Source of the DNA: Prolixibacter sp. NT017
Lineage (GTDB): Bacteria > Bacteroidota > Bacteroidia > Bacteroidales > Prolixibacteraceae
NCBI RefSeq assembly: GCF_009617875.1
Contig: NZ_BLAV01000001.1
Coordinates: 1-64,000 of the forward strand
Length of the DNA stretch: 64,000 nucleotides
Direction of reading: 5' to 3'
The notes under the pieces were generated by a model that saw only the letters and a program-made list of their open reading frames with translations, had not been told where the DNA came from and made no database searches. Shown in pieces: positions 1 through 64,000 of this stretch (position 1 is the stretch's first letter; every line of letters begins with the position of its first letter). The position numbers and the translations under genes are program-made.

Positions 1-1
1 T

Positions 2-245
2 TTCGAATCTCATTTCGATCAGGCTCATGAAAAACTTCTTCCGGCGACTCAAAAATGAATATCCTTCCCTGACTCCGAGCGATTTGAAATTGTGTGCCTA
101 CCTCAGACTGAATCTCGCAACGAAGGAAATTGCGCCGCTGCTCAATATTTCAGTTCGGGGAGTGGAGATTCGGCGATACCGTTTGCGCAAAAAACTGGAG
201 TTGCCCCAGGAGAAAAACCTGGTGGAATTCATGATGGAATTTTAA
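2..245 (+). pseudogene. C-terminal end of PUL regulator with LuxR-type HTH, frameshifted
   Basis: The last about 80 residues of a regulator that begins before the window. The readable part carries a LuxR-like helix-turn-helix with LKLCAYLRLN and ISVRGVEIRRYRLRKKL, nearly the same as the C-terminus of the complete regulator at 37500-40397. Reading from base 2 gives FESHFDQAHE, which matches FETHFETVHE in that paralogue, but the frame is lost at an A5 run (30-34). Removing one A restores the alignment through ENFFRRLKNEYPSL. So either a real +1 frameshift or a base-call error is present. Its place just before susC matches the PUL3 arrangement, so it probably controls PUL1. The HTH identification is strong; whether the gene is truly broken is uncertain. 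Confidence 0.8.
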
Positions 246-613
246 ACCGCTTTTGGAATCTGATACGTCGGTTTATGACGTTTTGATGACATTTCACCCT
301 TGTTTAAAAATAAATTCTTTGCTATTTGCGGTTGTTTCCATCTCCTGAACGTTAAACATTCCTTGTATAATCTTATCATTCCTTAGTCTGATTTAGCATT
401 TATTTAATCTAAGTTTTAGAAAACATATCTTTTTATAACGGCTGATAATTAGCTCGGTATGGAGGTGTATTTCTTTTGTGATGTAGTGATGTGAAAGTCG
501 AAAATTGGATGTTTTTTAACATGATGTAGGTAGGTAGGGGTGGCATTTTTCCTTTTTACTCCACCAGGGGTTCTTTTGTAGCATATTCAAATTGTCAAAA
601 AAAGACTGAACGA
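246..613 (+). other. Intergenic region upstream of PUL1 susC
   Basis: No gene is seen in these 368 bases. The region is AT-rich and should hold the promoter and 5' untranslated region of the susC-like gene at 614. An 11-base string TTCTTTTGTGA (471-481) also occurs upstream of the PUL3 susC (40781-40791), but at a different distance from the start codon, so I do not call it an operator. No convincing hairpin or TAnnTTTG promoter can be assigned by eye. Confidence 0.5.
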
Positions 614-3600
614 ATGAAAAAGAGTTTATTAACCCTTTTGGTGGTCCTTCTTGGCTTTACAGTAGTGATGGCACAAAACATCACCGTTAAAGGGAAGGTA
701 ACTGGCGCGGATGATGGAAAGCCCATACCGGGAGCCAGTATTTTAGTAAAAGGTACCACAACCGGTACCATTACCGATTTTGATGGTAACTACTCGTTAA
801 AAGTTCCGGCTGACGGTGCGCTGGTATTCTCGTTTTTGGGAATGAAGACCGTAGAGCAACCGGTGAACGGACAGAAAGAAATTAATGTGACCCTTTCAAC
901 TTCTACTAAAGATCTGGGTGAAGTTCAGGTGGTAGGTTATGGTGTTCAGCGGAAGCAGGACATCACTGGTTCCATTGCCGGGGTGAAAGGAGCCGATTTG
1001 ATTAAGCAACCGGCTCTGACAGCTACCCAGGCTATTCAGGGAAAAGTGGCCGGTGTACAAGTTGTGAACTCCGGGGCCCCGGGTTCTGCTCCGCAGGTGC
1101 GTATTCGGGGAACAGGGACCATTCTGGGTGGAGCGAAGCCGCTTTATGTTGTCGATGGAGTTATTACCGACGATATTCGCAATATCAATAACTCGGATAT
1201 TGTCTCGGTAGATGTGCTGAAAGATGCTTCGGCTGCCGCTATCTACGGTGTGCGTGGTGCAAATGGTGTGATCATTATTACCCGTGCCGGCGAGAAAGGT
1301 AAAATGAAAAATTTCGTACGACGGCTATGTTGGCACTAATGTAGCAGCCAAGGTAAAAATGGCAGACTCGAAATTGTATGCTGAATATACCAACGAAGCT
1401 CTGGGCTACGATGGAAAAGCTCCGGCATTTGATTTGAACAACCTGCCTCCATACAATACCGATTGGTTCGACGCAATTACCCGGAAGGGAGTTAGTCAGA
1501 ATCATAACCTTTCGGTAAGTGGTGGAAATGATAAGGCAACCTATTATTTCAGCATGGGTTATAAAAGCGATCAGGGAATCCTTGACGGAAACAATTACGA
1601 TCGTCTGACACTCCGTTCAAATAATACGTATAAGGTGACCAAGTCCTCGAAGTGGGTGACAACATTGGCCTGTCCCGATATAATTCGGACAACAAGCCTT
1701 ATTCGGCTTTCACCGCAGCTTATCGTCAGGCGCCGACTGTTCCGGTGAAGGATAAAAGCGGAAATTATGGTTTCACTGACATCAATAACGTTGGTAACCC
1801 GAAAGCAACACTTGATTATACGAATGATCAAAGCTGGGGAACCCGTATTCAGGGGGGCGGTTTACGCCAAAGTTGATTTCACCAACATCTCTCCAGTTTA
1901 AATCGAATATGGGAGTTGACTTATCGGAAGATCACGGGCGTTATATACAACCCGGTTTACACAGTTTCCGCAACTCAAAAAAATGAAATATCCAAATTGA
2001 GTCTGCATCAAAACACCAATGCTCACTGGATTTGGGATAATTACTTTACCTACAACAACCGCTGGGGAAATAGCCGGTTGAAACTGATGGGAGGTACAAC
2101 GGCTGAAAAATACCGGACGCAATATATTGATGCTGCCCGTCAGAATGTACCTGCACAAAAGAATTACTGGTATCTCGATCTTTGGGCGATGCAGCATCTG
2201 CAACCAACGGCAGTAATGGCACAAAGAATACCCGTAACTCCTACTTAGGGACGTGTCAACTACAGCTTCGCCAACAAGTACCTGTTTACCGTACTATTCG
2301 TTACGATGGCTCTTCGATGTTTCCATCCAATAATCGTTGGGCAACGTTCCCTTCAGTTGGACTTGGTTGGGTGCTGACCCAGGAGAATTTCCTGAAAGAC
2401 AATGCGTGGCTGACTAATCTGAAATTGGCGTGCCAGCTGGGGGTAAAATCGGTAACGATAATATACCTGCTGATGCGTTTACTTATCTCCATCACTCTGA
2501 TTTGGCGTATGTGTTTGGTCCGGATCAGGCTTATACCAATGGTGGTACGATAACCGATATCAAAGAACCCGAATCTGAAGTGGGAGGTAACAACAGAAAC
2601 CCGACCTGGGATTGGAATACGGATTGTTCGACAATCGCCTTTCCGGTGAGTTTGACTATTACAACAAACTGACCTCGGATGCGTTGATTTTTGCTCCGAT
2701 TGCCGAATATTTGGAGATAACGATGGGAAAATTTCTGACCAACAAAGCTGATATCCGAAATACTGGTTTTGAATTCTCTGCCAACTGGCGCGAATAAGTC
2801 ACCTCCGATTTCAGCTACAATATTGGTTTGAATGTGACGACCAACAAAAACCGCATCGAGAAAGTCGGCGGTGGTTTGCCAATCAACAGCGGTAGTTTGG
2901 GGCAACGGTCAGATAACAACACAGACGGCAGAAGGCCAGCCGATTGGTTCCTTCTGGGTATACCAGACCGACGGTATTTTCCACAACCAATCGGAACTGG
3001 GACGCTTACGTGAATAGTAATGGTCAGCCTTTGATGCCAAATGCTCAGCCAGGTGATCTGAAGCTGGTAGACGGAATCATGATGGCGTTATTGATGATAA
3101 AGACCGTTATTATGCTGGGTCGTACAATCCCCACTGATGATCGGGTTGAACCTCGGAGTGAACTATAAGAACTGGGATTTCTCGGTAGATTCTTATGGTA
3201 ACTTTGGTGGCAAAATCTACAACGGTAAGAAAGCTCAGCGCTGGGGTGGTGAAAATATCGAGGCGTCATTGGCCAACCGTTGGACACCGGATCACACGAA
3301 CACGAATATCCCAAGAGCTTCCGATGCTGTACCTGTGGCTTCGGATTACTATATTGAGTCTGGTAATTTCTTCCGGTTTAACACCTGACATTGGGTTATA
3401 CGCTCCCCAAACATTGACCGAAAAGCTCTCGATAAGTCGCTGTCGTTTCTATGTGGCAGCCCAGAACGCAATTACACTGACAGGTTATAGTGGTTACAAT
3501 CCTGAATTACCGGGACAGATATCACGGATTTCCGGAAACTCTGACAATGGAGCCAACACGACCAACTCCGGAACCCTTAACTCTGGAATTGATTTGAGCT

Positions 3601-3650
3601 CTTATCCTGAAACGGCTTCTTACCTCTTGGGTCTCAACATAACTTTCTAA
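614..3650 (+). pseudogene. SusC-like TonB-dependent transporter, multiply frameshifted
   Basis: Outer-membrane SusC/RagA-type TonB-dependent glycan importer of PUL1. Visible parts are a signal peptide (MKKSLLTLLVVLLGFTVVMAQ), a carboxypeptidase-regulatory-like domain, a TonB-box-like EVQVVGYG, the plug with PLYVVDGV and AAIYGVRGANGVIIIT, and the barrel end LLGLNITF. There is no STN domain. Homologous sequence continues for about 1,010 residues, but at least a dozen single-base indels move it between frames, for example near 1307 (extra A), 1663, 1852-1857 (extra G), 1980 (extra A), 2182, 2250 and 2293. An in-frame TAA lies at 2795-2797, where AAA would give NWREKVTSDFSYNIG. Many indels fall in homopolymers. 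The paralogues at 19103 and 40848 are intact. It is either a decaying gene or poor sequence at a contig edge. Confidence 0.85.
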
Positions 3651-3662
3651 TTTGTATTGGAT

Positions 3663-5131
3663 ATGAAAACCAGAAAGATGAAATTATTATATATGGGGGC
3701 TGCGTTGGCAGCAGCTCTGCTGACCTTCTCGGGATGTTCGAGCAATTACCTGGACGTTCCGCCGGAGGGAAATATGACGCCAAAAGATTATTACTCTGAT
3801 CATCCGACTGAAGTAGTTAACGCAGTGTATAACAAGCTACTCGATTGGAACGAAAGCTCTTTCTCGTGGCTTGGTATTTCCAGCATCACTTCCGACGATG
3901 CCGATAAAGGTAGTTCTCCGGGTGATACCGGAACCGACAAAAATCTGTTGGATAACTTCACATTTGGAGCGGATGCCTTGTCGTTTAACGATGTATGGCA
4001 GGGTAACTACGAAGGAGTTGCCCGTGCCAATCAGGCAATGAAAGTGCTGGGTGAAGTGACCATTAATGATACACTGAAGAACCGCCTGGAAGGGGAAACC
4101 CGTTTCCTCCGCGCTTATTTCTATTGGAATCTGGTGCGTACGTTCGGCGCAGTGCCGTTGGTTGACAAAGTTCCCGACCCAACCAATCCGGCTGATGTGG
4201 CGATGGGAAATACCCGTGTAACAAAGGATTCTATTTATGCGTTTATTAAACGGATCTGCAGTTTGCTATTAATCATCTTCCGAAGAAGAGCGAATACGCT
4301 GCAAAAGATTTAGGTCGCGCGACCAAAGGAGCTGCGCAAACCTTCCTGGCAAAGGTAAATCTGTATCAAAAGAACTGGTCGGAAGTATTGCGCCTGACCA
4401 ATGAGGTGATCAATTCCAATGAATATGCACTGGTCAGTGATTACTCAACGATTTGGCGTGAAATCGGAGAGAACAATTCCGAGTCTATTTTCGAAATCCA
4501 GGGACGTGGTCAGACACCGAACAAAGGAGTTCAGGGATATGTCGACGTTCAGAGTGTCAGAGGCCAGTTTGGATGGGGCTTCAACGTGCCATCACAGGAT
4601 TTGGCTGATACCTACGAGCCTGGTGACCTCCGGAAAGATGCAACGATTATCTATCCGGGAGAAACCATGTGGGACGGTACGGTGATTAATTCCAACACAC
4701 CGAACCCGATGTACAACCAGAAAGCTTATCTGAGTCGTACAAAGGAAACGTATGACGGAAACTCCTGGGAATCGAGCAAGAATGTACGGATATTCCGTTA
4801 CGCTGAAGTGTTGTTGATGAAAGCTGAGGCGGCTAATGAAATGGGCGACCCGGGTACAGCACTGGCGGCATTAAACCAGGTTCGCGAGCGGGCCGGCTTG
4901 CCCGATTACACCGACACCAATCAGGATAACCTGCGGATGAAAATCTACCACGAACGTCGTGTAGAATTGGCATTCGAAGGCGACCGTACGTTCGACCTGA
5001 TTCGTCAGGGACGGGCGGCAACCGTATTGGCCAAAGAAGGATTTGTGGCTGGTAAGAACGAGTTGTTCCCCATTCCGCAACGTCAGATCGAGCTGAGTGG
5101 CGGTGCATTGACTCAAAATCCAGGATACTAA
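3663..5131 (+). pseudogene. SusD/RagB-like glycan-binding lipoprotein with one frameshift
   Basis: Surface lipoprotein partner of the preceding SusC; SusD proteins cap the transporter and bind oligosaccharide. The N-terminus has a lipoprotein signal ending LLTFSGCSSNYLD, a typical SusD start. The SusD N-terminal domain follows (ETRFLRAYFYWNLVRTFGAVPLV), and the C-terminal SusD domain has RYAEVLLMKAEAANE and ERRVELAFEGDRTFDLIRQGRA, ending LTQNPGY. The frame breaks at 4248-4250, where AAACGG should read AAAACGG. Adding one A gives FIKTDLQFAINHLPKKSEYAAKD and joins both halves. Start 3663 is chosen over an in-frame TTG at 3657. The break belongs to the same error or decay cluster as susC. Removing it gives a protein of about 490 residues, normal for the family. 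Confidence 0.85.
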
Positions 5132-5154
5132 AATTATTCATAGATGTTAGGATG

Positions 5155-5193
5155 AACTTCCCGGTATGGTGTAAATTTACCTTCCGGGAAGTT
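5155..5193 (+). terminator. Long hairpin between susD and the first GH144 gene
   Basis: A perfect 10-base inverted repeat, AACTTCCCGG (5155-5164) and CCGGGAAGTT (5184-5193), with a 19-base loop, is followed by a pyrimidine-rich tract. It sits between susD and the enzyme genes. It could be a partial terminator or a 3'-end stabiliser that lowers enzyme expression relative to susCD. The U-run is weak, so read-through is likely. Confidence 0.5.
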
Positions 5194-5225
5194 TCTTCCT
5201 GTTTGCCATATTCATGCCAATACAA

Positions 5226-6575
5226 ATGAACAAGTATCTACTTTTCATATCCTTCTGGGTAGCTTTGACTTTAGTTTCCTGTTCAAAGAAAGGCGATAAT
5301 TATGTGCCGCCGAATGGAGGAGGAACGCTGCCGAAGCCCCCACCTACTTTGACGGATGGTGAGTTGATGGATACTGTTCAGCAAGCAACTTTTCAGTATT
5401 TCTGGGATTTCGCTCATCCGGTTTCCGGTCTTATCCGTGAACGAAGTAATGGGAACAACGATATCGTCACCATTGGTGGTTCCGGTTTTGGCGTGATGGC
5501 CATTATTGTCGGTGTGAAGCGGGGCTATATTACCCGTCAGGAAGCGGTGACACGGTTGTTAAAGATGGTCACTTTCCTGCGCGATAAAACCACACGTTAT
5601 CATGGGGCCTGGTCGCACTGGCTCAACGGATCAACCGGAGAGACAATTCCGTTCTCGCAAAAGGACGATGGCGGCGACCTGGTGGAAACAGCTTATATGA
5701 TTCAGGGGCTGTTGACGGCAAGGCAGTTTTTTAATGGCTCATCTGCAGATGAAACGCAGTTGCGGGATATTATTACCGGGCTGTGGCAGGATGTTGACTG
5801 GGGATGGTATACCAATGGGCAGAATTATCTCTACTGGCACTGGTCGCCAGACTATGGCTGGGCAATGAACATGCCCATACGCGGTTTCAACGAGACGATG
5901 ATTACCTACATGCTGGCTGTTGCGTCACCCACGCATCCGATTGCTCCGTCGCTTTACGATACGGGTTGGGCCGGAAATAATTATAACGCGACACTCATCG
6001 TTGACCAATATGGATATTACGGCGGTCCGTTGTTTTTTACACACTATTCTTATTTGGGAATGAACCCGCACTTTTCGGATAAATACATTCGGGCATCCAG
6101 GTTCGTTTCCTATTTCGATCGGAATAAGGAACAAACGTTGCTGAACAGGAAATGGTGTATCGACCGTGCATCGGTTTATTCATACTACAACAAGAATTGC
6201 TGGGGGCTAACAGCTTCCGACGATCCGGTAAACGGTTACATGGCACACGAGCCAACCACAGCCAACGATAACGGAACGATTACTCCAACAGCCGCTATCT
6301 CGTCCATTGTTTACACGCCTACCGAATCGTTGGCGGCCATGCATTATCTCTACGATAATTATGGTTCAAAGGGACTCTGGGGAAAGTATGGTTTTAAAGA
6401 CGCCTTTAACATTCATGAAAACTGGTACGCTCCTTCTTACCTGGCGATAGACGAGGGGCCAATTATTGCGATGATTGAAAACCATCGCAGCGGAATATTA
6501 TGGGATAATTTCATGCAGGATCCGGATATTCAGACCATGTTTAGCAAGCTGGGATTTGAGAAAACAAACAATTAG
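5226..6575 (+). CDS. GH144 family lipoprotein (predicted endo-beta-1,2-glucanase)
   Basis: A 449-residue lipoprotein (MNKYLLFISFWVALTLVSCSKKG) with a glucoamylase-like (alpha/alpha)6 domain of the type founding family GH144, whose first member, from Chitinophaga pinensis, is an endo-beta-1,2-glucanase. Visible landmarks are FQYFWDF, IVTIGGSGFGVMAI, HGAWSHWLNG, the acidic block DDGGDLVE (residues 147-154), LYWHWSPDYGW and LAIDEGPIIAMIENHRSGILW near the C-terminus. The ATG at 5226 is chosen over the in-frame ATG at 5214 because it directly begins the signal peptide. The family fit is clear. Endo activity on beta-1,2-glucan is inferred from the family; its membrane anchor suggests it acts outside the periplasm or on the outer membrane. 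Confidence 0.85.
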   Translation: MNKYLLFISFWVALTLVSCSKKGDNYVPPNGGGTLPKPPPTLTDGELMDTVQQATFQYFWDFAHPVSGLIRERSNGNNDIVTIGGSGFGVMAIIVGVKRGYITRQEAVTRLLKMVTFLRDKTTRYHGAWSHWLNGSTGETIPFSQKDDGGDLVETAYMIQGLLTARQFFNGSSADETQLRDIITGLWQDVDWGWYTNGQNYLYWHWSPDYGWAMNMPIRGFNETMITYMLAVASPTHPIAPSLYDTGWAGNNYNATLIVDQYGYYGGPLFFTHYSYLGMNPHFSDKYIRASRFVSYFDRNKEQTLLNRKWCIDRASVYSYYNKNCWGLTASDDPVNGYMAHEPTTANDNGTITPTAAISSIVYTPTESLAAMHYLYDNYGSKGLWGKYGFKDAFNIHENWYAPSYLAIDEGPIIAMIENHRSGILWDNFMQDPDIQTMFSKLGFEKTNN

Positions 6576-6594
6576 AAAAACCAACAAAAATTTT

Positions 6595-6616
6595 AGCCGG
6601 AAGCCGGCTTCTTTGT
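6595..6616 (+). terminator. Short hairpin between the two GH144 genes
   Basis: AGCCGG-AAG-CCGGCT (6595-6609) forms a 6-bp GC-rich stem followed by TCTTTG. It is small with a weak U-run, so an attenuator or processing site is as likely as a terminator. Confidence 0.35.
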
Positions 6617-6658
6617 CATTGAAATGATCGCCTTTTGGGCAGAAAAAGTGTTCATCTA

Positions 6659-8284
6659 ATGAAAAAAATCTTCAGTATCATTATCATTCTCCTGCTGGTG
6701 AAAAGCGTTTCGGCACAGGATCATCTCAACCAATACCTCACCAAACCTGACCATTTTACAGCTAAAGGATATGACAGCCACGTCGAGTTACGCTGGCCCG
6801 ATTTGAAAAATGCTGTCTCCTACCGTTTGTATGCAGCAACCGACAGCGCTTACCAGTTGCGCACTGAAACGAAGAATAACTATTACCTCGATTTTGTAAC
6901 GGATTTGGGGCGAAACATCTCTCTAAAATATAAACTGGTTCCGGTTAGCCGGAAAGGAAAAGAACTCACTTCCGAAACGGTAGAGGCCAATGCATCGATT
7001 CATGATTTTACCGATAAGGAGCTCATGAACATGGTGCAAAAATATACCTTCCGTTATTTCTGGAACTTTGGCCGGGCCGATTTGGGAATGGCCCGCGAAC
7101 GCGATAATCATCCGGATGGCGATATCGTTACTATCGGCGGCTCCGGGTTTGGCGTAATGGCCTTGATGGTGGGAGTGAAACACGGCTGGATTACCCGCGA
7201 ACAGGCGGTCGACCGGTTGTTGAACCTCACCAAATTTCTCAAAACAACCGACCGTTTTCATGGAATGTGGGCACACTGGTACAATGCCGATACACAAAAA
7301 GCTTATCATTTTAGTAAATACGATGACGGTGGCGATATTGTCGAATCTTCCTTTATGATGGAAGGCCTGCTGGCAGCCCGTCAGTTTTTCAATCATTCGA
7401 CTCCCAAAGAGAAATTTCTGCAACAGCAAATTACCGATCTGTGGAAATCGATGGATTGGGACTTCTATACCCGTGGTCAGGATGTTCTGTACTGGCACTG
7501 GTCTCCCGATTATGGCTGGAAAATGAATCATCCCATTCATGGGTACAACGAATGTCTGATTACCTATATTCTGGCGGCTTCGTCACCCGACCATGCCATT
7601 TCTCCGGACGTTTATCACAAAGGCTGGGCCGGGAACAACTGGGACACATTCGCCAATAATTCCACTTATTACGGCATGATGCTTCCATTGGGAAACCGCA
7701 AATGGATGGGCGGTCCGTTGTTCTTTGCTCACTATTCGTACATGGGATTGAATCCAAAAGGCTTGCGCGACCGGTATGCCAATTATTGGCAGCAAAACCG
7801 GCGGCAGACATTGATTAATCGTGCGTACTGCATCGATAACCCATACGGATGGAAAGGCTACGGCCCTGATTTCTGGGGACTCACAGCCGGCGATAAAGTC
7901 CCGGATGGATACACGGCGCACGCTCCGGGTTTCCAACGTGATTTGGGAACAATCACACCAACGGCAGCACTGTCATCAATGCCGTACACTCCGAACGAAT
8001 CGATGAAAGTATTGAAAAACCTCTACCGGAATTACGGAAAGTATCTGTTTGGCCCGTTCGGCTTCTACGATGGAATTAATCTTTCGGTTGGAAATAAGCC
8101 GGAAGACCACGTGCGCAAAACCTACCTGGCCATCGATCAGGGGCCGATTGTGGTGATGATCGAAAATTACCGTTCAGGCTTGGTCTGGAACTCATTCATG
8201 AAAAATGAAGATGTGCTGAGAGGGTTGAAACGTTTGGATTTTACCATTGATAATAAACCCATTCAAGTAAATGAAACCAAGTAA
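6659..8284 (+). CDS. Second GH144 enzyme with N-terminal fibronectin-III-like domain
   Basis: 541 residues with a cleavable signal peptide (MKKIFSIIIILLLVKSVSAQ) and no lipobox Cys, so probably periplasmic. Residues about 35-110 form a fibronectin type III-like beta domain (ELRWPDLKNAVSYRLYAATD, then YKLVPVSRKGKE). The GH144 (alpha/alpha)6 domain follows: YFWNFGRADLGMARERD, IVTIGGSGFGVMALMVGV, HGMWAHWYN, YDDGGDIVE with acidic residues 222-229, LYWHWSPDYGWKMN and LAIDQGPIVVMIENYRSGLVW. It is a clear paralogue of the preceding gene with a different targeting signal, suggesting sequential cleavage at the surface and then in the periplasm. The ATG at 6659 is preferred to an upstream TTG. The stop overlaps the next gene's start, so the two are translationally coupled. 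Confidence 0.85.
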   Translation: MKKIFSIIIILLLVKSVSAQDHLNQYLTKPDHFTAKGYDSHVELRWPDLKNAVSYRLYAATDSAYQLRTETKNNYYLDFVTDLGRNISLKYKLVPVSRKGKELTSETVEANASIHDFTDKELMNMVQKYTFRYFWNFGRADLGMARERDNHPDGDIVTIGGSGFGVMALMVGVKHGWITREQAVDRLLNLTKFLKTTDRFHGMWAHWYNADTQKAYHFSKYDDGGDIVESSFMMEGLLAARQFFNHSTPKEKFLQQQITDLWKSMDWDFYTRGQDVLYWHWSPDYGWKMNHPIHGYNECLITYILAASSPDHAISPDVYHKGWAGNNWDTFANNSTYYGMMLPLGNRKWMGGPLFFAHYSYMGLNPKGLRDRYANYWQQNRRQTLINRAYCIDNPYGWKGYGPDFWGLTAGDKVPDGYTAHAPGFQRDLGTITPTAALSSMPYTPNESMKVLKNLYRNYGKYLFGPFGFYDGINLSVGNKPEDHVRKTYLAIDQGPIVVMIENYRSGLVWNSFMKNEDVLRGLKRLDFTIDNKPIQVNETK

Positions 8285-10556
8285 ACCGGGGAAGAGTCGA
8301 AGAATCGGAGTGCGGGCGATTGCTGCTTTAGCCGTAATCATGTTGGCGATGGTCGGTTGCCAGCCTTCCGGGAAGCAGGAGTCGAAAACGGTCCAACCGG
8401 GGCGGCGGTACTTCACCGATCCGGTGATTGCGCACAAAGTGGATTCCATTTTGTCATTGATGACGCTGGAAGAGAAGGCTGGTCAACTCTGTATTTTGGG
8501 AGCAGATCATCCGAACCTGAAACAGCTGGTTAAGGAAGGTAAACTGGGTGGAACTAACGGAGTTCTTCCAGGTAGAAATGTGGGCCGTTACACCCGCCAA
8601 ATGCAAAAACTGGCGATGCAGTCGCGGCTGAAGATTCCGTTGCTGTTCATGGGGGATGTCATCCACGGTTTCCAGACAGGTTTCCCGGTTCCGTTGGCGT
8701 TGGCTGCTTCGTGGGACCCCGACTTAACCCGAAAAACCGATAGTATTTCGGCCGTTGAGGCAACGGCATCAGGTGTGAGCTGGACGTTCAACCCGATGAT
8801 TGACATAGCCCGCGATCCGCGTTGGGGCAGAATAGTAGAGGGCGCCGGCGAAGATCCGTATCTCGGTTCGCTAATGGCAGCGGCTGCTGTGAAAGGATAT
8901 CAGGGCGAAAGCCTTGCATCACCTCATACCATGATGGCTACCGCGAAACATTTCGTAGGGTACGGCGCAGTGCAAGCAGGCCGTGACTACAACACGGTGA
9001 ATATGTCGGAACGGGAGTTGCGTTCCGTTTACCTGCCTCCGTTCGAAGCGGCTGTTAAAGCTGGAATTGGAGCCGTAATGCCAGCCTTTGTATCATTCAA
9101 CGGTGTGCCTGTAACGGCCAACCACTTTTTGCTGCAGGATATTCTCCGCAAAGAAATAGGCTTTAATGGAATTGTGGTTTCGGATTACGATGCGGTGACA
9201 GAACTTCAGGAGCATGGTGTAGCGGCTTCTGCGGCACAAGCCGACGAACTGGCGATGAAAGCGGGTGTCGATATGGATTTACACAGTGGTTCGTACCTCG
9301 AGAATTTACCCAAACTCGTAAAGGAAGGTAAAATACCGGAATCGGTGTTGGACAATGCGGTGCGAAAAGTGCTGACCATGAAGTTCGAACTGGGATTGTT
9401 CGATAATCCGTTCCGCTATAGCGACTCCACATTGGTGGCCAATAATGTTCTGCCGGCAAGCCATCGCGAAGCAGCGAGGAAAGTGGCTTGCAAGACATTT
9501 GTATTGCTGAAAAACGAAAAAAATATTTTACCGCTAAGCAAGAAACTTCAGTCTATTGCTGTGATTGGTCCCGCTGCTGATACTCAGGATAACTTATTAG
9601 GGCCGGTTCATGCACTGGCCCGGCCGGAAGATGTGGTGACCGTGCTGCAGGGAATTAAAAAGGCCGTTTCGCCATGGACGAAAGTAATTTATGCGAAAGG
9701 AACTGATTACAATACCAGTTCGGAAAGCGGTTTCCCGGAAGCTGTTCGGGCAGCCCAAAACGCTGATGTGGTAGTGCTGGTGCTCGGGGAAAACAACGAC
9801 ATGTGCGGAGAAGGCGACAGCCGTGCTTCATTGCAGTTGCCTGGTAACCAACTCGACCTGGTGAAAGCTGTTGTGAAGACCGGCAAACCAGTGGTAGCTG
9901 TTTTGGTCAATGGCAGGCCGTTGGCTGTAAACTGGCTGAATGACCATGTGCCGGGCATTCTGGAAACCTGGTTTCCGGGTACCGAAGGTGGAAATGCCAT
10001 TGCGGATGTGCTGTTTGGCGATTACAATCCGTCGGGAAAATTGCCGGTCACTTTCCCGAGAAGTGTCGGACAGGTGCCCATCTTTTACAGTCATCTGAAT
10101 ACTGGGCGGCCGTTTAATCCGAATGATAAATACACGACCCGTTACGTGGACATGCCCAATACACCGCTTTATCCGTTTGGTTACGGATTGAGTTATACGA
10201 ATTTTTCTATTTCGCCGGTAAAACTGAATACACAGAATCTGAATTGGAACGATACACTGAAAGTGTCGGTTTCTGTTATCAATACCGGGGAACGCGTGGG
10301 TACGGAGCTGGTGCAGCTGTACACGCATCAGCAAGTCGCCAATGTGAGTCCTCCGGTAAAACAATTGCGGCGTTTTAAACGAGTCCGGTTAGCTCCGGGA
10401 GAGGTGAAGGAAATCACGTTCCGGTTGACGCGAAAGGATTTGGCAATTCTGGATAAAGATATGAAGTGGAAGACCGAACCGGGTACTTTCGACGTGATGG
10501 TAGGAAGCAGTTCCGAAGTGACCAATTCGGCCGGTTTTACACTGAAAAAGCCTTGA
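8271..10556 (+). CDS. GH3 beta-glucosidase lipoprotein
   Basis: A 761-residue glycoside hydrolase family 3 enzyme with a lipoprotein signal (AVIMLAMVGCQPSGK). The N-terminal TIM barrel has the GH3 pattern DIARDPRWGR, GEDPYLG and KHFVGYG, with the nucleophile Asp in GFNGIVVSDYDAV (D305). The second alpha/beta domain carries the likely acid/base Glu in GEGDSR (E514). A C-terminal fibronectin-III-like domain contains YGLSYTNFS. In this operon it would release glucose from the products of the GH144 enzymes; GH3 enzymes acting on sophoro-oligosaccharides are known in Bacteroides. It overlaps the upstream gene by 14 bases. The family is certain; linkage specificity is inferred from context. Confidence 0.9.
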   Translation: MKPSKPGKSRRIGVRAIAALAVIMLAMVGCQPSGKQESKTVQPGRRYFTDPVIAHKVDSILSLMTLEEKAGQLCILGADHPNLKQLVKEGKLGGTNGVLPGRNVGRYTRQMQKLAMQSRLKIPLLFMGDVIHGFQTGFPVPLALAASWDPDLTRKTDSISAVEATASGVSWTFNPMIDIARDPRWGRIVEGAGEDPYLGSLMAAAAVKGYQGESLASPHTMMATAKHFVGYGAVQAGRDYNTVNMSERELRSVYLPPFEAAVKAGIGAVMPAFVSFNGVPVTANHFLLQDILRKEIGFNGIVVSDYDAVTELQEHGVAASAAQADELAMKAGVDMDLHSGSYLENLPKLVKEGKIPESVLDNAVRKVLTMKFELGLFDNPFRYSDSTLVANNVLPASHREAARKVACKTFVLLKNEKNILPLSKKLQSIAVIGPAADTQDNLLGPVHALARPEDVVTVLQGIKKAVSPWTKVIYAKGTDYNTSSESGFPEAVRAAQNADVVVLVLGENNDMCGEGDSRASLQLPGNQLDLVKAVVKTGKPVVAVLVNGRPLAVNWLNDHVPGILETWFPGTEGGNAIADVLFGDYNPSGKLPVTFPRSVGQVPIFYSHLNTGRPFNPNDKYTTRYVDMPNTPLYPFGYGLSYTNFSISPVKLNTQNLNWNDTLKVSVSVINTGERVGTELVQLYTHQQVANVSPPVKQLRRFKRVRLAPGEVKEITFRLTRKDLAILDKDMKWKTEPGTFDVMVGSSSEVTNSAGFTLKKP

Positions 10557-10617
10557 TATTTCTGGTGAGAAGACAACGATGAATTATGAACCTGAAATTA
10601 GAACAATAGTGAAAAAG

Positions 10618-12888
10618 ATGACACAAAAACTGACGATGTTACTGACTGCGGGAGCGGTTTTGTTCCTGTCGTCCTGTCAGCAGCCTGTTAATAATAAGGT
10701 TGCGAAAAAAGACGAAGCATCGAAGTATTTCGACGAGCCGGTAATTACGCACAAAGTCGACTCGGTACTGTCGATGATGACGCTGGATGAGAAAATTGGG
10801 CAGCTTACGCTGTACTCCAGCGGCTGGGATAAAACCGGGCCGAGCATGAACGAGAATTACATTAATGACATAAAAGCCGGGAAATGCGGAAATATCTTCA
10901 ACGCTTTTTCGCCGGATTACAACCGGAAATTGCAGAAGATTGCGATGGAACAAACCCGGATGAAAATTCCGTTGCTGTTTGGTTACGATGTTATCCACGG
11001 ACAGAAAACCATCTTCCCGATTCCGTTGGGTGAAGCGGCTTCGTGGGATTTAAAATCGATTCAGAAAACGGCATCTGCTGCTGCTGCCGAAGCTGCTGCT
11101 GCCGGTATTCAGTGGACTTATGCCCCGATGTGTGACATTGCCCGTGACCCTCGCTGGGGGCGCGTATCGGAAGGTGCTGGTGAAGATCCGTACCTCGGAA
11201 GTAAAATTGCTGCCGCGCGTGTGCATGGTTTCCAGGGAACCAATTTGGCCTCAGACACTACGGTTGTGGCCTGTGTGAAACACTTTGCTGCTTACGGTGC
11301 CCCGGAAGCCGGCCGCGATTACAATACCGTTGATATGTCGGAACGGAAACTCCGGGATGTTTATCTGCCTCCTTATAAGGCTGCAGTTGATGCCGGTGCC
11401 GGTACAGTGATGACTTCGTTTAACGATTTGAACGGTGTTCCGGCAACGGCCAGCCATTTCCTGATGACCAATATTCTGCGCAAGGAGTGGGGCTTTAATG
11501 GCTTCGTGGTAACCGACTACACGGCGATTAACGAGCTGGTGCCTCATGGCATTGCCAAAGATGAGAAAGATGCAGCTGCCTTGGCGATGAACGCCGGTGT
11601 AGACATGGATATGCAGGGCGGAACTTATTCTAAATACCTGAAAGAATTGCTAAAGGAAGGCCGCGTAACGCAAGAGGAAATTGATAATGCGGTACGTCGT
11701 GTGTTGCGGATTAAATTCCGCTTGGGACTGTTTGCCGATCCGTATAAATATTTCAGTAACAAGCGTGAGAAGAAGCTGACCTATTCGAAATATCATATGA
11801 CACTGGCCCGCCAGATGGCCCGCGAGTCAATGGTATTGCTGAAGAATGATAAGGAAACACTTCCGTTGAAAAAAGGTCAGCGAATTGCGTTGATTGGCCC
11901 GTTGGCTAATTCGCAGCGCGACCTGCTGGGCTCGTGGCATGCAGCCGGCGACTGGAAAATCAACAAAACCGTGAAGGAAGCGATGGAAGACCAGTTTGGC
12001 AGGCAGAATATCCGGTATGCCAAAGGATGTGACCTGCGTGGCGATAACCGTTCCGGATTTGCTTCCGCTGTGTCAGCTGCTCGTCGTTCCGATGTGGTGG
12101 TGATGGTGTTGGGCGAATCGGCTGAATGGAGCGGTGAAGCTGCCAGTCGTGCGCACATCAATCTGCCGCATATTCAGTCCGAATTGCTGGAAGCCATCCA
12201 CAAAACCGGGAAGCCGGTGGTTGTGGTACTGATGAGTGGTCGTCCGTTGGCGCTCGACAAAGAGGTGCCCATGACCGATGCGATGCTGGAAGCCTGGTTC
12301 CCCGGAACAGAAGGAGCCCCTGCTTTGGCCGATGTCCTTTCGGGAAAATACAACCCGTCGGGTAAATTGCCGATGACTTTCCCGCGGATTACCGGTCAGA
12401 TTCCGATTTATTACAGCGCGAAAAATACCGGTCGTCCTTATACCAAAACCGGAAAAGAACAGAAATACCGTTCACGGTATCTGTTTACACCGAATACGCC
12501 GGAGTTTGCCTTCGGTCATGGATTGAGTTATACGACATTCAGTTATACCGAACCGGAATTAAGTACGGCGAAACTGGCCATGGGCGACACTCTTCACGTA
12601 AGTGTGAACATTACCAATACCGGTAAATACGACGGAACCGAAGTGGCTCAGCTGTACATCCGCGACATGGTGGGTAGTGTTACCCGTCCGGTGAAAGAAC
12701 TGAAGGGTTTCCGGAGAATATTCCTGAAAAAGGGTGAAAGCAAAACCGTCACTTTCGATTTGACCATGAACGATCTTTCTTTCTACCGCAAGGATATGAC
12801 CTGGGGGGCCGAACCCGGCGACTTCAAGGTATTTGTCGGCGGCGCTTCCGACGATGTGAAAGAAGCAGCATTTACATTAGTGAAATAG
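10618..12888 (+). CDS. GH3 beta-glucosidase lipoprotein, second copy
   Basis: A 756-residue GH3 enzyme with a lipobox (TAGAVLFLSSCQQP). It has DIARDPRWGRVSEGAGEDPYLG, KHFAAYGAPEAGRDYN, the nucleophile Asp in GFNGFVVTDYTAI (D300) and the acid/base Glu in SGEAASR (E507), then a C-terminal fibronectin-III-like domain (FGHGLSYTTFSY). It is paralogous to the gene directly upstream but clearly divergent, so the two probably split linkage or chain-length preference. The ATG at 10618 is chosen because it begins the signal peptide; an in-frame ATG at 10579 would add an unlikely charged extension. It is the last gene of PUL1 and is followed by a strong terminator. Confidence 0.9.
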   Translation: MTQKLTMLLTAGAVLFLSSCQQPVNNKVAKKDEASKYFDEPVITHKVDSVLSMMTLDEKIGQLTLYSSGWDKTGPSMNENYINDIKAGKCGNIFNAFSPDYNRKLQKIAMEQTRMKIPLLFGYDVIHGQKTIFPIPLGEAASWDLKSIQKTASAAAAEAAAAGIQWTYAPMCDIARDPRWGRVSEGAGEDPYLGSKIAAARVHGFQGTNLASDTTVVACVKHFAAYGAPEAGRDYNTVDMSERKLRDVYLPPYKAAVDAGAGTVMTSFNDLNGVPATASHFLMTNILRKEWGFNGFVVTDYTAINELVPHGIAKDEKDAAALAMNAGVDMDMQGGTYSKYLKELLKEGRVTQEEIDNAVRRVLRIKFRLGLFADPYKYFSNKREKKLTYSKYHMTLARQMARESMVLLKNDKETLPLKKGQRIALIGPLANSQRDLLGSWHAAGDWKINKTVKEAMEDQFGRQNIRYAKGCDLRGDNRSGFASAVSAARRSDVVVMVLGESAEWSGEAASRAHINLPHIQSELLEAIHKTGKPVVVVLMSGRPLALDKEVPMTDAMLEAWFPGTEGAPALADVLSGKYNPSGKLPMTFPRITGQIPIYYSAKNTGRPYTKTGKEQKYRSRYLFTPNTPEFAFGHGLSYTTFSYTEPELSTAKLAMGDTLHVSVNITNTGKYDGTEVAQLYIRDMVGSVTRPVKELKGFRRIFLKKGESKTVTFDLTMNDLSFYRKDMTWGAEPGDFKVFVGGASDDVKEAAFTLVK

Positions 12889-12922
12889 ATTGGATTTTTT
12901 ATCATAGACTACTAAACACTGA

Positions 12923-12954
12923 ACCGGTTGGCGTAATGTCAGCCGGTTTTTTTT
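12923..12954 (+). terminator. Rho-independent terminator of PUL1
   Basis: ACCGGTTGGC and GTCAGCCGGT pair as a 10-bp stem with two G-U pairs around GTAAT, followed by eight Ts. It closes the GH144/GH3 operon. Confidence 0.8.
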
Positions 12955-13080
12955 GTTAATGTGCATCTGGCGACTGTCAATGTGTATTTGGCGATTGTTA
13001 AAGTGCATTTGGCGACTGTCAATGTGTATTTGACGAGTGTTAATGTCAATCTGGCGACTGTCAATGTGCATCTGGCGACT
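12955..13080. repeat. 21-bp tandem repeat array, left part (6 units)
   Basis: Six back-to-back 21-base units of the form GTyAAwGTG-yAT-yTGGCGACT run from 12955 to 13080 without spacers. Units differ at a few positions. The array stops exactly where the IS element begins and resumes after it at 14687. Units 2-5 here match right-hand units 1-4 with one base difference, so the original array carried a 105-bp (five-unit) higher-order duplication. As 21 is a multiple of three, the minus strand shows a seven-residue periodicity (IDSRQMH-like), but I see no evidence that it is translated. Confidence 0.9.
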
Positions 13081-13120
13081 TGTCTTGTCCTGAAATAGCT
13101 TGACGTAAAAAGTCAGGAAA

Positions 13121-13528
13121 ATGAAGAAAGGAAAAGAGGCCATGTTAAGCGATCACATGGAAGGATTTCAGGAAAAACCGATTAATTACAATGCTTACGA
13201 AGTTAGTTTCAGGCGCTGGTTGGTCGGCCAGATAGATGCAGAAAAGATGAGTTTTCAGCAGGCACGCGACCGGTTTGATTTAGGTTCCCAGTACCGGCGC
13301 ATTATCAGGAACTGGCAGGAACGTTATTCCGATGATATTCACTTATCTTTACAGGCGATGAGTGGAAAAGAAAGAACAGATGTAAAAGCGCTGGAGAAGC
13401 GTATCAAAGAGCTGGAAAAACAGCTTGAACTGGCGAAGATGAAAAATGTGGGCCTGAATACGATAATTGACATTGCTGAGCAGGACTACAAATTAGAGAT
13501 TCGAAAAAAGTCTGGCCCCAAACAGTAG
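13121..13528 (+). CDS. IS3-family transposase OrfA
   Basis: 135 residues: the DNA-binding part of the transposase. An N-terminal helix-turn-helix-like section (residues about 25-65, FRRWLVGQIDAEKMSFQQAR then GSQYRRIIRNWQERY) is followed by a leucine-rich coiled coil (ALEKRIKELEKQLELAKMKN) as in other IS3 OrfA proteins. It ends with EIRKKSGPKQ. A slippery heptamer near the 3' end lets some ribosomes pass into orfB to make the OrfAB transposase. Confidence 0.9.
   Translation: MKKGKEAMLSDHMEGFQEKPINYNAYEVSFRRWLVGQIDAEKMSFQQARDRFDLGSQYRRIIRNWQERYSDDIHLSLQAMSGKERTDVKALEKRIKELEKQLELAKMKNVGLNTIIDIAEQDYKLEIRKKSGPKQ
13504..13510 (+). promoter_or_regulatory. Programmed -1 ribosomal frameshift site A_AAA_AAG
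   Basis: In the orfA frame the codons read cgA AAA AAG, the canonical -1 slippery heptamer of IS3-family elements. After slipping back one base the ribosome reads VWPQTVEVLAHMYPLVSKS directly into the orfB frame with no stop. This would make a single OrfAB protein of about 440 residues. No stimulatory structure was established. Confidence 0.8.
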
Positions 13529-13542
13529 AAGTACTGGCACAC

Positions 13543-14436
13543 ATGTACCCGTTGGTATCCAAATCGGTACTGTGTGAACTGTTTGGGTTTAGCCGCCAGG
13601 CCTGGTACGATAGCAAAAAGCGTCACTCAGTAAAACAAATGCAGGAGGTGTTCATTTTAAAGCAGGTGAAAATACTTCGCCGCGAACATCCCCGCATGGG
13701 AGCAGAGAAACTCCTTTTGTTACTGGCTTCCACACTACAGGAACACAATATCAAATACGGAAGAGACAAGTTTTTCAACCTGCTCGGGGAGCACGGTTTG
13801 TTGGTGCGGCGCCGTAAGCGGGGTCCGAAAACCACTAATTCGAACCATTTTTACCGTAAGTATCCCAATCTAATCCGGGATATCGAACTGGTCAGTTCAG
13901 GCAGACTCTGGGTCAGTGATATTACCTACCTGCGAACTGAAAAAGGGTTTGTCTACCTGTCCCTGGTAACTGATGCCTATTCGAAGAAAATTGTCGGATG
14001 GAGCCTCTGGCCCGACCTGACCAGTGAAGGGGCCTTAAATGCCCTAAGAATGGCCGTTGCCGGCGAAGGTGTAAAGCCGAACCTGATTCATCACTCCGAC
14101 AGGGGGATTCAGTATTGCTGCAATGATTATGTGAACTACCTGCAGGGAGCTAAAATCGGCATATCAATGACCGAAAACGGAGACCCTTATGAAAATGCGG
14201 TAGCCGAACGTGTCAACGGTATTTTAAAGGGAGAGTACAGCTTACAGGATACCTTTGCCGATTATCACGCAGCCCTGGAAGCGGTAAAAATCGCTGTATA
14301 CAAATACAATCATAAACGGCCGCATCGTAGTGTGGACATGATGTTCCCCACTGATGCACATAAGCAAACCGGAACATTAAAGAAACACTGGAAAAAGCGT
14401 TCCTATCCGTTGAAGCGTGAATCAGGTGATACATAA
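13543..14436 (+). CDS. IS3-family transposase OrfB (DDE integrase)
   Basis: 297 residues from the first ATG; the open frame reaches back to the frameshift site at 13510, so the working product is probably the OrfAB fusion. An N-terminal HTH_21-like region (HPRMGAEKLLLLL) precedes the rve integrase core. The catalytic triad is visible: D126 in WVSDITYL, D186 in HHSDRGIQYC and E222 in NAVAERVNG. The D-59-D-35-E spacing is textbook for the family. The C-terminus has YNHKRPHRSVDMMFP. The sequence fits the IS150 group best. No disruption is seen. Confidence 0.92.
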   Translation: MYPLVSKSVLCELFGFSRQAWYDSKKRHSVKQMQEVFILKQVKILRREHPRMGAEKLLLLLASTLQEHNIKYGRDKFFNLLGEHGLLVRRRKRGPKTTNSNHFYRKYPNLIRDIELVSSGRLWVSDITYLRTEKGFVYLSLVTDAYSKKIVGWSLWPDLTSEGALNALRMAVAGEGVKPNLIHHSDRGIQYCCNDYVNYLQGAKIGISMTENGDPYENAVAERVNGILKGEYSLQDTFADYHAALEAVKIAVYKYNHKRPHRSVDMMFPTDAHKQTGTLKKHWKKRSYPLKRESGDT

Positions 14437-14686
14437 AAATCTGTCGAACGAACCCGGTGTAAGAGAAAACCTGTGATGAGAGAACAGGAATAACAGGGAG
14501 AGTTTCCGGCTACTTCAGGGTTTAGAAACAATCTGAACTCTGTTTTCAGGTTTTACTCTTACAAACGACGGACCGGGCAGGAAGATAAAAAGAAGTATAT
14601 TTGGAATCCAGTTGTTACGAAATAACAAGCAACCGGACTCACCAATTAAGTATAAATCTGTCAAGCTATTTTAGGGTAGGTCAACT

Positions 14687-14875
14687 GTCAATGTGTATTT
14701 GGCGATTGTTAAAGTGCATTTGGCGACTGTTAATGTGTATTTGACGAGTGTTAATGTCAATCTGGCGACTGTTAAAGTGCGTTCAACGACTGTTAAAGTG
14801 CGTTCAACGACTGTTAAAGCCTGTTCAATGAATGTCAACGCGTATTGAACGACTGTCGGTGAGTATGTTCAAAAA
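14687..14875. repeat. 21-bp tandem repeat array, right part (9 units)
   Basis: Nine consecutive 21-base units. The first four copy left-array units 2-5 (one base differs in the third). Units 5 and 6 are identical to each other and carry GCGTTCAACGACT instead of GCATTTGGCGACT. Units 7-9 decay progressively. Together with the left part and without the IS, this forms one uninterrupted 15-unit array of 315 bp between PUL1 and the M13 peptidase gene. Function is unknown. It is not a CRISPR array, because no unique spacers separate the units. Confidence 0.9.
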
Positions 14876-15019
14876 ACGTGTTTTGTGTTCATTTAATGGG
14901 GGTCAGGTAAGGGGATTATTCTACCGAAAGGAAGAAAAACCGGGCGAAACTTGTAATTTTAGCTTCCAGTAACCGACCTATCGGTATTCCACGAATATCT
15001 ATTAATCTGCTTATCATAT

Positions 15020-17065
15020 ATGAGAAAACGCAATCTTGTTTACATGTTTGTCGGAGTGATGGCTATGGGTTTGGCATCGTGTCAGCCCAATGTATCGTCA
15101 TCCGAAAGCGATGCCCTGGTATCGCACATTGACTCGACCGTGAAGCCGGGCAATGACTTTTTTATGTTTGCCAACGGAAAATGGTTCAAGGAACATCCCA
15201 TTCCGGCCAGCGAGCAATACAACGGTATTTTCCAGATTATCCAGGATACCGTCAGCGCCCAGGTTCGTGATGTCTGTGAATCGTCTGCGGCGATGACCAA
15301 CGCAGAGAAAGGAAGTAACCGGCAAAAAATCGGCGACTTCTTCTATTCAGGAATGGATAGCGTATCGCTGAACAAGAACGGAATCAAGCCACTTAAGGCC
15401 GATTTCGAACGCATTGACAACATCAGTAACGGCAAGGATTTGTTTAAAGAGCTGGCTTATATTCAAACGGTGGCCGGTTCGCCGATGTTTGGTTTTTACG
15501 TAGGCCAGGATGATAAAAACAGCAGCAAGAATGCCGTCTTTATTTCGCAGGGCGGATTGAGCTTGCCTGACCGTGATTACTATTTTGCTACCGATGACCG
15601 CGCCAGGATGATCCGCGGAAAATTTGTGGCATATCTCGATAGTATGTACACCATTATGGGGTACGATAAAGCAGAAGCTACAAAGGCTGCTGACAATACC
15701 ATGAAGCTGGAAACGGCGCTGGCAAAATCTTCGCGAAAGCGTGAAGATACCCGTGACCCGTTGAAGAATTATAATAAAATGTCGTTTGCGCAGCTCAACC
15801 AGGATACACCGAATATAGACTGGCCCGTTTTTACCGAAGATATGGGACTCGCTAAGGTCGATTCGGTGATTGTTGGGCAGCCGGAATTCCTGACCGCATT
15901 GAACGGCTATCTGAAGAGTTTCCCGATGAGTGTTTGGAAGGATTACCTGAAATTCCAATTGTTGAATGGGTTGGCTTCTTCGCTGGACGATCACACCTAC
16001 ATGACGGCTTTCAACTTTTACTCGAAAACCTTACGGGGAATTCAGGAACCGCGTCCGCGCTGGAAACGTGTGGTTGGCCATACCAATAGCGCCCTGGGCG
16101 ACCTGGTGGGGCAGGTGTATGTGAAAGATTACCTGCCGGCAGGTACCAAGGAGAAACTGCTGGAAATTGGTCACGCCATTAAGAAGGTGTATGCCGAGCG
16201 CATCAAAAATCTGGACTGGATGACAGAAGGTACCAAGAAGAAAGCGCTGCACAAACTGGACGTTATGATTATGAAAGTGGGGTATCCTGATAAGTGGAAA
16301 GATTTAAGCTCATTGCATGTCGACCGCACTTCCTATGTGCAGAATGTGATTAACGCCAACAAGTGGTACACGAATTACATGATCTCGAAATATGGTCAAC
16401 CGGTCGATCGCACCGAGTGGGGCATGGAGCCGCAAACCTACAATGCGTATTACAATCCGTCGAACAACGAGATTGTGGTTCCCGGTTGTAACATCATGGT
16501 TCCGGGCTACGAGCGTAAAATGGCCGACGATGCGATTCTGTATGCCATCATTGGCGGCTCGACCTTCGGACACGAGATGACGCACGGCTTCGATGACCAG
16601 GGGAGCAAGTACGATGCGCAGGGAAACCTGAACAACTGGTGGACGCCTGAAGACAGCGTGAAGTTTTATGCCAAAACCCGGATGATTGTGAAGCAGTTTG
16701 ATGGCTATGTAGCAGTTGATAGTCTGCATATCAATGGTTCGATGACGCAGGGTGAGAATATTGCCGACCTGGGCGGTATCATGATGGGATATCAGGCTTT
16801 CCAGCAGACCAAACAGTATAAGGACAATGAAAAGATTGCAGGCTTAACGCCTGACCAGCGTTTCTTCCTGGGATATGCCATGGCCTGGATGCTAAACATG
16901 CGTCCGGAAGCGATTGCCAACCAGGTGCGAAGCGATGTGCACTCTCCGGCCAAATTCAGGGTGAATGGCCCGCTGTCGGATATGACTGCATTCTATAAAA
17001 CTTTCAATGTGAAGGAAGGCGACGCCATGTGGCGGCCTGACAGTTTGCGCGTGCAAATCTGGTAA
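15020..17065 (+). CDS. M13 family zinc metallopeptidase lipoprotein (neprilysin/PepO-like)
   Basis: 681 residues with a lipoprotein signal (MFVGVMAMGLASCQPN). It shows the M13 N-terminal domain start GNDFFMFANGKWFKEHPIP and the zinc site HEMTH (H518, E519, H522) in FGHEMTHGFDDQGSKYDAQGN, with the third ligand E579 in GENIADLGG. The near-terminal VRSDVHSPAKFRVNGPLSDM and PDSLRVQIW agree with the family's C-terminus. M13 enzymes cut short peptides, here probably in the periplasm or at the cell surface. It is transcribed alone, with the repeat array upstream and a terminator downstream. Length is normal. Confidence 0.93.
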   Translation: MRKRNLVYMFVGVMAMGLASCQPNVSSSESDALVSHIDSTVKPGNDFFMFANGKWFKEHPIPASEQYNGIFQIIQDTVSAQVRDVCESSAAMTNAEKGSNRQKIGDFFYSGMDSVSLNKNGIKPLKADFERIDNISNGKDLFKELAYIQTVAGSPMFGFYVGQDDKNSSKNAVFISQGGLSLPDRDYYFATDDRARMIRGKFVAYLDSMYTIMGYDKAEATKAADNTMKLETALAKSSRKREDTRDPLKNYNKMSFAQLNQDTPNIDWPVFTEDMGLAKVDSVIVGQPEFLTALNGYLKSFPMSVWKDYLKFQLLNGLASSLDDHTYMTAFNFYSKTLRGIQEPRPRWKRVVGHTNSALGDLVGQVYVKDYLPAGTKEKLLEIGHAIKKVYAERIKNLDWMTEGTKKKALHKLDVMIMKVGYPDKWKDLSSLHVDRTSYVQNVINANKWYTNYMISKYGQPVDRTEWGMEPQTYNAYYNPSNNEIVVPGCNIMVPGYERKMADDAILYAIIGGSTFGHEMTHGFDDQGSKYDAQGNLNNWWTPEDSVKFYAKTRMIVKQFDGYVAVDSLHINGSMTQGENIADLGGIMMGYQAFQQTKQYKDNEKIAGLTPDQRFFLGYAMAWMLNMRPEAIANQVRSDVHSPAKFRVNGPLSDMTAFYKTFNVKEGDAMWRPDSLRVQIW

Positions 17066-17088
17066 ACACATTTCGGTAAAAAAATGAA

Positions 17089-17122
17089 AGCCCGCTGGTA
17101 ATTTCCGGCGGGCTTTGTTTTT
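17089..17122 (+). terminator. Rho-independent terminator after the M13 peptidase
   Basis: AGCCCGCTGG (17089-17098) pairs with CCGGCGGGCT (17105-17114) over a 6-base loop and is followed by TTGTTTTT. Confidence 0.85.
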
Positions 17123-17312
17123 GGACTGTATTTTTTTCTTCTTTTTCGTTATGTTTATGTTTTACAACATCGAATGCGACCAATGTGCTGCAAAAAGCGA
17201 GTAGTAATTTATTTTTGCTGAAATTCATCTGCTTATTGGGGAGGCATGTGCATCTACTTTTATTTCTGTAAAGAGGAAATTTTTCTATTTCTAAAATAAT
17301 ATTTTTGGTTTT

Positions 17313-17897
17313 ATGCAGCTGATTAAGGGCATACAAGAGAAAGATATTATCGAACGGTTACGGAGCGGGGACCGAACTGCTTTTGAACTGTTGTTTCAGT
17401 TTTATTATCCGGGTCTGGTTATCTATGCCACTCAGTTTGCTGTTGACAGGGGGCTAGCCGAAGATATTGTACAGAATATGTTCGTAAAGCTTTGGGAAAA
17501 GCGTCAGCGTGTGCAATTGGTTGATTCGTTGAAAGGTTATTTTTTTACATCGGTACGGAATAGTTGCCTGAATTCATTGAAACATCAAAAGGTCGAGAGC
17601 AAATACATCGGGCAGCTATACGAGATGTCGGAGAAGAACCTGCTATACCAGCCCAACCTTTACATCGCATCGGAACTTCAGGACATTATTCGCCAGGCTA
17701 TTGACGAACTACCGGAACGGTGCCGGGAAGTCTTTGTTTTGAGTCGCCTGGAGCAACTGAAGAATGATGAGATTGCTGAAAAGTTAAATCTATCCAAAAG
17801 GACAGTTGAGACGCATATCAGTCATGCGCTAAAAACCCTCCGCGTAAAGCTCAAGGATTACCTGCCTTTGCTCATTCTACTTGGTTTTAGACTTTAG
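17313..17897 (+). CDS. ECF-type RNA polymerase sigma factor (PUL2)
   Basis: 194 residues. Sigma region 2 is visible as AFELLFQFYYPGLVIYATQF and AEDIVQNMFVKLWEKR. Region 4 is ELPERCREVFVLSRLEQLKN then EIAEKLNLSKRTVETHISHA. It belongs to the Bacteroidota ECF group paired with FecR-type anti-sigma factors. The FecR gene follows by about 100 bases and an STN-bearing SusC follows that, so this sigma factor very likely drives PUL2 in response to substrate passing through the transporter. Confidence 0.92.
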   Translation: MQLIKGIQEKDIIERLRSGDRTAFELLFQFYYPGLVIYATQFAVDRGLAEDIVQNMFVKLWEKRQRVQLVDSLKGYFFTSVRNSCLNSLKHQKVESKYIGQLYEMSEKNLLYQPNLYIASELQDIIRQAIDELPERCREVFVLSRLEQLKNDEIAEKLNLSKRTVETHISHALKTLRVKLKDYLPLLILLGFRL

Positions 17898-17998
17898 TTT
17901 CAATAATCCTCTTAAACTTTTTTTGTCTTTTATTACGTGTGCCCCCAGAGTTGATTGTATTTGATATAAACGATACAAGAAGAGGGAATCGCATTCGT

Positions 17999-18988
17999 AT
18001 GCATATAGAAGATAAAAAGAAAGAAGTTGTTGCCTTGCTCGAAGAGCGTGAGCGCATGGATACGCTGGAGCAGGTGTCTGAGGCGGTCAATGTTATCGAC
18101 CTGGTAGATCATGTCGATGTTTCAGGCGCTTTTGTCAAGGTTAATAATCGGTTGCCGGGGAACAGCAAGTGGAGACTTTATGTTGGGTACCTGAGCAAAG
18201 CTGCCGCAATTTTGTTTCTCCCCGTACTGTTATTTGCCCTTTGGCAATATTATTTTTCGCAGAGAGGAATTTCCGGAGACCAGATTTCAATGCAACAGAT
18301 AACCAGTCCGCCCGGAACCCGTTCTCAAATTATTCTACCCGACGGTAGTAAAGTGTGGCTTAACGCCGAGAGTACCATTCGCTTTCCTATACCATTTTCC
18401 AGAAAAACACGAAATGTTTCGCTGATTGGACAAGCATTTTTCAGTGTGCAGAAAAACCCCGAAGTTCCTTTCATCGTAAAGGCAGACAATGTCCAGGTAA
18501 AAGTTCTGGGCACCCGGTTTGATGTGAACGCCTACCCGGACAGGGAAAAGGTCGGGGTTGTACTGGCCCGTGGGAAAATTAGTCTGACAACGGAAAATCA
18601 GGATCATACTTCGTCGAAGTCGGTAATTCTACATCCGGGTGAACGCGCTGTTGTCGATCGTCAGCAGGGCGATATTCAACTCTCAGAAGGAAATATTGAA
18701 AAATACATCGCCTGGCATAACGGTCGCCTGGTATTTGATGAAACGCCGATGAAGGAAGTCGCCCGACAGTTGGAGTTATGGTATGGGGTAAAGGTCGTTA
18801 TTGAAGATCCGGAAATTCTCAATTACCACTTTTCCACCACGTTCGAGAATGAATCGCTTTACCAGGTGCTTGAGTTGCTGAAGCTCTCTTCGCCTATCGA
18901 AATTGACTATCAACCGGCTCATTATGATGAGGGCGGTAAAAAAACATATTCAAAATCAATCGTCTATATCAAAAAGAAAACAAAATAG
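17999..18988 (+). CDS. FecR-like transmembrane anti-sigma factor
   Basis: 329 residues. An N-terminal cytoplasmic part (about 1-60) would hold the sigma factor. One membrane segment follows (about 66-86, KAAAILFLPVLLFALWQYYF). The periplasmic FecR domain shows LPDGSKVWLNAESTIRFP, then VSLIGQAFFSVQKN and VKVLGTRFDVNAY. A C-terminal DUF4974-type domain is at FDETPMKEVARQLELWYGVK. The ATG at 17999 is preferred; a GTG at 17939 is open but adds 20 residues without family support. It would relay the state of the PUL2 SusC STN domain to the sigma factor. Confidence 0.9.
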   Translation: MHIEDKKKEVVALLEERERMDTLEQVSEAVNVIDLVDHVDVSGAFVKVNNRLPGNSKWRLYVGYLSKAAAILFLPVLLFALWQYYFSQRGISGDQISMQQITSPPGTRSQIILPDGSKVWLNAESTIRFPIPFSRKTRNVSLIGQAFFSVQKNPEVPFIVKADNVQVKVLGTRFDVNAYPDREKVGVVLARGKISLTTENQDHTSSKSVILHPGERAVVDRQQGDIQLSEGNIEKYIAWHNGRLVFDETPMKEVARQLELWYGVKVVIEDPEILNYHFSTTFENESLYQVLELLKLSSPIEIDYQPAHYDEGGKKTYSKSIVYIKKKTK

Positions 18989-19102
18989 ATTTTGCCAATG
19001 AGAAACAACTTGTAAAGAAGAAAGGAAGTGCGCCAACACTCCCTTTCATACCCGGTTAAGGGTTAAATTATTGAAAAGTAATAATCTAAAGGATTCAAAT
19101 CT

Positions 19103-22100
19103 ATGAAAAAAAAAGCTAACAACTTGCCGTTGTGGTATCACAGCTGCAAAAAACTTCTTGTTATCATGAGGCTTACAGCAGTAATACTATTGCTTACAAC
19201 GTTGCAGACCTTTGCTCTCGAAGGTTATGCACAGTCAGCCCGTCTCTCTCTTGATATGAACAATGCCACTGTTAAGCAGGTATTGTCAGAAATTGAATCG
19301 CAGAGTGAGTTTTATTTCCTGTACAACAGCGATTTGATTAATGTCAACAGAAGGGTAAGTATTTCAGCCAGCAATGAGCGTATCGATCGGGTTTTGAACC
19401 AGCTGTTCAACGGGGAAAAAATTAATTATACTATTAAAGACCGGCACATTGTATTAAGTCCGGCAACAACCTCCGGCGTTCAGCAAGATATGAGCATAAA
19501 AGGTCACGTAGTCGACAAGACGGGCGGGCCGCTGCCCGGTGTGACCATTGTGATTAAAGGTACATCGAAAGGTACCATTACCGATGCGGATGGTAACTAC
19601 GAGATGGATGATGTTCCGGCCAATGCAACGCTTGTTTTTTCCTTTGTTGGTATGAAGCCACAGGAAATCAGCGTTCAGGGCAGGAGCAATATCAATGTTA
19701 CAATGGTAGAAGAATCGATTGGTGTGGGTGAAGTAGTTGTAACAGCACTTGGTATCAAGCGTGAAGAGAAAGCGCTGGGATATTCTGTTCAGACTGTTCA
19801 GGGACAGAGCCTGCAGAAAGTTTCCGGTGTCGATGTAGGAACATCATTGACCGGTAAAGTAGCCGGGGTTTTGGTTCAAAACTCAACCGACTTTAACGTA
19901 GCACCGACCATCTCAGTCCGCGGTGAAAGTCCGTTGATTGTGATCGACGGGGTTGCTTACGCCAATAAATCCCTCAATGATATCGCAGCAGATGATATTC
20001 AGTCAATGAGCGTTCTGAAAGGAGCGACCGCTTCCGCTCTTTACGGTTTCCGTGGAGAAAACGGTGCGATTCTGATTACAACTAAAAATGGTAGTACAAA
20101 TAATTTGGGAGTATCTGTTGATGTCTCCTCGAACACCATGTTTAGTGCCGGCTTCCTGGCCATTCCCGAGAAGCAGAGTGTGTATGGTCGTGGTACCGCT
20201 TATGTTTATAATATCAACTCCGATCAGTCCTGGGGAACCTTTATGGATGGAACCGTAAGAACGCAATGGGATCCAATTGCTAAGGAATTCCGGGATTATC
20301 CATACCTGCCTGTTGGCAAAAATAACTTCAAAAACTTCCTGGAGCCAGGTTATGTTACTAACAACAACGTAAGTGTCGCTTTTAAAACAGACAAAATAGC
20401 GTTGAGGAGTTCGTTGAACTGGACAAAAAATAAAGGACAGTATCCTAATTCGATGTTGAATAAATACACCTATACACTGGGTGGCGATATTACACTCGAT
20501 AAGTTTAAATTTTCATCGAATATGTCGTATACCAAACGGGAAACACCTAATATGGGTTCCAATGGTTATACTTCATACGACCCGATGTACACGCTGCTTA
20601 TCTGGTCTTCTGCCGATTTCAACATTCTCGACTATAAAAACAACTACTGGCTGATACCGGGCCAGCTTCAGAACAACCAGTTCGGATACCATTTTGATAC
20701 CAATACCTACAGTGGTAAAAATCAGAACGATCCGTATTTTGACCGGTATCAACGTACCAATGAGCAATCGCGTGATATTTTCAACGCCGATCTGACGACA
20801 AGTTATGATATTGCCCCGTGGTTGACTGCCACACTTCGTGGAGGTCTCGATTTCTTTATTAACCGTGGGCAGTTGAGGATATCGCAGGGATCATATACTT
20901 CTTCAGGTAACACGGGTATTCCCGGAAATCCTTATACCTGGAACGGTAGCCGGACCGGAGCTTACCTGACTGGTCGGACGCAGGGATACAGTATCAACAG
21001 TGATTTCCTGTTGACCGGTAGCCGGACTTTCCTGGATAATTTCGATGTGGATTATTTGGCAGGGGGGACCATGTTCTACGACCGTAGCGACAACATCAAC
21101 GCTGAGACCGTCGGTGGTATCTCAATACCGGAGTATTTCTCACTGAATGCTTCTGTAAATCCGGCAGCTGTTGGTGAAAGCACTTCGCAGCGACAAGTCA
21201 ATTCGCTGTTTGGCCGGGTCGCACTTTCGTGGAAGAAAATGCTCTTCGTGGATGTGACCGGTCGTAATGACTGGGTTTCCATGTTGGCCAATCCGAATGT
21301 ACCGAAAGCGGACCGCTCTTATTTCTATCCGTCCATTTCCGGTAGCTTTGTCGTATCTGAGCTTCTGCCGTCTACCAAAAGCTGGTTGGACCTGATGAAA
21401 TTCAGAGGTTCCTGGACACAAGCCAAAACGCCACCGAATCCGTATGCCATTAACAGTGTTTTCTCGGTTAATCCGGGTACCTGGAATGCTTTGAACGGAG
21501 CAACAGCACCGAGTTCGTTATATCTGAACACATATAGCCCGAACTCTTACACCACAACAGAAGTTGGTTTTCAGGCGATGACGTTCAAGAAGCGTTTTAC
21601 CGTGGATGTGACTTATTATGCGAAGCATATTTTTGATATACTGAAGCTGGGGCCGTTGTCATCAGCCACCGGATATACCGGTATTTATTTGAATACGGAT
21701 GAACAACGCTCCAACCGCGGATGGGAAGTCGCTGTTACGGCTACACCGCTGAAGACAAAAGACTGGCAGTGGGACGTCGGTGCCAACTGGTCGACCTATA
21801 AACAAGTTTATACGAAGCTCGATTCAACCTATACATCCAACTATGGAAAACCCTGGGTGAAGGTTGGAGAACGCACAGACGCTTTTACAACCAAAGATTA
21901 CCTCCGCGTTCCTGACGGACCATATGCCGGACAGCTGATTTACAATACCAGCGGCCGCGTTGTGAGGAGCAGCTATACTACCTTGTACGGTTACAGCGAC
22001 CCTGACTGGATTTGGGGTTTGAACTCCACTTTGCGGTACAAGAACGTCAGCTTGTATATGTCGTTTGATGGGGTTGTCGGTGGTTTAATGCCTACCAGGA

Positions 22101-22600
22101 CCGAAAGTTATATGTGGCAAGCCGGGGTGCATCCCAATTCGGTAACTGAAGCACGCAAATTGGATGTTGAGGATCCGAGTAAGGGACACTACATCGGAGA
22201 TGGTGTTCAGGTCATATCCGGGTCGGTTACTTATGATCCCAATGGTAATATTCTTACCGATAACCGCCAATACGCTCCCAATGATGTACCTGAAACATAC
22301 AAGCAGGCAGTACAGGATTTCCATAACTCCAGTGCATGGGGGGGGAGCCCCAATCCTAATGATATATATGCCAGAACCTTCCTGAAACTTCGCGAGGTGT
22401 CGCTGACTTACACTGTTCCGGATAGATTCCTGAATAATTGGGGAAGAGGAATTATCAAAGGGGCATCCATTGGTTTTGTCGGACAGAATGTATTGTTCTG
22501 GGCCAAGGATTTTAAATATTCTGATCCGGATGGCGGTAATGAAGACTTTTCTGACCCGTCAGTGAGATATCTTGGAGGTAATGTTAAACTTACATTCTAA
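19103..22600 (+). CDS. SusC-like TonB-dependent transporter with STN signalling domain (PUL2)
   Basis: 1,165 residues. After a signal peptide (MRLTAVILLLTTLQTFALEG then YAQ) comes an STN domain at about 47-118 (LSLDMNNATVKQVLSEIESQ then FYFLYNS), a carboxypeptidase-like domain (GHVVDKTGGPLPGVTIVIKG), a TonB-box-like VGEVVVTALGI, the plug (SPLIVIDGV, ASALYGFRGENGAILITTK) and a barrel ending GGNVKLTF. The STN domain is the part that contacts FecR-type anti-sigma factors, and it is present here but absent from the other two SusC proteins in the window, matching the sigma/FecR genes upstream. Its start context TCTATGAAAAAAA equals the complement of the putative small RNA at 54202-54290. Confidence 0.93.
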   Translation: MKKKANNLPLWYHSCKKLLVIMRLTAVILLLTTLQTFALEGYAQSARLSLDMNNATVKQVLSEIESQSEFYFLYNSDLINVNRRVSISASNERIDRVLNQLFNGEKINYTIKDRHIVLSPATTSGVQQDMSIKGHVVDKTGGPLPGVTIVIKGTSKGTITDADGNYEMDDVPANATLVFSFVGMKPQEISVQGRSNINVTMVEESIGVGEVVVTALGIKREEKALGYSVQTVQGQSLQKVSGVDVGTSLTGKVAGVLVQNSTDFNVAPTISVRGESPLIVIDGVAYANKSLNDIAADDIQSMSVLKGATASALYGFRGENGAILITTKNGSTNNLGVSVDVSSNTMFSAGFLAIPEKQSVYGRGTAYVYNINSDQSWGTFMDGTVRTQWDPIAKEFRDYPYLPVGKNNFKNFLEPGYVTNNNVSVAFKTDKIALRSSLNWTKNKGQYPNSMLNKYTYTLGGDITLDKFKFSSNMSYTKRETPNMGSNGYTSYDPMYTLLIWSSADFNILDYKNNYWLIPGQLQNNQFGYHFDTNTYSGKNQNDPYFDRYQRTNEQSRDIFNADLTTSYDIAPWLTATLRGGLDFFINRGQLRISQGSYTSSGNTGIPGNPYTWNGSRTGAYLTGRTQGYSINSDFLLTGSRTFLDNFDVDYLAGGTMFYDRSDNINAETVGGISIPEYFSLNASVNPAAVGESTSQRQVNSLFGRVALSWKKMLFVDVTGRNDWVSMLANPNVPKADRSYFYPSISGSFVVSELLPSTKSWLDLMKFRGSWTQAKTPPNPYAINSVFSVNPGTWNALNGATAPSSLYLNTYSPNSYTTTEVGFQAMTFKKRFTVDVTYYAKHIFDILKLGPLSSATGYTGIYLNTDEQRSNRGWEVAVTATPLKTKDWQWDVGANWSTYKQVYTKLDSTYTSNYGKPWVKVGERTDAFTTKDYLRVPDGPYAGQLIYNTSGRVVRSSYTTLYGYSDPDWIWGLNSTLRYKNVSLYMSFDGVVGGLMPTRTESYMWQAGVHPNSVTEARKLDVEDPSKGHYIGDGVQVISGSVTYDPNGNILTDNRQYAPNDVPETYKQAVQDFHNSSAWGGSPNPNDIYARTFLKLREVSLTYTVPDRFLNNWGRGIIKGASIGFVGQNVLFWAKDFKYSDPDGGNEDFSDPSVRYLGGNVKLTF

Positions 22601-22612
22601 TAAAACAGAACT

Positions 22613-24142
22613 ATGAAAAATCTAACATATATATTTCTATTGATTTTTTCTCTCTTTACTGCGGTTTCCTGCAGTAACTTCGAGGAAATCAATACAGACC
22701 CAAATAAAACGAATCAGGTGACGTCCTCGATGCTTGCTACGCAGGTATTGAAAGATACGTACCGGTTTTGGAACCCGAACCCGTCTGATTTTACTTCCGG
22801 TAACTTGTTTAATAAACACATTGCCATGCTGGAAACCAATCCCAACCCTGGCCAATATTATTATTCATATTGGCCTTACGGCAGTTTTGGGGCCTATTCC
22901 AGACTGACGGATCTCCAGTATATGACCCAATATGCAGAAGGTTCAAAATTTGAATCATCCTACAAAGGATTGCAATTGTTCATGAAAGCCTGGTTTGGAT
23001 TCTCTGCTACATTGGATATGGGTGATGTGCCCTACTCGGAAGCCGGAATGGCGACGGAAGGTATCACCCAACCCAAATATGATAAACAGGCCGATGTATT
23101 TGCTGAAATCCTGAGCGACCTCCAGAAAGCAGAGGCTGATTTTGCACAAGGCACGAATTTCGATGGGGACATTATGTATGGTGGCGATGTGACCAAGTGG
23201 AGAAAGCTTTGTAATGCCATGCAGTTGAAAGTTATTCAAACCATGAGTAAGCAGGCAACTTCGGAGCAGAAAGCAAGGTTTGCTGCCATTGTTAACGCCG
23301 GAAATTTAATGACCGGTAACGACGATAACTTTAAGCTGGTCTACTCTGATAATCCGAATGCAACATATCCGATGTATAACGGCGAGGAGCGCAGACAGAA
23401 TACGGGTGTAACACAGTTGGTTGTTAATGCGCTGAAGAATCTCAATGATCGCCGCTTGTTCTATTTTGCAGAACCGGCACAGGCACAAATTGACGGTGGA
23501 CTGACCGAGTCGGATTGGGACGCCTATGTGGGAGCTCCTTCATCCATGGCTGCCGAGCAGCTTGCGTTGAACAATGCAGACGGTGACTATTCTTTGCTGA
23601 ATAAACGTTACGTCGCTTTCATGGATAACGATCCGATGCTCTATTTCACTTATTCGGAGCAGTGTTTCATTATTGCGGAAGCCATTGAAGAAGGTTGGGT
23701 TTCGGGTGATGCTCAGCAGTATTATCAAAATGGAGTGAAAGCCCAGCTGGAATATTACATGAACCTTCCTCACACAGCTGATTATGTGCACGGAATGGCT
23801 ATTGATCAAAACTATATTGATAACTACTTTACCGGCGCTGCAGCTTATGCCACCAGCGGAACAAAAGAGGATCGCTTGCATCAAATCTGGACACAGCGCT
23901 GGTTGATTGATTTCTTCCAGGGGAACGGAGGAAACTACCCGCAATTCCTGCGTACAGGCTACCCGGTTTACCCGCTGAATCCTTCAACGAGCTTGAATCC
24001 GGACGATCCCACTGTATATCCGAAGCGCTGGATGTACCCAACGGATGAACAAACTAAAAACCCGGTCAATTATCAAAAAGCTATTGACGAACAGTATAAT
24101 GGATATGACGGAATCAATCAGGTTCCGTGGTATTTGAAGTAA
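22613..24142 (+). CDS. SusD-like lipoprotein (SusD-like_2 type)
   Basis: 509 residues with a lipobox (LIFSLFTAVSCSNFEEINTD). The start FEEINTDPNKT and WFGFSATLDMGDVPYSEAG are typical of the SusD-like_2 / RagB group paired with STN-type SusC proteins. The C-terminus has EEGWVSGDAQQYYQNGVKAQ and IWTQRWLIDF. It binds glycan at the cell surface and caps the SusC at 19103. It is 12 bases downstream of susC in the same transcript and is followed by a strong hairpin. Confidence 0.9.
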   Translation: MKNLTYIFLLIFSLFTAVSCSNFEEINTDPNKTNQVTSSMLATQVLKDTYRFWNPNPSDFTSGNLFNKHIAMLETNPNPGQYYYSYWPYGSFGAYSRLTDLQYMTQYAEGSKFESSYKGLQLFMKAWFGFSATLDMGDVPYSEAGMATEGITQPKYDKQADVFAEILSDLQKAEADFAQGTNFDGDIMYGGDVTKWRKLCNAMQLKVIQTMSKQATSEQKARFAAIVNAGNLMTGNDDNFKLVYSDNPNATYPMYNGEERRQNTGVTQLVVNALKNLNDRRLFYFAEPAQAQIDGGLTESDWDAYVGAPSSMAAEQLALNNADGDYSLLNKRYVAFMDNDPMLYFTYSEQCFIIAEAIEEGWVSGDAQQYYQNGVKAQLEYYMNLPHTADYVHGMAIDQNYIDNYFTGAAAYATSGTKEDRLHQIWTQRWLIDFFQGNGGNYPQFLRTGYPVYPLNPSTSLNPDDPTVYPKRWMYPTDEQTKNPVNYQKAIDEQYNGYDGINQVPWYLK

Positions 24143-24177
24143 AGGCTGAACTTGATTAGTAAAAATGTGATTTAAAT

Positions 24178-24207
24178 GGGGGAGCATTATGTTTCCCCCT
24201 TTTTTTC
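24178..24207 (+). terminator. Terminator after PUL2 susD
   Basis: GGGGGA pairs with TCCCCC across GCATTATGTT, followed by seven Ts. It separates the susCD block from the GH16/GH3/EEP block. Confidence 0.75.
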
Positions 24208-24277
24208 ATAGGTTTGACCCAATGGGATTTCAGATTATTTTGGGGTAAATCGCAATGAAACTAAATACAACAAAGCA

Positions 24278-25045
24278 ATGAAACACAAAGCAATATTCCT
24301 TTCAATCATTTTAGTCCTTGTTTCCTTCAATGTATTTTCCCAGTCTACAAAAGGCTACAAACTAGTTTGGCAGGACAATTTCGATGGAAATTCGCTCGAC
24401 ACCACATCGTGGAACAATCGGGTAATGAAACCCGGAACTGTGAACAACGAATTGCAACGTTACACCGACGGCAAAAACGTAGAAGTGAAAGATGGGAAGC
24501 TGATTATCGAAGCCCGGCACGAAAATAATGAATATACTTCCGGAAGAATTAATACCAAAGGCAAGCGCGAATTCACTTATGGTATTGTTAAAATGAGCGC
24601 GAAATTGCCGGCAGGTGTGGGCACATGGCCAGCCTTGTGGATGTTGGGATCGGACGTTAAAGAGGTGGGATGGCCGGCCTGCGGGGAGCTGGACATCATG
24701 GAGCATGTCGGTAAACAACCGGGCTTTATTCATTCTTCCATTCACAATCCGTCGGGTTACGGAGCAACACCTTATACGGGAATTGTGGAAATAAAGGACC
24801 CTTACACTGAATTTCATATCTACAGTATGGAATGGACGAAATATTTTATCACTTTTTACGTGGACGGCAAAAAAATCTACCATTATCAACCGAAGGAGAA
24901 AAACATGAAGAACTGGCCGTTCGACAAACCTTTCTTTCTGATTTTTAATATCGCTATCGGTGGTAACATGGGAGGTTCAAAAGTTGATAACAGCTGTTTT
25001 CCAACCGATATGGTTGTTGATTGGGTGAAAGTATATCAAAAATAA
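24278..25045 (+). CDS. GH16 endo-beta-glucanase (laminarinase-like)
   Basis: 255 residues with a secretory signal (MKHKAIFLSIILVLVSFNVFSQ). The GH16 jelly-roll has the signature GELDIME with E137 (nucleophile), D139 and E142 (acid/base), in the beta-bulge type common to laminarinases and lichenases. WPALWMLG and IFNIAIGGNMGG are also present. GH16 enzymes of this type cut beta-1,3 or mixed beta-1,3/1,4-glucans. There is no lipobox, so it is probably periplasmic. It is the first enzyme of PUL2 and lies 9 bases upstream of a GH3 gene. Confidence 0.9.
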   Translation: MKHKAIFLSIILVLVSFNVFSQSTKGYKLVWQDNFDGNSLDTTSWNNRVMKPGTVNNELQRYTDGKNVEVKDGKLIIEARHENNEYTSGRINTKGKREFTYGIVKMSAKLPAGVGTWPALWMLGSDVKEVGWPACGELDIMEHVGKQPGFIHSSIHNPSGYGATPYTGIVEIKDPYTEFHIYSMEWTKYFITFYVDGKKIYHYQPKEKNMKNWPFDKPFFLIFNIAIGGNMGGSKVDNSCFPTDMVVDWVKVYQK

Positions 25046-25054
25046 ACTGGGAAG

Positions 25055-27286
25055 ATGATAAAAAAAATTGCTCTCATTTCACTTTTTGTTTTCTCCGTAA
25101 CCGGAGTTTTTTCGCAACCGAAAACACTCGATCAGAAAGTCGATTCAGTATTAAGTCTGATGACCCTTCAGGAGAAAATTGGTCAGCTGAATCAATACAC
25201 GGACGACGGTGCTGCTACCGGTCCGGTAACGGTTGACGATAAAAAAGCAACTCAGATTCGAAACGGGGAGGTAGGCTCGTTGTTGAATTGCAAGGGCGTT
25301 GAGCGCACCCGAAGCTGGCAGGAAATTGCCATGGAATCGCGAATGAAAATCCCGCTGCTTTTTGGCCAGGATGTTATTCACGGGTACAAAACCACGTTCC
25401 CTATTCCGCTGGCCGAATCTTGTAGCTGGGATTTAAAGGCGATTGAATTGGCGGCACGAGTGGCAGCAACCGAGGCCAGTGCCAGTGGCATCCAATGGAC
25501 GTTTGCTCCGATGGTGGATATTGCCCGTGACCCTCGCTGGGGAAGAGTGATGGAAGGTGCTGGTGAAGATACCTATCTGGGCTCATTAATTGCAGCGGCC
25601 CAGGTGAAAGGCTTCCAGGGGAACGAATTAAGTGATGTCAATTCAGTGATGGCTTGTGCCAAACATTTTGCTGCTTATGGTGCCGCCATTGGCGGGCGCG
25701 ATTACAACTCGGTTGATATCAGCGATCACACTTTGTGGCAAGTCTATCTGCCACCTTTCAAAGCTGCAGTAGATGCAGGTGTCGCTACGTTTATGACGTC
25801 TTTTAATACGATTAACGGAATTCCTTCAACGGGAAACAAATATTTGCTTCGTGACGTCCTGAAAGGAAAATGGGGTTTTAAGGGATTCGTAGTCAGCGAC
25901 TGGGGTTCGATCGGTGAAATGATCAATCACGGAGTTGCGAAAAATGGTTCTGATGCTGCATTATTAGCCATAACGGCTGGTTGTGACATGGACATGGAAA
26001 GCCGCGATTACAAGAATCACCTGGCGCAGTTGGTGAAAGACAAAAAAGTGCCGGTTTCCCTTATCGATGATGCGGTTAGAAGAATTTTGCGGAAAAAATT
26101 TGAGTTGGGCTTGTTTGACGATCCTTACCGGTATTGCAACGCCGAACGACAACAAAAAGAACTGTTCAATCCGGAACACGATAAAGCAACAAGACAAGTG
26201 GCTGAAAAAAGCATTGTTTTACTGAAGAATGAAAATAATTTACTGCCTTTGTCGAAGGATGTAAAGACCATTGCGTTTATTGGTCCATTGGTGAAGTCGC
26301 TAAAGCAAAACAAAGGATTCTGGGATGTTGATGTTCCCGGAGTTGATTCGACGTTCATCGTTTCTCAATGGCAGGGATTGAAGAATAAAGTAGGTAAGCA
26401 TACCAAATTGCTATATGCAAAGGGCTGTGATATTGAAGGTGATAGTAAGGCGGGATTTGCCGAAGCGGTCGCCGTTGCCAAAAAAGCCGACGTAGTTATT
26501 CTGAGCATCGGCGAAAAAAGAGACATGAGTGGAGAAGCCAAGAGCCGGAGCAATATTGATATTCCGGGTGTTCAGGAAGAGTTGGAGAAAACATTGCTGG
26601 CGACCGGCAAACCCGTCGTGGTGTTAATCAATGCCGGGCGACCACTGGTCTTCAACTACACGGCCGATCACGCTTCTGCTATTCTATATACCTGGTGGTT
26701 GGGCAATCAGGCCGGAAATGCCATTGCAGATGTTTTGTTCGGAGATTATAATCCCTCAGCCAAACTGACGATGACTTTTCCGAGAAGCGTTGGACAGATA
26801 CCAATTTATTACAACCACTTAAACACGGGCCGGCCGGCAACAAGTGATAAAGACAAGAACTACCGGTCTTCCTATCTGGATTTGTCCATTTATCCCAAAT
26901 ACGAATTCGGTTACGGGTTGAGTTACACCACATTCAAGTACAGTAACCTGAAGCTGAGTAGTAAGGAGATGAAACCTGACTCATCCATCGAAGTCAGCGC
27001 AACGATTACCAATACCGGAAAATACGATGGAGAAGAGATTGTTCAACTTTATTTGAGAGATTTGGTCGCCTCGCTGTCCCGTCCTGTTGAGGAACTGAAG
27101 GATTTCAAAAAGATTTTTCTGAAAGCGGGTGAATCGAAAACCATCCATTTTACGATTGACAAAGATAAGCTGTCGTTTTATAACCATGATTTACAATGGG
27201 TAGCCGAACCCGGAAAATTCGATCTGATGATCGGAGCTTCATCGAGAGATATTCGGCTGAAAGACAGTTTTGAACTGGCCAAATGA
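25055..27286 (+). CDS. GH3 beta-glucosidase (PUL2)
   Basis: 743 residues with a cleavable signal peptide (MIKKIALISLFVFSVTGVFSQ). GH3 pattern: DIARDPRWGRVMEGAGEDTYLG, KHFAAYGAAIGGRDYN, nucleophile Asp in GFKGFVVSDWGSI (D282), acid/base Glu in SGEAKSR (E494), and a C-terminal fibronectin-III-like domain (FGYGLSYTTFKY). It would convert the gluco-oligosaccharides released by the GH16 upstream to glucose. It is closer to the Bgl-type GH3 enzymes of PUL1 than to the GH3 of PUL3. Confidence 0.92.
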   Translation: MIKKIALISLFVFSVTGVFSQPKTLDQKVDSVLSLMTLQEKIGQLNQYTDDGAATGPVTVDDKKATQIRNGEVGSLLNCKGVERTRSWQEIAMESRMKIPLLFGQDVIHGYKTTFPIPLAESCSWDLKAIELAARVAATEASASGIQWTFAPMVDIARDPRWGRVMEGAGEDTYLGSLIAAAQVKGFQGNELSDVNSVMACAKHFAAYGAAIGGRDYNSVDISDHTLWQVYLPPFKAAVDAGVATFMTSFNTINGIPSTGNKYLLRDVLKGKWGFKGFVVSDWGSIGEMINHGVAKNGSDAALLAITAGCDMDMESRDYKNHLAQLVKDKKVPVSLIDDAVRRILRKKFELGLFDDPYRYCNAERQQKELFNPEHDKATRQVAEKSIVLLKNENNLLPLSKDVKTIAFIGPLVKSLKQNKGFWDVDVPGVDSTFIVSQWQGLKNKVGKHTKLLYAKGCDIEGDSKAGFAEAVAVAKKADVVILSIGEKRDMSGEAKSRSNIDIPGVQEELEKTLLATGKPVVVLINAGRPLVFNYTADHASAILYTWWLGNQAGNAIADVLFGDYNPSAKLTMTFPRSVGQIPIYYNHLNTGRPATSDKDKNYRSSYLDLSIYPKYEFGYGLSYTTFKYSNLKLSSKEMKPDSSIEVSATITNTGKYDGEEIVQLYLRDLVASLSRPVEELKDFKKIFLKAGESKTIHFTIDKDKLSFYNHDLQWVAEPGKFDLMIGASSRDIRLKDSFELAK

Positions 27287-27333
27287 CGGCAACTTGTTCT
27301 TTGTTTTCTATGAGTTTACCAAAATCAAGATCG

Positions 27334-28182
27334 ATGAAACGTATTTTCTTATTAACAGCATTCATATGCCTGGCAACTTTGGTCCAGGCTCAGGATGTGA
27401 AATTGATGACCTACAATCTCCGGTTAGCACTGGCGTCCGATGGATTGAATTCCTGGGAAAACCGGAAGGATTTTATGGTCGACCAGCTCAATTTTTATGC
27501 ACCCGATATATTTGGTACGCAGGAAGGATTGCCCAATCAGATTGAATACCTGAATAAAGAATTGAAAGGGTATCGGTCGATTGGTCAGGGTCGCGAAGGT
27601 GGTAGCAAAGGAGAACATGTCGCTGTGTTTTACAATACGAACCGTTTTAAGGTATTGGTGCATCACACTTTCTGGTTGTCGGAAACCCCCGATAAAGTGT
27701 CGAAAGGCTGGGATGCTGCTTACCTTCGGATTTGTACATATGGCCTTTTCTACGATAAGTTGACGCATGAATCGTTCTGGGTTTTCAATACCCATTTGGA
27801 CAATAAAGGGGAGCTGGCTCGTAAAAATGGCGTAGCATTGGTGCTGAAAAAAGTAAATGAAGTCAACACTGCCAATCTGCCCGTGATTTTAATGGGCGAC
27901 CTGAATTCAACGCCGGAAAGTGATGTTATTCAGGAAATCGACAAGAGCTTCAACCAATCCAAGTCGCTCAGCGAAATCAAGCCGTTTGGTCCTGATGCCA
28001 CGTTCAATGGTTTTCAGTGGGATGTGAAGCCGGCCAACCGCATCGATTACATCTTTGTCAAAAAGGAGGCTCCGATTGCTGTGAAGAAATACGCCGTTTT
28101 GCGCGATAGCCGCGATCATCGATTCCCGTCCGACCATTTTCCGGTTTTTGTAGAGGTGGCCTTTACCAACAGTGATAAGTAA
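27334..28182 (+). CDS. Secreted endonuclease/exonuclease/phosphatase-family hydrolase
   Basis: 282 residues with a signal peptide (MKRIFLLTAFICLATLVQAQ). The EEP fold motifs are in order: VKLMTYNLRL, FGTQEG, FNTHLDN, ILMGDLNSTPESD and SDHFPVFVEV, giving the metal-binding Asn, Glu, His and Asp set. Exported EEP proteins occur in many PULs, but the substrate is unknown; candidates are phosphodiesters or phosphorylated glycans. The ATG at 27334 is chosen because the earlier ATG at 27283 adds residues before the signal. It is 48 bases after GH3 in the same operon. The gene at 32845 is a paralogue. Confidence 0.85.
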   Translation: MKRIFLLTAFICLATLVQAQDVKLMTYNLRLALASDGLNSWENRKDFMVDQLNFYAPDIFGTQEGLPNQIEYLNKELKGYRSIGQGREGGSKGEHVAVFYNTNRFKVLVHHTFWLSETPDKVSKGWDAAYLRICTYGLFYDKLTHESFWVFNTHLDNKGELARKNGVALVLKKVNEVNTANLPVILMGDLNSTPESDVIQEIDKSFNQSKSLSEIKPFGPDATFNGFQWDVKPANRIDYIFVKKEAPIAVKKYAVLRDSRDHRFPSDHFPVFVEVAFTNSDK

Positions 28183-28217
28183 AACCCGATAGTCGCATTG
28201 ACGTTTACAATTTCAAT

Positions 28218-28251
28218 TCCCCCATGGAACGCATTATGGGGGATTTTTTTT
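28218..28251 (+). terminator. Terminator of the PUL2 enzyme operon
   Basis: TCCCCCAT pairs with ATGGGGGA across a 10-base loop and is followed by eight Ts. Confidence 0.85.
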
Positions 28252-28306
28252 GCCGGGAAACCCCGTTCTTGTTAAATTCAGACCTTCAATAAAATCAACT
28301 TAAACC

Positions 28307-30940
28307 ATGAGCCGACGACTGCTAGGTCTAGCTTTTTTCCTGTTTCTGAGCGCTTCAATTTGGGCTGCTCCCATCATCAAAACCAGCTTGAATAGTGGTT
28401 GGTTTTTCCAACAAACCGATCATCCCGACAGTACAAAATGGGAACCGGTCAATGTACCTCATACCTGGAATGCGAGAGATGCCTTTGACGATCAGCGGGG
28501 CTATTACCGGGGAACGGGTTGGTACCGGCGAAATTTATACGTGGATGCGGGATGGAAAGGACAGAAGCTTTTTCTCGATTTTGAAGGAGTCAACAAAACA
28601 GCAACCGTCTTTATCAATGGAAAGAAAATTGGTGTACACAAAGGCGGTTACACAGCCTTTAGTTTCGACATTTCTCCGTATGTTCAATATGGTTCGGTTA
28701 ACGACTTGCGTGTAGAAGTGAGCAATGCGCCCGATCCGGAAATCCCACCGCTGGATGCCGATTTTACTTTTTACGGAGGAATTTACCGGGATGTTTGGCT
28801 CAAAGTTGAGAATCCCATTCATTTTGCTTTCGCGAAATATGCGACGCCCGCGGTTTATGTGAACACGCCACAGGTTTCTGCTGAATCTGCCCAGGTGAAG
28901 GTTCGGGGAACCGTTCGAAATGAGACCGGAAAAACCGATCGCTTGCTCATTCGTTCTGAGATTTTTTCACCGGAAGGGAAACTTGTAGAAGTGCTGAATA
29001 AGGTGTTTACTGTAAGACGAAATAGCGACCGCGATTTTGAGATGGCATCAAAGACCATCAATAAACCGCAGCTTTGGTCTCCTGACGCTCCCAACTTATA
29101 CACCGTAAAAACTACGTTGCAGTTTTACCACCGCGACAGCATTCTCGATCGGGTGGAGAGTCCGCTCGGATTTCGTTGGTTCAAAGCCGATCCGAATTTG
29201 GGATTTTTCCTGAATGGAAAATCAATAAAACTGCACGGACTGAACCGTCATCAGGATTATTCGGGATTGGGAAATGCCTTGCCCAACGCTTTGCATAAAA
29301 AGGATTTTGAACTCATTAAAAAAATGGGGGCCAACTTCGTCCGCTTGGCGCACTACCCGCAAGCACCGGAAGTATACCGTGAATGTGACCGGCTGGGGGT
29401 GCTTGTGTGGAGCGAAATTCCGGTGGTGAACGAAATTACCGAATCGAAAGATTTTACAGAGAACTGTCTGAATATGCAGCGGGAGCAGATTCATCAAACC
29501 TACAACCATCCCTCGGTGGTGATGTATGGTTACATGAATGAAGTGTTTATCCGGTTGGCCTATGCAAAGCAACTTTCCGACAGCGTACGTAACCGGAAAA
29601 TCGAAAGTACCCTAAAACTAGCGCGAGAACTGGATTCGTTAACCCGAAGCGAGGCGCCGGGCCGGCTAACCGTGATGGCGTTGCATCAGAATCCAATCTA
29701 CAATAAAACAGGAATTGCCGACATTCCACAGGTAATTGGCTGGAATCTCTACATGGGGTGGTACGGTGGAAAATACTCTGATTTGGGCGCTTTTCTCGAC
29801 AAACAGCACGCTGAACATCCTAACCGCTGCATCATGCTTTCGGAATATGGTCCCGGAAGCGATGTCAGGCTGCATACCGATCATCCGGAAGTGTGGGATT
29901 ATTCGGAAGAATATCAATTCCTTTCCCATGCCAGCTATCGCTTTCAGGTTGACGAACGCCCATATGTGATGGGAATGGCTGCATGGATTTTCGCCGATTT
30001 TGGCTCCGAAGGACGTGCTGATGCCATTCCGCACATCAACCAGAAAGGGTTGGTGACTTACGACCGGAAACCGAAAGATGTTTACGACTACTACCAGGTG
30101 ATGAACGATAAAATGCCGAACATCGCTATTGCCGGGACCAATTACACCAACCGGACGTACGTGGCGGATGAGAACGAAAAATCGAAACATGAGGTTTGGA
30201 TGTTCACCAACTCAGGCCAGGTGACGCTGTACCGAAATGGAGAGTGGATCAACTCGCAAAAACCGGTCGACGGCATCGTTAAGATGGAGGTTCCTTTCGT
30301 TTCGGGGCCTAATAAGCTTTTGGCGGTGACTGACATGGCAGAAGATTCGCTGGTGGTTAATGTGAAAATGATTCCTCGAAAGTTGACAACCGGCGAATTT
30401 CATACCATCCGGGTCAACGTGGGCAGCAATTGCAATTTCCACGATGAGTTGACCGGTGAAAACTGGATTCCCGACCAACCTTATCAGCAGGGAAGCTTTG
30501 GATACGTTGGAGGCGATATCTATCATTCAGTTTCCTGGAAAGCATTGAGTACACAATCGAACATTAAAGGGACTGATGATGATCCGCTGTATCAAACGAT
30601 GCGCGAAGGGGTGAAGAGCTATCGGTTCGATGTGCCGGATGGTTGTTACAAGGTGACATTGTTGTTTGCCGAGCCCAATTCGAAAGCGGGGCAGCCGAAG
30701 CTGATTTATAATCTGAGCAACGAAGAGAACGAGCAAGAGGCTAACGTCAGGAGTTTTGGGATTTCGATCAACGGAAAGAAAGAAATCAGTCATTTCAATC
30801 TGGCACGTGACTGCGGTGCACTGTGGGCGGTGGAAAAAACTTTCGTGGTAAATGTAAACAAAGGCGAAGGACTTTCAGTTGAGTTTCTGCCTGAGCAGGG
30901 AAAAACGCTGCTTAGCGGCATCCGTATCGAAAAACGTTGA
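28307..30940 (+). CDS. GH2 beta-galactosidase-like enzyme with malectin-like C-terminus
   Basis: 877 residues with a signal peptide (LGLAFFLFLSASIWA). The sugar-binding domain (VPHTWNARDAFD, YYRGTGWYRRNLYV, FEGVNKTATVFINGKKIG) is followed by an immunoglobulin-like domain and the TIM barrel. The acid/base Glu is E412 in GYMNEVF and the nucleophile E513 in MLSEYGPG. The region after about residue 600 has a DUF4982-like part and a malectin-like carbohydrate-binding domain (YRFDVPDGCYKVTLLFAEPN). It could act on beta-galactosides, glucuronides or mannosides; the exact substrate is not readable. It follows a terminator and lies 32 bases upstream of an esterase gene. Confidence 0.88.
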   Translation: MSRRLLGLAFFLFLSASIWAAPIIKTSLNSGWFFQQTDHPDSTKWEPVNVPHTWNARDAFDDQRGYYRGTGWYRRNLYVDAGWKGQKLFLDFEGVNKTATVFINGKKIGVHKGGYTAFSFDISPYVQYGSVNDLRVEVSNAPDPEIPPLDADFTFYGGIYRDVWLKVENPIHFAFAKYATPAVYVNTPQVSAESAQVKVRGTVRNETGKTDRLLIRSEIFSPEGKLVEVLNKVFTVRRNSDRDFEMASKTINKPQLWSPDAPNLYTVKTTLQFYHRDSILDRVESPLGFRWFKADPNLGFFLNGKSIKLHGLNRHQDYSGLGNALPNALHKKDFELIKKMGANFVRLAHYPQAPEVYRECDRLGVLVWSEIPVVNEITESKDFTENCLNMQREQIHQTYNHPSVVMYGYMNEVFIRLAYAKQLSDSVRNRKIESTLKLARELDSLTRSEAPGRLTVMALHQNPIYNKTGIADIPQVIGWNLYMGWYGGKYSDLGAFLDKQHAEHPNRCIMLSEYGPGSDVRLHTDHPEVWDYSEEYQFLSHASYRFQVDERPYVMGMAAWIFADFGSEGRADAIPHINQKGLVTYDRKPKDVYDYYQVMNDKMPNIAIAGTNYTNRTYVADENEKSKHEVWMFTNSGQVTLYRNGEWINSQKPVDGIVKMEVPFVSGPNKLLAVTDMAEDSLVVNVKMIPRKLTTGEFHTIRVNVGSNCNFHDELTGENWIPDQPYQQGSFGYVGGDIYHSVSWKALSTQSNIKGTDDDPLYQTMREGVKSYRFDVPDGCYKVTLLFAEPNSKAGQPKLIYNLSNEENEQEANVRSFGISINGKKEISHFNLARDCGALWAVEKTFVVNVNKGEGLSVEFLPEQGKTLLSGIRIEKR

Positions 30941-30972
30941 ATCCAATCATAAATCAGATAAAGTATCGAAGC

Positions 30973-31938
30973 ATGAAGAGAAAAGTATTTGCACTATTGC
31001 TAACGTTGTTCATCGCTGTTGGTGTATCGGCACAAACCCGCTACAAAGACGATATCGCGAGTGGGTTTGTCAAGAAAACTTACACCTATGCCGTGAAAGA
31101 TGGTGAGGATTTGAAAATGGATATCTACTTCCCGGAAGGAGATAAAGCGCCTGACCGGGTTGCCTGGATTCATGTTCATGGAGGTGGATTTTCAGGAGGA
31201 ACACGGGATGCGAAAGCCGATGTGAACCTGTGTACTCATCTGGCGAAGAAGGGATATGTAACGGCTTCTATTTCGTACCGGTTAACCCGGAAGAAGGATG
31301 GTTTCGGGTGCGATGTTCCGGCCGATAAGAAGATGGATACTTTCCGAAAAGCAGTCAGCGATTTGCGTAGTGCTACGGCTTTCATGCTGAAAAATCATAC
31401 AGAATTTGGTATCGATACCAGCCGGATCATTATTTCCGGTAGCAGTGCCGGGGCGGAAACGGTTTTAGATGCAGCCTACCGTCCGGTAACGCAGTGGGTA
31501 GAAGGAAAACAGGAATTGCCTACCGGTTTCCGTTACGCCGGAGTTATTTCCTTCGCGGGAGCGATGGTAAATGCTGCCAACATCACGGCCGAAACCGCCA
31601 TCCCGACGATGATGTTCCACGGAACGGCTGATAAATTGGTGCCGTATGCTACAGCGCCTCACCACTATTGCGGCATCGACAGTCCCGGATACATGATGCT
31701 GGATGGCTCGTACACCATTGCTAACCGTTTGCGAAAGCTGGGAAAAACCTATTGGCTGGAAACACGCTGCGGTGCCGGACACGAAATGTCGGGCCTGCCT
31801 ATGACACAATCGGTGGGTGACATTGTCGATTTTGCTTACAACTACATCATCCTGGGCAAGAAAGCGCAGATTCATACCATCGACAAGAGCCCGAATTACA
31901 AAAAGGGTGATTCCCTTTATGATTTTTGCGACAATTAA
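30973..31938 (+). CDS. Exported alpha/beta-hydrolase (carbohydrate esterase-like)
   Basis: 321 residues with a signal peptide (MKRKVFALLLTLFIAVGVSAQ). The alpha/beta-hydrolase fold shows the oxyanion-hole HVHGGGFSGG, the nucleophile elbow GSSAG with Ser158, an Asp in FHGTADKLVPY and a His in GAGHEMS, so the catalytic triad is complete. It resembles the hormone-sensitive-lipase and feruloyl/acetyl esterase-like proteins that accompany glycan-degrading genes. Acting with the GH2 enzyme on an acylated glycan is an inference. The ATG at 30973 is chosen over the TTG at 30937. Confidence 0.85.
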   Translation: MKRKVFALLLTLFIAVGVSAQTRYKDDIASGFVKKTYTYAVKDGEDLKMDIYFPEGDKAPDRVAWIHVHGGGFSGGTRDAKADVNLCTHLAKKGYVTASISYRLTRKKDGFGCDVPADKKMDTFRKAVSDLRSATAFMLKNHTEFGIDTSRIIISGSSAGAETVLDAAYRPVTQWVEGKQELPTGFRYAGVISFAGAMVNAANITAETAIPTMMFHGTADKLVPYATAPHHYCGIDSPGYMMLDGSYTIANRLRKLGKTYWLETRCGAGHEMSGLPMTQSVGDIVDFAYNYIILGKKAQIHTIDKSPNYKKGDSLYDFCDN

Positions 31939-31965
31939 GCAGACAAATAGCAAGGCATAAGCAAG

Positions 31966-31996
31966 GCAGTCTCTCGGAAACGGAGGCTGCTTTTTT
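31966..31996 (+). terminator. Terminator after the GH2-esterase operon
   Basis: GCAGTCTCTCG and CGGAGGCTGC form a stem with one bulge around GAAA, followed by six Ts. Confidence 0.8.
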
Positions 31997-32067
31997 GTTT
32001 TCTTATTCGGAAACATTTTAAATAGATAGCCGTAAACGCTTGTAGTATAAATTCTTAATTGACGCTT

Positions 32068-32682
32068 ATGAAGAGAGTGATTTTGCTTGTAACCCTGATT
32101 TTTACTGCGTTATTGTATGCTTCAGCGCAGGTTCGTTTGCCGGATATGAAGGTGGGCTCCAAAGCTGTTCTCACGGATGTGAAAATGAAAGCTGTTTCGG
32201 GTAATGAATACAGTCTGAATGATCTGAAAAAGGCCAATGGCCTTGTTGTGATATTTTCCTGCAATACCTGCCCGTTTGTGAAAATGTGGGAAGGTCGGTA
32301 CCCGGAAATTAAAAAGTGGGCCGATGAACACCAGGTTGGAATGGTGTTGGTAAATTCCAACTACCAAAAACGGGATGGTGTCGATTCCTTCGAAGCCATG
32401 AAGAAACACGCAAAGGAACATAACTATACAATGCCGTACGTGGTCGATAAAGACAGCCGGTTGGCCAATGCTTTCGATGCGAAGACCACACCGCATGTTT
32501 TTCTTTTTGACAAAGACTTCACGTTAGTGTATAAAGGCGCAATTGATGATAGCTATCGAAGTGCTGATAATGTGAAAAATCCATACCTGAAAAATGCGAT
32601 CTCACAACTGGCAGCCGGAAAAATGGTGGCAAAAAATGAAACACCACCGGTTGGATGTAGTATAAAAAGAAAACTTGATTAG
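32068..32682 (+). CDS. Exported redoxin/thioredoxin-like protein
   Basis: 204 residues with a signal peptide (MKRVILLVTLIFTALLYASA). Thioredoxin fold of the AhpC/TSA-redoxin type: NGLVVIFSCNTCPFVKMWEG holds the active-site CNTC motif, and the cis-Pro region is TPHVFLFDKDF. The second half matches small redoxins with YKGAIDDSYR. Cytoplasmic relatives are often called thioredoxin-like or peroxiredoxin-like; this one is exported. The ATG at 32068 directly begins the signal; the TTG at 32059 is not needed. Role in the periplasm (disulphide or peroxide reduction) is inferred. It is monocistronic. Confidence 0.85.
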   Translation: MKRVILLVTLIFTALLYASAQVRLPDMKVGSKAVLTDVKMKAVSGNEYSLNDLKKANGLVVIFSCNTCPFVKMWEGRYPEIKKWADEHQVGMVLVNSNYQKRDGVDSFEAMKKHAKEHNYTMPYVVDKDSRLANAFDAKTTPHVFLFDKDFTLVYKGAIDDSYRSADNVKNPYLKNAISQLAAGKMVAKNETPPVGCSIKRKLD

Positions 32683-32710
32683 TCCACAAGTGTATATTCG
32701 AGATGTTGAG

Positions 32711-32752
32711 AGAGGGAGGATTGCCGTACGGTAGTTCTTCCTTTTTTGTTTT
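32711..32752 (+). terminator. Terminator after the redoxin gene
   Basis: GGAGGATTGCC and GGTAGTTCTTCC pair imperfectly (G-U pairs) around GTAC and are followed by TTTTTTG. Confidence 0.65.
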
Positions 32753-32844
32753 GCGACGATATCGATTTTAGTTTTTAAAGTATTATGAAAAATGGATGAA
32801 AACCGCGATCATTGTATAGTTTCCTAATAAAAATCCATTTTATC

Positions 32845-33684
32845 ATGCGAAAACTCCTGACTTACTTTCTTTTATTTTTACTGACCACACCGGTTTTCGG
32901 GCAGGAAAACATGAACATCATCACCTACAATATCCGGTATAATAATCCTGATGACGGAGTGAATGCCTGGCCCAACCGAAAAGCAGATGTTATTGCTCTC
33001 TTGAAATTTCATAAAGCTGACGTTTTCTGTGTACAGGAGGCTTTGCACGATCAGATTATCGATCTGAAAGAGGGAATGCCGACGTTCGATTATGTGGGCG
33101 TCGGTCGCGATGATGGCAAGGAAGCTGGCGAATATTCAGCTATTTTTTATGATATACGTCGTTACCGGTTGCAGGAGCAGGGACATTTCTGGTTGTCGGA
33201 AACTCCGGACAAACCTGGTTTAGGATGGGATGCAGCCTGTGTACGGATTTGCTCGTGGGCGAAGTTGAGAGATCAGGAGAGCAACCAATCATTCTTCGTT
33301 TTCACGACCCACTTCGATCATGTCGGGGTAAAAGCCCGCGAAGAGTCAGCAAAACTGATTTATAAAAAAGTGCAGGAGCTTGGAGGCGACCGTCTACCGG
33401 TTTTCCTGACCGGCGATTTTAACCTGACACCCGAAGCGAATGCCATTGCTTTGATTCGCAGTCAGTGGAAAGACTCTCGTCTGGCGACACTTTCGCCACC
33501 TTACGGACCGGTTGGTACGTTCGAGGGATTTGATTTCAACTCTCCGTTAAAAAACCGGATTGACTATATTTTTGTCAACGATAAGGTGAGGGTGTTGCGC
33601 TACGGTGTTCTCTCCGATTCAAAGGATCAACACTATCCTTCCGATCATCTTCCCGTATTGGTGGAAGCGAAATTTATTGATTGA
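32845..33684 (+). CDS. Secreted EEP-family hydrolase, second copy
   Basis: 279 residues with a signal peptide (MRKLLTYFLLFLLTTPVFGQ). EEP motifs are MNIITYNIRYNN, VFCVQEAL, FTTHFDHVG, FLTGDFNLTPE, KNRIDYIFVND and PSDHLPVLVEAKF, with the metal and phosphate residues conserved. It is a paralogue of 27334-28182 and shares its order of motifs, but sits outside a recognisable PUL. The phosphodiester substrate is unknown. The ATG at 32845 is chosen over an upstream TTG because it opens the signal peptide. Confidence 0.87.
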   Translation: MRKLLTYFLLFLLTTPVFGQENMNIITYNIRYNNPDDGVNAWPNRKADVIALLKFHKADVFCVQEALHDQIIDLKEGMPTFDYVGVGRDDGKEAGEYSAIFYDIRRYRLQEQGHFWLSETPDKPGLGWDAACVRICSWAKLRDQESNQSFFVFTTHFDHVGVKAREESAKLIYKKVQELGGDRLPVFLTGDFNLTPEANAIALIRSQWKDSRLATLSPPYGPVGTFEGFDFNSPLKNRIDYIFVNDKVRVLRYGVLSDSKDQHYPSDHLPVLVEAKFID

Positions 33685-33703
33685 CGAGTTGATAAGAGAT
33701 AAC

Positions 33704-33737
33704 AAAAGAGCCGGAATTCCTGTCAAGATTCCGGCTC
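33704..33737 (-). terminator. Shared terminator between convergent EEP and hydrogenase genes
   Basis: A perfect 10-bp stem, GAGCCGGAAT (33708-33717) and ATTCCGGCTC (33728-33737). The run of four Ts is on the minus strand, so it best serves the hydrogenase transcript, but it may stop both. Confidence 0.75.
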
Positions 33738-33771
33738 GTGATTGTTCTGGCTGTAGTTTGATTCGTTTTCG

Positions 33772-35205
33772 TTATGCCTGAAGCGATTCCAACGTCGCTT
33801 TCAGTTGTTTTTTCCCCTGGCCGGTATCGACATGTGCGCTCGGTCCGGCAATACATCCACCCTCGCAAGCCATCACCTCAATAAAGTTACCCGGCGCTTT
33901 TCCTCTACTGTACGCTTTCAGCAAACCAATTGATTTTTTGTTGATGCCATTCACTTCGATGGCACGGACATCGACGGCCAGGCCTTCGGCCTTCACTGCT
34001 TCAACCACACCTCCCGATTGAGCAAATCCGCGACTTTCAGGTGTGCTGTAGGTTAGTTCGACCGGCTCACAGTTCTCAATGTCAATTTCAAATCCTGTGA
34101 AGAAGGAATCCAGTTCTTCAAACGTCATCACATAATCAACATTCGGATCGATCATCGCTTCTTTCCGCTTGGCGATACATGGCCCGATAAATACCAGTTT
34201 GGCATCAGGATACTTTTCCCGGGCCAGTTCTGCCGCATAGTACATCGGTGTTTTGGTATGCGAAACGTATGATTTCATGTTCGAAACATGCTTCTCGACG
34301 GCTTGTACGTACCCCGGACAGCAAGAGGTGGTCATAAACGACTGGCCGCTTTCCAGCTTTTCTTTTAGCTCAGCTGCTTCGTTGGTGGTCGTAATCATCG
34401 CACCCTGCGCTACTTCCATTACGTCATAAAAGCCCAGTTCTTTAATGGCAGCAAATACTTTTCCTGCTTCGTAATTGTACTGTCCCAGTATGGATGGAGC
34501 CGGCAGGGCAATTACCTGTTCACCGGCCTGAATGGCTTTGAAAATATCGATGATGTGTGAAATTTCGAAAATAGAACCAAACGGGCAGGCATTCAGGCAT
34601 TTTCCGCAGTAGATGCATTTTGCGTCGTCAATGTGCTCAACACCTTGTTCGTCTTTGGAAATGGCGCCAACCGGGCAGGCTTCTTCGCACGGAACGGGCA
34701 CGTGTACGATGGAGTGATACGGGCAGGCATTCTTACAAATACCGCAGTTGACACATTTTTTTGGGTCAATCTGAGCTTGTCCGTTGCAGTTGAAGGTAAT
34801 GGCATTCTTCGGACAGTTCATTTTACAAGGACTGGCCACACAACCACGACAAAGATTGGAAACCACATAATTCACCTTTACACATGCTGTGCAGGCTTCG
34901 TCCACTACCGTGAGGATTTCCTTGCGGGGAGCTGTGCGTTGACGTGCCTCGTTCGCATAATCGGCGAGTGGCATCAGTTCATCCGTTTCTTCTTCCGGAA
35001 GGAGACCCAGAATCGGCATCAGTTTGTATTTCAAAACAGCCCGCTCTTTATAGATACAGCAACGACGCTGGGCTCCCCGTTCCCGTGGTGACATTTCCAC
35101 CGGAATCCGGTCAATCTGGTTCTCTAACTGGTCTTCTTTGATAAGTCCCGCCAATCGGGAAAGGAGCTCCCGCCTGACGATCATGGTATTATTGACGTAT
35201 GCCAT
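33772..35205 (-). CDS. Monomeric [FeFe]-hydrogenase, group B-like
   Basis: 477 residues. The N-terminal half has several Cys motifs for [4Fe-4S] clusters, including CVNCGICKNACP and CIYCGKCLNACP plus CRGC and CPKN. The C-terminal H-cluster domain has the three signatures: L1 TSCCPGYV, L2 IGPCIAKRKE and L3 EVMACEGGCIAGP. L2 with GPC rather than MPC and L3 followed by GP are typical of group B enzymes of anaerobic Bacteroidota and clostridia. It probably evolves H2 during fermentation using reduced ferredoxin. No HydE, HydF or HydG maturase gene is in this window. A striking 22-bp dyad lies upstream at 35263-35284. Confidence 0.88.
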   Translation of the reverse strand: MAYVNNTMIVRRELLSRLAGLIKEDQLENQIDRIPVEMSPRERGAQRRCCIYKERAVLKYKLMPILGLLPEEETDELMPLADYANEARQRTAPRKEILTVVDEACTACVKVNYVVSNLCRGCVASPCKMNCPKNAITFNCNGQAQIDPKKCVNCGICKNACPYHSIVHVPVPCEEACPVGAISKDEQGVEHIDDAKCIYCGKCLNACPFGSIFEISHIIDIFKAIQAGEQVIALPAPSILGQYNYEAGKVFAAIKELGFYDVMEVAQGAMITTTNEAAELKEKLESGQSFMTTSCCPGYVQAVEKHVSNMKSYVSHTKTPMYYAAELAREKYPDAKLVFIGPCIAKRKEAMIDPNVDYVMTFEELDSFFTGFEIDIENCEPVELTYSTPESRGFAQSGGVVEAVKAEGLAVDVRAIEVNGINKKSIGLLKAYSRGKAPGNFIEVMACEGGCIAGPSAHVDTGQGKKQLKATLESLQA

Positions 35206-35262
35206 TGATTAAAGCCTGATTAAAGTTTGATTTCGGCGGCAAAAATATACTTTTTCTCAGGC

Positions 35263-35284
35263 TTATATGTTTTATAACATATAA
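35263..35284 (-). promoter_or_regulatory. Perfect dyad upstream of the hydrogenase gene, candidate operator
   Basis: TTATATGTT-N4-AACATATAA is a perfect 9-bp inverted repeat with a 4-base spacer, 58 bases before the hydrogenase start. Its core TGTT-N4-AACA recalls redox regulators such as Rex, and its symmetry also fits Crp/Fnr-family sites. The regulator is not identified. Confidence 0.5.
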
Positions 35285-35395
35285 ATCTATGTCATGTCAC
35301 TAATTCAAAATCAATTTAAAGAAGCAATTGATTTTTAGATAGATGAATCGAGATATGTAGATATCCTTTTGTGGATGTTTTCAGATGACGGTTTG

Positions 35396-36598
35396 CTACA
35401 ATTTCAAGCCATGGAAGTGAGCTAATCCTCCTTCAGATGTTTCTTTGTAGAGATGAGGCAAATCGTGGCCGGTTTGTTTCATGGTTTGTACTACCTTATC
35501 AAAGCTGATGAGATGACGTCCGTCGGAAAGTAGAGCGTAGTTTTTGTGGTTTAACGCACGGGCAGCGGCAAAAGCATTTCGCTCGATGCAAGGAACCTGA
35601 ACCAAACCGGCGATCGGGTCACAGGTGAGGCCGAGATGATGTTCCAGCCCCATTTCCGCTGCATATTCAATCTGGAATATGCTGCCACCGCTGAGTTGCG
35701 TCACAGCAGCCGATGCCATGGCGCAGGCTGTTCCTACTTCGCCCTGACACCCCACTTCAGCACCGGAAATGGAAGCGTTGGTTTTCACCAATGTCCCAAT
35801 TAATCCCGCGGTAGCCAGTGCATGCAGAATTTTTTGCTCCGAACTTTTGTGGTATTTCTTCATGTAATAAAGGACGGCCGGCAAAACACCGCTGGCGCCA
35901 CATGTTGGAGCGGTTACAATCTCACCACCCGCAGCATTTTCCTCTGAAACAGCTAAAGCATAAGCATACAGCAACGAACGTTTCTTGATAGCCGGTTTGA
36001 AATTTCTCGCTTTTGCGTAATAACCGGCAGCTTTTCGCGGATACTTCAGTACACCGGGAAGCGTTCCTTCGGTATCGAGCCCCCGTTTAACGGCGGCTTC
36101 CATTACATGCCACACGTTTGCCAGGTAATCCCAGATTTCGGGACCTTCGTTTACTTCCACATATTCCCAAATGCTTTTTCCGTTTTCGTAGCACCAGTTC
36201 AGGATGGCATCCATTTTGGAATCTTGGTAAATGGAAACGGTTTCCAACTCTGTTTGATCATCAACAATGGCTCCACCACCAACCGAGTATGCCGTCCAGC
36301 TGTCGGTGACCTTTCCGTCACCGTCGAGAGCTTCCAGCTTAAGAGCGTTTGGATGGCGTTTTAAAAACGTCTCCCGCTCCCACAATATGGTAACTCGGTC
36401 GGGACCTAATGTATTTTGAATGGCGACGTCGGTTAAGTGGCCTCTGCCTGTGGCAGCCAGACTTCCGTATAACGTGACCTGATAGCTTGATGAATTGGGG
36501 GTTTGAGCCAGAAAACGTTCGGCCGCTTTTTTCGGTCCCATCGTGTGACTGGATGAGGGGCCATTACCAATTCGGAAAATTTCTTTGATGGACTCCAT
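35396..36598 (-). CDS. sdaA: L-serine ammonia-lyase (L-serine dehydratase), single chain
   Basis: 400 residues, iron-sulfur type: the beta domain (ESIKEIFRIGNGPSSSHTMG, YGSLAATGRGHLTD, SVGGGAIV) is fused to the alpha domain (TAPTCGASGVLPAVLYY, EVGCQGEVGTACAMASA, LTCDPIAGLVQVPCIERNA). The Cys residues in these alpha motifs are those that hold the [4Fe-4S] cluster. It converts L-serine to pyruvate and ammonia in the cytoplasm. The start at 36598 is chosen because MESIKEIFRIG matches the family's N-terminus; the frame is open upstream to 36643. It is co-oriented with the hydrogenase gene but about 190 bases away. Confidence 0.93.
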   Translation of the reverse strand: MESIKEIFRIGNGPSSSHTMGPKKAAERFLAQTPNSSSYQVTLYGSLAATGRGHLTDVAIQNTLGPDRVTILWERETFLKRHPNALKLEALDGDGKVTDSWTAYSVGGGAIVDDQTELETVSIYQDSKMDAILNWCYENGKSIWEYVEVNEGPEIWDYLANVWHVMEAAVKRGLDTEGTLPGVLKYPRKAAGYYAKARNFKPAIKKRSLLYAYALAVSEENAAGGEIVTAPTCGASGVLPAVLYYMKKYHKSSEQKILHALATAGLIGTLVKTNASISGAEVGCQGEVGTACAMASAAVTQLSGGSIFQIEYAAEMGLEHHLGLTCDPIAGLVQVPCIERNAFAAARALNHKNYALLSDGRHLISFDKVVQTMKQTGHDLPHLYKETSEGGLAHFHGLKL

Positions 36599-36810
36599 TT
36601 GAGGAAATATTTGTTGCGAAATAACGGTTTTTCCGGATATCAATCATGAAAGTTACCTCTTTTTTTATGCTATTTCAGCAAACTGGTTTCGTTCAGCGGG
36701 CCTAAATTTCATCGATGGACAGAGCGAAAAGCGGCCTGATGAAAGATGCCGATTTTTTGAGATGAATTTGTCTGTTATTGTCGAATATTTTTAACTTTGC
36801 CACCGCTTTT

Positions 36811-36897
36811 GGAGAGTTGCCGGAGTGGTCGAACGGGGCAGACTCGAAATCTGTTGTACCCTTCGGGGTACCGGGGGTTCGAATCCCTCACTCTCCG
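36811..36897 (+). tRNA. tRNA-Ser (anticodon CGA)
   Basis: Acceptor strands GGAGAGT and ACTCTCC with discriminator G enclose a class II tRNA. The anticodon stem GCAGA/TCTGT holds the loop CTCGAAA, giving anticodon CGA for UCG codons. A long variable arm (GTACCC-TTCG-GGGTAC) and the T-arm GGGGGTTCGAATCCCTC follow. The 3' CCA is not encoded. Confidence 0.97.
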
Positions 36898-36914
36898 CAT
36901 TGATTAACGGAATA

Positions 36915-36946
36915 AGCCTCGCATTTATGCGGGGCTTTCTTGTTTT
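36915..36946 (+). terminator. Terminator after tRNA-Ser
   Basis: AGCCTCGC and GCGGGGCT pair around ATTTAT, followed by TTCTTGTTTT. Confidence 0.75.
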
Positions 36947-37060
36947 GGGAGTGCCTGTATAAGCTCATTCCATATTTCATTCCTGCCATACAGAAAAGAA
37001 TACACAGATATAGTTTTTTGCAAAATGCTATATTTGTGCTGATAAACGATTTAACTTGAC

Positions 37061-37444
37061 ATGACACTGGATATTGATAAGAAGGATATTGCCAAATTTA
37101 TCCTTGTGGGAGATCGGGTTTTGGTAAAGCCCAAGAATCCGAATACACAGACAAAATCCGGGTTATATCTTCCCCCCGCGGCCGTAGAGAAAGAAAAAGT
37201 GCAGACCGGCTATGTCATCAAGGTCGGTCCGGGTTTTCCTATTCCCGCCATGACGGATGAAGATGAGCCGTGGAAGGAGAAGCACGAAGAGGTGAAGTAC
37301 GTTCCGCTTCAGGCGCAAGCCGGCGATTTGGCCATTTACCTTAGTCAATCAGGTTACGAAATCGAATTTAACCAGGAAAAGTACGTGATTCTCCCGCACT
37401 CAGCAATTCTGATGCTGGTGAGGGATGAAGGACTTTTCGAATAA
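37061..37444 (+). CDS. GroES-like co-chaperonin family protein, not linked to GroEL
   Basis: 127 residues with a Cpn10 fold: ILVGDRVLVKPKNPNTQTKS then GLYLPPAAVEKEKVQTGYVI and KVGPG. Relative to GroES (about 95 residues) it has an insertion of acidic and charged residues (PAMTDEDEPWKEKHEEVKYV) and a different C-terminal half (GDLAIYLSQSGYEIEFNQEK then YVILPHSAIL). The mobile-loop region that contacts GroEL is retained in part (NTQTKSGLYLP). No groEL lies nearby. It is likely a stand-alone GroES-domain protein of Bacteroidota with unknown partner. Its 3' end overlaps an alternative start (37425) of the PUL3 regulator. Confidence 0.8.
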   Translation: MTLDIDKKDIAKFILVGDRVLVKPKNPNTQTKSGLYLPPAAVEKEKVQTGYVIKVGPGFPIPAMTDEDEPWKEKHEEVKYVPLQAQAGDLAIYLSQSGYEIEFNQEKYVILPHSAILMLVRDEGLFE

Positions 37445-37499
37445 CCAGCTTGAAGAAAAGAACCCGTTTGCAAAAGTCGGGAATGATGGGAGGCTTACA

Positions 37500-40397
37500 A
37501 TGGATAGAAGGATAGTATCCGTTTTTTTCATATTGCTTTTATTTTTAGGTGAATCGCTTCAGGGAGCGATAAAGAGCATTGGTCTGCCCGTCATCAAGAA
37601 TTTCACTAAGCAGGATTATAGCGCCGGCACGCAAAGCTGGGCTATCGCCCAGGGTAGGGATGACAAACTGTATTTTGCCAATAATAACGGGCTCTTACAG
37701 TTCGATGGCGTCAATTGGAACACCTATCCGTTACCCAACTCATCCATTGTGCGTTCGTTATTGGTTGGCGATGAAAACCGGATTTACGTTGGTGGGTTCA
37801 ATGAGTTTGGTTATTTCCATCCCGACCAACAGGGACGTATGGTCTATCATTCTCTGTCTTCTCATCTTCCGGACGACGAAAAAAACTTTGGCGAGGTTTG
37901 GCGTATATACAAATTTAAAGGGCAACTGGTTTTTCAGTCATATACCAGCCTAATGCTGTGGGATGGCAAAACGTTCCGGATTTTGCATCCTGGGAAAGAT
38001 GAGCTGTTCCATTTTTCATTTAAAGTGAATGACCGACTGTGGATAGACAATCGCGCTGAGGGATTGCAGGAGCTGGTTAACGGGAGACTGGTTGCTCTTC
38101 CGGGTACGGAGAAAATACGTGGACAGGAAATCTGGGGAATATTACCGTTTCCGGGAAACCGGTTTATGATTGCGACACAGAACAAAGGCGTATTTCTGTA
38201 TGATGGCAAAGAGATGGTGGCATGGGATAATGAAGCTGACCAGCTTTTGAAAGCAAATCGTGTGATGGGGATTGCTCAGATTGATGGTGACCATTATGCG
38301 TTTGGAACTATTTCTCATGGAGTTGTCATTACCGATTCGAAAGGAAATGTTGTTCAGAATATCAGTCGTGAAGAAGGATTACAGAATAATACGGTTCTTT
38401 CCGTTTTCGTCGACAACGATCACAATCTCTGGCTTGGACTCGATAATGGTATTTCACAGATAAAAATAAACTCTCCGCTTTCGCTCATCGGGTTTAATAA
38501 TGGTGTCGGTGCAACCTATTCCGCGGCAATTTATAAAGGGAAAATATATCTTGCTACTAACCAGGGAGTGGTGTACCACAGTTGGGACCCGAATAAGAAA
38601 ATTAAGCGTTTGGGACGATTTACCATGCTGAACGCGACTCGTGGCCAGGCCTGGTCGTTGGAAGTGTTCGATAATATTTTGCTTGTTGGGCACAATGCAG
38701 GTGCGTTTCAAATAGTTAACGGAAAGCCGCAGCAGATTTCTTCTGTCATCGGATATTGGGGGTTCAGGCAAGTTCCGGGACATCCTGACCTGCTGATTGG
38801 AGGACATTATAATGGTTTGTCGCTTTTTAAAAGAGGTCCGAAAGGCTGGAAATATGTGCGCGAAATTGAAGGGTTTAAAGAGTCATCGCGGCAGTTCGAG
38901 TTTGATGACAAGGGAAATATCTGGATGGAACACGGTTATCGCGGGGTTTTCCGGATAGAAATCAGCGAGGATTACACGCATGTCATTCGCACCGAACTAT
39001 ACGGAAAGAAAGAAGGTTTGCCTCAGGCCACTAATGTGGGAATTTATCGCTTGAAAGGAAGACTGGTTTTTCTGACTACCGATGGTGTATACCAATATTT
39101 CCCAAGTACCAATAGTTTCCGTAAAAGTCAGACCTATTCCGAGCTATTCGGGAAATTGAAGGGATTAAGCTATATCCGGGAAGACAAAAGAGGTAATATC
39201 TGGTATTTCCGGAATAATCAGGCCGGAGTGATGCAGAAGCAACCCGATGGAACTTACCGTGGTGTTGAGATGCCTTTTAGGAGTTTGTCCGGAAGGTTTC
39301 TTCCTACGTTCGAGTTTGTTTTGCCCGTCGATGAGCAGGATGTTTTTATCGGTTATGACGACGGCGTGGCTCATTACGACCCGACTTTCATTAAATCGTG
39401 GAATAACAAGTTTTACACGTTGATCAGTAAAGTGTCGGTGATTAAAACTGATTCGGTGATTTTTTACGGCAACGGCCTGCAAAAGCAGGTTTCGTCTATT
39501 CCCTACCGGGAAAACGATCTTCGTTTTTATTTTGCTGCTGCCGATATGGAAAACATCGGGCATGTGACATACCAATTGAAGTTAGAGGGATTTGATGACG
39601 ACTGGAATAATTGGTCGGGGCGTACCATGCGTGATTATACCAACCTGCCGGAGGGGGACTATACCTTCATGGTAAGAGGAATCAACCGCTACGGAGTTGA
39701 GAGTGCTCCGGCTACCTATCGTTTTACCATATTGCCTCCTTGGTACCGGAGTGTGTGGGCATATCTTGTTTATGGCTTTTTGTTCTTACTACTCGTGTGG
39801 GGAATTTATTATTTCATTCGCTGGAAAATGAAACGTTCCAAAGAGAAGGAAGCTAACCGGCAACGGGAACTCTATGCCCGACGGGAAGAAGAACTGGGAC
39901 GAAAACAGTTGGAAGCTGATAAAGAAATTATTCGTTTACGGAACGATAAGTTGCGCAATGAGATGGTTCATAAAGAGAAAGAGTTGGCAAATGCTTCGAT
40001 GGAGATGATCCAGAAGAACAAGATGCTCAACAAAATCAAAAACGATCTCAAGAAAGCGACGGAGAATATAACTGACGAAAGTTTACAGGCCCGGCTAAGG
40101 AGCATTCTGAGACGAATCGACCGCCAGGTAGACAACGAAAAGCAATGGCAGATATTCGAAACACATTTCGAAACTGTTCATGAAGATTTTCTGACACGTA
40201 TAAAAGAGCAGTTTCCAGAGCTTTCACCCAAAGAACTGAAGTTGTGTGCCTATCTGCGAATGAATATTTCCAGTAAGGAAATTGCTGCCTTGATGAATAT
40301 CTCCGTCAGAGGAGTCGAAATAAGTCGATACCGGTTGCGTAAAAAACTAGGCCTGCAACGTCACGATAATCTCACCGACTTTATTCTTCGTTTTTAG
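37500..40397 (+). CDS. PUL3 sensor-regulator: propeller, Y_Y_Y, membrane segment, coiled coil, LuxR HTH
   Basis: 965 residues. After a signal peptide (VSVFFILLLFLGESLQG) comes a large periplasmic beta-propeller with Reg_prop-like repeats (NLWLGLDNGISQI, NIWMEHGYRGVFRI, NIWYFRNNQAGVM), then a Y_Y_Y domain (YQLKLEGFDDDWNNWSGRTM), a transmembrane helix (VWAYLVYGFLFLLLVWGIYY), a long coiled coil (KEKEANRQRELYARREEELG onward) and a C-terminal LuxR-type HTH (LKLCAYLRMNISSKEIAALM then ISVRGVEIS). No histidine-kinase or receiver domain is seen, so it would carry a signal from periplasmic oligosaccharide straight to DNA. It precedes susC and is expected to activate PUL3. The ATG at 37500 is chosen to start the signal; 37425 is an alternative. 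Confidence 0.88.
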   Translation: MDRRIVSVFFILLLFLGESLQGAIKSIGLPVIKNFTKQDYSAGTQSWAIAQGRDDKLYFANNNGLLQFDGVNWNTYPLPNSSIVRSLLVGDENRIYVGGFNEFGYFHPDQQGRMVYHSLSSHLPDDEKNFGEVWRIYKFKGQLVFQSYTSLMLWDGKTFRILHPGKDELFHFSFKVNDRLWIDNRAEGLQELVNGRLVALPGTEKIRGQEIWGILPFPGNRFMIATQNKGVFLYDGKEMVAWDNEADQLLKANRVMGIAQIDGDHYAFGTISHGVVITDSKGNVVQNISREEGLQNNTVLSVFVDNDHNLWLGLDNGISQIKINSPLSLIGFNNGVGATYSAAIYKGKIYLATNQGVVYHSWDPNKKIKRLGRFTMLNATRGQAWSLEVFDNILLVGHNAGAFQIVNGKPQQISSVIGYWGFRQVPGHPDLLIGGHYNGLSLFKRGPKGWKYVREIEGFKESSRQFEFDDKGNIWMEHGYRGVFRIEISEDYTHVIRTELYGKKEGLPQATNVGIYRLKGRLVFLTTDGVYQYFPSTNSFRKSQTYSELFGKLKGLSYIREDKRGNIWYFRNNQAGVMQKQPDGTYRGVEMPFRSLSGRFLPTFEFVLPVDEQDVFIGYDDGVAHYDPTFIKSWNNKFYTLISKVSVIKTDSVIFYGNGLQKQVSSIPYRENDLRFYFAAADMENIGHVTYQLKLEGFDDDWNNWSGRTMRDYTNLPEGDYTFMVRGINRYGVESAPATYRFTILPPWYRSVWAYLVYGFLFLLLVWGIYYFIRWKMKRSKEKEANRQRELYARREEELGRKQLEADKEIIRLRNDKLRNEMVHKEKELANASMEMIQKNKMLNKIKNDLKKATENITDESLQARLRSILRRIDRQVDNEKQWQIFETHFETVHEDFLTRIKEQFPELSPKELKLCAYLRMNISSKEIAALMNISVRGVEISRYRLRKKLGLQRHDNLTDFILRF

Positions 40398-40847
40398 AAT
40401 CGTACCAGAAAAATCTGCCTCTTTCTTTTTATTTCTTTCTCACTGTAAGACAATACATTTCTTTCCTACTCTATACGCTTTATCCGGATTAGCTGTTGGA
40501 GAGAATCTTACTTGTGTTTTGAACAAAAAGCCAGCGTTTCCTACAATCCTGGTAGTTCACATTTGCTTAATATTGGTCATACCTCTGTCAACCTTCCCCA
40601 TTTTTTAATTTGATGTAGTCAAAATCAGTGTGAGATATTGCAATTTTTTAGTTTTTTAAATTTTATTGAATTGAAAATGAGTAAATAAGAAATTGAATGA
40701 TGAAAAAATGATGTATTGTTAAAAAGTGTTTGATGAGTTTTTGTTGGGTGGTGAAATTCTTCTGAACACTATATGAAGACTTCTTTTGTGACTGTATTTG
40801 TAAAGTCAATGTTAAATCGATGTTGTTTTAAACTTTGATCCTACTCT
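40398..40847 (+). other. Regulatory gap between the PUL3 regulator and susC
   Basis: 450 bases without a gene, AT-rich towards the end. It must contain the susC promoter and probably the binding site of the regulator. No perfect dyad or TAnnTTTG element stands out by eye. TTCTTTTGTGA (40781-40791) is shared with the gap upstream of the PUL1 susC. Confidence 0.5.
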
Positions 40848-43800
40848 ATGAAAAAAGTCTTCATTTTAACGTTTCTGGTTCTGGTGGCAACACTGGGATT
40901 TGCTCAGGAACGGAATGTACAAGGAACGGTAACCAGCGCTGAAGATGGTTCGCCGATTCCGGGCGTTAGTATTTCGGTAAAAGGTACCACAACAGGAACC
41001 ATTACCGATGTTAACGGTAACTATTTAATTAAGGTGGGCGATAACGCCACCCTGGTGTTTTCGTTTATTGGATTGAAAACGCAGGAAGTTCCGGTTCAGG
41101 GACAATCGCAAATCAACGTCAGCATGCAAAGCGAGACCATGGGCGTTGACGAAGTAGTGGTTGTTGGTTACGGTACACAAAAGAAAAGTGTTGTAACCGG
41201 TTCCATTGCCAAAGTAAACTCTTCTGATATCAATAAAACAGCTAATCTTCGGACCGAACAAGCCCTTCAGGGACGTACTGCCGGTGTGACTATCACCAGC
41301 AACTCTGGTCAACCCGGTGCCGGACTGGACGTGAAAGTTCGCGGTACTTCATCCATCAACTCGGGTACACAGCCGTTGTATGTTGTCGATGGTGTTCCGG
41401 TTGACGGTGGAATTGACTACCTGAACCCCGGTGATATCGCATCCATCGAAGTGCTGAAAGATGCTGCTTCTGCTGCTATCTATGGTTCTCGTGGTGCGAA
41501 TGGTGTTGTGCTGATTACCACCAAGAATGGTAAAGCCGGCAAAATGACCGTCTCATACGATGGTTATTATGGTGTTCAGAATCCGTGGAAGAAGCTGTCG
41601 GTGTTAGATGCAACGCAGTATGCGGTGATTATGAACGAAGCCTCTGTGAATGGTGGTGGCCAGCCGATTTTCTCTGACCCATATTCTTATGGAAAAGGAA
41701 CTGACTGGCAGGATGAGGTCTTTAACTACGATGCACCGATTCAGAATCACCAGGTAACTATTTCCGGTGGAAACGAGAAGTCGAAGTATCTGACTTCTAT
41801 CTCATACTTCAATCAGCAGGGTATTGTTGCCAAGGGACATTCAAATTATGAGCGTATGACCCTTCGTTTCAATGCCGATCACAATGTTTCCAGGATTTTC
41901 AAATTTGGTCACAACTTTGGTTACTCGCGTACCAAAAGCGAAGGCGTTGATGAAAATACGGAATGGGGTTCTCCGCTGGGCCGTGCACTGAACATGGACC
42001 CGATTACGCCGGTCGTAGTAACCGATTCAACTGCCGCTGCAGCCTTGCTGTCGAACTATCCTAATGCAGTGACCAACGCCAAAGGACAACCTTACGGAAT
42101 TTCTCCTTACGTGACTTCCGAGATTGTGAATCCGGTGGCTGCACTGGCCATTCTGCACAATAAAGGTTATTCCGATAAATTCGTAGGAAACCTCTATGCT
42201 GAATTGACGATTCTGAAGAATATCAAGTTGCGTTCGACCTTTGGTGCTGATATCGCTTTCTGGGGAAATGATGGTTCATCACCGGTTCATTATCTGAATG
42301 CAACCAATTACCAGGATTACAACAGTATGCACCGTGAAACCAGTAAGGCGTTGAACTTTAACTGGGAGAACACGATTACTTACCATAACCTATGGAATGA
42401 TACGCACGATTTCACGTTCCTGTTGGGTAATACCATTTACAAAGCCGAAGGAAACACCATGGGCGGTTCAAAGCAGGGAATGCCCTTCTACGATCCGTCG
42501 ATGAACTATTTCGACTATGCACAGAACGAAGAGAGTGAAAATCTGTACGGTTACGCATGGCACTCATCGTTGCTGTCGTACTTTGGCCGTATGAACTACA
42601 GCTACAAAGACAAGTACCTGTTTACCGGTACGGTTCGTATGGATGGTTCATCGAAGTTCGGACCGAACAATCGTTATGCAATATTCCCTTCATTCTCTGC
42701 TGGGTGGGTGCTTTCGCAGGAAGATTTCATGGCTGGAAGCAGTGTTGTGAATTTCCTGAAGATTCGTGCCAGCTGGGGACAAAACGGTAACCAGCAGATC
42801 GACGATTATGCGTATACTTCGTTGATTGGTAGCGGTAGTCGTTACACTTTCGGTGTTGATCAGACACTGACTCCAGGGGCAAGTCCTACGAAAATTTCGA
42901 ACCCCGACCTGAAATGGGAAACTGTTGAGCAGACTGACATTGGTATGGATATCGGTTTGCTGAAAAATAAATTCCGTTTTGCACTCGACTATTATCATAA
43001 GTTAACCCGCGATATGTTGGTGACTGCACCGATTCCTGCACTTGTAGGTAATGCTGCTCCGCTGACTAACCTGGGCGATATGTTGAACACTGGTTTTGAC
43101 GGTGAATTCAGCTACAAAGCCAAGATTGGTGAAGTGAGTCTGGACACCCGACTGACAGTTTCATACCTGAAGAATGAGGTTCAGAAAATCGGTAACGAAT
43201 CTGGTTATATTACTGGTGCAACCTGGGGACCGGAAGGCATGCAGATTACCCGCATCGAAGAAGGTAAGCCAATGAACTATTTCTATGGCTACAAAACCGA
43301 CGGTATTCTGCAAAACCAGGCAGAAGCTGATGCTTATAACTCAACCTACGGCCAAAGCGCTGTTCCGGGCGATGTTCGTTTTGTTGACGTCAACAACGAC
43401 GGAACTATCAGCGATTTGGACCGCACCATGATTGGTGACCCGACTCCAAGTTGGACATATGGACTGAATATTGGAGCAAACTACCGTCAGTGGGATTTCA
43501 ACCTCTTCCTGCAGGGTGTTACCGGAAACGATATCTACGATGCTTCTCATCGTTATGATCTGGCTAACGCCAACTACACAACTGAAGTACTGGATCGCTG
43601 GACAGGTGAGGGAACTTCTACATCTCACGCTCGTGTTACCCTGAACGATACGAACCGTAACTACCGTTCGTCGGATCTGTACGTTCATAGTGGAAACTAC
43701 GTGCGCATCAAAAACCTGCAGATTGGTTATTCATTGCCAACGAGTGCTACCAACTGGATGCATATCTCCAGACTGAGAATCTATGGTTCAGCACAGAACC

Positions 43801-43913
43801 TCTACACCATTACCGGCTACAAAGGTTTTGACCCGGAAATCAACGGAGGTATTGACCGCGGTATCTATCCGCAGCCGCGTACCTACATGATGGGTGTAAA
43901 CCTTACTTTCTAA
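40848..43913 (+). CDS. SusC-like TonB-dependent transporter (PUL3)
   Basis: 1,021 residues. Signal peptide (MKKVFILTFLVLVATLGFAQ), carboxypeptidase-like domain (VQGTVTSAEDGSPIPGVSIS), TonB-box-like region (VDEVVVVGYGTQKKSVVTG), plug (QPLYVVDGVPVDGGIDYLNP, ASAAIYGSRGANGVVLITTK) and a barrel ending GVNLTF. There is no STN domain, which agrees with control by the propeller/HTH regulator rather than a sigma/FecR pair. It is intact and is the best in-window reference for the broken PUL1 copy, with which it shares the same domain order. Its start codon context TCTATGAAAAAA matches the complement of the small-RNA seed described at 54202-54290. Confidence 0.95.
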   Translation: MKKVFILTFLVLVATLGFAQERNVQGTVTSAEDGSPIPGVSISVKGTTTGTITDVNGNYLIKVGDNATLVFSFIGLKTQEVPVQGQSQINVSMQSETMGVDEVVVVGYGTQKKSVVTGSIAKVNSSDINKTANLRTEQALQGRTAGVTITSNSGQPGAGLDVKVRGTSSINSGTQPLYVVDGVPVDGGIDYLNPGDIASIEVLKDAASAAIYGSRGANGVVLITTKNGKAGKMTVSYDGYYGVQNPWKKLSVLDATQYAVIMNEASVNGGGQPIFSDPYSYGKGTDWQDEVFNYDAPIQNHQVTISGGNEKSKYLTSISYFNQQGIVAKGHSNYERMTLRFNADHNVSRIFKFGHNFGYSRTKSEGVDENTEWGSPLGRALNMDPITPVVVTDSTAAAALLSNYPNAVTNAKGQPYGISPYVTSEIVNPVAALAILHNKGYSDKFVGNLYAELTILKNIKLRSTFGADIAFWGNDGSSPVHYLNATNYQDYNSMHRETSKALNFNWENTITYHNLWNDTHDFTFLLGNTIYKAEGNTMGGSKQGMPFYDPSMNYFDYAQNEESENLYGYAWHSSLLSYFGRMNYSYKDKYLFTGTVRMDGSSKFGPNNRYAIFPSFSAGWVLSQEDFMAGSSVVNFLKIRASWGQNGNQQIDDYAYTSLIGSGSRYTFGVDQTLTPGASPTKISNPDLKWETVEQTDIGMDIGLLKNKFRFALDYYHKLTRDMLVTAPIPALVGNAAPLTNLGDMLNTGFDGEFSYKAKIGEVSLDTRLTVSYLKNEVQKIGNESGYITGATWGPEGMQITRIEEGKPMNYFYGYKTDGILQNQAEADAYNSTYGQSAVPGDVRFVDVNNDGTISDLDRTMIGDPTPSWTYGLNIGANYRQWDFNLFLQGVTGNDIYDASHRYDLANANYTTEVLDRWTGEGTSTSHARVTLNDTNRNYRSSDLYVHSGNYVRIKNLQIGYSLPTSATNWMHISRLRIYGSAQNLYTITGYKGFDPEINGGIDRGIYPQPRTYMMGVNLTF

Positions 43914-45475
43914 TGCTTAACAGGAAAATGACAAGAAAGATGAAAATTCAAAATATTCTCAAAGTTGCCCTTTTCTCCCTGGTGATCCTGTTCTCTACGT
44001 CATGTTCCGATTACCTGGACATGAAGCCGCTCAACACACGGGTTGAAGAGAACTTTTACCAGAATCAACAGGACATGTATGATGCAATGGTCGCTGTATA
44101 CGATGTATTGCAGTGGGGCGGTTACCAGGGCTATATCCCTGAAGAAACACTCGCAAATGTTGCTTCTGACGACGCATATGCCGGCGGTGCCAACGCTGGT
44201 GACCAGCCTGCTTGGGTAGCGCTCGATAATTTCAGCCTGACCCCAACACTGGGTCCGCAGGCAAGTATCTGGGGACGCTATTACAGTGGTATTTATCGTG
44301 CTAACCTGTTCATGGAAAAGCTTCCCGGAGCAACCGTTTCTGACGATTTTGCCAAGCGTTCGACTGCTGAGGTTAAGTTCCTGAGAGCTTTCTATTACTT
44401 CCAGCTGGAGCGTTGGTTCGGAAATCTTCCATTGATTCTGAAAACGCTGAAGCCATCGGAATATGACTATCCGCAGAGCGCGCCCGCAGATATTTATGCT
44501 CAGATTGAAAAAGATTTGACTGAAGCGATTCCTGATCTTCCTTTAACGGTATCGGATAGCGAGAAAGGACGTATCACCAAAGGTGCCGCTGAATCGTTGC
44601 TGGCCCGCGTTATCTTATTCGAAAACGATGATGCCCGCATGGGGGAAGTGGCTAACCTGATTGACGATGTTGTGAACTCTGGCGTATACGATTTGGTACC
44701 GGATTATGGCCAGATCTTTACCAACGCAGGACGTAACAATATTGAGTCAGTATTTGAAATTCAGCACTCATACAACTCCAAGTGGGGAGACTGGGGGTGG
44801 CTGCCAGGCGGCGAAGGAAACATCGCTACTGTAATGATTGGTATGCGCGACTATAACGGACCTACTTTCCAGGCTGGTTGGGGATTCTCTCCTGTAACCG
44901 AAAAACTGGCTAACGATATGAAAGGCGACCCGCGTTTCCAATACTCTATCATCGATGTATCGGACGGTACCATGGATGAAACCGGTATGATGAACGCAAC
45001 GCTTGACGGTGGTGAGCAGATTAAGTACAAGCCGGGTTATCAGAACACCGGGTACTTTGTCCGGAAAAATGCGCCGCTGAAGGAAAATGTAGCTCCTGAC
45101 GGTGAACCGATGATCAACTACCCAAACAACGTTCGCGTCATTCGGTACTCGGATGTACTGCTGATGGGAGCAGAAGCTTATGCCCGCAGTGGTAACGACG
45201 GCAAAGCTCAGACTTACCTGAACGAGGTTCGTGACCGCGTTGGACTCCCTGCTGTAACAGCAACCGGAACTGATTTGGTACAGGCTATCTGGAAAGAGCG
45301 TCGCTTCGAACTGGCGTTCGAAGGTCAGCGTTACTGGGATCTGGTTCGTACCGGACGTGCATCATCTGTACTGGGTGATCGTAACTGGCAATCGGGCCGT
45401 AACGAGTATCTGCCTATTCCGCAGTCTGAAATTGACAACACCAATAGAACCCTGGAACAGAATCCGGGCTACTAA
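43913..45475 (+). CDS. SusD-like glycan-binding lipoprotein (PUL3)
   Basis: 520 residues with a lipobox (LFSLVILFSTSCSDYLDMKP). N-terminal SusD domain: AEVKFLRAFYYFQLERWFGN. C-terminal SusD/RagB domain: RYSDVLLMGAEAYARSGNDG then WKERRFELAFEGQRYWDLVR and LEQNPGY. The ATG at 43913 overlaps the susC stop by one base (TAATG), suggesting coupled translation; in-frame ATGs at 43928 and 43940 are possible starts nearer the signal peptide. It caps the SusC transporter and binds the polysaccharide at the surface. Confidence 0.93.
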   Translation: MLNRKMTRKMKIQNILKVALFSLVILFSTSCSDYLDMKPLNTRVEENFYQNQQDMYDAMVAVYDVLQWGGYQGYIPEETLANVASDDAYAGGANAGDQPAWVALDNFSLTPTLGPQASIWGRYYSGIYRANLFMEKLPGATVSDDFAKRSTAEVKFLRAFYYFQLERWFGNLPLILKTLKPSEYDYPQSAPADIYAQIEKDLTEAIPDLPLTVSDSEKGRITKGAAESLLARVILFENDDARMGEVANLIDDVVNSGVYDLVPDYGQIFTNAGRNNIESVFEIQHSYNSKWGDWGWLPGGEGNIATVMIGMRDYNGPTFQAGWGFSPVTEKLANDMKGDPRFQYSIIDVSDGTMDETGMMNATLDGGEQIKYKPGYQNTGYFVRKNAPLKENVAPDGEPMINYPNNVRVIRYSDVLLMGAEAYARSGNDGKAQTYLNEVRDRVGLPAVTATGTDLVQAIWKERRFELAFEGQRYWDLVRTGRASSVLGDRNWQSGRNEYLPIPQSEIDNTNRTLEQNPGY

Positions 45476-45526
45476 GCAGTGTTCTGATTTATCGATTCTT
45501 ATTTGAAATATTAATACTGATTTGAA

Positions 45527-47257
45527 ATGAAAATCAATAAGATATTCAATTATATATTCATCCTGGGAGCTATTGCACTGGCATTTACGTCATGCGACCC
45601 TCAGGTTGTAGACGGTCCGCAACTCGGGCCCAAGCCCTCGGCTGATCAGTTGTCTTTCACAATTGCCCAGGGAGCGGATGACTTTCATCCGGTAATTGCC
45701 AATACTTCCAATATTACCGGAATTGCCAAATGGGATTTTGGTAACGGAAATAAGGGAACAGGAGAATCTGTTACTCCGTATTATCCTCTATCGGGAAAAT
45801 ATACAGTGACAATGACGCTTTATACGTCGGGTGGTTCTGCATCTGTAACAAAAGAATATTCGCAGGATGTAACCGATTATTCATACTTCCAGGATCCGGC
45901 TATCATTGCTCTTTCCGGAGGTGTTGATAACCTGAACGGTAAAACCTGGGTAGCCGATTCACTGGCTCAGGGCCATTACGGTGTCGGTCCGGCCGGAAGC
46001 GACGGTACTGCTTGGTGGAGTGCAGCTCCTATGGATAAAAGTGGTTTTGGTGCCTATGACGATGAGCTGAATTTCAAACTGAACGGATTTGTGGTTACTT
46101 ATACGAACCATGGAAAGTCTTTTGTCAAAAGCTATCAGTCAGGTGTCTCATTTTATTCAAATCCTGTTGATGCGGGTGGCGACCTGACAGTTGATTACAC
46201 ATCCGAGCCGGGTAGCTGGTCTATTTCTACCGAGAATGGAAAGCAGTACCTGATTTTAAGCGGTCCTACTCCCATTTTCCCAACCTTCGACGTAGGTGCG
46301 GTAGACGGGAAGTATGAAATTCTGAACATTTCAGAGAATAAACTTGAGTTGGTTGCTACCGGAGGTGATGGTAATGCATGGCATTACCTGTTGATCCCCA
46401 AAGGATACGTGAAACCCACCGTAAAATGGGATTTAAATGTAGCAGCCGGAGCAGACGCCAATACCTTTGATATTTCTTTGGCTAACGTGGATATTCCTTC
46501 AGGAATCAGCATCAGCCAGGTAACCTATGATTTTGGCGACGGAAGTGATCCGGTTACCGTAAGTGATTATACACAGTCGGTATCTCATACCTACATGCGG
46601 CAAGGAACCTATACGGTGACAGCAACGCTCGAAGCGAATGAGCAACAAGTAAAAACCAGTACCGTTGACGTGGCCCAGAATTCTCCGGATTATGTGCCGT
46701 TCCAGCCGAATGTGATGGTGATGTACAACGATTTCAGTGAAGTACAGATGGAGCCGGTTCTTGGGCAGGATTGCTCGGTTGACGTGGTTGCTAACCCATC
46801 GAAAATCTACCCGAACAAATCGGCTTACGTAGCCCATTACAGTAAATCAAATCAGCAATGGGCCAACGCATACCTGCAGTTGCCTGCCGGTTATCGTTTC
46901 GATTTGCGCACGGTTCACACCTTCTCGTTAATGGTTTATGGTAAAGCCGGAGACGTTGTTCTGCTGAAACTCGAGAATACCGACTTGGGGGGTAATGCAT
47001 GGACAACTGGTGTTGAGGCTCCAACTTATACCATTCAAAATGATAACACCTGGGAGAAAGTTACATTCGAGTTTGCCGGAGCTGGTACAGCACAAGGCCA
47101 GACAGGCGATGTGACGACTGACCCAACATACAGCAATGATTACTACAACGTTGTTCGTATTATGCTGAACCCGGGAAATGGCACCGGTGATTTCGATTTC
47201 TATTTCGATGAATTGCAGGGGCCGTCAGTAGAGGGAATTAAATCCGCACAGTTCTAA
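45527..47257 (+). CDS. PKD-domain surface glycan-binding lipoprotein (SGBP-like)
   Basis: 576 residues with a lipobox (GAIALAFTSCDPQ). Two PKD-type domains are visible: residues about 45-115 (AKWDFGNGNKGTGESVTPYY) and about 300-375 (ISQVTYDFGDGSDPVTVSDY then THTYMRQGTYTVTA-like HTYMRQGTYTVTATL). The C-terminal about 190 residues look like a jelly-roll carbohydrate-binding module (YNDFSEVQMEPV, HTFSLMVYGKAGDVVLLKLE, FDFYFDELQG). The middle region resembles the lipocalin-like part seen in similar proteins. Its position after susD marks it as the SusE/F-position binding protein that holds beta-glucan at the surface. It has no enzyme motifs. Confidence 0.82.
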   Translation: MKINKIFNYIFILGAIALAFTSCDPQVVDGPQLGPKPSADQLSFTIAQGADDFHPVIANTSNITGIAKWDFGNGNKGTGESVTPYYPLSGKYTVTMTLYTSGGSASVTKEYSQDVTDYSYFQDPAIIALSGGVDNLNGKTWVADSLAQGHYGVGPAGSDGTAWWSAAPMDKSGFGAYDDELNFKLNGFVVTYTNHGKSFVKSYQSGVSFYSNPVDAGGDLTVDYTSEPGSWSISTENGKQYLILSGPTPIFPTFDVGAVDGKYEILNISENKLELVATGGDGNAWHYLLIPKGYVKPTVKWDLNVAAGADANTFDISLANVDIPSGISISQVTYDFGDGSDPVTVSDYTQSVSHTYMRQGTYTVTATLEANEQQVKTSTVDVAQNSPDYVPFQPNVMVMYNDFSEVQMEPVLGQDCSVDVVANPSKIYPNKSAYVAHYSKSNQQWANAYLQLPAGYRFDLRTVHTFSLMVYGKAGDVVLLKLENTDLGGNAWTTGVEAPTYTIQNDNTWEKVTFEFAGAGTAQGQTGDVTTDPTYSNDYYNVVRIMLNPGNGTGDFDFYFDELQGPSVEGIKSAQF

Positions 47258-47280
47258 CATTTGGATTTGTGATTAATAAT

Positions 47281-47310
47281 ATCCGGAGGTGTCATCGTAC
47301 ATCTCCGGAT
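47281..47310 (+). terminator. Hairpin between the PUL3 binding protein and enzyme genes
   Basis: ATCCGGAGGTG (47281-47291) pairs with CATCTCCGGAT (47300-47310), 10 of 11 bases, with a weak T-run. It may be a partial terminator lowering expression of the downstream GH genes. Confidence 0.55.
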
Positions 47311-47376
47311 TTCTAAAATTTTGGGACCTTTTTATACGCAATTTTTTAGTGGTTTAAATTTTTAAGGATATTGGCT

Positions 47377-49716
47377 ATGAGATTTAAGTGGTTGTTGGTG
47401 ATTTTGTTGTTTGTGCTGGGTGGGCTGAATTCGATTCAGGCACAGCACTATGTATCTGCCGCTCAGAAAGTAGATCCGAAAGTGGAGGCTAAAGTCGACA
47501 AGTTGTTGTCGAAAATGACCCTGGAGGAAAAAGTGGGGCAGATGTGTCAGGTTACACTCGACGTCATCACCAAAGGTCCCAATCAGTTTTCGTCCGACGA
47601 ACCTTTACAACTGGACACAAGCCTGGTTCATAAAGCATTGGTCGATTACAAAGTCGGTTCCATATTGAATACGGCGAACAACCGCGCCCGCACTCCACAA
47701 AAGTGGAACGAAATTATCTCTCAACTGCAAGAAGTAGCTACCAAAGAAACCCGCCTGGGTATTCCGATTATATACGGGATTGATGGAATTCATGGAGCTA
47801 CGTATACCGCCGGGGCAACCATTTTCCCTCAGGAAATTGCCATGGCTGCTACCCGCAACCGCACGCTCGTGCGTAAAGAAGCTGAAGTAAGTGCCTACGA
47901 AACCCGCGCATGCGGTATTCCCTGGACTTTTTCTCCGGTCCTCGACTTAGGCATTGATCCCCGCTGGCCTCGGATGTGGGAAACTTTTGGAGAAGATCCG
48001 TACCTGGTGGCCCAGATGGGATACCAGATGATTAAAGGATATGAAGGAGAAAACAACGATATTGATAATTCGGTGCACGTAGCTTCGTGTATGAAGCATT
48101 TCCTGGGCTACTCAGCAGCCAAATCAGGAAAGGACCGCACACCGGCCTGGCTTCCGGAAATCGATTTGCGGGAGCGTCACCTGGTTTCGTTTAAGAAAGC
48201 GATTAATGCAGGTGCTCACACGGTCATGATTAATTCGGGCATTATCAACGGTGTTCCGGTGCACGCCAGCTATGATATTATCACCACATTGCTCAAACAG
48301 GAATTAGGATTCAACGGACTGGTTGTTACTGACTGGGCCGATATCGAAAACCTGCACAACCGCGATAAAGTAGCCAAAACGCAAAAAGAAGCCGTTAAGA
48401 TGGCCATCAATGCCGGAATCGACATGTCGATGGTTCCTTACAACTTCGATTTCTGCGATTACCTGACCGAATTGGTGAAAGAAGGCGAAGTTCCTATGTC
48501 GCGCATCGACGATGCTGTACGGCGTATTTTGCGTGTGAAATATGAGTTGGGACTCTTCAAAACGCCGGTTACCCGGATGGCCGACTATCCCGATTTTGCT
48601 TCAAAGAAATTTGAGAATGATGCTTACGAAGCTGCTGCCGAAGCCATCACTTTGTTGCGCAACAAGAACCAGATTCTTCCTCTTTCCGCGAATGCGAAAA
48701 TTTTGGTGACTGGCCCGAATGCTAACTCAATGCGTACCCTGAATGGTGGTTGGACCTACAGTTGGCAGGGCGAAAAAGTGGACGAGTTTGCTGGGAAATA
48801 CAACACCATTCTTGAAGCCATTAAAAAACACGCATCGAACGTGACGTATGTGCCCGGTGTGGAATACAAAATGGATGGTACTTATAATGAAGAGCAAAAT
48901 GTGGATATCGATGCAGCAGTGAAAGCAGCTGCTAACGTTGATGCGGTTGTTCTTTGTTTGGGCGAAAATACATACACCGAAAAGCCTGGTGACCTGAACG
49001 ATTTGTACATTTCGGATAACCAGACTGCTTTGGCAAAAGCCCTGTCTGCTACAGGGAAACCGGTGATTCTGGTGCTGAACGAAGGTCGTCCGCGTTTGAT
49101 TAGCAAATTCGCCGACCAGATGCAGGCCATTCTACAGATCTACCTTCCGGGAAATTTCGGTGGTGATGCCCTGGCCGATGTCCTTTACGGGAAGGTGAAT
49201 CCCAGTGGAAAACTGCCTTACACCTATCCCCGCTATCCAAACTCGCTTGTGGTATACAATCATAAGCCCTCCGAGTCACAGAAGAAGATGGAAGGAATGT
49301 ACAACTACGAAGGTGATGTTGTTTCGCAATTCCCGTTTGGTGCCGGCTTAAGCTATACGGATTTCACTTACTCAGATTTAAAGATTAACAAGTCCGAGCT
49401 GGATGGAAAGGACGATTTTACCATCTCGGTAACCGTGAAGAATACAGGCGACCGGGAAGGAAAGGAAGCGGTTCAACTATATATTTCCGATTTGTATGCG
49501 TCGATTACGCCTGACGTAAAACGCTTACGCGGATTCGAAAAAGTGGACCTGAAACCGGGAGAAGCGAAAACGGTTACTTTCCATTTGACTACCCGTGATT
49601 TGGCATTTGTCAATCATCAGTTGAAATATGTGGTGGAAGAAGGAAAATTTGTCGCTTCGGTAGCAAATCTGACGGTGCCGTTTTCAGTGAATGAAACACA
49701 AACTTTCGATCGTTAA
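47377..49716 (+). CDS. GH3 glucosidase, exo-glucanase type (PUL3)
   Basis: 779 residues with a signal peptide (WLLVILLFVLGGLNSIQAQ). GH3 barrel: PVLDLGIDPRWPRMWETFGE then DPYLV, KHFLGYSAAKSGKDRTPAWL and nucleophile Asp319 in GLVVTDWADIENL. The second domain has GENTYTEKPGDLNDL, with E535 the likely acid/base, a pattern shared with plant-type exo-beta-glucan glucohydrolases rather than the Bgl-type copies in PUL1 and PUL2. A fibronectin-III-like C-terminus (FGAGLSYTDFTYSDL) follows. It would take glucose from beta-1,3- or mixed-linkage glucan oligomers in the periplasm. The ATG at 47377 starts the signal; an upstream TTG is ignored. Confidence 0.9.
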   Translation: MRFKWLLVILLFVLGGLNSIQAQHYVSAAQKVDPKVEAKVDKLLSKMTLEEKVGQMCQVTLDVITKGPNQFSSDEPLQLDTSLVHKALVDYKVGSILNTANNRARTPQKWNEIISQLQEVATKETRLGIPIIYGIDGIHGATYTAGATIFPQEIAMAATRNRTLVRKEAEVSAYETRACGIPWTFSPVLDLGIDPRWPRMWETFGEDPYLVAQMGYQMIKGYEGENNDIDNSVHVASCMKHFLGYSAAKSGKDRTPAWLPEIDLRERHLVSFKKAINAGAHTVMINSGIINGVPVHASYDIITTLLKQELGFNGLVVTDWADIENLHNRDKVAKTQKEAVKMAINAGIDMSMVPYNFDFCDYLTELVKEGEVPMSRIDDAVRRILRVKYELGLFKTPVTRMADYPDFASKKFENDAYEAAAEAITLLRNKNQILPLSANAKILVTGPNANSMRTLNGGWTYSWQGEKVDEFAGKYNTILEAIKKHASNVTYVPGVEYKMDGTYNEEQNVDIDAAVKAAANVDAVVLCLGENTYTEKPGDLNDLYISDNQTALAKALSATGKPVILVLNEGRPRLISKFADQMQAILQIYLPGNFGGDALADVLYGKVNPSGKLPYTYPRYPNSLVVYNHKPSESQKKMEGMYNYEGDVVSQFPFGAGLSYTDFTYSDLKINKSELDGKDDFTISVTVKNTGDREGKEAVQLYISDLYASITPDVKRLRGFEKVDLKPGEAKTVTFHLTTRDLAFVNHQLKYVVEEGKFVASVANLTVPFSVNETQTFDR

Positions 49717-49738
49717 ACGATATTATTTATAAAGGAAA

Positions 49739-50578
49739 ATGAAAAGGATTTTTTCAGGAATTCTCTTGCTTTTAGTGGTTGTAGCCTGCCAAACAACAAC
49801 TAAAAAAGCTGAAACCAAAGCGGATGTTGTTCCGCAAAAGAAAGGTGACTGGAACCTGGTTTGGGATGATGAATTTAATTACAACGGTTTGCCCGATTCG
49901 ACGAAATGGAGCTTCGATACCCAGGGCAATGAGACCGGCTGGGGAAACCACGAAGCGGAATTTTATACTGACAGGCGATTGGCGAATGCGCAGGTGGCCA
50001 ACGGAATGTTGACAATCACGGCCCGGAAGGAAGATTTTGGTGGGAAAAAATACACTTCGGCTCGTATCCGGACGATTCACAAGGGTGATTGGCGGTATGG
50101 CCGCATCGAAGTGCGGGCCAGACTGGCGAATGGTAAAGGTTTGTGGCCTGCAATCTGGATGTTATCCACCGATTGGAAATATGGAGGCTGGCCCGAAAGT
50201 GGTGAGATTGATATCATGGAAAATGTGGGTTATGATCCGGATTCCATTCACGGCACCGTTCATACCAAAGCGTATAATCACGTCATCGGAACGCAGGTCG
50301 GGAAAACCATTTCAGTGCCCGATTGCCATGAAAAGTTCCATGTGTATGCTCTGGAATGGAATGCAAATGAGATGAGTATGTTTGTTGATGATCAGAAATA
50401 CTTTACCTTTAATAACGAACATACCGGCTTCGAAGCCTGGCCGTTTGATCAGCCGTTTCATCTTATTTTGAATGTTGCGGTTGGTGGTGACTGGGGCGGA
50501 AAATACGGAATTGACGATTCGGTATTCCCGCAATCGATGGATGTAGACTATGTGAGAGTCTATCAGAAAAGTAAATAA
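49739..50578 (+). CDS. GH16 endo-beta-glucanase lipoprotein
   Basis: 279 residues with a lipobox (GILLLLVVVACQTTT). The GH16 catalytic motif GEIDIMENVG holds E156 (nucleophile), D158 and E161 (acid/base). WPAIWMLSTDWKYGGWPES and ILNVAVGGDWGGKYG are conserved flanks of laminarinase-type enzymes. A lipoprotein anchor suggests a cell-surface location, cutting beta-glucan before import by the PUL3 SusCD complex. It lies 22 bases after GH3 and 14 bases before the next GH16. Confidence 0.92.
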   Translation: MKRIFSGILLLLVVVACQTTTKKAETKADVVPQKKGDWNLVWDDEFNYNGLPDSTKWSFDTQGNETGWGNHEAEFYTDRRLANAQVANGMLTITARKEDFGGKKYTSARIRTIHKGDWRYGRIEVRARLANGKGLWPAIWMLSTDWKYGGWPESGEIDIMENVGYDPDSIHGTVHTKAYNHVIGTQVGKTISVPDCHEKFHVYALEWNANEMSMFVDDQKYFTFNNEHTGFEAWPFDQPFHLILNVAVGGDWGGKYGIDDSVFPQSMDVDYVRVYQKSK

Positions 50579-50592
50579 CGGAGAGAAACAAG

Positions 50593-52383
50593 ATGATGAG
50601 GTACCTGTTCGGCATAATCCTTCTGATGGCTTGGTTTTCTGCGCGCGTTGAAGCGCAGGGATGTGAACAGTTGGTTTGGAGCGACGAGTTCAACTATACT
50701 GGTACTCCCGATCAGCAAAAGTGGAGCTTTGAAACTGGTGCTGGTGGATGGGGAAATAACGAACTTCAGTATTACACCGACCGGCTTTCCAATGCTGAGG
50801 TAAAAAATGGCAATTTGGTCATTACTGCCCGGAAAGAGAGCTATCAGGGGAGCGATTATACATCGGCCCGTTTAATTACCTACGAAACAGGAGGGTATTG
50901 GACCTACGGACGTATCGAAGCCCGAATGAAATTGCCTTACGGACAGGGAATCTGGCCCGCATTCTGGATGCTGGGCAAGAGTTTCTTCGAGGGTACTTCG
51001 TGGCCAGCCTGCGGTGAGTTGGACATCATGGAGATGATTGGTGGTGGTGATAATGACAATACGGTTTATGGAACGGCACACTGGTATAACAATGGTAATG
51101 CAGATTATGGTTTGTCGTACACCAATCCGGATAAACTGGCCAATGCTTTCCACGTTTACGCTATCGAATGGGACAGCCAGTCGATTAAGTGGTACTTCGA
51201 TAATAATTTATATTGCACGCTGGATATTACACCTGCCTCGTTGTCTGCCTTCCATAATCCGTTTTTTATTATTCTGAATATTGCTGTGGGCGGTAACTGG
51301 CCGGGTAATCCTGACGCGACAACTGTTTTCCCGCAAACCATGGAAGTGGATTATGTACGGGTGTACAGCGGGACGCCTCCCAATCCAACGGTTACGGGGC
51401 CGTCAACCGCTACAGCAGATGCTACCGTTCAGTTTTCGACTCAGGATATTCCCAATGCTACTTATACCTGGACGATTCCGGCAGATGCAACGATTGTTTC
51501 AGGCGACGGAACCAACAGTATCTCTGTTCAGTGGGGAAATACCTCGGGAGATGTTTCGGTTTCGGTAACAACCAGTTGTGGAACATATGATTCGAATAAG
51601 CTGACTGTGGCTGTTGTTAAACTACCACCCAGCGATCCGTGGTATGTGCCGCACACGGTTGGTGGGTCGGTCAACTGGGAGGTTGTTCAGACCAACAACA
51701 ATACGATATCGCTTTCGATGGCAGGCGAGGAGTTGGAAGTGGATTATGACGTGCAGAATCCCAGTGCATCGCCGGCCATTTATTATCCGTTCGATGGAGT
51801 TTACAATTTGACAACCTCGTCGACGGCTGTGCTGGAGTTGAAAACCGAGGCGGGAAACGCACCTTCGAACATGCGTTTCGAACTAGTGGATGTAAACGGC
51901 AACGTGAATACAGCCGACTTGCTGAAGATTGATTCACCCAACGATGATGGTGCGTATCACATTCATGCCCATATTTTTGGTCAGAATCCGGATAATATCT
52001 TCAAGCTCGACCAGATTAAGGGAATGCGCCTTTATTTCAATTATGGAGTGCTGGGAACTGTTGGTGCAGGTAAATTCTGGATTAAGCCGGTAGAACTGAC
52101 CAGCGAAGACATAACGACAGGCATTACTGACCTGAAAAGTCATCGGCTTACGCTGTTTCCAAATCCGGTAAAAGATATTTTATCGGTTCAACTGCCTCAG
52201 GAAAGCTATGGCGCTTCTATTATTAGCATTCACGATATGAATGGCCGTCTGTTGAGACGATTCAATACCGAATCGTTGGGCGGACCTTTGCAATTGAATC
52301 TTAGTGATTTTGCCTCCGGTGTTTATTTCCTCTCGATTCAGGTGGGGGATAAACGGTTTGCCGGGCAGTTTATCAAAAGATAG
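50593..52383 (+). CDS. Multidomain GH16 endoglucanase with T9SS sorting domain
   Basis: 596 residues. Signal peptide (YLFGIILLMAWFSARVEAQ), GH16 domain (about 22-255) with GELDIMEMIGGG: E142, D144 and E147; then an Ig/PKD-like domain (about 258-345, NATYTWTIPADATIVSGDGT), a jelly-roll domain that may bind carbohydrate (about 355-500) and a C-terminal type 9 secretion sorting domain (about 515-596, LTLFPNPVKDILSVQL, DMNGRLLRRF, SGVYFLSIQVGDKRFAGQFI). The sorting domain indicates export across the outer membrane to the surface or medium, so this is the likely first-attack enzyme of PUL3. Confidence 0.92.
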   Translation: MMRYLFGIILLMAWFSARVEAQGCEQLVWSDEFNYTGTPDQQKWSFETGAGGWGNNELQYYTDRLSNAEVKNGNLVITARKESYQGSDYTSARLITYETGGYWTYGRIEARMKLPYGQGIWPAFWMLGKSFFEGTSWPACGELDIMEMIGGGDNDNTVYGTAHWYNNGNADYGLSYTNPDKLANAFHVYAIEWDSQSIKWYFDNNLYCTLDITPASLSAFHNPFFIILNIAVGGNWPGNPDATTVFPQTMEVDYVRVYSGTPPNPTVTGPSTATADATVQFSTQDIPNATYTWTIPADATIVSGDGTNSISVQWGNTSGDVSVSVTTSCGTYDSNKLTVAVVKLPPSDPWYVPHTVGGSVNWEVVQTNNNTISLSMAGEELEVDYDVQNPSASPAIYYPFDGVYNLTTSSTAVLELKTEAGNAPSNMRFELVDVNGNVNTADLLKIDSPNDDGAYHIHAHIFGQNPDNIFKLDQIKGMRLYFNYGVLGTVGAGKFWIKPVELTSEDITTGITDLKSHRLTLFPNPVKDILSVQLPQESYGASIISIHDMNGRLLRRFNTESLGGPLQLNLSDFASGVYFLSIQVGDKRFAGQFIKR

Positions 52384-52410
52384 TTTTTTTCATAGGATTG
52401 TTTTAGCTTG

Positions 52411-52439
52411 CCCCGGCCTTGGATGGTCGGGGTTTTTTA
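52411..52439 (+). terminator. Terminator of the PUL3 operon
   Basis: CCCCGGCC and GGTCGGGG form an 8-bp stem (one G-U pair) with loop TTGGAT, followed by six Ts. Confidence 0.88.
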
Positions 52440-52513
52440 TTCGCTTTATGTTCATGGCGTTATTCAAAATAATTGGTATTTTCATTCCCGTAAACTAACT
52501 AAATAACTGAACC

Positions 52514-53389
52514 ATGAAAAAGGTTTTTTTGATGGTGCTTCTCTGCGCCTTGACTTTCTCATTGTATGCTCAAAACCTTCCGGTGAAAATGGAAGAGATG
52601 ACCGCACCCCAATATGTTAACGCGGTAGACCAGTCGAATGCTACCTGTATTATCCCGATAGGCGTATTGGAAAAACACGGTCCGCATCTTCCGTTGGGAA
52701 CGGATTTGATTGATGTGCGGGAAGTGGTTTTGCGTGCTGCCGCTAAAGAGTACGCGATTGTTTTTCCGCCCTATTACTTTTCCCAGATTTTTGAGGCACG
52801 GCATCAGCCGGGGACCATTGCCTACAGTCAGAAATTGATTTGGAATGTGCTGCAGGAAACCTGCGACGAATTAGGCCGAAACGGCATTAAGAAAATTATT
52901 TTGGTAAGCGGACATGGAGGTAACAGCAGTTTTCTTCCGTTTTTCTGCCAAAGCCAGTTGGCATCGGAAAAGGATTATGCTGTCGTGTTATTCCAATCCA
53001 GCAGAAATGCAGAGGCGTATAAAGAAATAAATAAGGAACTGGTTCCCGGTGGTTCGGGACATGCAGGACAGTCGGAAACTTCGGTGATGTTGGCTCATCG
53101 TCCCGATTTGGTACACATGGACAAAGCGACTTCTCAATCGGGGAAAGATCAGGATAGGATTAAAGGAATCGACTCCGACTACGAAGGTATTTGGTGGTAC
53201 GCCAAATATCCGAATCACTATTGCGGCGATGGCTCATTGGCCACAAAAGAGCTGGGTGAAAAGATTCTGAATGCGCAAGTGGATGAATTGGTTACCATGC
53301 TGAAGCAAGTGAAGGCCGATAACACGATTCTCGAGATGCAGAACAAGTTCTACGAGCAGGCCAAACACCCGATGGACACGAAACAGTAA
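52514..53389 (+). CDS. Exported creatininase-family amidohydrolase
   Basis: 291 residues with a signal peptide (MKKVFLMVLLCALTFSLYAQ). Creatininase family (creatinine amidohydrolase-like) motifs: IPIGVLEKHGPHLPLGTD contains the Glu, His and Asp metal ligands, then LVSGHGGNSSFLPFF with a further His and HAGQSETSVML with a Glu. Members hydrolyse cyclic amides or formamides, and most are cytoplasmic; an exported version is unusual. The substrate is not readable. It follows the PUL3 terminator and is probably monocistronic. A hairpin at 53397-53422 follows the stop codon. Confidence 0.87.
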   Translation: MKKVFLMVLLCALTFSLYAQNLPVKMEEMTAPQYVNAVDQSNATCIIPIGVLEKHGPHLPLGTDLIDVREVVLRAAAKEYAIVFPPYYFSQIFEARHQPGTIAYSQKLIWNVLQETCDELGRNGIKKIILVSGHGGNSSFLPFFCQSQLASEKDYAVVLFQSSRNAEAYKEINKELVPGGSGHAGQSETSVMLAHRPDLVHMDKATSQSGKDQDRIKGIDSDYEGIWWYAKYPNHYCGDGSLATKELGEKILNAQVDELVTMLKQVKADNTILEMQNKFYEQAKHPMDTKQ

Positions 53390-53394
53390 CAAAG

Positions 53395-53487
53395 AAAAAG
53401 GATGTCCGGGTGGACATCCTTTAACCTGCTTAACCTAACCTAATCTAACTAACTAGTCCTATGAAAAAAACTTGCTCCTTGTTTTCA
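53395..53487 (-). ncRNA. Putative small RNA, module 1
   Basis: Minus strand. Promoter-like GCATCTTTG ends at 53491, so transcription would start near 53487 and end after a perfect 11-bp stem (53397-53407 with 53412-53422) and five Ts. It carries GUUUUUUUCAUAGGA and UUAGAUUAGGUUAGGUUAA. The same hairpin may also end the creatininase transcript on the plus strand. Confidence 0.5.
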
Positions 53488-53510
53488 TTACAAAGATGCA
53501 TCGAAATTGT

Positions 53511-53536
53511 GTTAGCTCGTTTTAAGCGAGGTTAAA
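53511..53536 (-). promoter_or_regulatory. Dyad upstream of small-RNA module 1
   Basis: Plus-strand TTAGCTCG-N7-CGAGGTTAA is an imperfect inverted repeat about 20-45 bases upstream of the promoter-like element. The block CTCG-TTTTAAG-CGAGGTTAAA is identical in module 4, suggesting an operator for a shared regulator. Confidence 0.45.
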
Positions 53537-53643
53537 GAGTTTTAATAATCTATCTGATTATAGCCAATGTGCGTTAAAAAGTATAAAAAGACGAATTTTT
53601 TCGAACTGAACCGCATACTAAATTATTTTGCCCGTAGGGCCAT

Positions 53644-53730
53644 TAAAAAAGGGAGAATCCGATGATTCTCCCTTTCAGCTTTACCTAACCTAATCAATCA
53701 TTCCTATGAAAAAAACAACTCTTATCTCGC
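53644..53730 (-). ncRNA. Putative small RNA, module 2
   Basis: Minus strand. Promoter-like GCACCTTTG ends at 53734. The RNA contains GUUUUUUUCAUAGGAA and UUAGGUUAGGU, and ends in a perfect 12-bp stem (53648-53659 with 53664-53675) followed by six Ts. The stem sequence is unrelated to that of module 1. Confidence 0.5.
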
Positions 53731-53753
53731 CTTCAAAGGTGCGTCATTATTGT

Positions 53754-53778
53754 GTTAGCTTATTATAACCGAAGTTAA
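53754..53778 (-). promoter_or_regulatory. Dyad-like element upstream of module 2
   Basis: GTTAGCTTA then TATAACCGAAGTTAA, the counterpart of the module 1 dyad in sequence position, but the inner arms are degenerate. It is recognised mainly by alignment with the other copies. Confidence 0.35.
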
Positions 53779-53823
53779 GGAAATTGAAATCGTCGAACTT
53801 CGTGCCTTAAAACGGGGGAGAAT

Positions 53824-53905
53824 AAAAAAGAGACAGCTTTTTTCAAACTGCCTCTTTTCCCTGTTTTCACTAATCCAACTAATCCTATGAAATTGTCCCT
53901 GTTGT
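53824..53905 (-). ncRNA. Putative small RNA, module 3 (most divergent)
   Basis: Minus strand. Promoter-like GCTATCTTG ends at 53909. The seed is shortened (AAUUUCAUAGGAUUAG) because the plus strand reads CCTATGAAATTG. The terminator stem pairs AAAAGAG with CTCTTTT and CAG with CTG around a long loop, with six Ts. The whole copy is shorter than the others. Confidence 0.45.
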
Positions 53906-53927
53906 TTGCAAGATAGCAATCGATAGC

Positions 53928-53953
53928 GTTAACTCGTTGTAAGGTGTGCTAAT
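53928..53953 (-). promoter_or_regulatory. Dyad-like element upstream of module 3
   Basis: GTTAACTCG is conserved, but the second arm has decayed (GGTGTGCTAAT). Position relative to the promoter-like element matches the other modules. Confidence 0.3.
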
Positions 53954-54009
53954 AAAAACTAAAACCATTTCCGGCGCTCCTTTTTTTCCTTTTCGGGACA
54001 CCGCGAGAT

Positions 54010-54104
54010 AAAAATGAGAAAGGATGCCAAAACTGACATCCTTTCTCTTTACGATTCAATCTAACCAAACCTACATTTATGAAAAAATTGTTTCTGCTTT
54101 TCAC
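54010..54104 (-). ncRNA. Putative small RNA, module 4
   Basis: Minus strand. Promoter-like CCACCTTTA ends at 54108. The RNA carries CAAUUUUUUCAUAAAUGUAGG and UUGGUUAGAUUG, and ends with an 11-bp stem (54016-54026 with 54037-54047) followed by T-rich sequence. The GGATG...CATCC stem core is shared with modules 1 and 5. Confidence 0.48.
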
Positions 54105-54127
54105 TTGTAAAGGTGGCACCTTTTTGT

Positions 54128-54154
54128 GTGAACTCGTTTTAAGCGAGGTTAAAT
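54128..54154 (-). promoter_or_regulatory. Dyad upstream of small-RNA module 4
   Basis: GTGAACTCG-TTTTAAG-CGAGGTTAAA. CTCG-N7-CGAG pairs exactly and the block is identical to module 1 over about 18 bases, well above the similarity of the surrounding sequence. Confidence 0.45.
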
Positions 54155-54201
54155 AAGTTTAATAGATAGTTTTCGGACTATCTTACCTGATGCTTGCTTT
54201 T

Positions 54202-54290
54202 AAAAAGAAAAAAGGATGCATGGTGCGTGCATCCTTTTTCTGCTTAACCTAACTAACCTAATTCTATGAAAAAAACTTGCTCTTGTTACA
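54202..54290 (-). ncRNA. Putative small RNA, module 5 (nearest to ahpC)
   Basis: Minus strand. Promoter-like CATATTTG (54301-54294) fits the Bacteroidota -7 element TAnnTTTG apart from its first base. The RNA holds GUUUUUUUCAUAGAAUUAGG and UUAGUUAGGUUAAG, and ends with a 12-bp stem (54209-54220 with 54228-54239) and six or more Ts. Its UUUUUUUCAUAGA is exactly complementary to the start of the PUL2 susC (19100-19112). Confidence 0.5.
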
Positions 54291-54313
54291 CTACAAATAT
54301 GCAGCGGATTTTG

Positions 54314-54340
54314 GTTAAGCCGAACTAACGGAGGTTAAAG
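54314..54340 (-). promoter_or_regulatory. Dyad-like element upstream of module 5
   Basis: GTTAAGCCG-N6-CGGAGGTTAAAG. The arms differ from those in modules 1 and 4 (CCG/CGG instead of CTCG/CGAG), but pairing is kept and the flanking GGTTAAAG is conserved. Confidence 0.4.
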
Positions 54341-54437
54341 AATATTAAGGAATTAGGCTTATTATGAGCAGTATTGTTAAAAACAGCAATAAAGCAGTCC
54401 GAAATACAAAATTCTGCTAAAAGAGCGCTGCGGAAAT

Positions 54438-54469
54438 AAAAAAGCTGCCCCCAAAACGGGAACAGCTTT
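54438..54469 (-). terminator. Terminator of ahpC (minus strand)
   Basis: AAAGCTG and CAGCTTT (54441-54447, 54463-54469) enclose a CCCC/CGGG inner stem. Six Ts follow on the minus strand. It leaves a 3' untranslated region of about 120 bases after ahpC. It resembles the module hairpins but lacks their downstream consensus. Confidence 0.8.
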
Positions 54470-54590
54470 CATCGAAAATATGGAGTTCTTGACGTTTGTG
54501 TTAAACAACGATTGTTGTTTGCAGATTGATGTTGATTTGGTTGATAAAGCTCAAGAGCTGCAGTAACGTCTTATTTGGTTATTCCCCCAA

Positions 54591-55220
54591 TTAGTGATTA
54601 GACAGGTAAGAAGCAACGCTGTCGGCTGATTCTTTCATTGCATCCTGACCTTCGGTCCAGTTAGCCGGGCATACTTCGCCGTATTGCTGGAAGTGGTGCA
54701 ATGCATCTACCATACGCAGAGTTTCGTCTACGTTACGGCCAAGCGGCATGTCGTTGATCACTTCGTGACGAACAACGCCTTCCTTGTCAATCAGGAACAG
54801 TCCGCGGTAAGCTACCGGCTCGCCTTTGAATACTGAATTTCCTTCTTCATCCAGGTCGTATTCTCCGGCCAGTACGCCATATGCTTCAGAAATGGTTTTT
54901 GACAAGTCGGCTACGATAGGATATTTTACACCTTTAATACCACCGTTGTTCTTTTCAGTGTTCAACCATGCCCAGTGTGAGAATTCTGAATCGATAGAGC
55001 AGGCAACTACTTCAACATCGCGTTTTTTGAATTCATCGATTTTAGCCTGGAAAGCATGAAGCTCTGTCGGGCAAACAAAGGTGAAGTCGAGTGGATAGAA
55101 GAAAAATACAACGTCTTTCTTACCAACGAATTGCTCCAGTGAGAAATTTTCTACAATGTCATTTCCGTTTACTACGGCTTTTGCATTGAATACAGGTGCT
55201 TTTTTTCCTACTAAACTCAT
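54591..55220 (-). CDS. ahpC: Alkyl hydroperoxide reductase subunit C (2-Cys peroxiredoxin)
   Basis: 209 residues. The peroxidatic Cys is in FYPLDFTFVCPTELHAFQ, the resolving Cys in YGEVCPANW, and the GGIKGVKYPIVAD and AYRGLFLIDKEG segments are standard for typical 2-Cys peroxiredoxins. It reduces hydrogen and organic peroxides in the cytoplasm. No ahpF follows, so the electron donor is probably thioredoxin or an unlinked AhpF. It is divergent from a PerR/Fur-type regulator with dyad boxes in the shared spacer, which fits peroxide control. Confidence 0.95.
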   Translation of the reverse strand: MSLVGKKAPVFNAKAVVNGNDIVENFSLEQFVGKKDVVFFFYPLDFTFVCPTELHAFQAKIDEFKKRDVEVVACSIDSEFSHWAWLNTEKNNGGIKGVKYPIVADLSKTISEAYGVLAGEYDLDEEGNSVFKGEPVAYRGLFLIDKEGVVRHEVINDMPLGRNVDETLRMVDALHHFQQYGEVCPANWTEGQDAMKESADSVASYLSNH

Positions 55221-55258
55221 AATGTTCTTTTTTTATGTGTATAAACTGTTTTTCAAAA

Positions 55259-55275
55259 TTTGTAACGATTACAAA
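55259..55275 (-). promoter_or_regulatory. Candidate PerR/Fur box upstream of ahpC
   Basis: TTTGTAA-CGA-TTACAAA is a perfect 7-bp dyad with a 3-base spacer, similar in size and sequence to PerR/Fur 7-1-7 boxes. It lies about 40 bases before the ahpC start. Confidence 0.6.
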
Positions 55276-55450
55276 ATTATGTATAAATTTTAAATTTGAA
55301 AGGAGATTTTTATGAATAATATTGATGGGGTAATAGAGATAATTTATATGTAGAAATCCGCATATTTTATTGGGATTAAGCTGGTGGTCGTTTTTTCTTC
55401 TGTTGTCGAGAAAGATAGGCATGATAGGATGTAAACAAAAATATTTAAAT

Positions 55451-55466
55451 TTGTAATTATTTCAGA
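55451..55466 (+). promoter_or_regulatory. Second, imperfect PerR-like box just before the regulator gene
   Basis: TTGTAAT-T-ATTTCAG fits a 7-1-7 box with two mismatches and sits directly before the ATG at 55471, where binding could allow autoregulation. Confidence 0.4.
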
Positions 55467-55470
55467 AATT

Positions 55471-55893
55471 ATGATTGACGATACGAAAATAAAATCTTTC
55501 CTGGGACAAAACGGAATCAGTCCGTTACCCAAACGGGTGAAGATTATGCAATATCTCATCGAGAAGCATAACCATCCGACCGTGGATATGATTTACTCTG
55601 AGCTGTTACACGAGATTCCGGGATTGTCGAAGACGACCGTTTACAACACGTTGAAACTGTTTACAAGCAAGCGCGTCGCGGTAGCCTTGAATATTGAAGA
55701 TAACGAAATCAGGTACGATGCCGACACAGCTACCCACGGCCACTTTAAATGCCGCGTTTGTGATGGTGTATTTGATTTCTCGCTGGAGCGTGACCAGCTA
55801 CCGGAAATACCTTTCAAAGGATTTTCCGTTGATGAGTACCATTACTATTTGAAAGGTGTTTGTTCGCCCTGCCGTGAAAAAGGTTTGGGTTAA
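55471..55893 (+). CDS. perR: Fur-family transcriptional regulator, PerR-like
   Basis: 140 residues. The winged helix (LPKRVKIMQYLIEKHNHPTV then DMIYSELLHEIPGLSKTTVY) and dimerisation domain (TATHGHFKCRVCDGVFDFSL) are typical of Fur proteins. HGHFKC and CRVC, with CSPC near the C-terminus (VCSPCREKG), give two CxxC pairs for structural zinc, as in PerR. Divergence from ahpC and the box between them support PerR over Fur. It probably represses ahpC and itself and is inactivated by peroxide through metal-catalysed oxidation. The name is inferred from context. Confidence 0.85.
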   Translation: MIDDTKIKSFLGQNGISPLPKRVKIMQYLIEKHNHPTVDMIYSELLHEIPGLSKTTVYNTLKLFTSKRVAVALNIEDNEIRYDADTATHGHFKCRVCDGVFDFSLERDQLPEIPFKGFSVDEYHYYLKGVCSPCREKGLG

Positions 55894-55959
55894 GAATATC
55901 GGCAGAACTTGATAAAAAAGACTTTGACGTTAATTTTGTACCCAAAAAAGCGTGCAATC

Positions 55960-56229
55960 ATGGATGAAAAATTTCGGAAACTGAAAACAACTTTGCTGGA
56001 GCAGGAAAAGTGGCCTTTGCTTTACTTTTTCAAGTTTATCGTCCCGAACGATTCGGATAAAATCGAAAAAGTAAAAGAACTTCTTCCTACCCGGGATAAC
56101 CTGTCATTTCGAACGAGTCGCGATATCCGCTACATTGCTATCAGCAGTAAGGAAGTGATGCCCGACGCCGATTCCATCATCGATGTGTACGAAAAAGCAG
56201 CCGAGATAAAAGGTGTGATTGCGCTGTAA
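55960..56229 (+). CDS. DUF493 family protein (YbeD-like)
   Basis: 89 residues. WPLLYFFKFIVPNDSDKIEK and LSFRTSRDIRYIAISSKEVM match the DUF493/YbeD family, small alpha/beta ferredoxin-like-fold proteins of unknown function. The ATG at 55960 is chosen; a TTG at 55909 would add a non-conserved extension. It lies 66 bases after the PerR-like gene in the same direction, so the two may be co-transcribed. Confidence 0.8.
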   Translation: MDEKFRKLKTTLLEQEKWPLLYFFKFIVPNDSDKIEKVKELLPTRDNLSFRTSRDIRYIAISSKEVMPDADSIIDVYEKAAEIKGVIAL

Positions 56230-56239
56230 AACTCTCTTC

Positions 56240-57100
56240 TTATTTGAATTCGCTGAAGAAAAGATCGAGCGCGGTGTGCATGCCGGCTCCTACACTATCC
56301 AGGAAATACCGAAGATTGGGGTAAGCAGGCGATAAATGAGTCCGGTGGTTAAACAATTGGTTGAAACCTTCGGCAAACTCCGGCCTCATATCAAATGTCT
56401 GGTCCATGGTTTCCCAAAGTAACCGGAACAGATTTTTCTCCCCATACAATGTCTGATCATCTATAGAGATTACTTTCAGCATTTGAAGGAGCAACTGGCG
56501 ATCCTTTGCCTCAATGGCAACGGCCATGCCCATGAAAAAATGCCGGAATAGAATTACCAACTCATTTTTATCGTTGTACTGAGGAATCGGAACCGGCAGA
56601 AAATTCATCTTCTTCAATAGGCTGACGCCTTCGCTGGTTTGTTGGTTCAGCCCTTTCAGAAAAGCGTTCAATCCGGCTACGGTTATTTGCTGAAAAATTT
56701 TGTCTTTTCCTGCCGGGATATTCTCCAGCGTCTTGTTCAGCGTTTTTTCACATTTTAGAAAAATATCTGATGATTCATCGGTTGATTGAGCAGTGATTAT
56801 ATACCACAACAGCATCTCGCTTTGTTGAAGAAGGAATTCCCATTTTTTGTTAGAAGGAGCATAGTTAACGGCCAATTGATATTCCCGCGAAGCTTTCAGG
56901 TATTGTCCAAACAGGGTGAATGCTTTCGCGCGAAGTGAACGTAAATGCAGATATTCAGCGTGCTTTCCCCGAAAATCGATGATGCGGTCATCGTTCAGAA
57001 AAGATCGCAGAACCTCTACATTCCGTTTCGATTTTCCCTGTTCAAACTTTTCACAAAGTTCTTTGTAAACATCTCCCGATTCAATATCTTGCTTTTCCAT
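56240..57100 (-). CDS. Uncharacterised helical protein, possibly TPR-like
   Basis: 286 residues, no signal peptide and no membrane segment. Strongly helical and charged, with KASREYQLAVNYAPSNKKWE recalling a tetratricopeptide-type repeat near residues 65-90. I do not recognise a named family. It starts MEKQDIESGDVYKELCEKFE and ends LDSVGAGMHTALDLFFSEFK. Convergent with the DUF493 gene and divergent from the SLC12-like transporter gene, so it is its own transcript. Coding use and length support a real gene. It may be a protein-interaction scaffold; no function is claimed. Confidence 0.75.
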   Translation of the reverse strand: MEKQDIESGDVYKELCEKFEQGKSKRNVEVLRSFLNDDRIIDFRGKHAEYLHLRSLRAKAFTLFGQYLKASREYQLAVNYAPSNKKWEFLLQQSEMLLWYIITAQSTDESSDIFLKCEKTLNKTLENIPAGKDKIFQQITVAGLNAFLKGLNQQTSEGVSLLKKMNFLPVPIPQYNDKNELVILFRHFFMGMAVAIEAKDRQLLLQMLKVISIDDQTLYGEKNLFRLLWETMDQTFDMRPEFAEGFNQLFNHRTHLSPAYPNLRYFLDSVGAGMHTALDLFFSEFK

Positions 57101-57222
57101 GACTGACCAAATTGGGCGTAAAATTAAGATATTCGGCTTAGCCTGAAAAATCTTCTTTCATCGCGGATTTTTTGTTGTAAAAGAGGTGACATTGGTTAAG
57201 GCAAACTAAATTTTATCCTTGT

Positions 57223-59457
57223 ATGAGCTCGACTCAAAACTCTCAATCGGCCAACAGGAAAGGCTTCGGTACAGCTCCTGTTTTTATTACGGCTATTTGT
57301 ACCATTTTGGGAGCTATTCTGTTTCTCCGTTTTGGATATGCCGTCGGAACAGTTGGTTTCTTCGGTGTTATCGGTATTATCATTATCGGGCACCTGGTAA
57401 CCATTCCTACAGCGCTTTCTTTATCCGAGATTGCGACGAACCGGAAAGTAGAAGGAGGAGGTGAGTATTTCATCATTTCAAGAAGTTTCGGGCTCAATAT
57501 CGGTGCAACCATTGGACTGGCACTTTACTCATCACAGGCCATTTCTGTCGCATTCTATGTTATTGCTTTCACCGAGGCTTTTTCGCCGTTTTTCGATTGG
57601 TGGCAAAACCATTTTGGTTGGGTATTACCCCGTCAGGCCATCAGTCTGCCTGTGATGGCGCTTCTTGGAATTGCGATTATCAAAAGAGGTGCCAATATTG
57701 GTATGAAAGCGCTCTATGTGGTGGCAGCCATTCTTTTTATCGCAATAGGGCTCTTCTTTGCCGGGAAAACGGAATATTTTTCCACCGGTGTTTTTCATCA
57801 GATTCCAATGTCGATTAAGAACGTCAACCAGTTCTACATCGTCTTTGCTATTATTTTTCCGGCATTTACCGGAATGACGGCGGGAGTTGGACTCTCGGGT
57901 GATTTGCGAAATCCCAAAAAGTCTATCCCGATAGGAACACTGACGGCGACGGTTTTGGGCATGATTGTATATGTGTTCATTGCCTGGAAATTGTACGTGT
58001 CAGCCAGCCCTGATTTACTATTGAACGATCAGCTGGTGATGGGGAAAATTGCCCTGGGAGGTGCATTGGTTGTGCCCATCGGACTGGCAGCGTCGACACT
58101 GTCTTCAGCTCTCGGCTCTGTGCTTGTGGCGCCCAGAACATTGCAGGCAATTGCACAGGACCACTCTTTCCCTTCCGGGAAGATTAACCGTTTTCTTTCG
58201 CGAAACGATGCCCGGCACGAACCGGCCAATGCTTCGATCGTGACGGTTGTTATTGCTTTGGTTTTTGTTGCGCTGGGTAATGTGAATATCGTTGCACAGA
58301 TTATTTCAATGTTCTTCATGGTAACATATGGTTCGCTTAACCTGATTTCGTTCCTGAACCATTTCGGTGCCGATCCGTCGTATCGTCCCACGTTCCGCTC
58401 GCGTTGGTACATCTCGTTACTAGGATTTTTGATGAGCCTCTGGCTGATGTTCAAAATGAGTTCTGTTTATGCGTTTGTGGCTATTTTGGTCATTTTTATA
58501 TTGTACCAGGCGATACAGCGATATCAGCGAAAGCGCCGGGGAATGGCCTTCCTCTTCCGGAATGCATTCTTTCAGTTGAACAGAAGGTTGCAGGTTTTTC
58601 TGCAAAAGTCGCGGCGGCCGGTACGAACGGAACTGTGGCGTCCGTCGGTGATTAGTGTTTCGCGCACTTCATTTACGCAGTTAAGGACATTCGAGTTGGT
58701 TAGCTGGATTTCCTATCGGTTTGGCTTTGGCACCTACATTCATCTGGTTGACGGATATTACTCCAAAGAAACAACGGCGGAAGCACAGAAAAAGCAGGAA
58801 GAGTTGATTCAGATGACGACGCAAATTCCCAACCTGGTTTATCTGTATACCATGGTGTCACCTTCCTACACTTCGGCAGTGGCACAGGTGGTTCAACTCC
58901 CGGGCGTTTCCGGAATGGAGAATAATACATTTATATTTGAATATGACCGGAAAGACCCGGCCCAGTTGAAGCTCATCCGTGACAATTTTAACCTTGTCAG
59001 AGCCGGTGGGTTCGATATTCTTGTGCTGACGACGAATCACATGCCGCCGAACTACAAAGGGGGAATTCATGTCTGGATACAGACGACCGATGTGGAGAAT
59101 GCCAACCTGATGATTCTGCTGAGTTACATTATCACCAGCCATCCATCGTGGAGTAAATCGCCCATCAAGATATTTACCATTAGTCCGAAAGATGAAATGA
59201 TGGAAGTCCGGAATACCCTCGAAAAATTATTGAAAGAAGGTCGTTTGCCTATTTCCCCGTTTAACATTGAAATTATTCCGCATGATAAAGATACCGGACT
59301 TCGAAAGCTGGTAGTCGATAGGTCGCACGATGCCGGGTTAACAATGATTGGCTTTGAATCGTCGCAAATTAAACACGATGACGATTTATTCCAGGGGTAT
59401 GAAAATCCCGGAGATATCCTGTTTGTGAATTCGAGATTTACAAAATCGTTGGAGTAA
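57223..59457 (+). CDS. SLC12-like APC-superfamily transporter
   Basis: 744 residues. About 12 membrane helices in the first 450 residues, beginning GFGTAPVFITAICTILGAIL; the motif GYAVGTVGFFGVIGIIIIGH and the segment FPAFTGMTAGVGLSGDLRNP resemble cation-chloride cotransporters and amino-acid permeases. A soluble C-terminal domain of about 290 residues (WISYRFGFGTYIHLVDGYYS then IPHDKDTGLRKLVVDRSHDA) matches the SLC12 C-terminal regulatory domain. Cation-chloride transport is the family role, but bacterial members are little studied and amino-acid transport is possible. It lies 110 bases upstream of the hydroxyproline genes, which may be coincidence. Confidence 0.85.
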   Translation: MSSTQNSQSANRKGFGTAPVFITAICTILGAILFLRFGYAVGTVGFFGVIGIIIIGHLVTIPTALSLSEIATNRKVEGGGEYFIISRSFGLNIGATIGLALYSSQAISVAFYVIAFTEAFSPFFDWWQNHFGWVLPRQAISLPVMALLGIAIIKRGANIGMKALYVVAAILFIAIGLFFAGKTEYFSTGVFHQIPMSIKNVNQFYIVFAIIFPAFTGMTAGVGLSGDLRNPKKSIPIGTLTATVLGMIVYVFIAWKLYVSASPDLLLNDQLVMGKIALGGALVVPIGLAASTLSSALGSVLVAPRTLQAIAQDHSFPSGKINRFLSRNDARHEPANASIVTVVIALVFVALGNVNIVAQIISMFFMVTYGSLNLISFLNHFGADPSYRPTFRSRWYISLLGFLMSLWLMFKMSSVYAFVAILVIFILYQAIQRYQRKRRGMAFLFRNAFFQLNRRLQVFLQKSRRPVRTELWRPSVISVSRTSFTQLRTFELVSWISYRFGFGTYIHLVDGYYSKETTAEAQKKQEELIQMTTQIPNLVYLYTMVSPSYTSAVAQVVQLPGVSGMENNTFIFEYDRKDPAQLKLIRDNFNLVRAGGFDILVLTTNHMPPNYKGGIHVWIQTTDVENANLMILLSYIITSHPSWSKSPIKIFTISPKDEMMEVRNTLEKLLKEGRLPISPFNIEIIPHDKDTGLRKLVVDRSHDAGLTMIGFESSQIKHDDDLFQGYENPGDILFVNSRFTKSLE

Positions 59458-59567
59458 TCATCCAACTGGAATGAATATAAAGTGCACTCATTCTGAGGAA
59501 ACTTATGTCGGAATGCGCAAAAAAAATGATATCTTGAGAGGAACTAACCACAACCAAACTAAAGACC

Positions 59568-60365
59568 TTGAAAGGCATTATTTTCGATATCAAGCGCTTT
59601 GCTGTGCACGATGGTCCCGGCATTCGAACGACCGTTTTTCTGCAGGGATGTCCGCTTCGTTGCTGGTGGTGCCATAATCCGGAGAGTCAATCGCTGGTTT
59701 GTTCCACCTGGCAAAAACATGTAGCCGTGAGCGGAAAAATCTTTCAGCAATCAAAAAAATCCGGCTACGAAATCGACTCAGCCGAACTGTTCCTGGAAAT
59801 TCAGCGTGACGAAGTTTTTATGAATGAATCGGATGGTGGCGTGACCTTCTCCGGAGGAGAACCGTTGTATCAACCCGAGTTTCTGTTCGAGGTAATGAAG
59901 CTTTGCCGTGAAGCTGGAATCCATACGGTTTTGGATACTTCCGGAGTGGCATCGGAAAAGGTATTGGATGATTCCATGCCGTTGACCGATTTGTATTATT
60001 TCGATATCAAACATCCCGATCCGACTTTGCATATGCACTACACCAATGTGCCGCTGGATCCTATTCTTCGAAACCTTGATCGGTTGTTGGAAGCCGGGAA
60101 GAAGGTGCAGATTCGGGTTCCGGTGATTCCCGGAATAAATAATCATCCGGAACAAGTTGATAAGCTGAAAGAATTAGTGGCGCCCCGGTTGGACAAAATA
60201 GAGGGTATCGACTTTTTGCCGTATCATGCAACCGGGAGTCATAAATATCAGGCACTGCAGATGGAAAACCGGATGAATGGAATTCCGACCGTGAAGAAGG
60301 AGGAGTTATATGATTTGGCAGAGGTATTTCGGATTATGGGGGCAAAAGTGTCAGTTGGAGGATAA
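59568..60365 (+). CDS. Glycyl-radical enzyme activase (radical SAM), HypD-activating
   Basis: 265 residues. The radical-SAM cluster motif CPLRCWWC (C28, C32, C35) sits in RFAVHDGPGIRTTVFLQGCP. GGVTFSGGEPLYQPEF and the later LYYFDIKHPDP and VQIRVPVIPGINN are characteristic of pyruvate-formate-lyase-type activases. The insert with eight Cys for auxiliary clusters, found in many activases, is not seen, so it has the short PFL-activase form. It would install the glycyl radical on the downstream HypD. The start is TTG at 59568; I find no suitable ATG before the conserved KGIIFDIKRFAVHDG. It is 43 bases upstream of HypD. Confidence 0.88.
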   Translation: MKGIIFDIKRFAVHDGPGIRTTVFLQGCPLRCWWCHNPESQSLVCSTWQKHVAVSGKIFQQSKKSGYEIDSAELFLEIQRDEVFMNESDGGVTFSGGEPLYQPEFLFEVMKLCREAGIHTVLDTSGVASEKVLDDSMPLTDLYYFDIKHPDPTLHMHYTNVPLDPILRNLDRLLEAGKKVQIRVPVIPGINNHPEQVDKLKELVAPRLDKIEGIDFLPYHATGSHKYQALQMENRMNGIPTVKKEELYDLAEVFRIMGAKVSVGG

Positions 60366-60408
60366 GAGGTGTTGGAATTAAATCAACAACAAGAGTTTCT
60401 ATTCAAAA

Positions 60409-62778
60409 ATGAACGAACGAATCAAACGACTTCGCCAGGCATCGCTTGACGCGCCCAATTGCCTTTCGGCAGAACGGGCTTTGCTGATTACCGAATTTTA
60501 TAAGAGCGACGCAGCCCATGGTGTTTCTTCGCCGCTGATGCGAGCGATGGCTTTCCGCTATATTTTGTCCAACAAATTTATTTGTGTCAATCCCGACGAA
60601 TTAATTGTGGGTGAACGGGGACCGGCTCCGAAAGCTACTCCAACTTATCCCGAAATCAATTTGCATTCGATGAAGGACCTGGAAATCCTGCATTCGCGGG
60701 AGAAGGTCTCTTTTCATGTCGACGAAGAGTTTCGAAAGGTTTATTCCGAAAAAGTGATTCCGTTTTGGAGCGGGAAAACCAACCGGGAGCGAATCTTTGG
60801 TAACATGACTCCGGAATGGCTGGCTGCATACGATGCTGGTATATTTACGGAGTTTCAGGAGCAACGGGCTCCGGGGCATACGGTTGCCGGTGGGAAGATC
60901 TTCCGCAAGGGGATGCTTGAAATCATCGATGATATCTATCTGGCTAAGAAAGAACTGGATTTTATGAACGATCCGGCTGCTTATGATAAGCGTGAGGAGC
61001 TGCGTGCCATGGAAATTGCTGCCCGGGCTTTGATTGATTTTGCCGAACGGTATGCAGTAAAGCTTGACCGAATGACTCAGATGGAAACAGATTTAGTCCG
61101 GAAATCTGAATTGCATCAAATGGCTGAGATTTGCCGTCGGGTTCCGGCTCATGCGCCGCAAACCTTTCATGAAGCGTTGCAACATTATTGGTTTGTGCAT
61201 GTGGGAGTGATTACGGAGTTGAATCCGTGGGACTCGTTCAATCCCGGTCGCCTCGATCAGCATTTGTATCCTTTCTTCCGGAAGGAAATTGACGAAGGAA
61301 CGCTTACAAAAGAGAAAGCCACTGAAATATTGCAGTCTTTCTGGGTAAAGTTTAATAATCACCCGTCGCCGCCCAAGGTGGGGGTTACAGCTTTGGAAAG
61401 CAACACCTACGCCGATTTTGCTTTGATTAACCTGGGAGGAGTGAAGCCCGATGGTTCGGATGCGGTGAACGAACTTTCTTATTTGCTGCTCGATGTGATT
61501 GAAGAGATGCGGATTCTTCAGCCAAGTTCCATGGTGCAGGTCAGTAAAAAGAATCCGGAAAGATTTTTGCGAAGATCCGTCAAAATTGTGAAAACCGGTT
61601 TTGGTCAGCCTTCGCTTTTTAATACCGATGCGATTGTTCAGGAATTGGTTCGGCAAGGGAAATCGCTTGTCGATGCGCGGAATGGTGGCGCGAGCGGTTG
61701 CGTTGAAACAGGAGCATTTGGAACAGAGGCTTATTTTCTGACCGGGTATTTCAACCTTCCCAAAATATTGGAACTGACATTGCATAACGGTCGTGATCCC
61801 CATTCGGGAAGGCAACTGGGACTGCAGACCGGCGACCCCGGCCAGTTTAGTGCTTATGAAGACTTGTTGGAAGCATTTCAGCGACAGCTCACTTATTTTA
61901 TCGATTTAAAAATCAGGGGAAATAATACGATTGAACGTATTTATACCATTCACATGCCGGTGCCTTTTTTGTCTCTCATCATCGATGATTGTGTCGCGAG
62001 AGGTATCGATTACGTGGCTGGCGGTGCCCGTTACAATACCAGTTACATTCAGGGAGTTGGTCTGGGTTCCATCACCGATTCATTGACTGCGCTTCGAACA
62101 CATGTTTTTGAGAAAAAGGATATTGCCATTGAGCAGTTGGTGGAAGCAATGAGACGTAACTTCGAGGGATACGAAGATTTGCGCTACCGTTTACTTTATG
62201 AAACGCCGAAGTTCGGGAATGATGACGATGCGGCAGACGAACAGGCCATGCAGGTGTTCGAACGATTCTTTGAAACAGTTGACGGTAAACCCAATACCCG
62301 TGGAGGCGTTCATCGAATTAATTTGTTGCCCACCACCAGTCATGTGTACTTTGGAAGTGTGATGGGAGCGATGCCGGATGGGAGACAAGCCGGATTGCCC
62401 CTTTCTGAGGGAATATCGCCGGTACAGGGAGCTGATATTCATGGTCCGACAGCTGTGGTGAAATCGGTGGCAAAAATTGATCATCTGCGAACGGGAGGTA
62501 CATTGCTGAACCAGAAGTTCTCGCCCGATTTCTTCGCTGATGAAACCGCTATCGCGAAGGTTGCCGCGTTGGTTCGTGCTTATTTCCGTCTCGACGGTCA
62601 TCACATACAATTCAACGTGGTGTCAGCAGGCACGCTACGTAAAGCACAGGAAACTCCGGAAGACTACCGTGATTTGATTGTTCGGGTAGCCGGATACAGC
62701 GATTATTTCAACGACCTGGGAAAAGATCTGCAGGATGAAATTATCCGCCGGACAGAACATTCGGAAGTGGTCGGTTAG
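60409..62778 (+). CDS. hypD: Glycyl-radical trans-4-hydroxy-L-proline dehydratase
   Basis: 789 residues. Catalytic Cys431 in NGGASGCVETGAFG with Glu433 two residues on, and the glycyl radical loop RVAGYSDYF with Gly762. The spacing of 331 residues between Cys and Gly equals that I recall for Clostridioides difficile HypD (C434, G765), and the CVE pattern is the dehydratase type. HypD removes water from trans-4-hydroxy-L-proline to give pyrroline-5-carboxylate, which ProC can reduce to proline; no proC is in the window. It is preceded by its activase and followed by a second hydroxyproline gene. The enzyme needs anaerobic conditions. Confidence 0.9.
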   Translation: MNERIKRLRQASLDAPNCLSAERALLITEFYKSDAAHGVSSPLMRAMAFRYILSNKFICVNPDELIVGERGPAPKATPTYPEINLHSMKDLEILHSREKVSFHVDEEFRKVYSEKVIPFWSGKTNRERIFGNMTPEWLAAYDAGIFTEFQEQRAPGHTVAGGKIFRKGMLEIIDDIYLAKKELDFMNDPAAYDKREELRAMEIAARALIDFAERYAVKLDRMTQMETDLVRKSELHQMAEICRRVPAHAPQTFHEALQHYWFVHVGVITELNPWDSFNPGRLDQHLYPFFRKEIDEGTLTKEKATEILQSFWVKFNNHPSPPKVGVTALESNTYADFALINLGGVKPDGSDAVNELSYLLLDVIEEMRILQPSSMVQVSKKNPERFLRRSVKIVKTGFGQPSLFNTDAIVQELVRQGKSLVDARNGGASGCVETGAFGTEAYFLTGYFNLPKILELTLHNGRDPHSGRQLGLQTGDPGQFSAYEDLLEAFQRQLTYFIDLKIRGNNTIERIYTIHMPVPFLSLIIDDCVARGIDYVAGGARYNTSYIQGVGLGSITDSLTALRTHVFEKKDIAIEQLVEAMRRNFEGYEDLRYRLLYETPKFGNDDDAADEQAMQVFERFFETVDGKPNTRGGVHRINLLPTTSHVYFGSVMGAMPDGRQAGLPLSEGISPVQGADIHGPTAVVKSVAKIDHLRTGGTLLNQKFSPDFFADETAIAKVAALVRAYFRLDGHHIQFNVVSAGTLRKAQETPEDYRDLIVRVAGYSDYFNDLGKDLQDEIIRRTEHSEVVG

Positions 62779-62893
62779 TTTTTTTGGGGAAGAAAATTTC
62801 GTCTCCCTTTGTGACAATTTGATTGCAAACTTCACGTTAGCATTGTATCTTTCGACATCTTGCATGTGATACTGACTACTTATTGTTTACCGG

Positions 62894-63934
62894 ATGAATG
62901 AAGGGCTGAGTAACGTGCGGTGGCAGCCGCCTGAGAACTGGTTGCAGGTCGATACCATTGATATGCATACAGGAGGAGAACCTTTGCGAATTATTGTCGA
63001 TGGGCTTCCTGAAATTCCCGGACAAACCGTCCTGGAAAAACGTCGTTATTTCCGAAAACATTTGGATCATATCCGGAAGGCCTTGATGTGGGAACCACGC
63101 GGGCATGCCGATATGTACGGAGCTGTTTTGACGGCCCCGGTAACGCCTGACGGTCATTTCGGTGTATTCTTTATGCACAACGAAGGATATTCCACCATGT
63201 GCGGCCATGCTATTATTGCGTTGGTGAAATTTGCCCTCGAAACCGGTTTGGTTCAGTATCCGAAAGACGGGTTGATTCGCATCGATGCACCGCCCGGACG
63301 GATTGACGCCTTCGCGGAAATGAAGGGCAACACAGTCGTGAAATCATCGTTTCACAACGTTCCATCGTTTGTCTTGCTGCAGGATAAAACATTGGATGTT
63401 CCGGGTTTAGGTAATATCCGGTTCGATGTGGCTTACGGCGGAACATTTTATGCATTTGTCGATGCCAATGAGATTGGCCTGGAGTTGGTACCGCAGCAAA
63501 TTAGCCGGATAATTGATCTCGGCAGAAAGATAAAAAAAGCGGTGGTCCGGAATTTTGACATTCTCCATCCGTTTGAGGCAGATCTCAGCTTTTTGTACGG
63601 AACCATATTCACGGGGAAACCGAAAGATGGAAAACATCACAGCCGGAATGTTTGCGTTTTTGCCAATGGCGAAGTCGATCGTTCGGCTACCGGTTCAGGC
63701 GTGAGCGCCCGGGCAGCACTTCATGCCGTGAAAGATGGTTTGGAAACGGGAAAAAAGCTGGTTATCGAAAGCTTGATTGATACAACGATGGATGTGGAAA
63801 TAGCGGATATCACTTCGTTCGGGCCTTATTCTGCCGTTATTCCCAAAGTAGCCGGAACAGCATTTTTTACAGGACAGCATCGCTTTTTGATTGATCCGGA
63901 TGACCCGTTGAAAGAAGGATTTTTAATTAGATAA
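62894..63934 (+). CDS. Proline racemase-family protein, predicted trans-3-hydroxy-L-proline dehydratase
   Basis: 346 residues of the proline racemase fold. VDTIDMHTGGEPLRIIVDGL and MCGHAIIALVKFALETG are conserved, with catalytic Cys103. In racemases and 4-hydroxyproline epimerases a second Cys lies in DRSPCGTG; here the motif is DRSATGSG, with Thr266 in that position. Cys plus Thr is the mark of trans-3-hydroxy-L-proline dehydratase, including human L3HYPDH. It would convert trans-3-hydroxy-L-proline to a pyrroline-2-carboxylate species. No signal peptide, so cytoplasmic. It is 115 bases after HypD. Both hydroxyproline isomers occur in collagen, so the cluster can use both. Confidence 0.85.
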   Translation: MNEGLSNVRWQPPENWLQVDTIDMHTGGEPLRIIVDGLPEIPGQTVLEKRRYFRKHLDHIRKALMWEPRGHADMYGAVLTAPVTPDGHFGVFFMHNEGYSTMCGHAIIALVKFALETGLVQYPKDGLIRIDAPPGRIDAFAEMKGNTVVKSSFHNVPSFVLLQDKTLDVPGLGNIRFDVAYGGTFYAFVDANEIGLELVPQQISRIIDLGRKIKKAVVRNFDILHPFEADLSFLYGTIFTGKPKDGKHHSRNVCVFANGEVDRSATGSGVSARAALHAVKDGLETGKKLVIESLIDTTMDVEIADITSFGPYSAVIPKVAGTAFFTGQHRFLIDPDDPLKEGFLIR

Positions 63935-63964
63935 ACAGGTTTCTAACCTCCCAATTTGGTTGAT

Positions 63965-64000
63965 ATGATTCGTTTACGTTCGCTCTTACTTCTCAGTTTA
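63965..64000 (+). CDS. Start of a gene with a hydrophobic N-terminus, cut by the window
   Basis: ATG at 63965 opens a frame that runs off the window as MIRLRSLLLLSL, a basic then hydrophobic start like a signal peptide. It lies 30 bases after the preceding gene, so it may belong to the same operon. The product cannot be identified. Confidence 0.5.
   Translation, partial: MIRLRSLLLLSL

Follow-up and report, generated by a model that had tools for sequence, protein, structure and literature searches.

Putative FopS-like anti-SusC small RNAs in a seed-diversified tandem array of Prolixibacter sp. NT017

The closest described system is FopS, a 14-member multicopy family of small RNAs (sRNAs) in Bacteroides thetaiotaomicron. 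As the FopS paper reports, these RNAs block susC translation at the start codon, as was shown experimentally, and the RRM protein RbpB opposes them (PMC11697453). The paper places nine copies in intergenic regions, four antisense to genes and one in a 3' UTR, describes no strong sub-diversification among them, and gives a canonical promoter together with a supposed regulator (PMC11697453). A second RNA, GibS (RF04182), shares the R1 seed GUGUUUUUCAUAGUAUUAGAU with FopS. Here, we describe five modules in the genome of Prolixibacter sp. NT017, which encodes three RRM_1 proteins, and compare them with these RNAs. An earlier note on this DNA had held that no element like them was described in Bacteroidota; FopS (RF04319; PMC11697453) is the same kind of RNA.

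Anatomy and conservation of the modules

In the window (the whole 64,000-nucleotide stretch of DNA analysed), five tandem modules occupy positions 53386-54339 of the minus strand, between a creatininase gene ending at 53389 and ahpC (54591-55220, minus strand). Read 5' to 3' on the minus strand, each has TTAAC-like motifs in its upstream element, next a -7 box near TAnnTTTG and then a short leader; after these come UUUUUUUCAUAGGA or one of its variants, GGUUAGGUUAA-type blocks, an 11-16 bp hairpin and Ts. The bodies are U-rich, and each is complementary (antisense) to a start region, for example CCUAUGAAAAAAA, a property of the body that the earlier note overlooked.

Module c1 (53386-53536) has TTTAAC at 53536-53531, CTAAC at 53515-53511 and the -7 box CATCTTTG at 53498-53491; its predicted sRNA (about 53484-53391, ends inferred) has a CAU at 53463-53461 and a terminator hairpin at 53422-53397. 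Module c2 (53639-53779) carries the box CACCTTTG at 53741-53734, a CAU at 53708-53706 and a terminator (predicted sRNA about 53728-53643), and c3 (53814-53952) a degenerate box TATCTTGC at 53915-53908, a CAU at 53889-53887 and a terminator (predicted sRNA about 53908-53823). The corresponding elements of c4 (54006-54153) are CACCTTTA at 54115-54108, a CAU at 54081-54079 and a terminator at 54047-54016 (predicted sRNA about 54100-54013), and those of c5 (54195-54339) are CATATTTG at 54301-54294, a CAU at 54268-54266 and a terminator at 54240-54208 (predicted sRNA about 54289-54205), all on the minus strand. A covariance model built from the copies, R1, scored 84.8 bits on c1, 82.6 on c2, 64.3 on c3, 69.1 on c4 and 76.7 on c5.

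The five modules stand at the same place and in unchanged order in P. denitrificans and P. bellariivorans, whose creatininases are 99% and 90% identical to that of NT017, while the spacers diverge. Compared with P. bellariivorans, identity from c5 to c1 was 138/146, 143/149, 106/145, 124/142 and 148/152 for the modules, versus 86/104, 27/43, 21/53, 20/34 and 61/110 for the stretches above them. The least conserved module, c3, has the -7 box TATCTTGC here and TACCTTTG in P. bellariivorans. The five-copy minus-strand array of the earlier note is thus real, and its prediction of five small RNA genes with individual promoter-like elements and terminators is well supported by the comparative evidence. 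In another genome of the genus (G003), we found only two copies, of which the second resembles a chimera, with a flank and GTTCAC that fit c4 and a body that fits c1. Over whole stretches, the upstream part of this second copy is closer to c1 (41/46 identical) than to c4 (37/47), and its body matched c1 at 92/105 and c4 at 67/107 positions.

In the NT017 genome, the R1 model placed two arrays of five copies (53 kb and 570-571 kb), one of four (4.521 Mb) and one of two (3.103 Mb), plus a single copy at 2.174 Mb, giving about 18 modules once a further copy, found in a GH16 gene's 3' UTR, is included. Over 61 genomes, it gave a match at E 1 in 60: all 37 genomes of the family had a best E of ≤0.0034, and 23 of the 24 others were matched more weakly (best 2.6e-4). 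Among the matches listed (E to about 0.005), at least 14 of the 37 family genomes have, on one strand, two or more copies whose starts are no more than 400 nt apart, and the largest array listed has eight copies (G033). Since four matches in the NT017 genome lie antisense to SusC starts, those elsewhere need not all be sRNA genes. Three tandem FopS copies about 250 nt apart were seen in a genome of another family (G168). Two arrays, one in G033 (L164, 3937-4200) and that at 3.103 Mb of NT017 (L182, 2304-2514), lie near three and two tRNA genes, respectively. Each of three modules in L166 (G019:C56) seemingly has a pair of successive seeds, CATAGAAAG... and then CATAGATAAG.

The GH16 copy, a sixth copy of the seed in the window (TTTTTTTCATAGGATTG; 52384-52446, plus strand), belongs to the 3' UTR that follows the GH16 gene at 50593-52383, and was exposed by one of four genome matches in an anti-seed pattern search. 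A hairpin with a T-run follows at 52410-52433 of the plus strand (z -2.0 when folded alone). The operon encodes SusC, SusD, a PKD protein, GH3 and two GH16 proteins. The copy is kept in P. denitrificans and P. bellariivorans; the latter is without the second GH16 gene, and there the seed and hairpin come directly after the first. Against the SusC start near 538.6 kb, the copy gave z -4.7 with 15 perfect pairs over the AUG. FopS-14 of B. thetaiotaomicron is likewise 3'-UTR-derived, according to the FopS paper (PMC11697453).

Predicted promoters and terminators

A covariance search, which the earlier note had proposed as a check, found the copies across the family as promoter-bearing modules. 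For the promoter analysis we used 64 of 70 model matches, leaving out six weak ones, all opposite to the array strand. The -7 box TAnnTTTG was present in 58 of the 64, versus 147 of 3100 shuffles; the exceptions in the window are c3 and c4. The CAnCTTTG-like element that the earlier note had assigned to every copy is a TAnnTTTG-like -7 box that is degenerate in copies 3 and 4. The dyad it had also assigned to every copy was clear in copies 1 and 4 only, by a dyad-pattern search, and the wider conserved upstream feature is a set of phased TTAA repeats, not a dyad. Anchored on the -7 box, the 58 modules have TTTAA at -48 to -44, TTTAAC at -38 to -33, TT at -27/-26 and TTAAC at -17 to -13.

We counted TTAA spacings in 30 of the 64 array promoters, hand-picked to limit near-identical copies. 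Pairs exactly 10 bp apart occurred in 18 (at most 4 in dinucleotide shuffles), pairs 20 bp apart in 22 (at most 3), and pairs 30 bp apart in 15, the last a count without a shuffle comparison. Among 16 classical FopS promoters, namely those fitting a fixed pattern in 13 loci, 9 had TTAA at a spacing of 10 (shuffles at most 3); of 12 of these promoters, 11 had TTAA at -54 to -52 and 7 had it at -64 to -62. The 10-bp phasing is common to the arrays and the classical FopS promoters, whereas the placement differs, being -48/-38/-17 in the arrays and mostly -63/-53 in FopS. We take the phased TTAA to be a candidate operator that a protein would read along a single helix face. It would offer a concrete candidate for the site of the regulator supposed in the FopS paper (PMC11697453). 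The operator patterns gave few matches outside the arrays, and the regulator was not found by these patterns.

Two other upstream sequences were noted. Roughly 23 nt ahead of the -7 box, 5 of 12 classical FopS promoters (L198, L199, L200, L202 and L203) have a TGTTATATAACA-like palindrome. An TTTAACGTTCGTTAAAAC element with a -7-like box is found at 2618662-2618707 (plus strand) of the NT017 genome (L267; also L266 and L268); it is kept in three Prolixibacter genomes and precedes a gene for a small secreted protein, which itself lies upstream of a TonB receptor.

Folded singly, all five copies formed a terminal hairpin of 11-16 bp (z -2.5 to -4.8), and their 5' structure was weak. A plain terminator consensus scan found those of c1, c4 and c5 and missed c2 and c3; it gave 5 sites in 1.3 kb versus 1.3 expected, the other two being beyond the array or on the plus strand. 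In a hairpin alignment fitted to the model, 97.8% of cells were paired and 9 of 9 pairs had changed on both sides somewhere, compared with 35-66% of cells paired when the alignment was slid by 1-3. The compensatory arms of the earlier note are therefore genuine covariation, confined to the terminator and expected of any intrinsic terminator.

Predicted pairing with SusC start regions

To score pairing, we took the 44 SusC genes over the cut-off, one of which has an internal stop, and dropped one without an upstream ATG (L045), leaving 43. A SusC gene at 680-3385 of the window is disrupted by many stops and frame changes, and was excluded from the set. The background comprised 513 gene starts from 39 genome stretches, or 510 after removal of three SusC starts.

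With the CAU opposite the AUG, all five copies paired better over the 12 nt upstream with the 43 SusC starts than with the 510 others (p 1.2e-6 to 1.8e-12), and this register was the best of 26 offsets (-10 to +15) for every copy. SusC was still favoured among ATGAAAAA genes only (29 versus 28; p 1.2e-2 to 1.7e-5). By duplex energy, which ignores target folding and proteins, 18 SusC genes were among the best 56 of 560 starts, with 4.3 expected. When nine seeds of the genome were considered, at least one gave z < -2 in 33 of 43 SusC starts versus 101 of 510 others (p 4e-14). The R1 model itself placed 4 of its 29 non-array genome matches antisense on SusC start codons (0.01 expected), and three more cover starts of other exported proteins (13 of the 29 loci checked).

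In 20 sets of arm shuffles that kept the U-run and CAU, the mean z was -0.59 and the best -0.93, compared with -1.11 for the real copies; the number of SusC starts below z -2 (25) was within the range of these sets (mean 17.7, maximum 27). Shuffles of the 12-nt segment that pairs upstream of the AUG reached the observed SusC mean in 13, 13, 4, 10 and 1 of 200 for c1 to c5. Several starts of other genes equal the best SusC starts in pairing, and many of the non-SusC starts among the best partners have signal-peptide-like N-termini. A preference of the seeds for SusC of their own genome was not clearly seen (43 own SusC and 10 from each of three genomes). These analyses support a pairing bias to SusC starts; they do not support SusC specificity.

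The antisense of the five seeds reads MKKTCSLF, MKKTTLI, MKLSLLF, MKKLFLLF and MKKTCSC. The best SusC partner of c1 starts near 3,557.4 kb (z -5.0), that of c2 near 2,424.5 kb (-3.9; the seed of the 4.521 Mb array gave -4.1 there) and that of c3 near 4,466.9 kb (-4.2), and the seed of the 570 kb array was the best of the nine for 12 of the 43. Read in same-genus loci L176 and L178, the seed of this five-copy array at 570-571 kb has UUUUUA followed by UUCAU, the antisense of ATGAATAAAA and not of ATGAAAAAA. These energies suggest that the copies may divide labour among transporters: they differ in the codons they would match, so together they would cover different ones.

We favour, at a probability of roughly 0.7, the view that each module is a separate gene for a FopS-like, trans-acting sRNA directed against SusC. 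It starts from the anatomy, conservation, common upstream element and SusC-start pairing bias observed above, and adds what we infer from them: transcription, a regulator, a translational block and a division of labour. A regulator, probably bound to the TTAA repeats on one helix face, and the Bacteroidota housekeeping sigma factor at the -7 box TAnnTTTG would start transcription, which the intrinsic terminator would end after about 80-95 nt. The 5' part of the sRNA would then pair with mRNAs for outer-membrane glycan transporters of the SusC type, and with those for some other exported proteins, with the CAU on the AUG, the U-run on AAA AAA codons and the following stretch on the 5' UTR, thereby blocking translation initiation.

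It is possible, if unlikely, that the sRNAs are real and SusC is not their main target. MKK-type exported proteins generally, or a few non-SusC mRNAs, would then be regulated, and the SusC enrichment would be a by-product of A-rich SusC start regions. The non-SusC starts among the best partners, the model matches on starts of other exported proteins and the overlapping shuffled-arm counts all fit this account; however, upstream pairing favoured SusC even within ATGAAAAA genes, and the real mean energy beat all 20 arm-shuffled sets.

Two further accounts do without an RNA function. On the plus strand, each copy does hold a short reading frame (24, 20, 9, 25 and 20 codons) whose beginning is signal-like, as if the array encoded five small exported peptides with ATGAAAAAA starts and owed its conservation to coding. 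We consider this very improbable, given that frame lengths and C-termini are unrelated, that single-base indels in the A-run just after the ATG differ between species (c2, c4 and c5), and that both conserved signals, the terminator and the -7 box, indicate the minus strand. Spread of a mobile or repetitive element without RNA function would explain the multiple tandem copies and the chimera-like second copy of G003, but seems extremely improbable: whole promoter-body-terminator units are conserved over their spacers, and searches of 50,697 phage and 72,556 plasmid records gave no match.

Relation to FopS and other small RNAs

At the gathering threshold, a tRNA was the only Rfam match in the window. 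In a permissive scan, FopS came first, with 39.8 bits for c5, 29.7 for c2, 29.6 for c1 and 18.9 for c3; c4 was unlisted and none of the five reached the gathering score of 56, and we therefore call the copies FopS-like. Run against 15 array loci of the family, the FopS model gave one match at E ≤0.05 (39.6 bits). Conversely, R1 matched FopS sites in 13 of 13 loci at E ≤0.31 over 39.5 kb, again a weak signal; convergence on similar targets could mimic the seed. Among 295 genomes sampled from the order, 55 passed the FopS cut-off; of the 81 with any FopS match at E 0.01, NT017 was the sole member of Prolixibacteraceae, and it was below the cut-off. The FopS R1/R1' seed GUGUUUUUCAUGGUAUUAGAUUUAAGGUUAA near the 5' end was not found in the copies, which keep the U-run, the CAU and a GGUUAA-like block. 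Common descent with FopS is plausible, judged from these weak matches in both directions and the TTAA phasing common to both.

We most likely see FopS-like anti-SusC sRNAs in a seed-diversified tandem array. If so, RNA control of polysaccharide loci would extend from the Bacteroidaceae of the gut to a family from the environment, with a new arrangement in tandem arrays with diversified seeds, and one polysaccharide locus would have a predicted anti-SusC seed in its own 3' UTR. We tentatively suggest, as an idea that may well prove wrong, that Prolixibacteraceae maintain antisense libraries that can expand, built of tandem sRNA genes whose start-codon seeds differ: individual arrays would lean towards different subclasses of transporter and would be grown and reshuffled by recombination, one regulator would switch them all via the phased TTAA, and seeds would also sit in 3' UTRs of polysaccharide loci. 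Were this true, a cell using one glycan would thereby silence another glycan's transporter. We found no report of tandem FopS-like arrays in the literature on FopS, GibS, Bacteroidetes or Prolixibacter sRNAs and SusC, with most subscription journals outside the scope of the search; PMC13370916 deals with another RNA.

GibS gave weak matches on four copies (best 25.9 bits, cut-off 115) and, unlike the copies, is longer and has a second seed and other targets. Like FopS, the copies are predicted short multicopy sRNAs with their own TAnnTTTG promoters (degenerate in c3 and c4), a weakly structured 5' part bearing a U-rich CAU seed and then the GGUUAA-like block, and a Rho-independent terminator (in single folds of all five); predicted pairing covers SusC start codons, and one copy is 3'-UTR-derived. 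Unlike in FopS, the stretch 5' of the seed CAU is longer by about 10-15 nt, and the copies stand in tandem arrays with differing seeds. In other phyla, Qrr, LhrC and OmrA/B likewise comprise several similar sRNA genes thought to act jointly, as noted in the FopS paper (PMC11697453).
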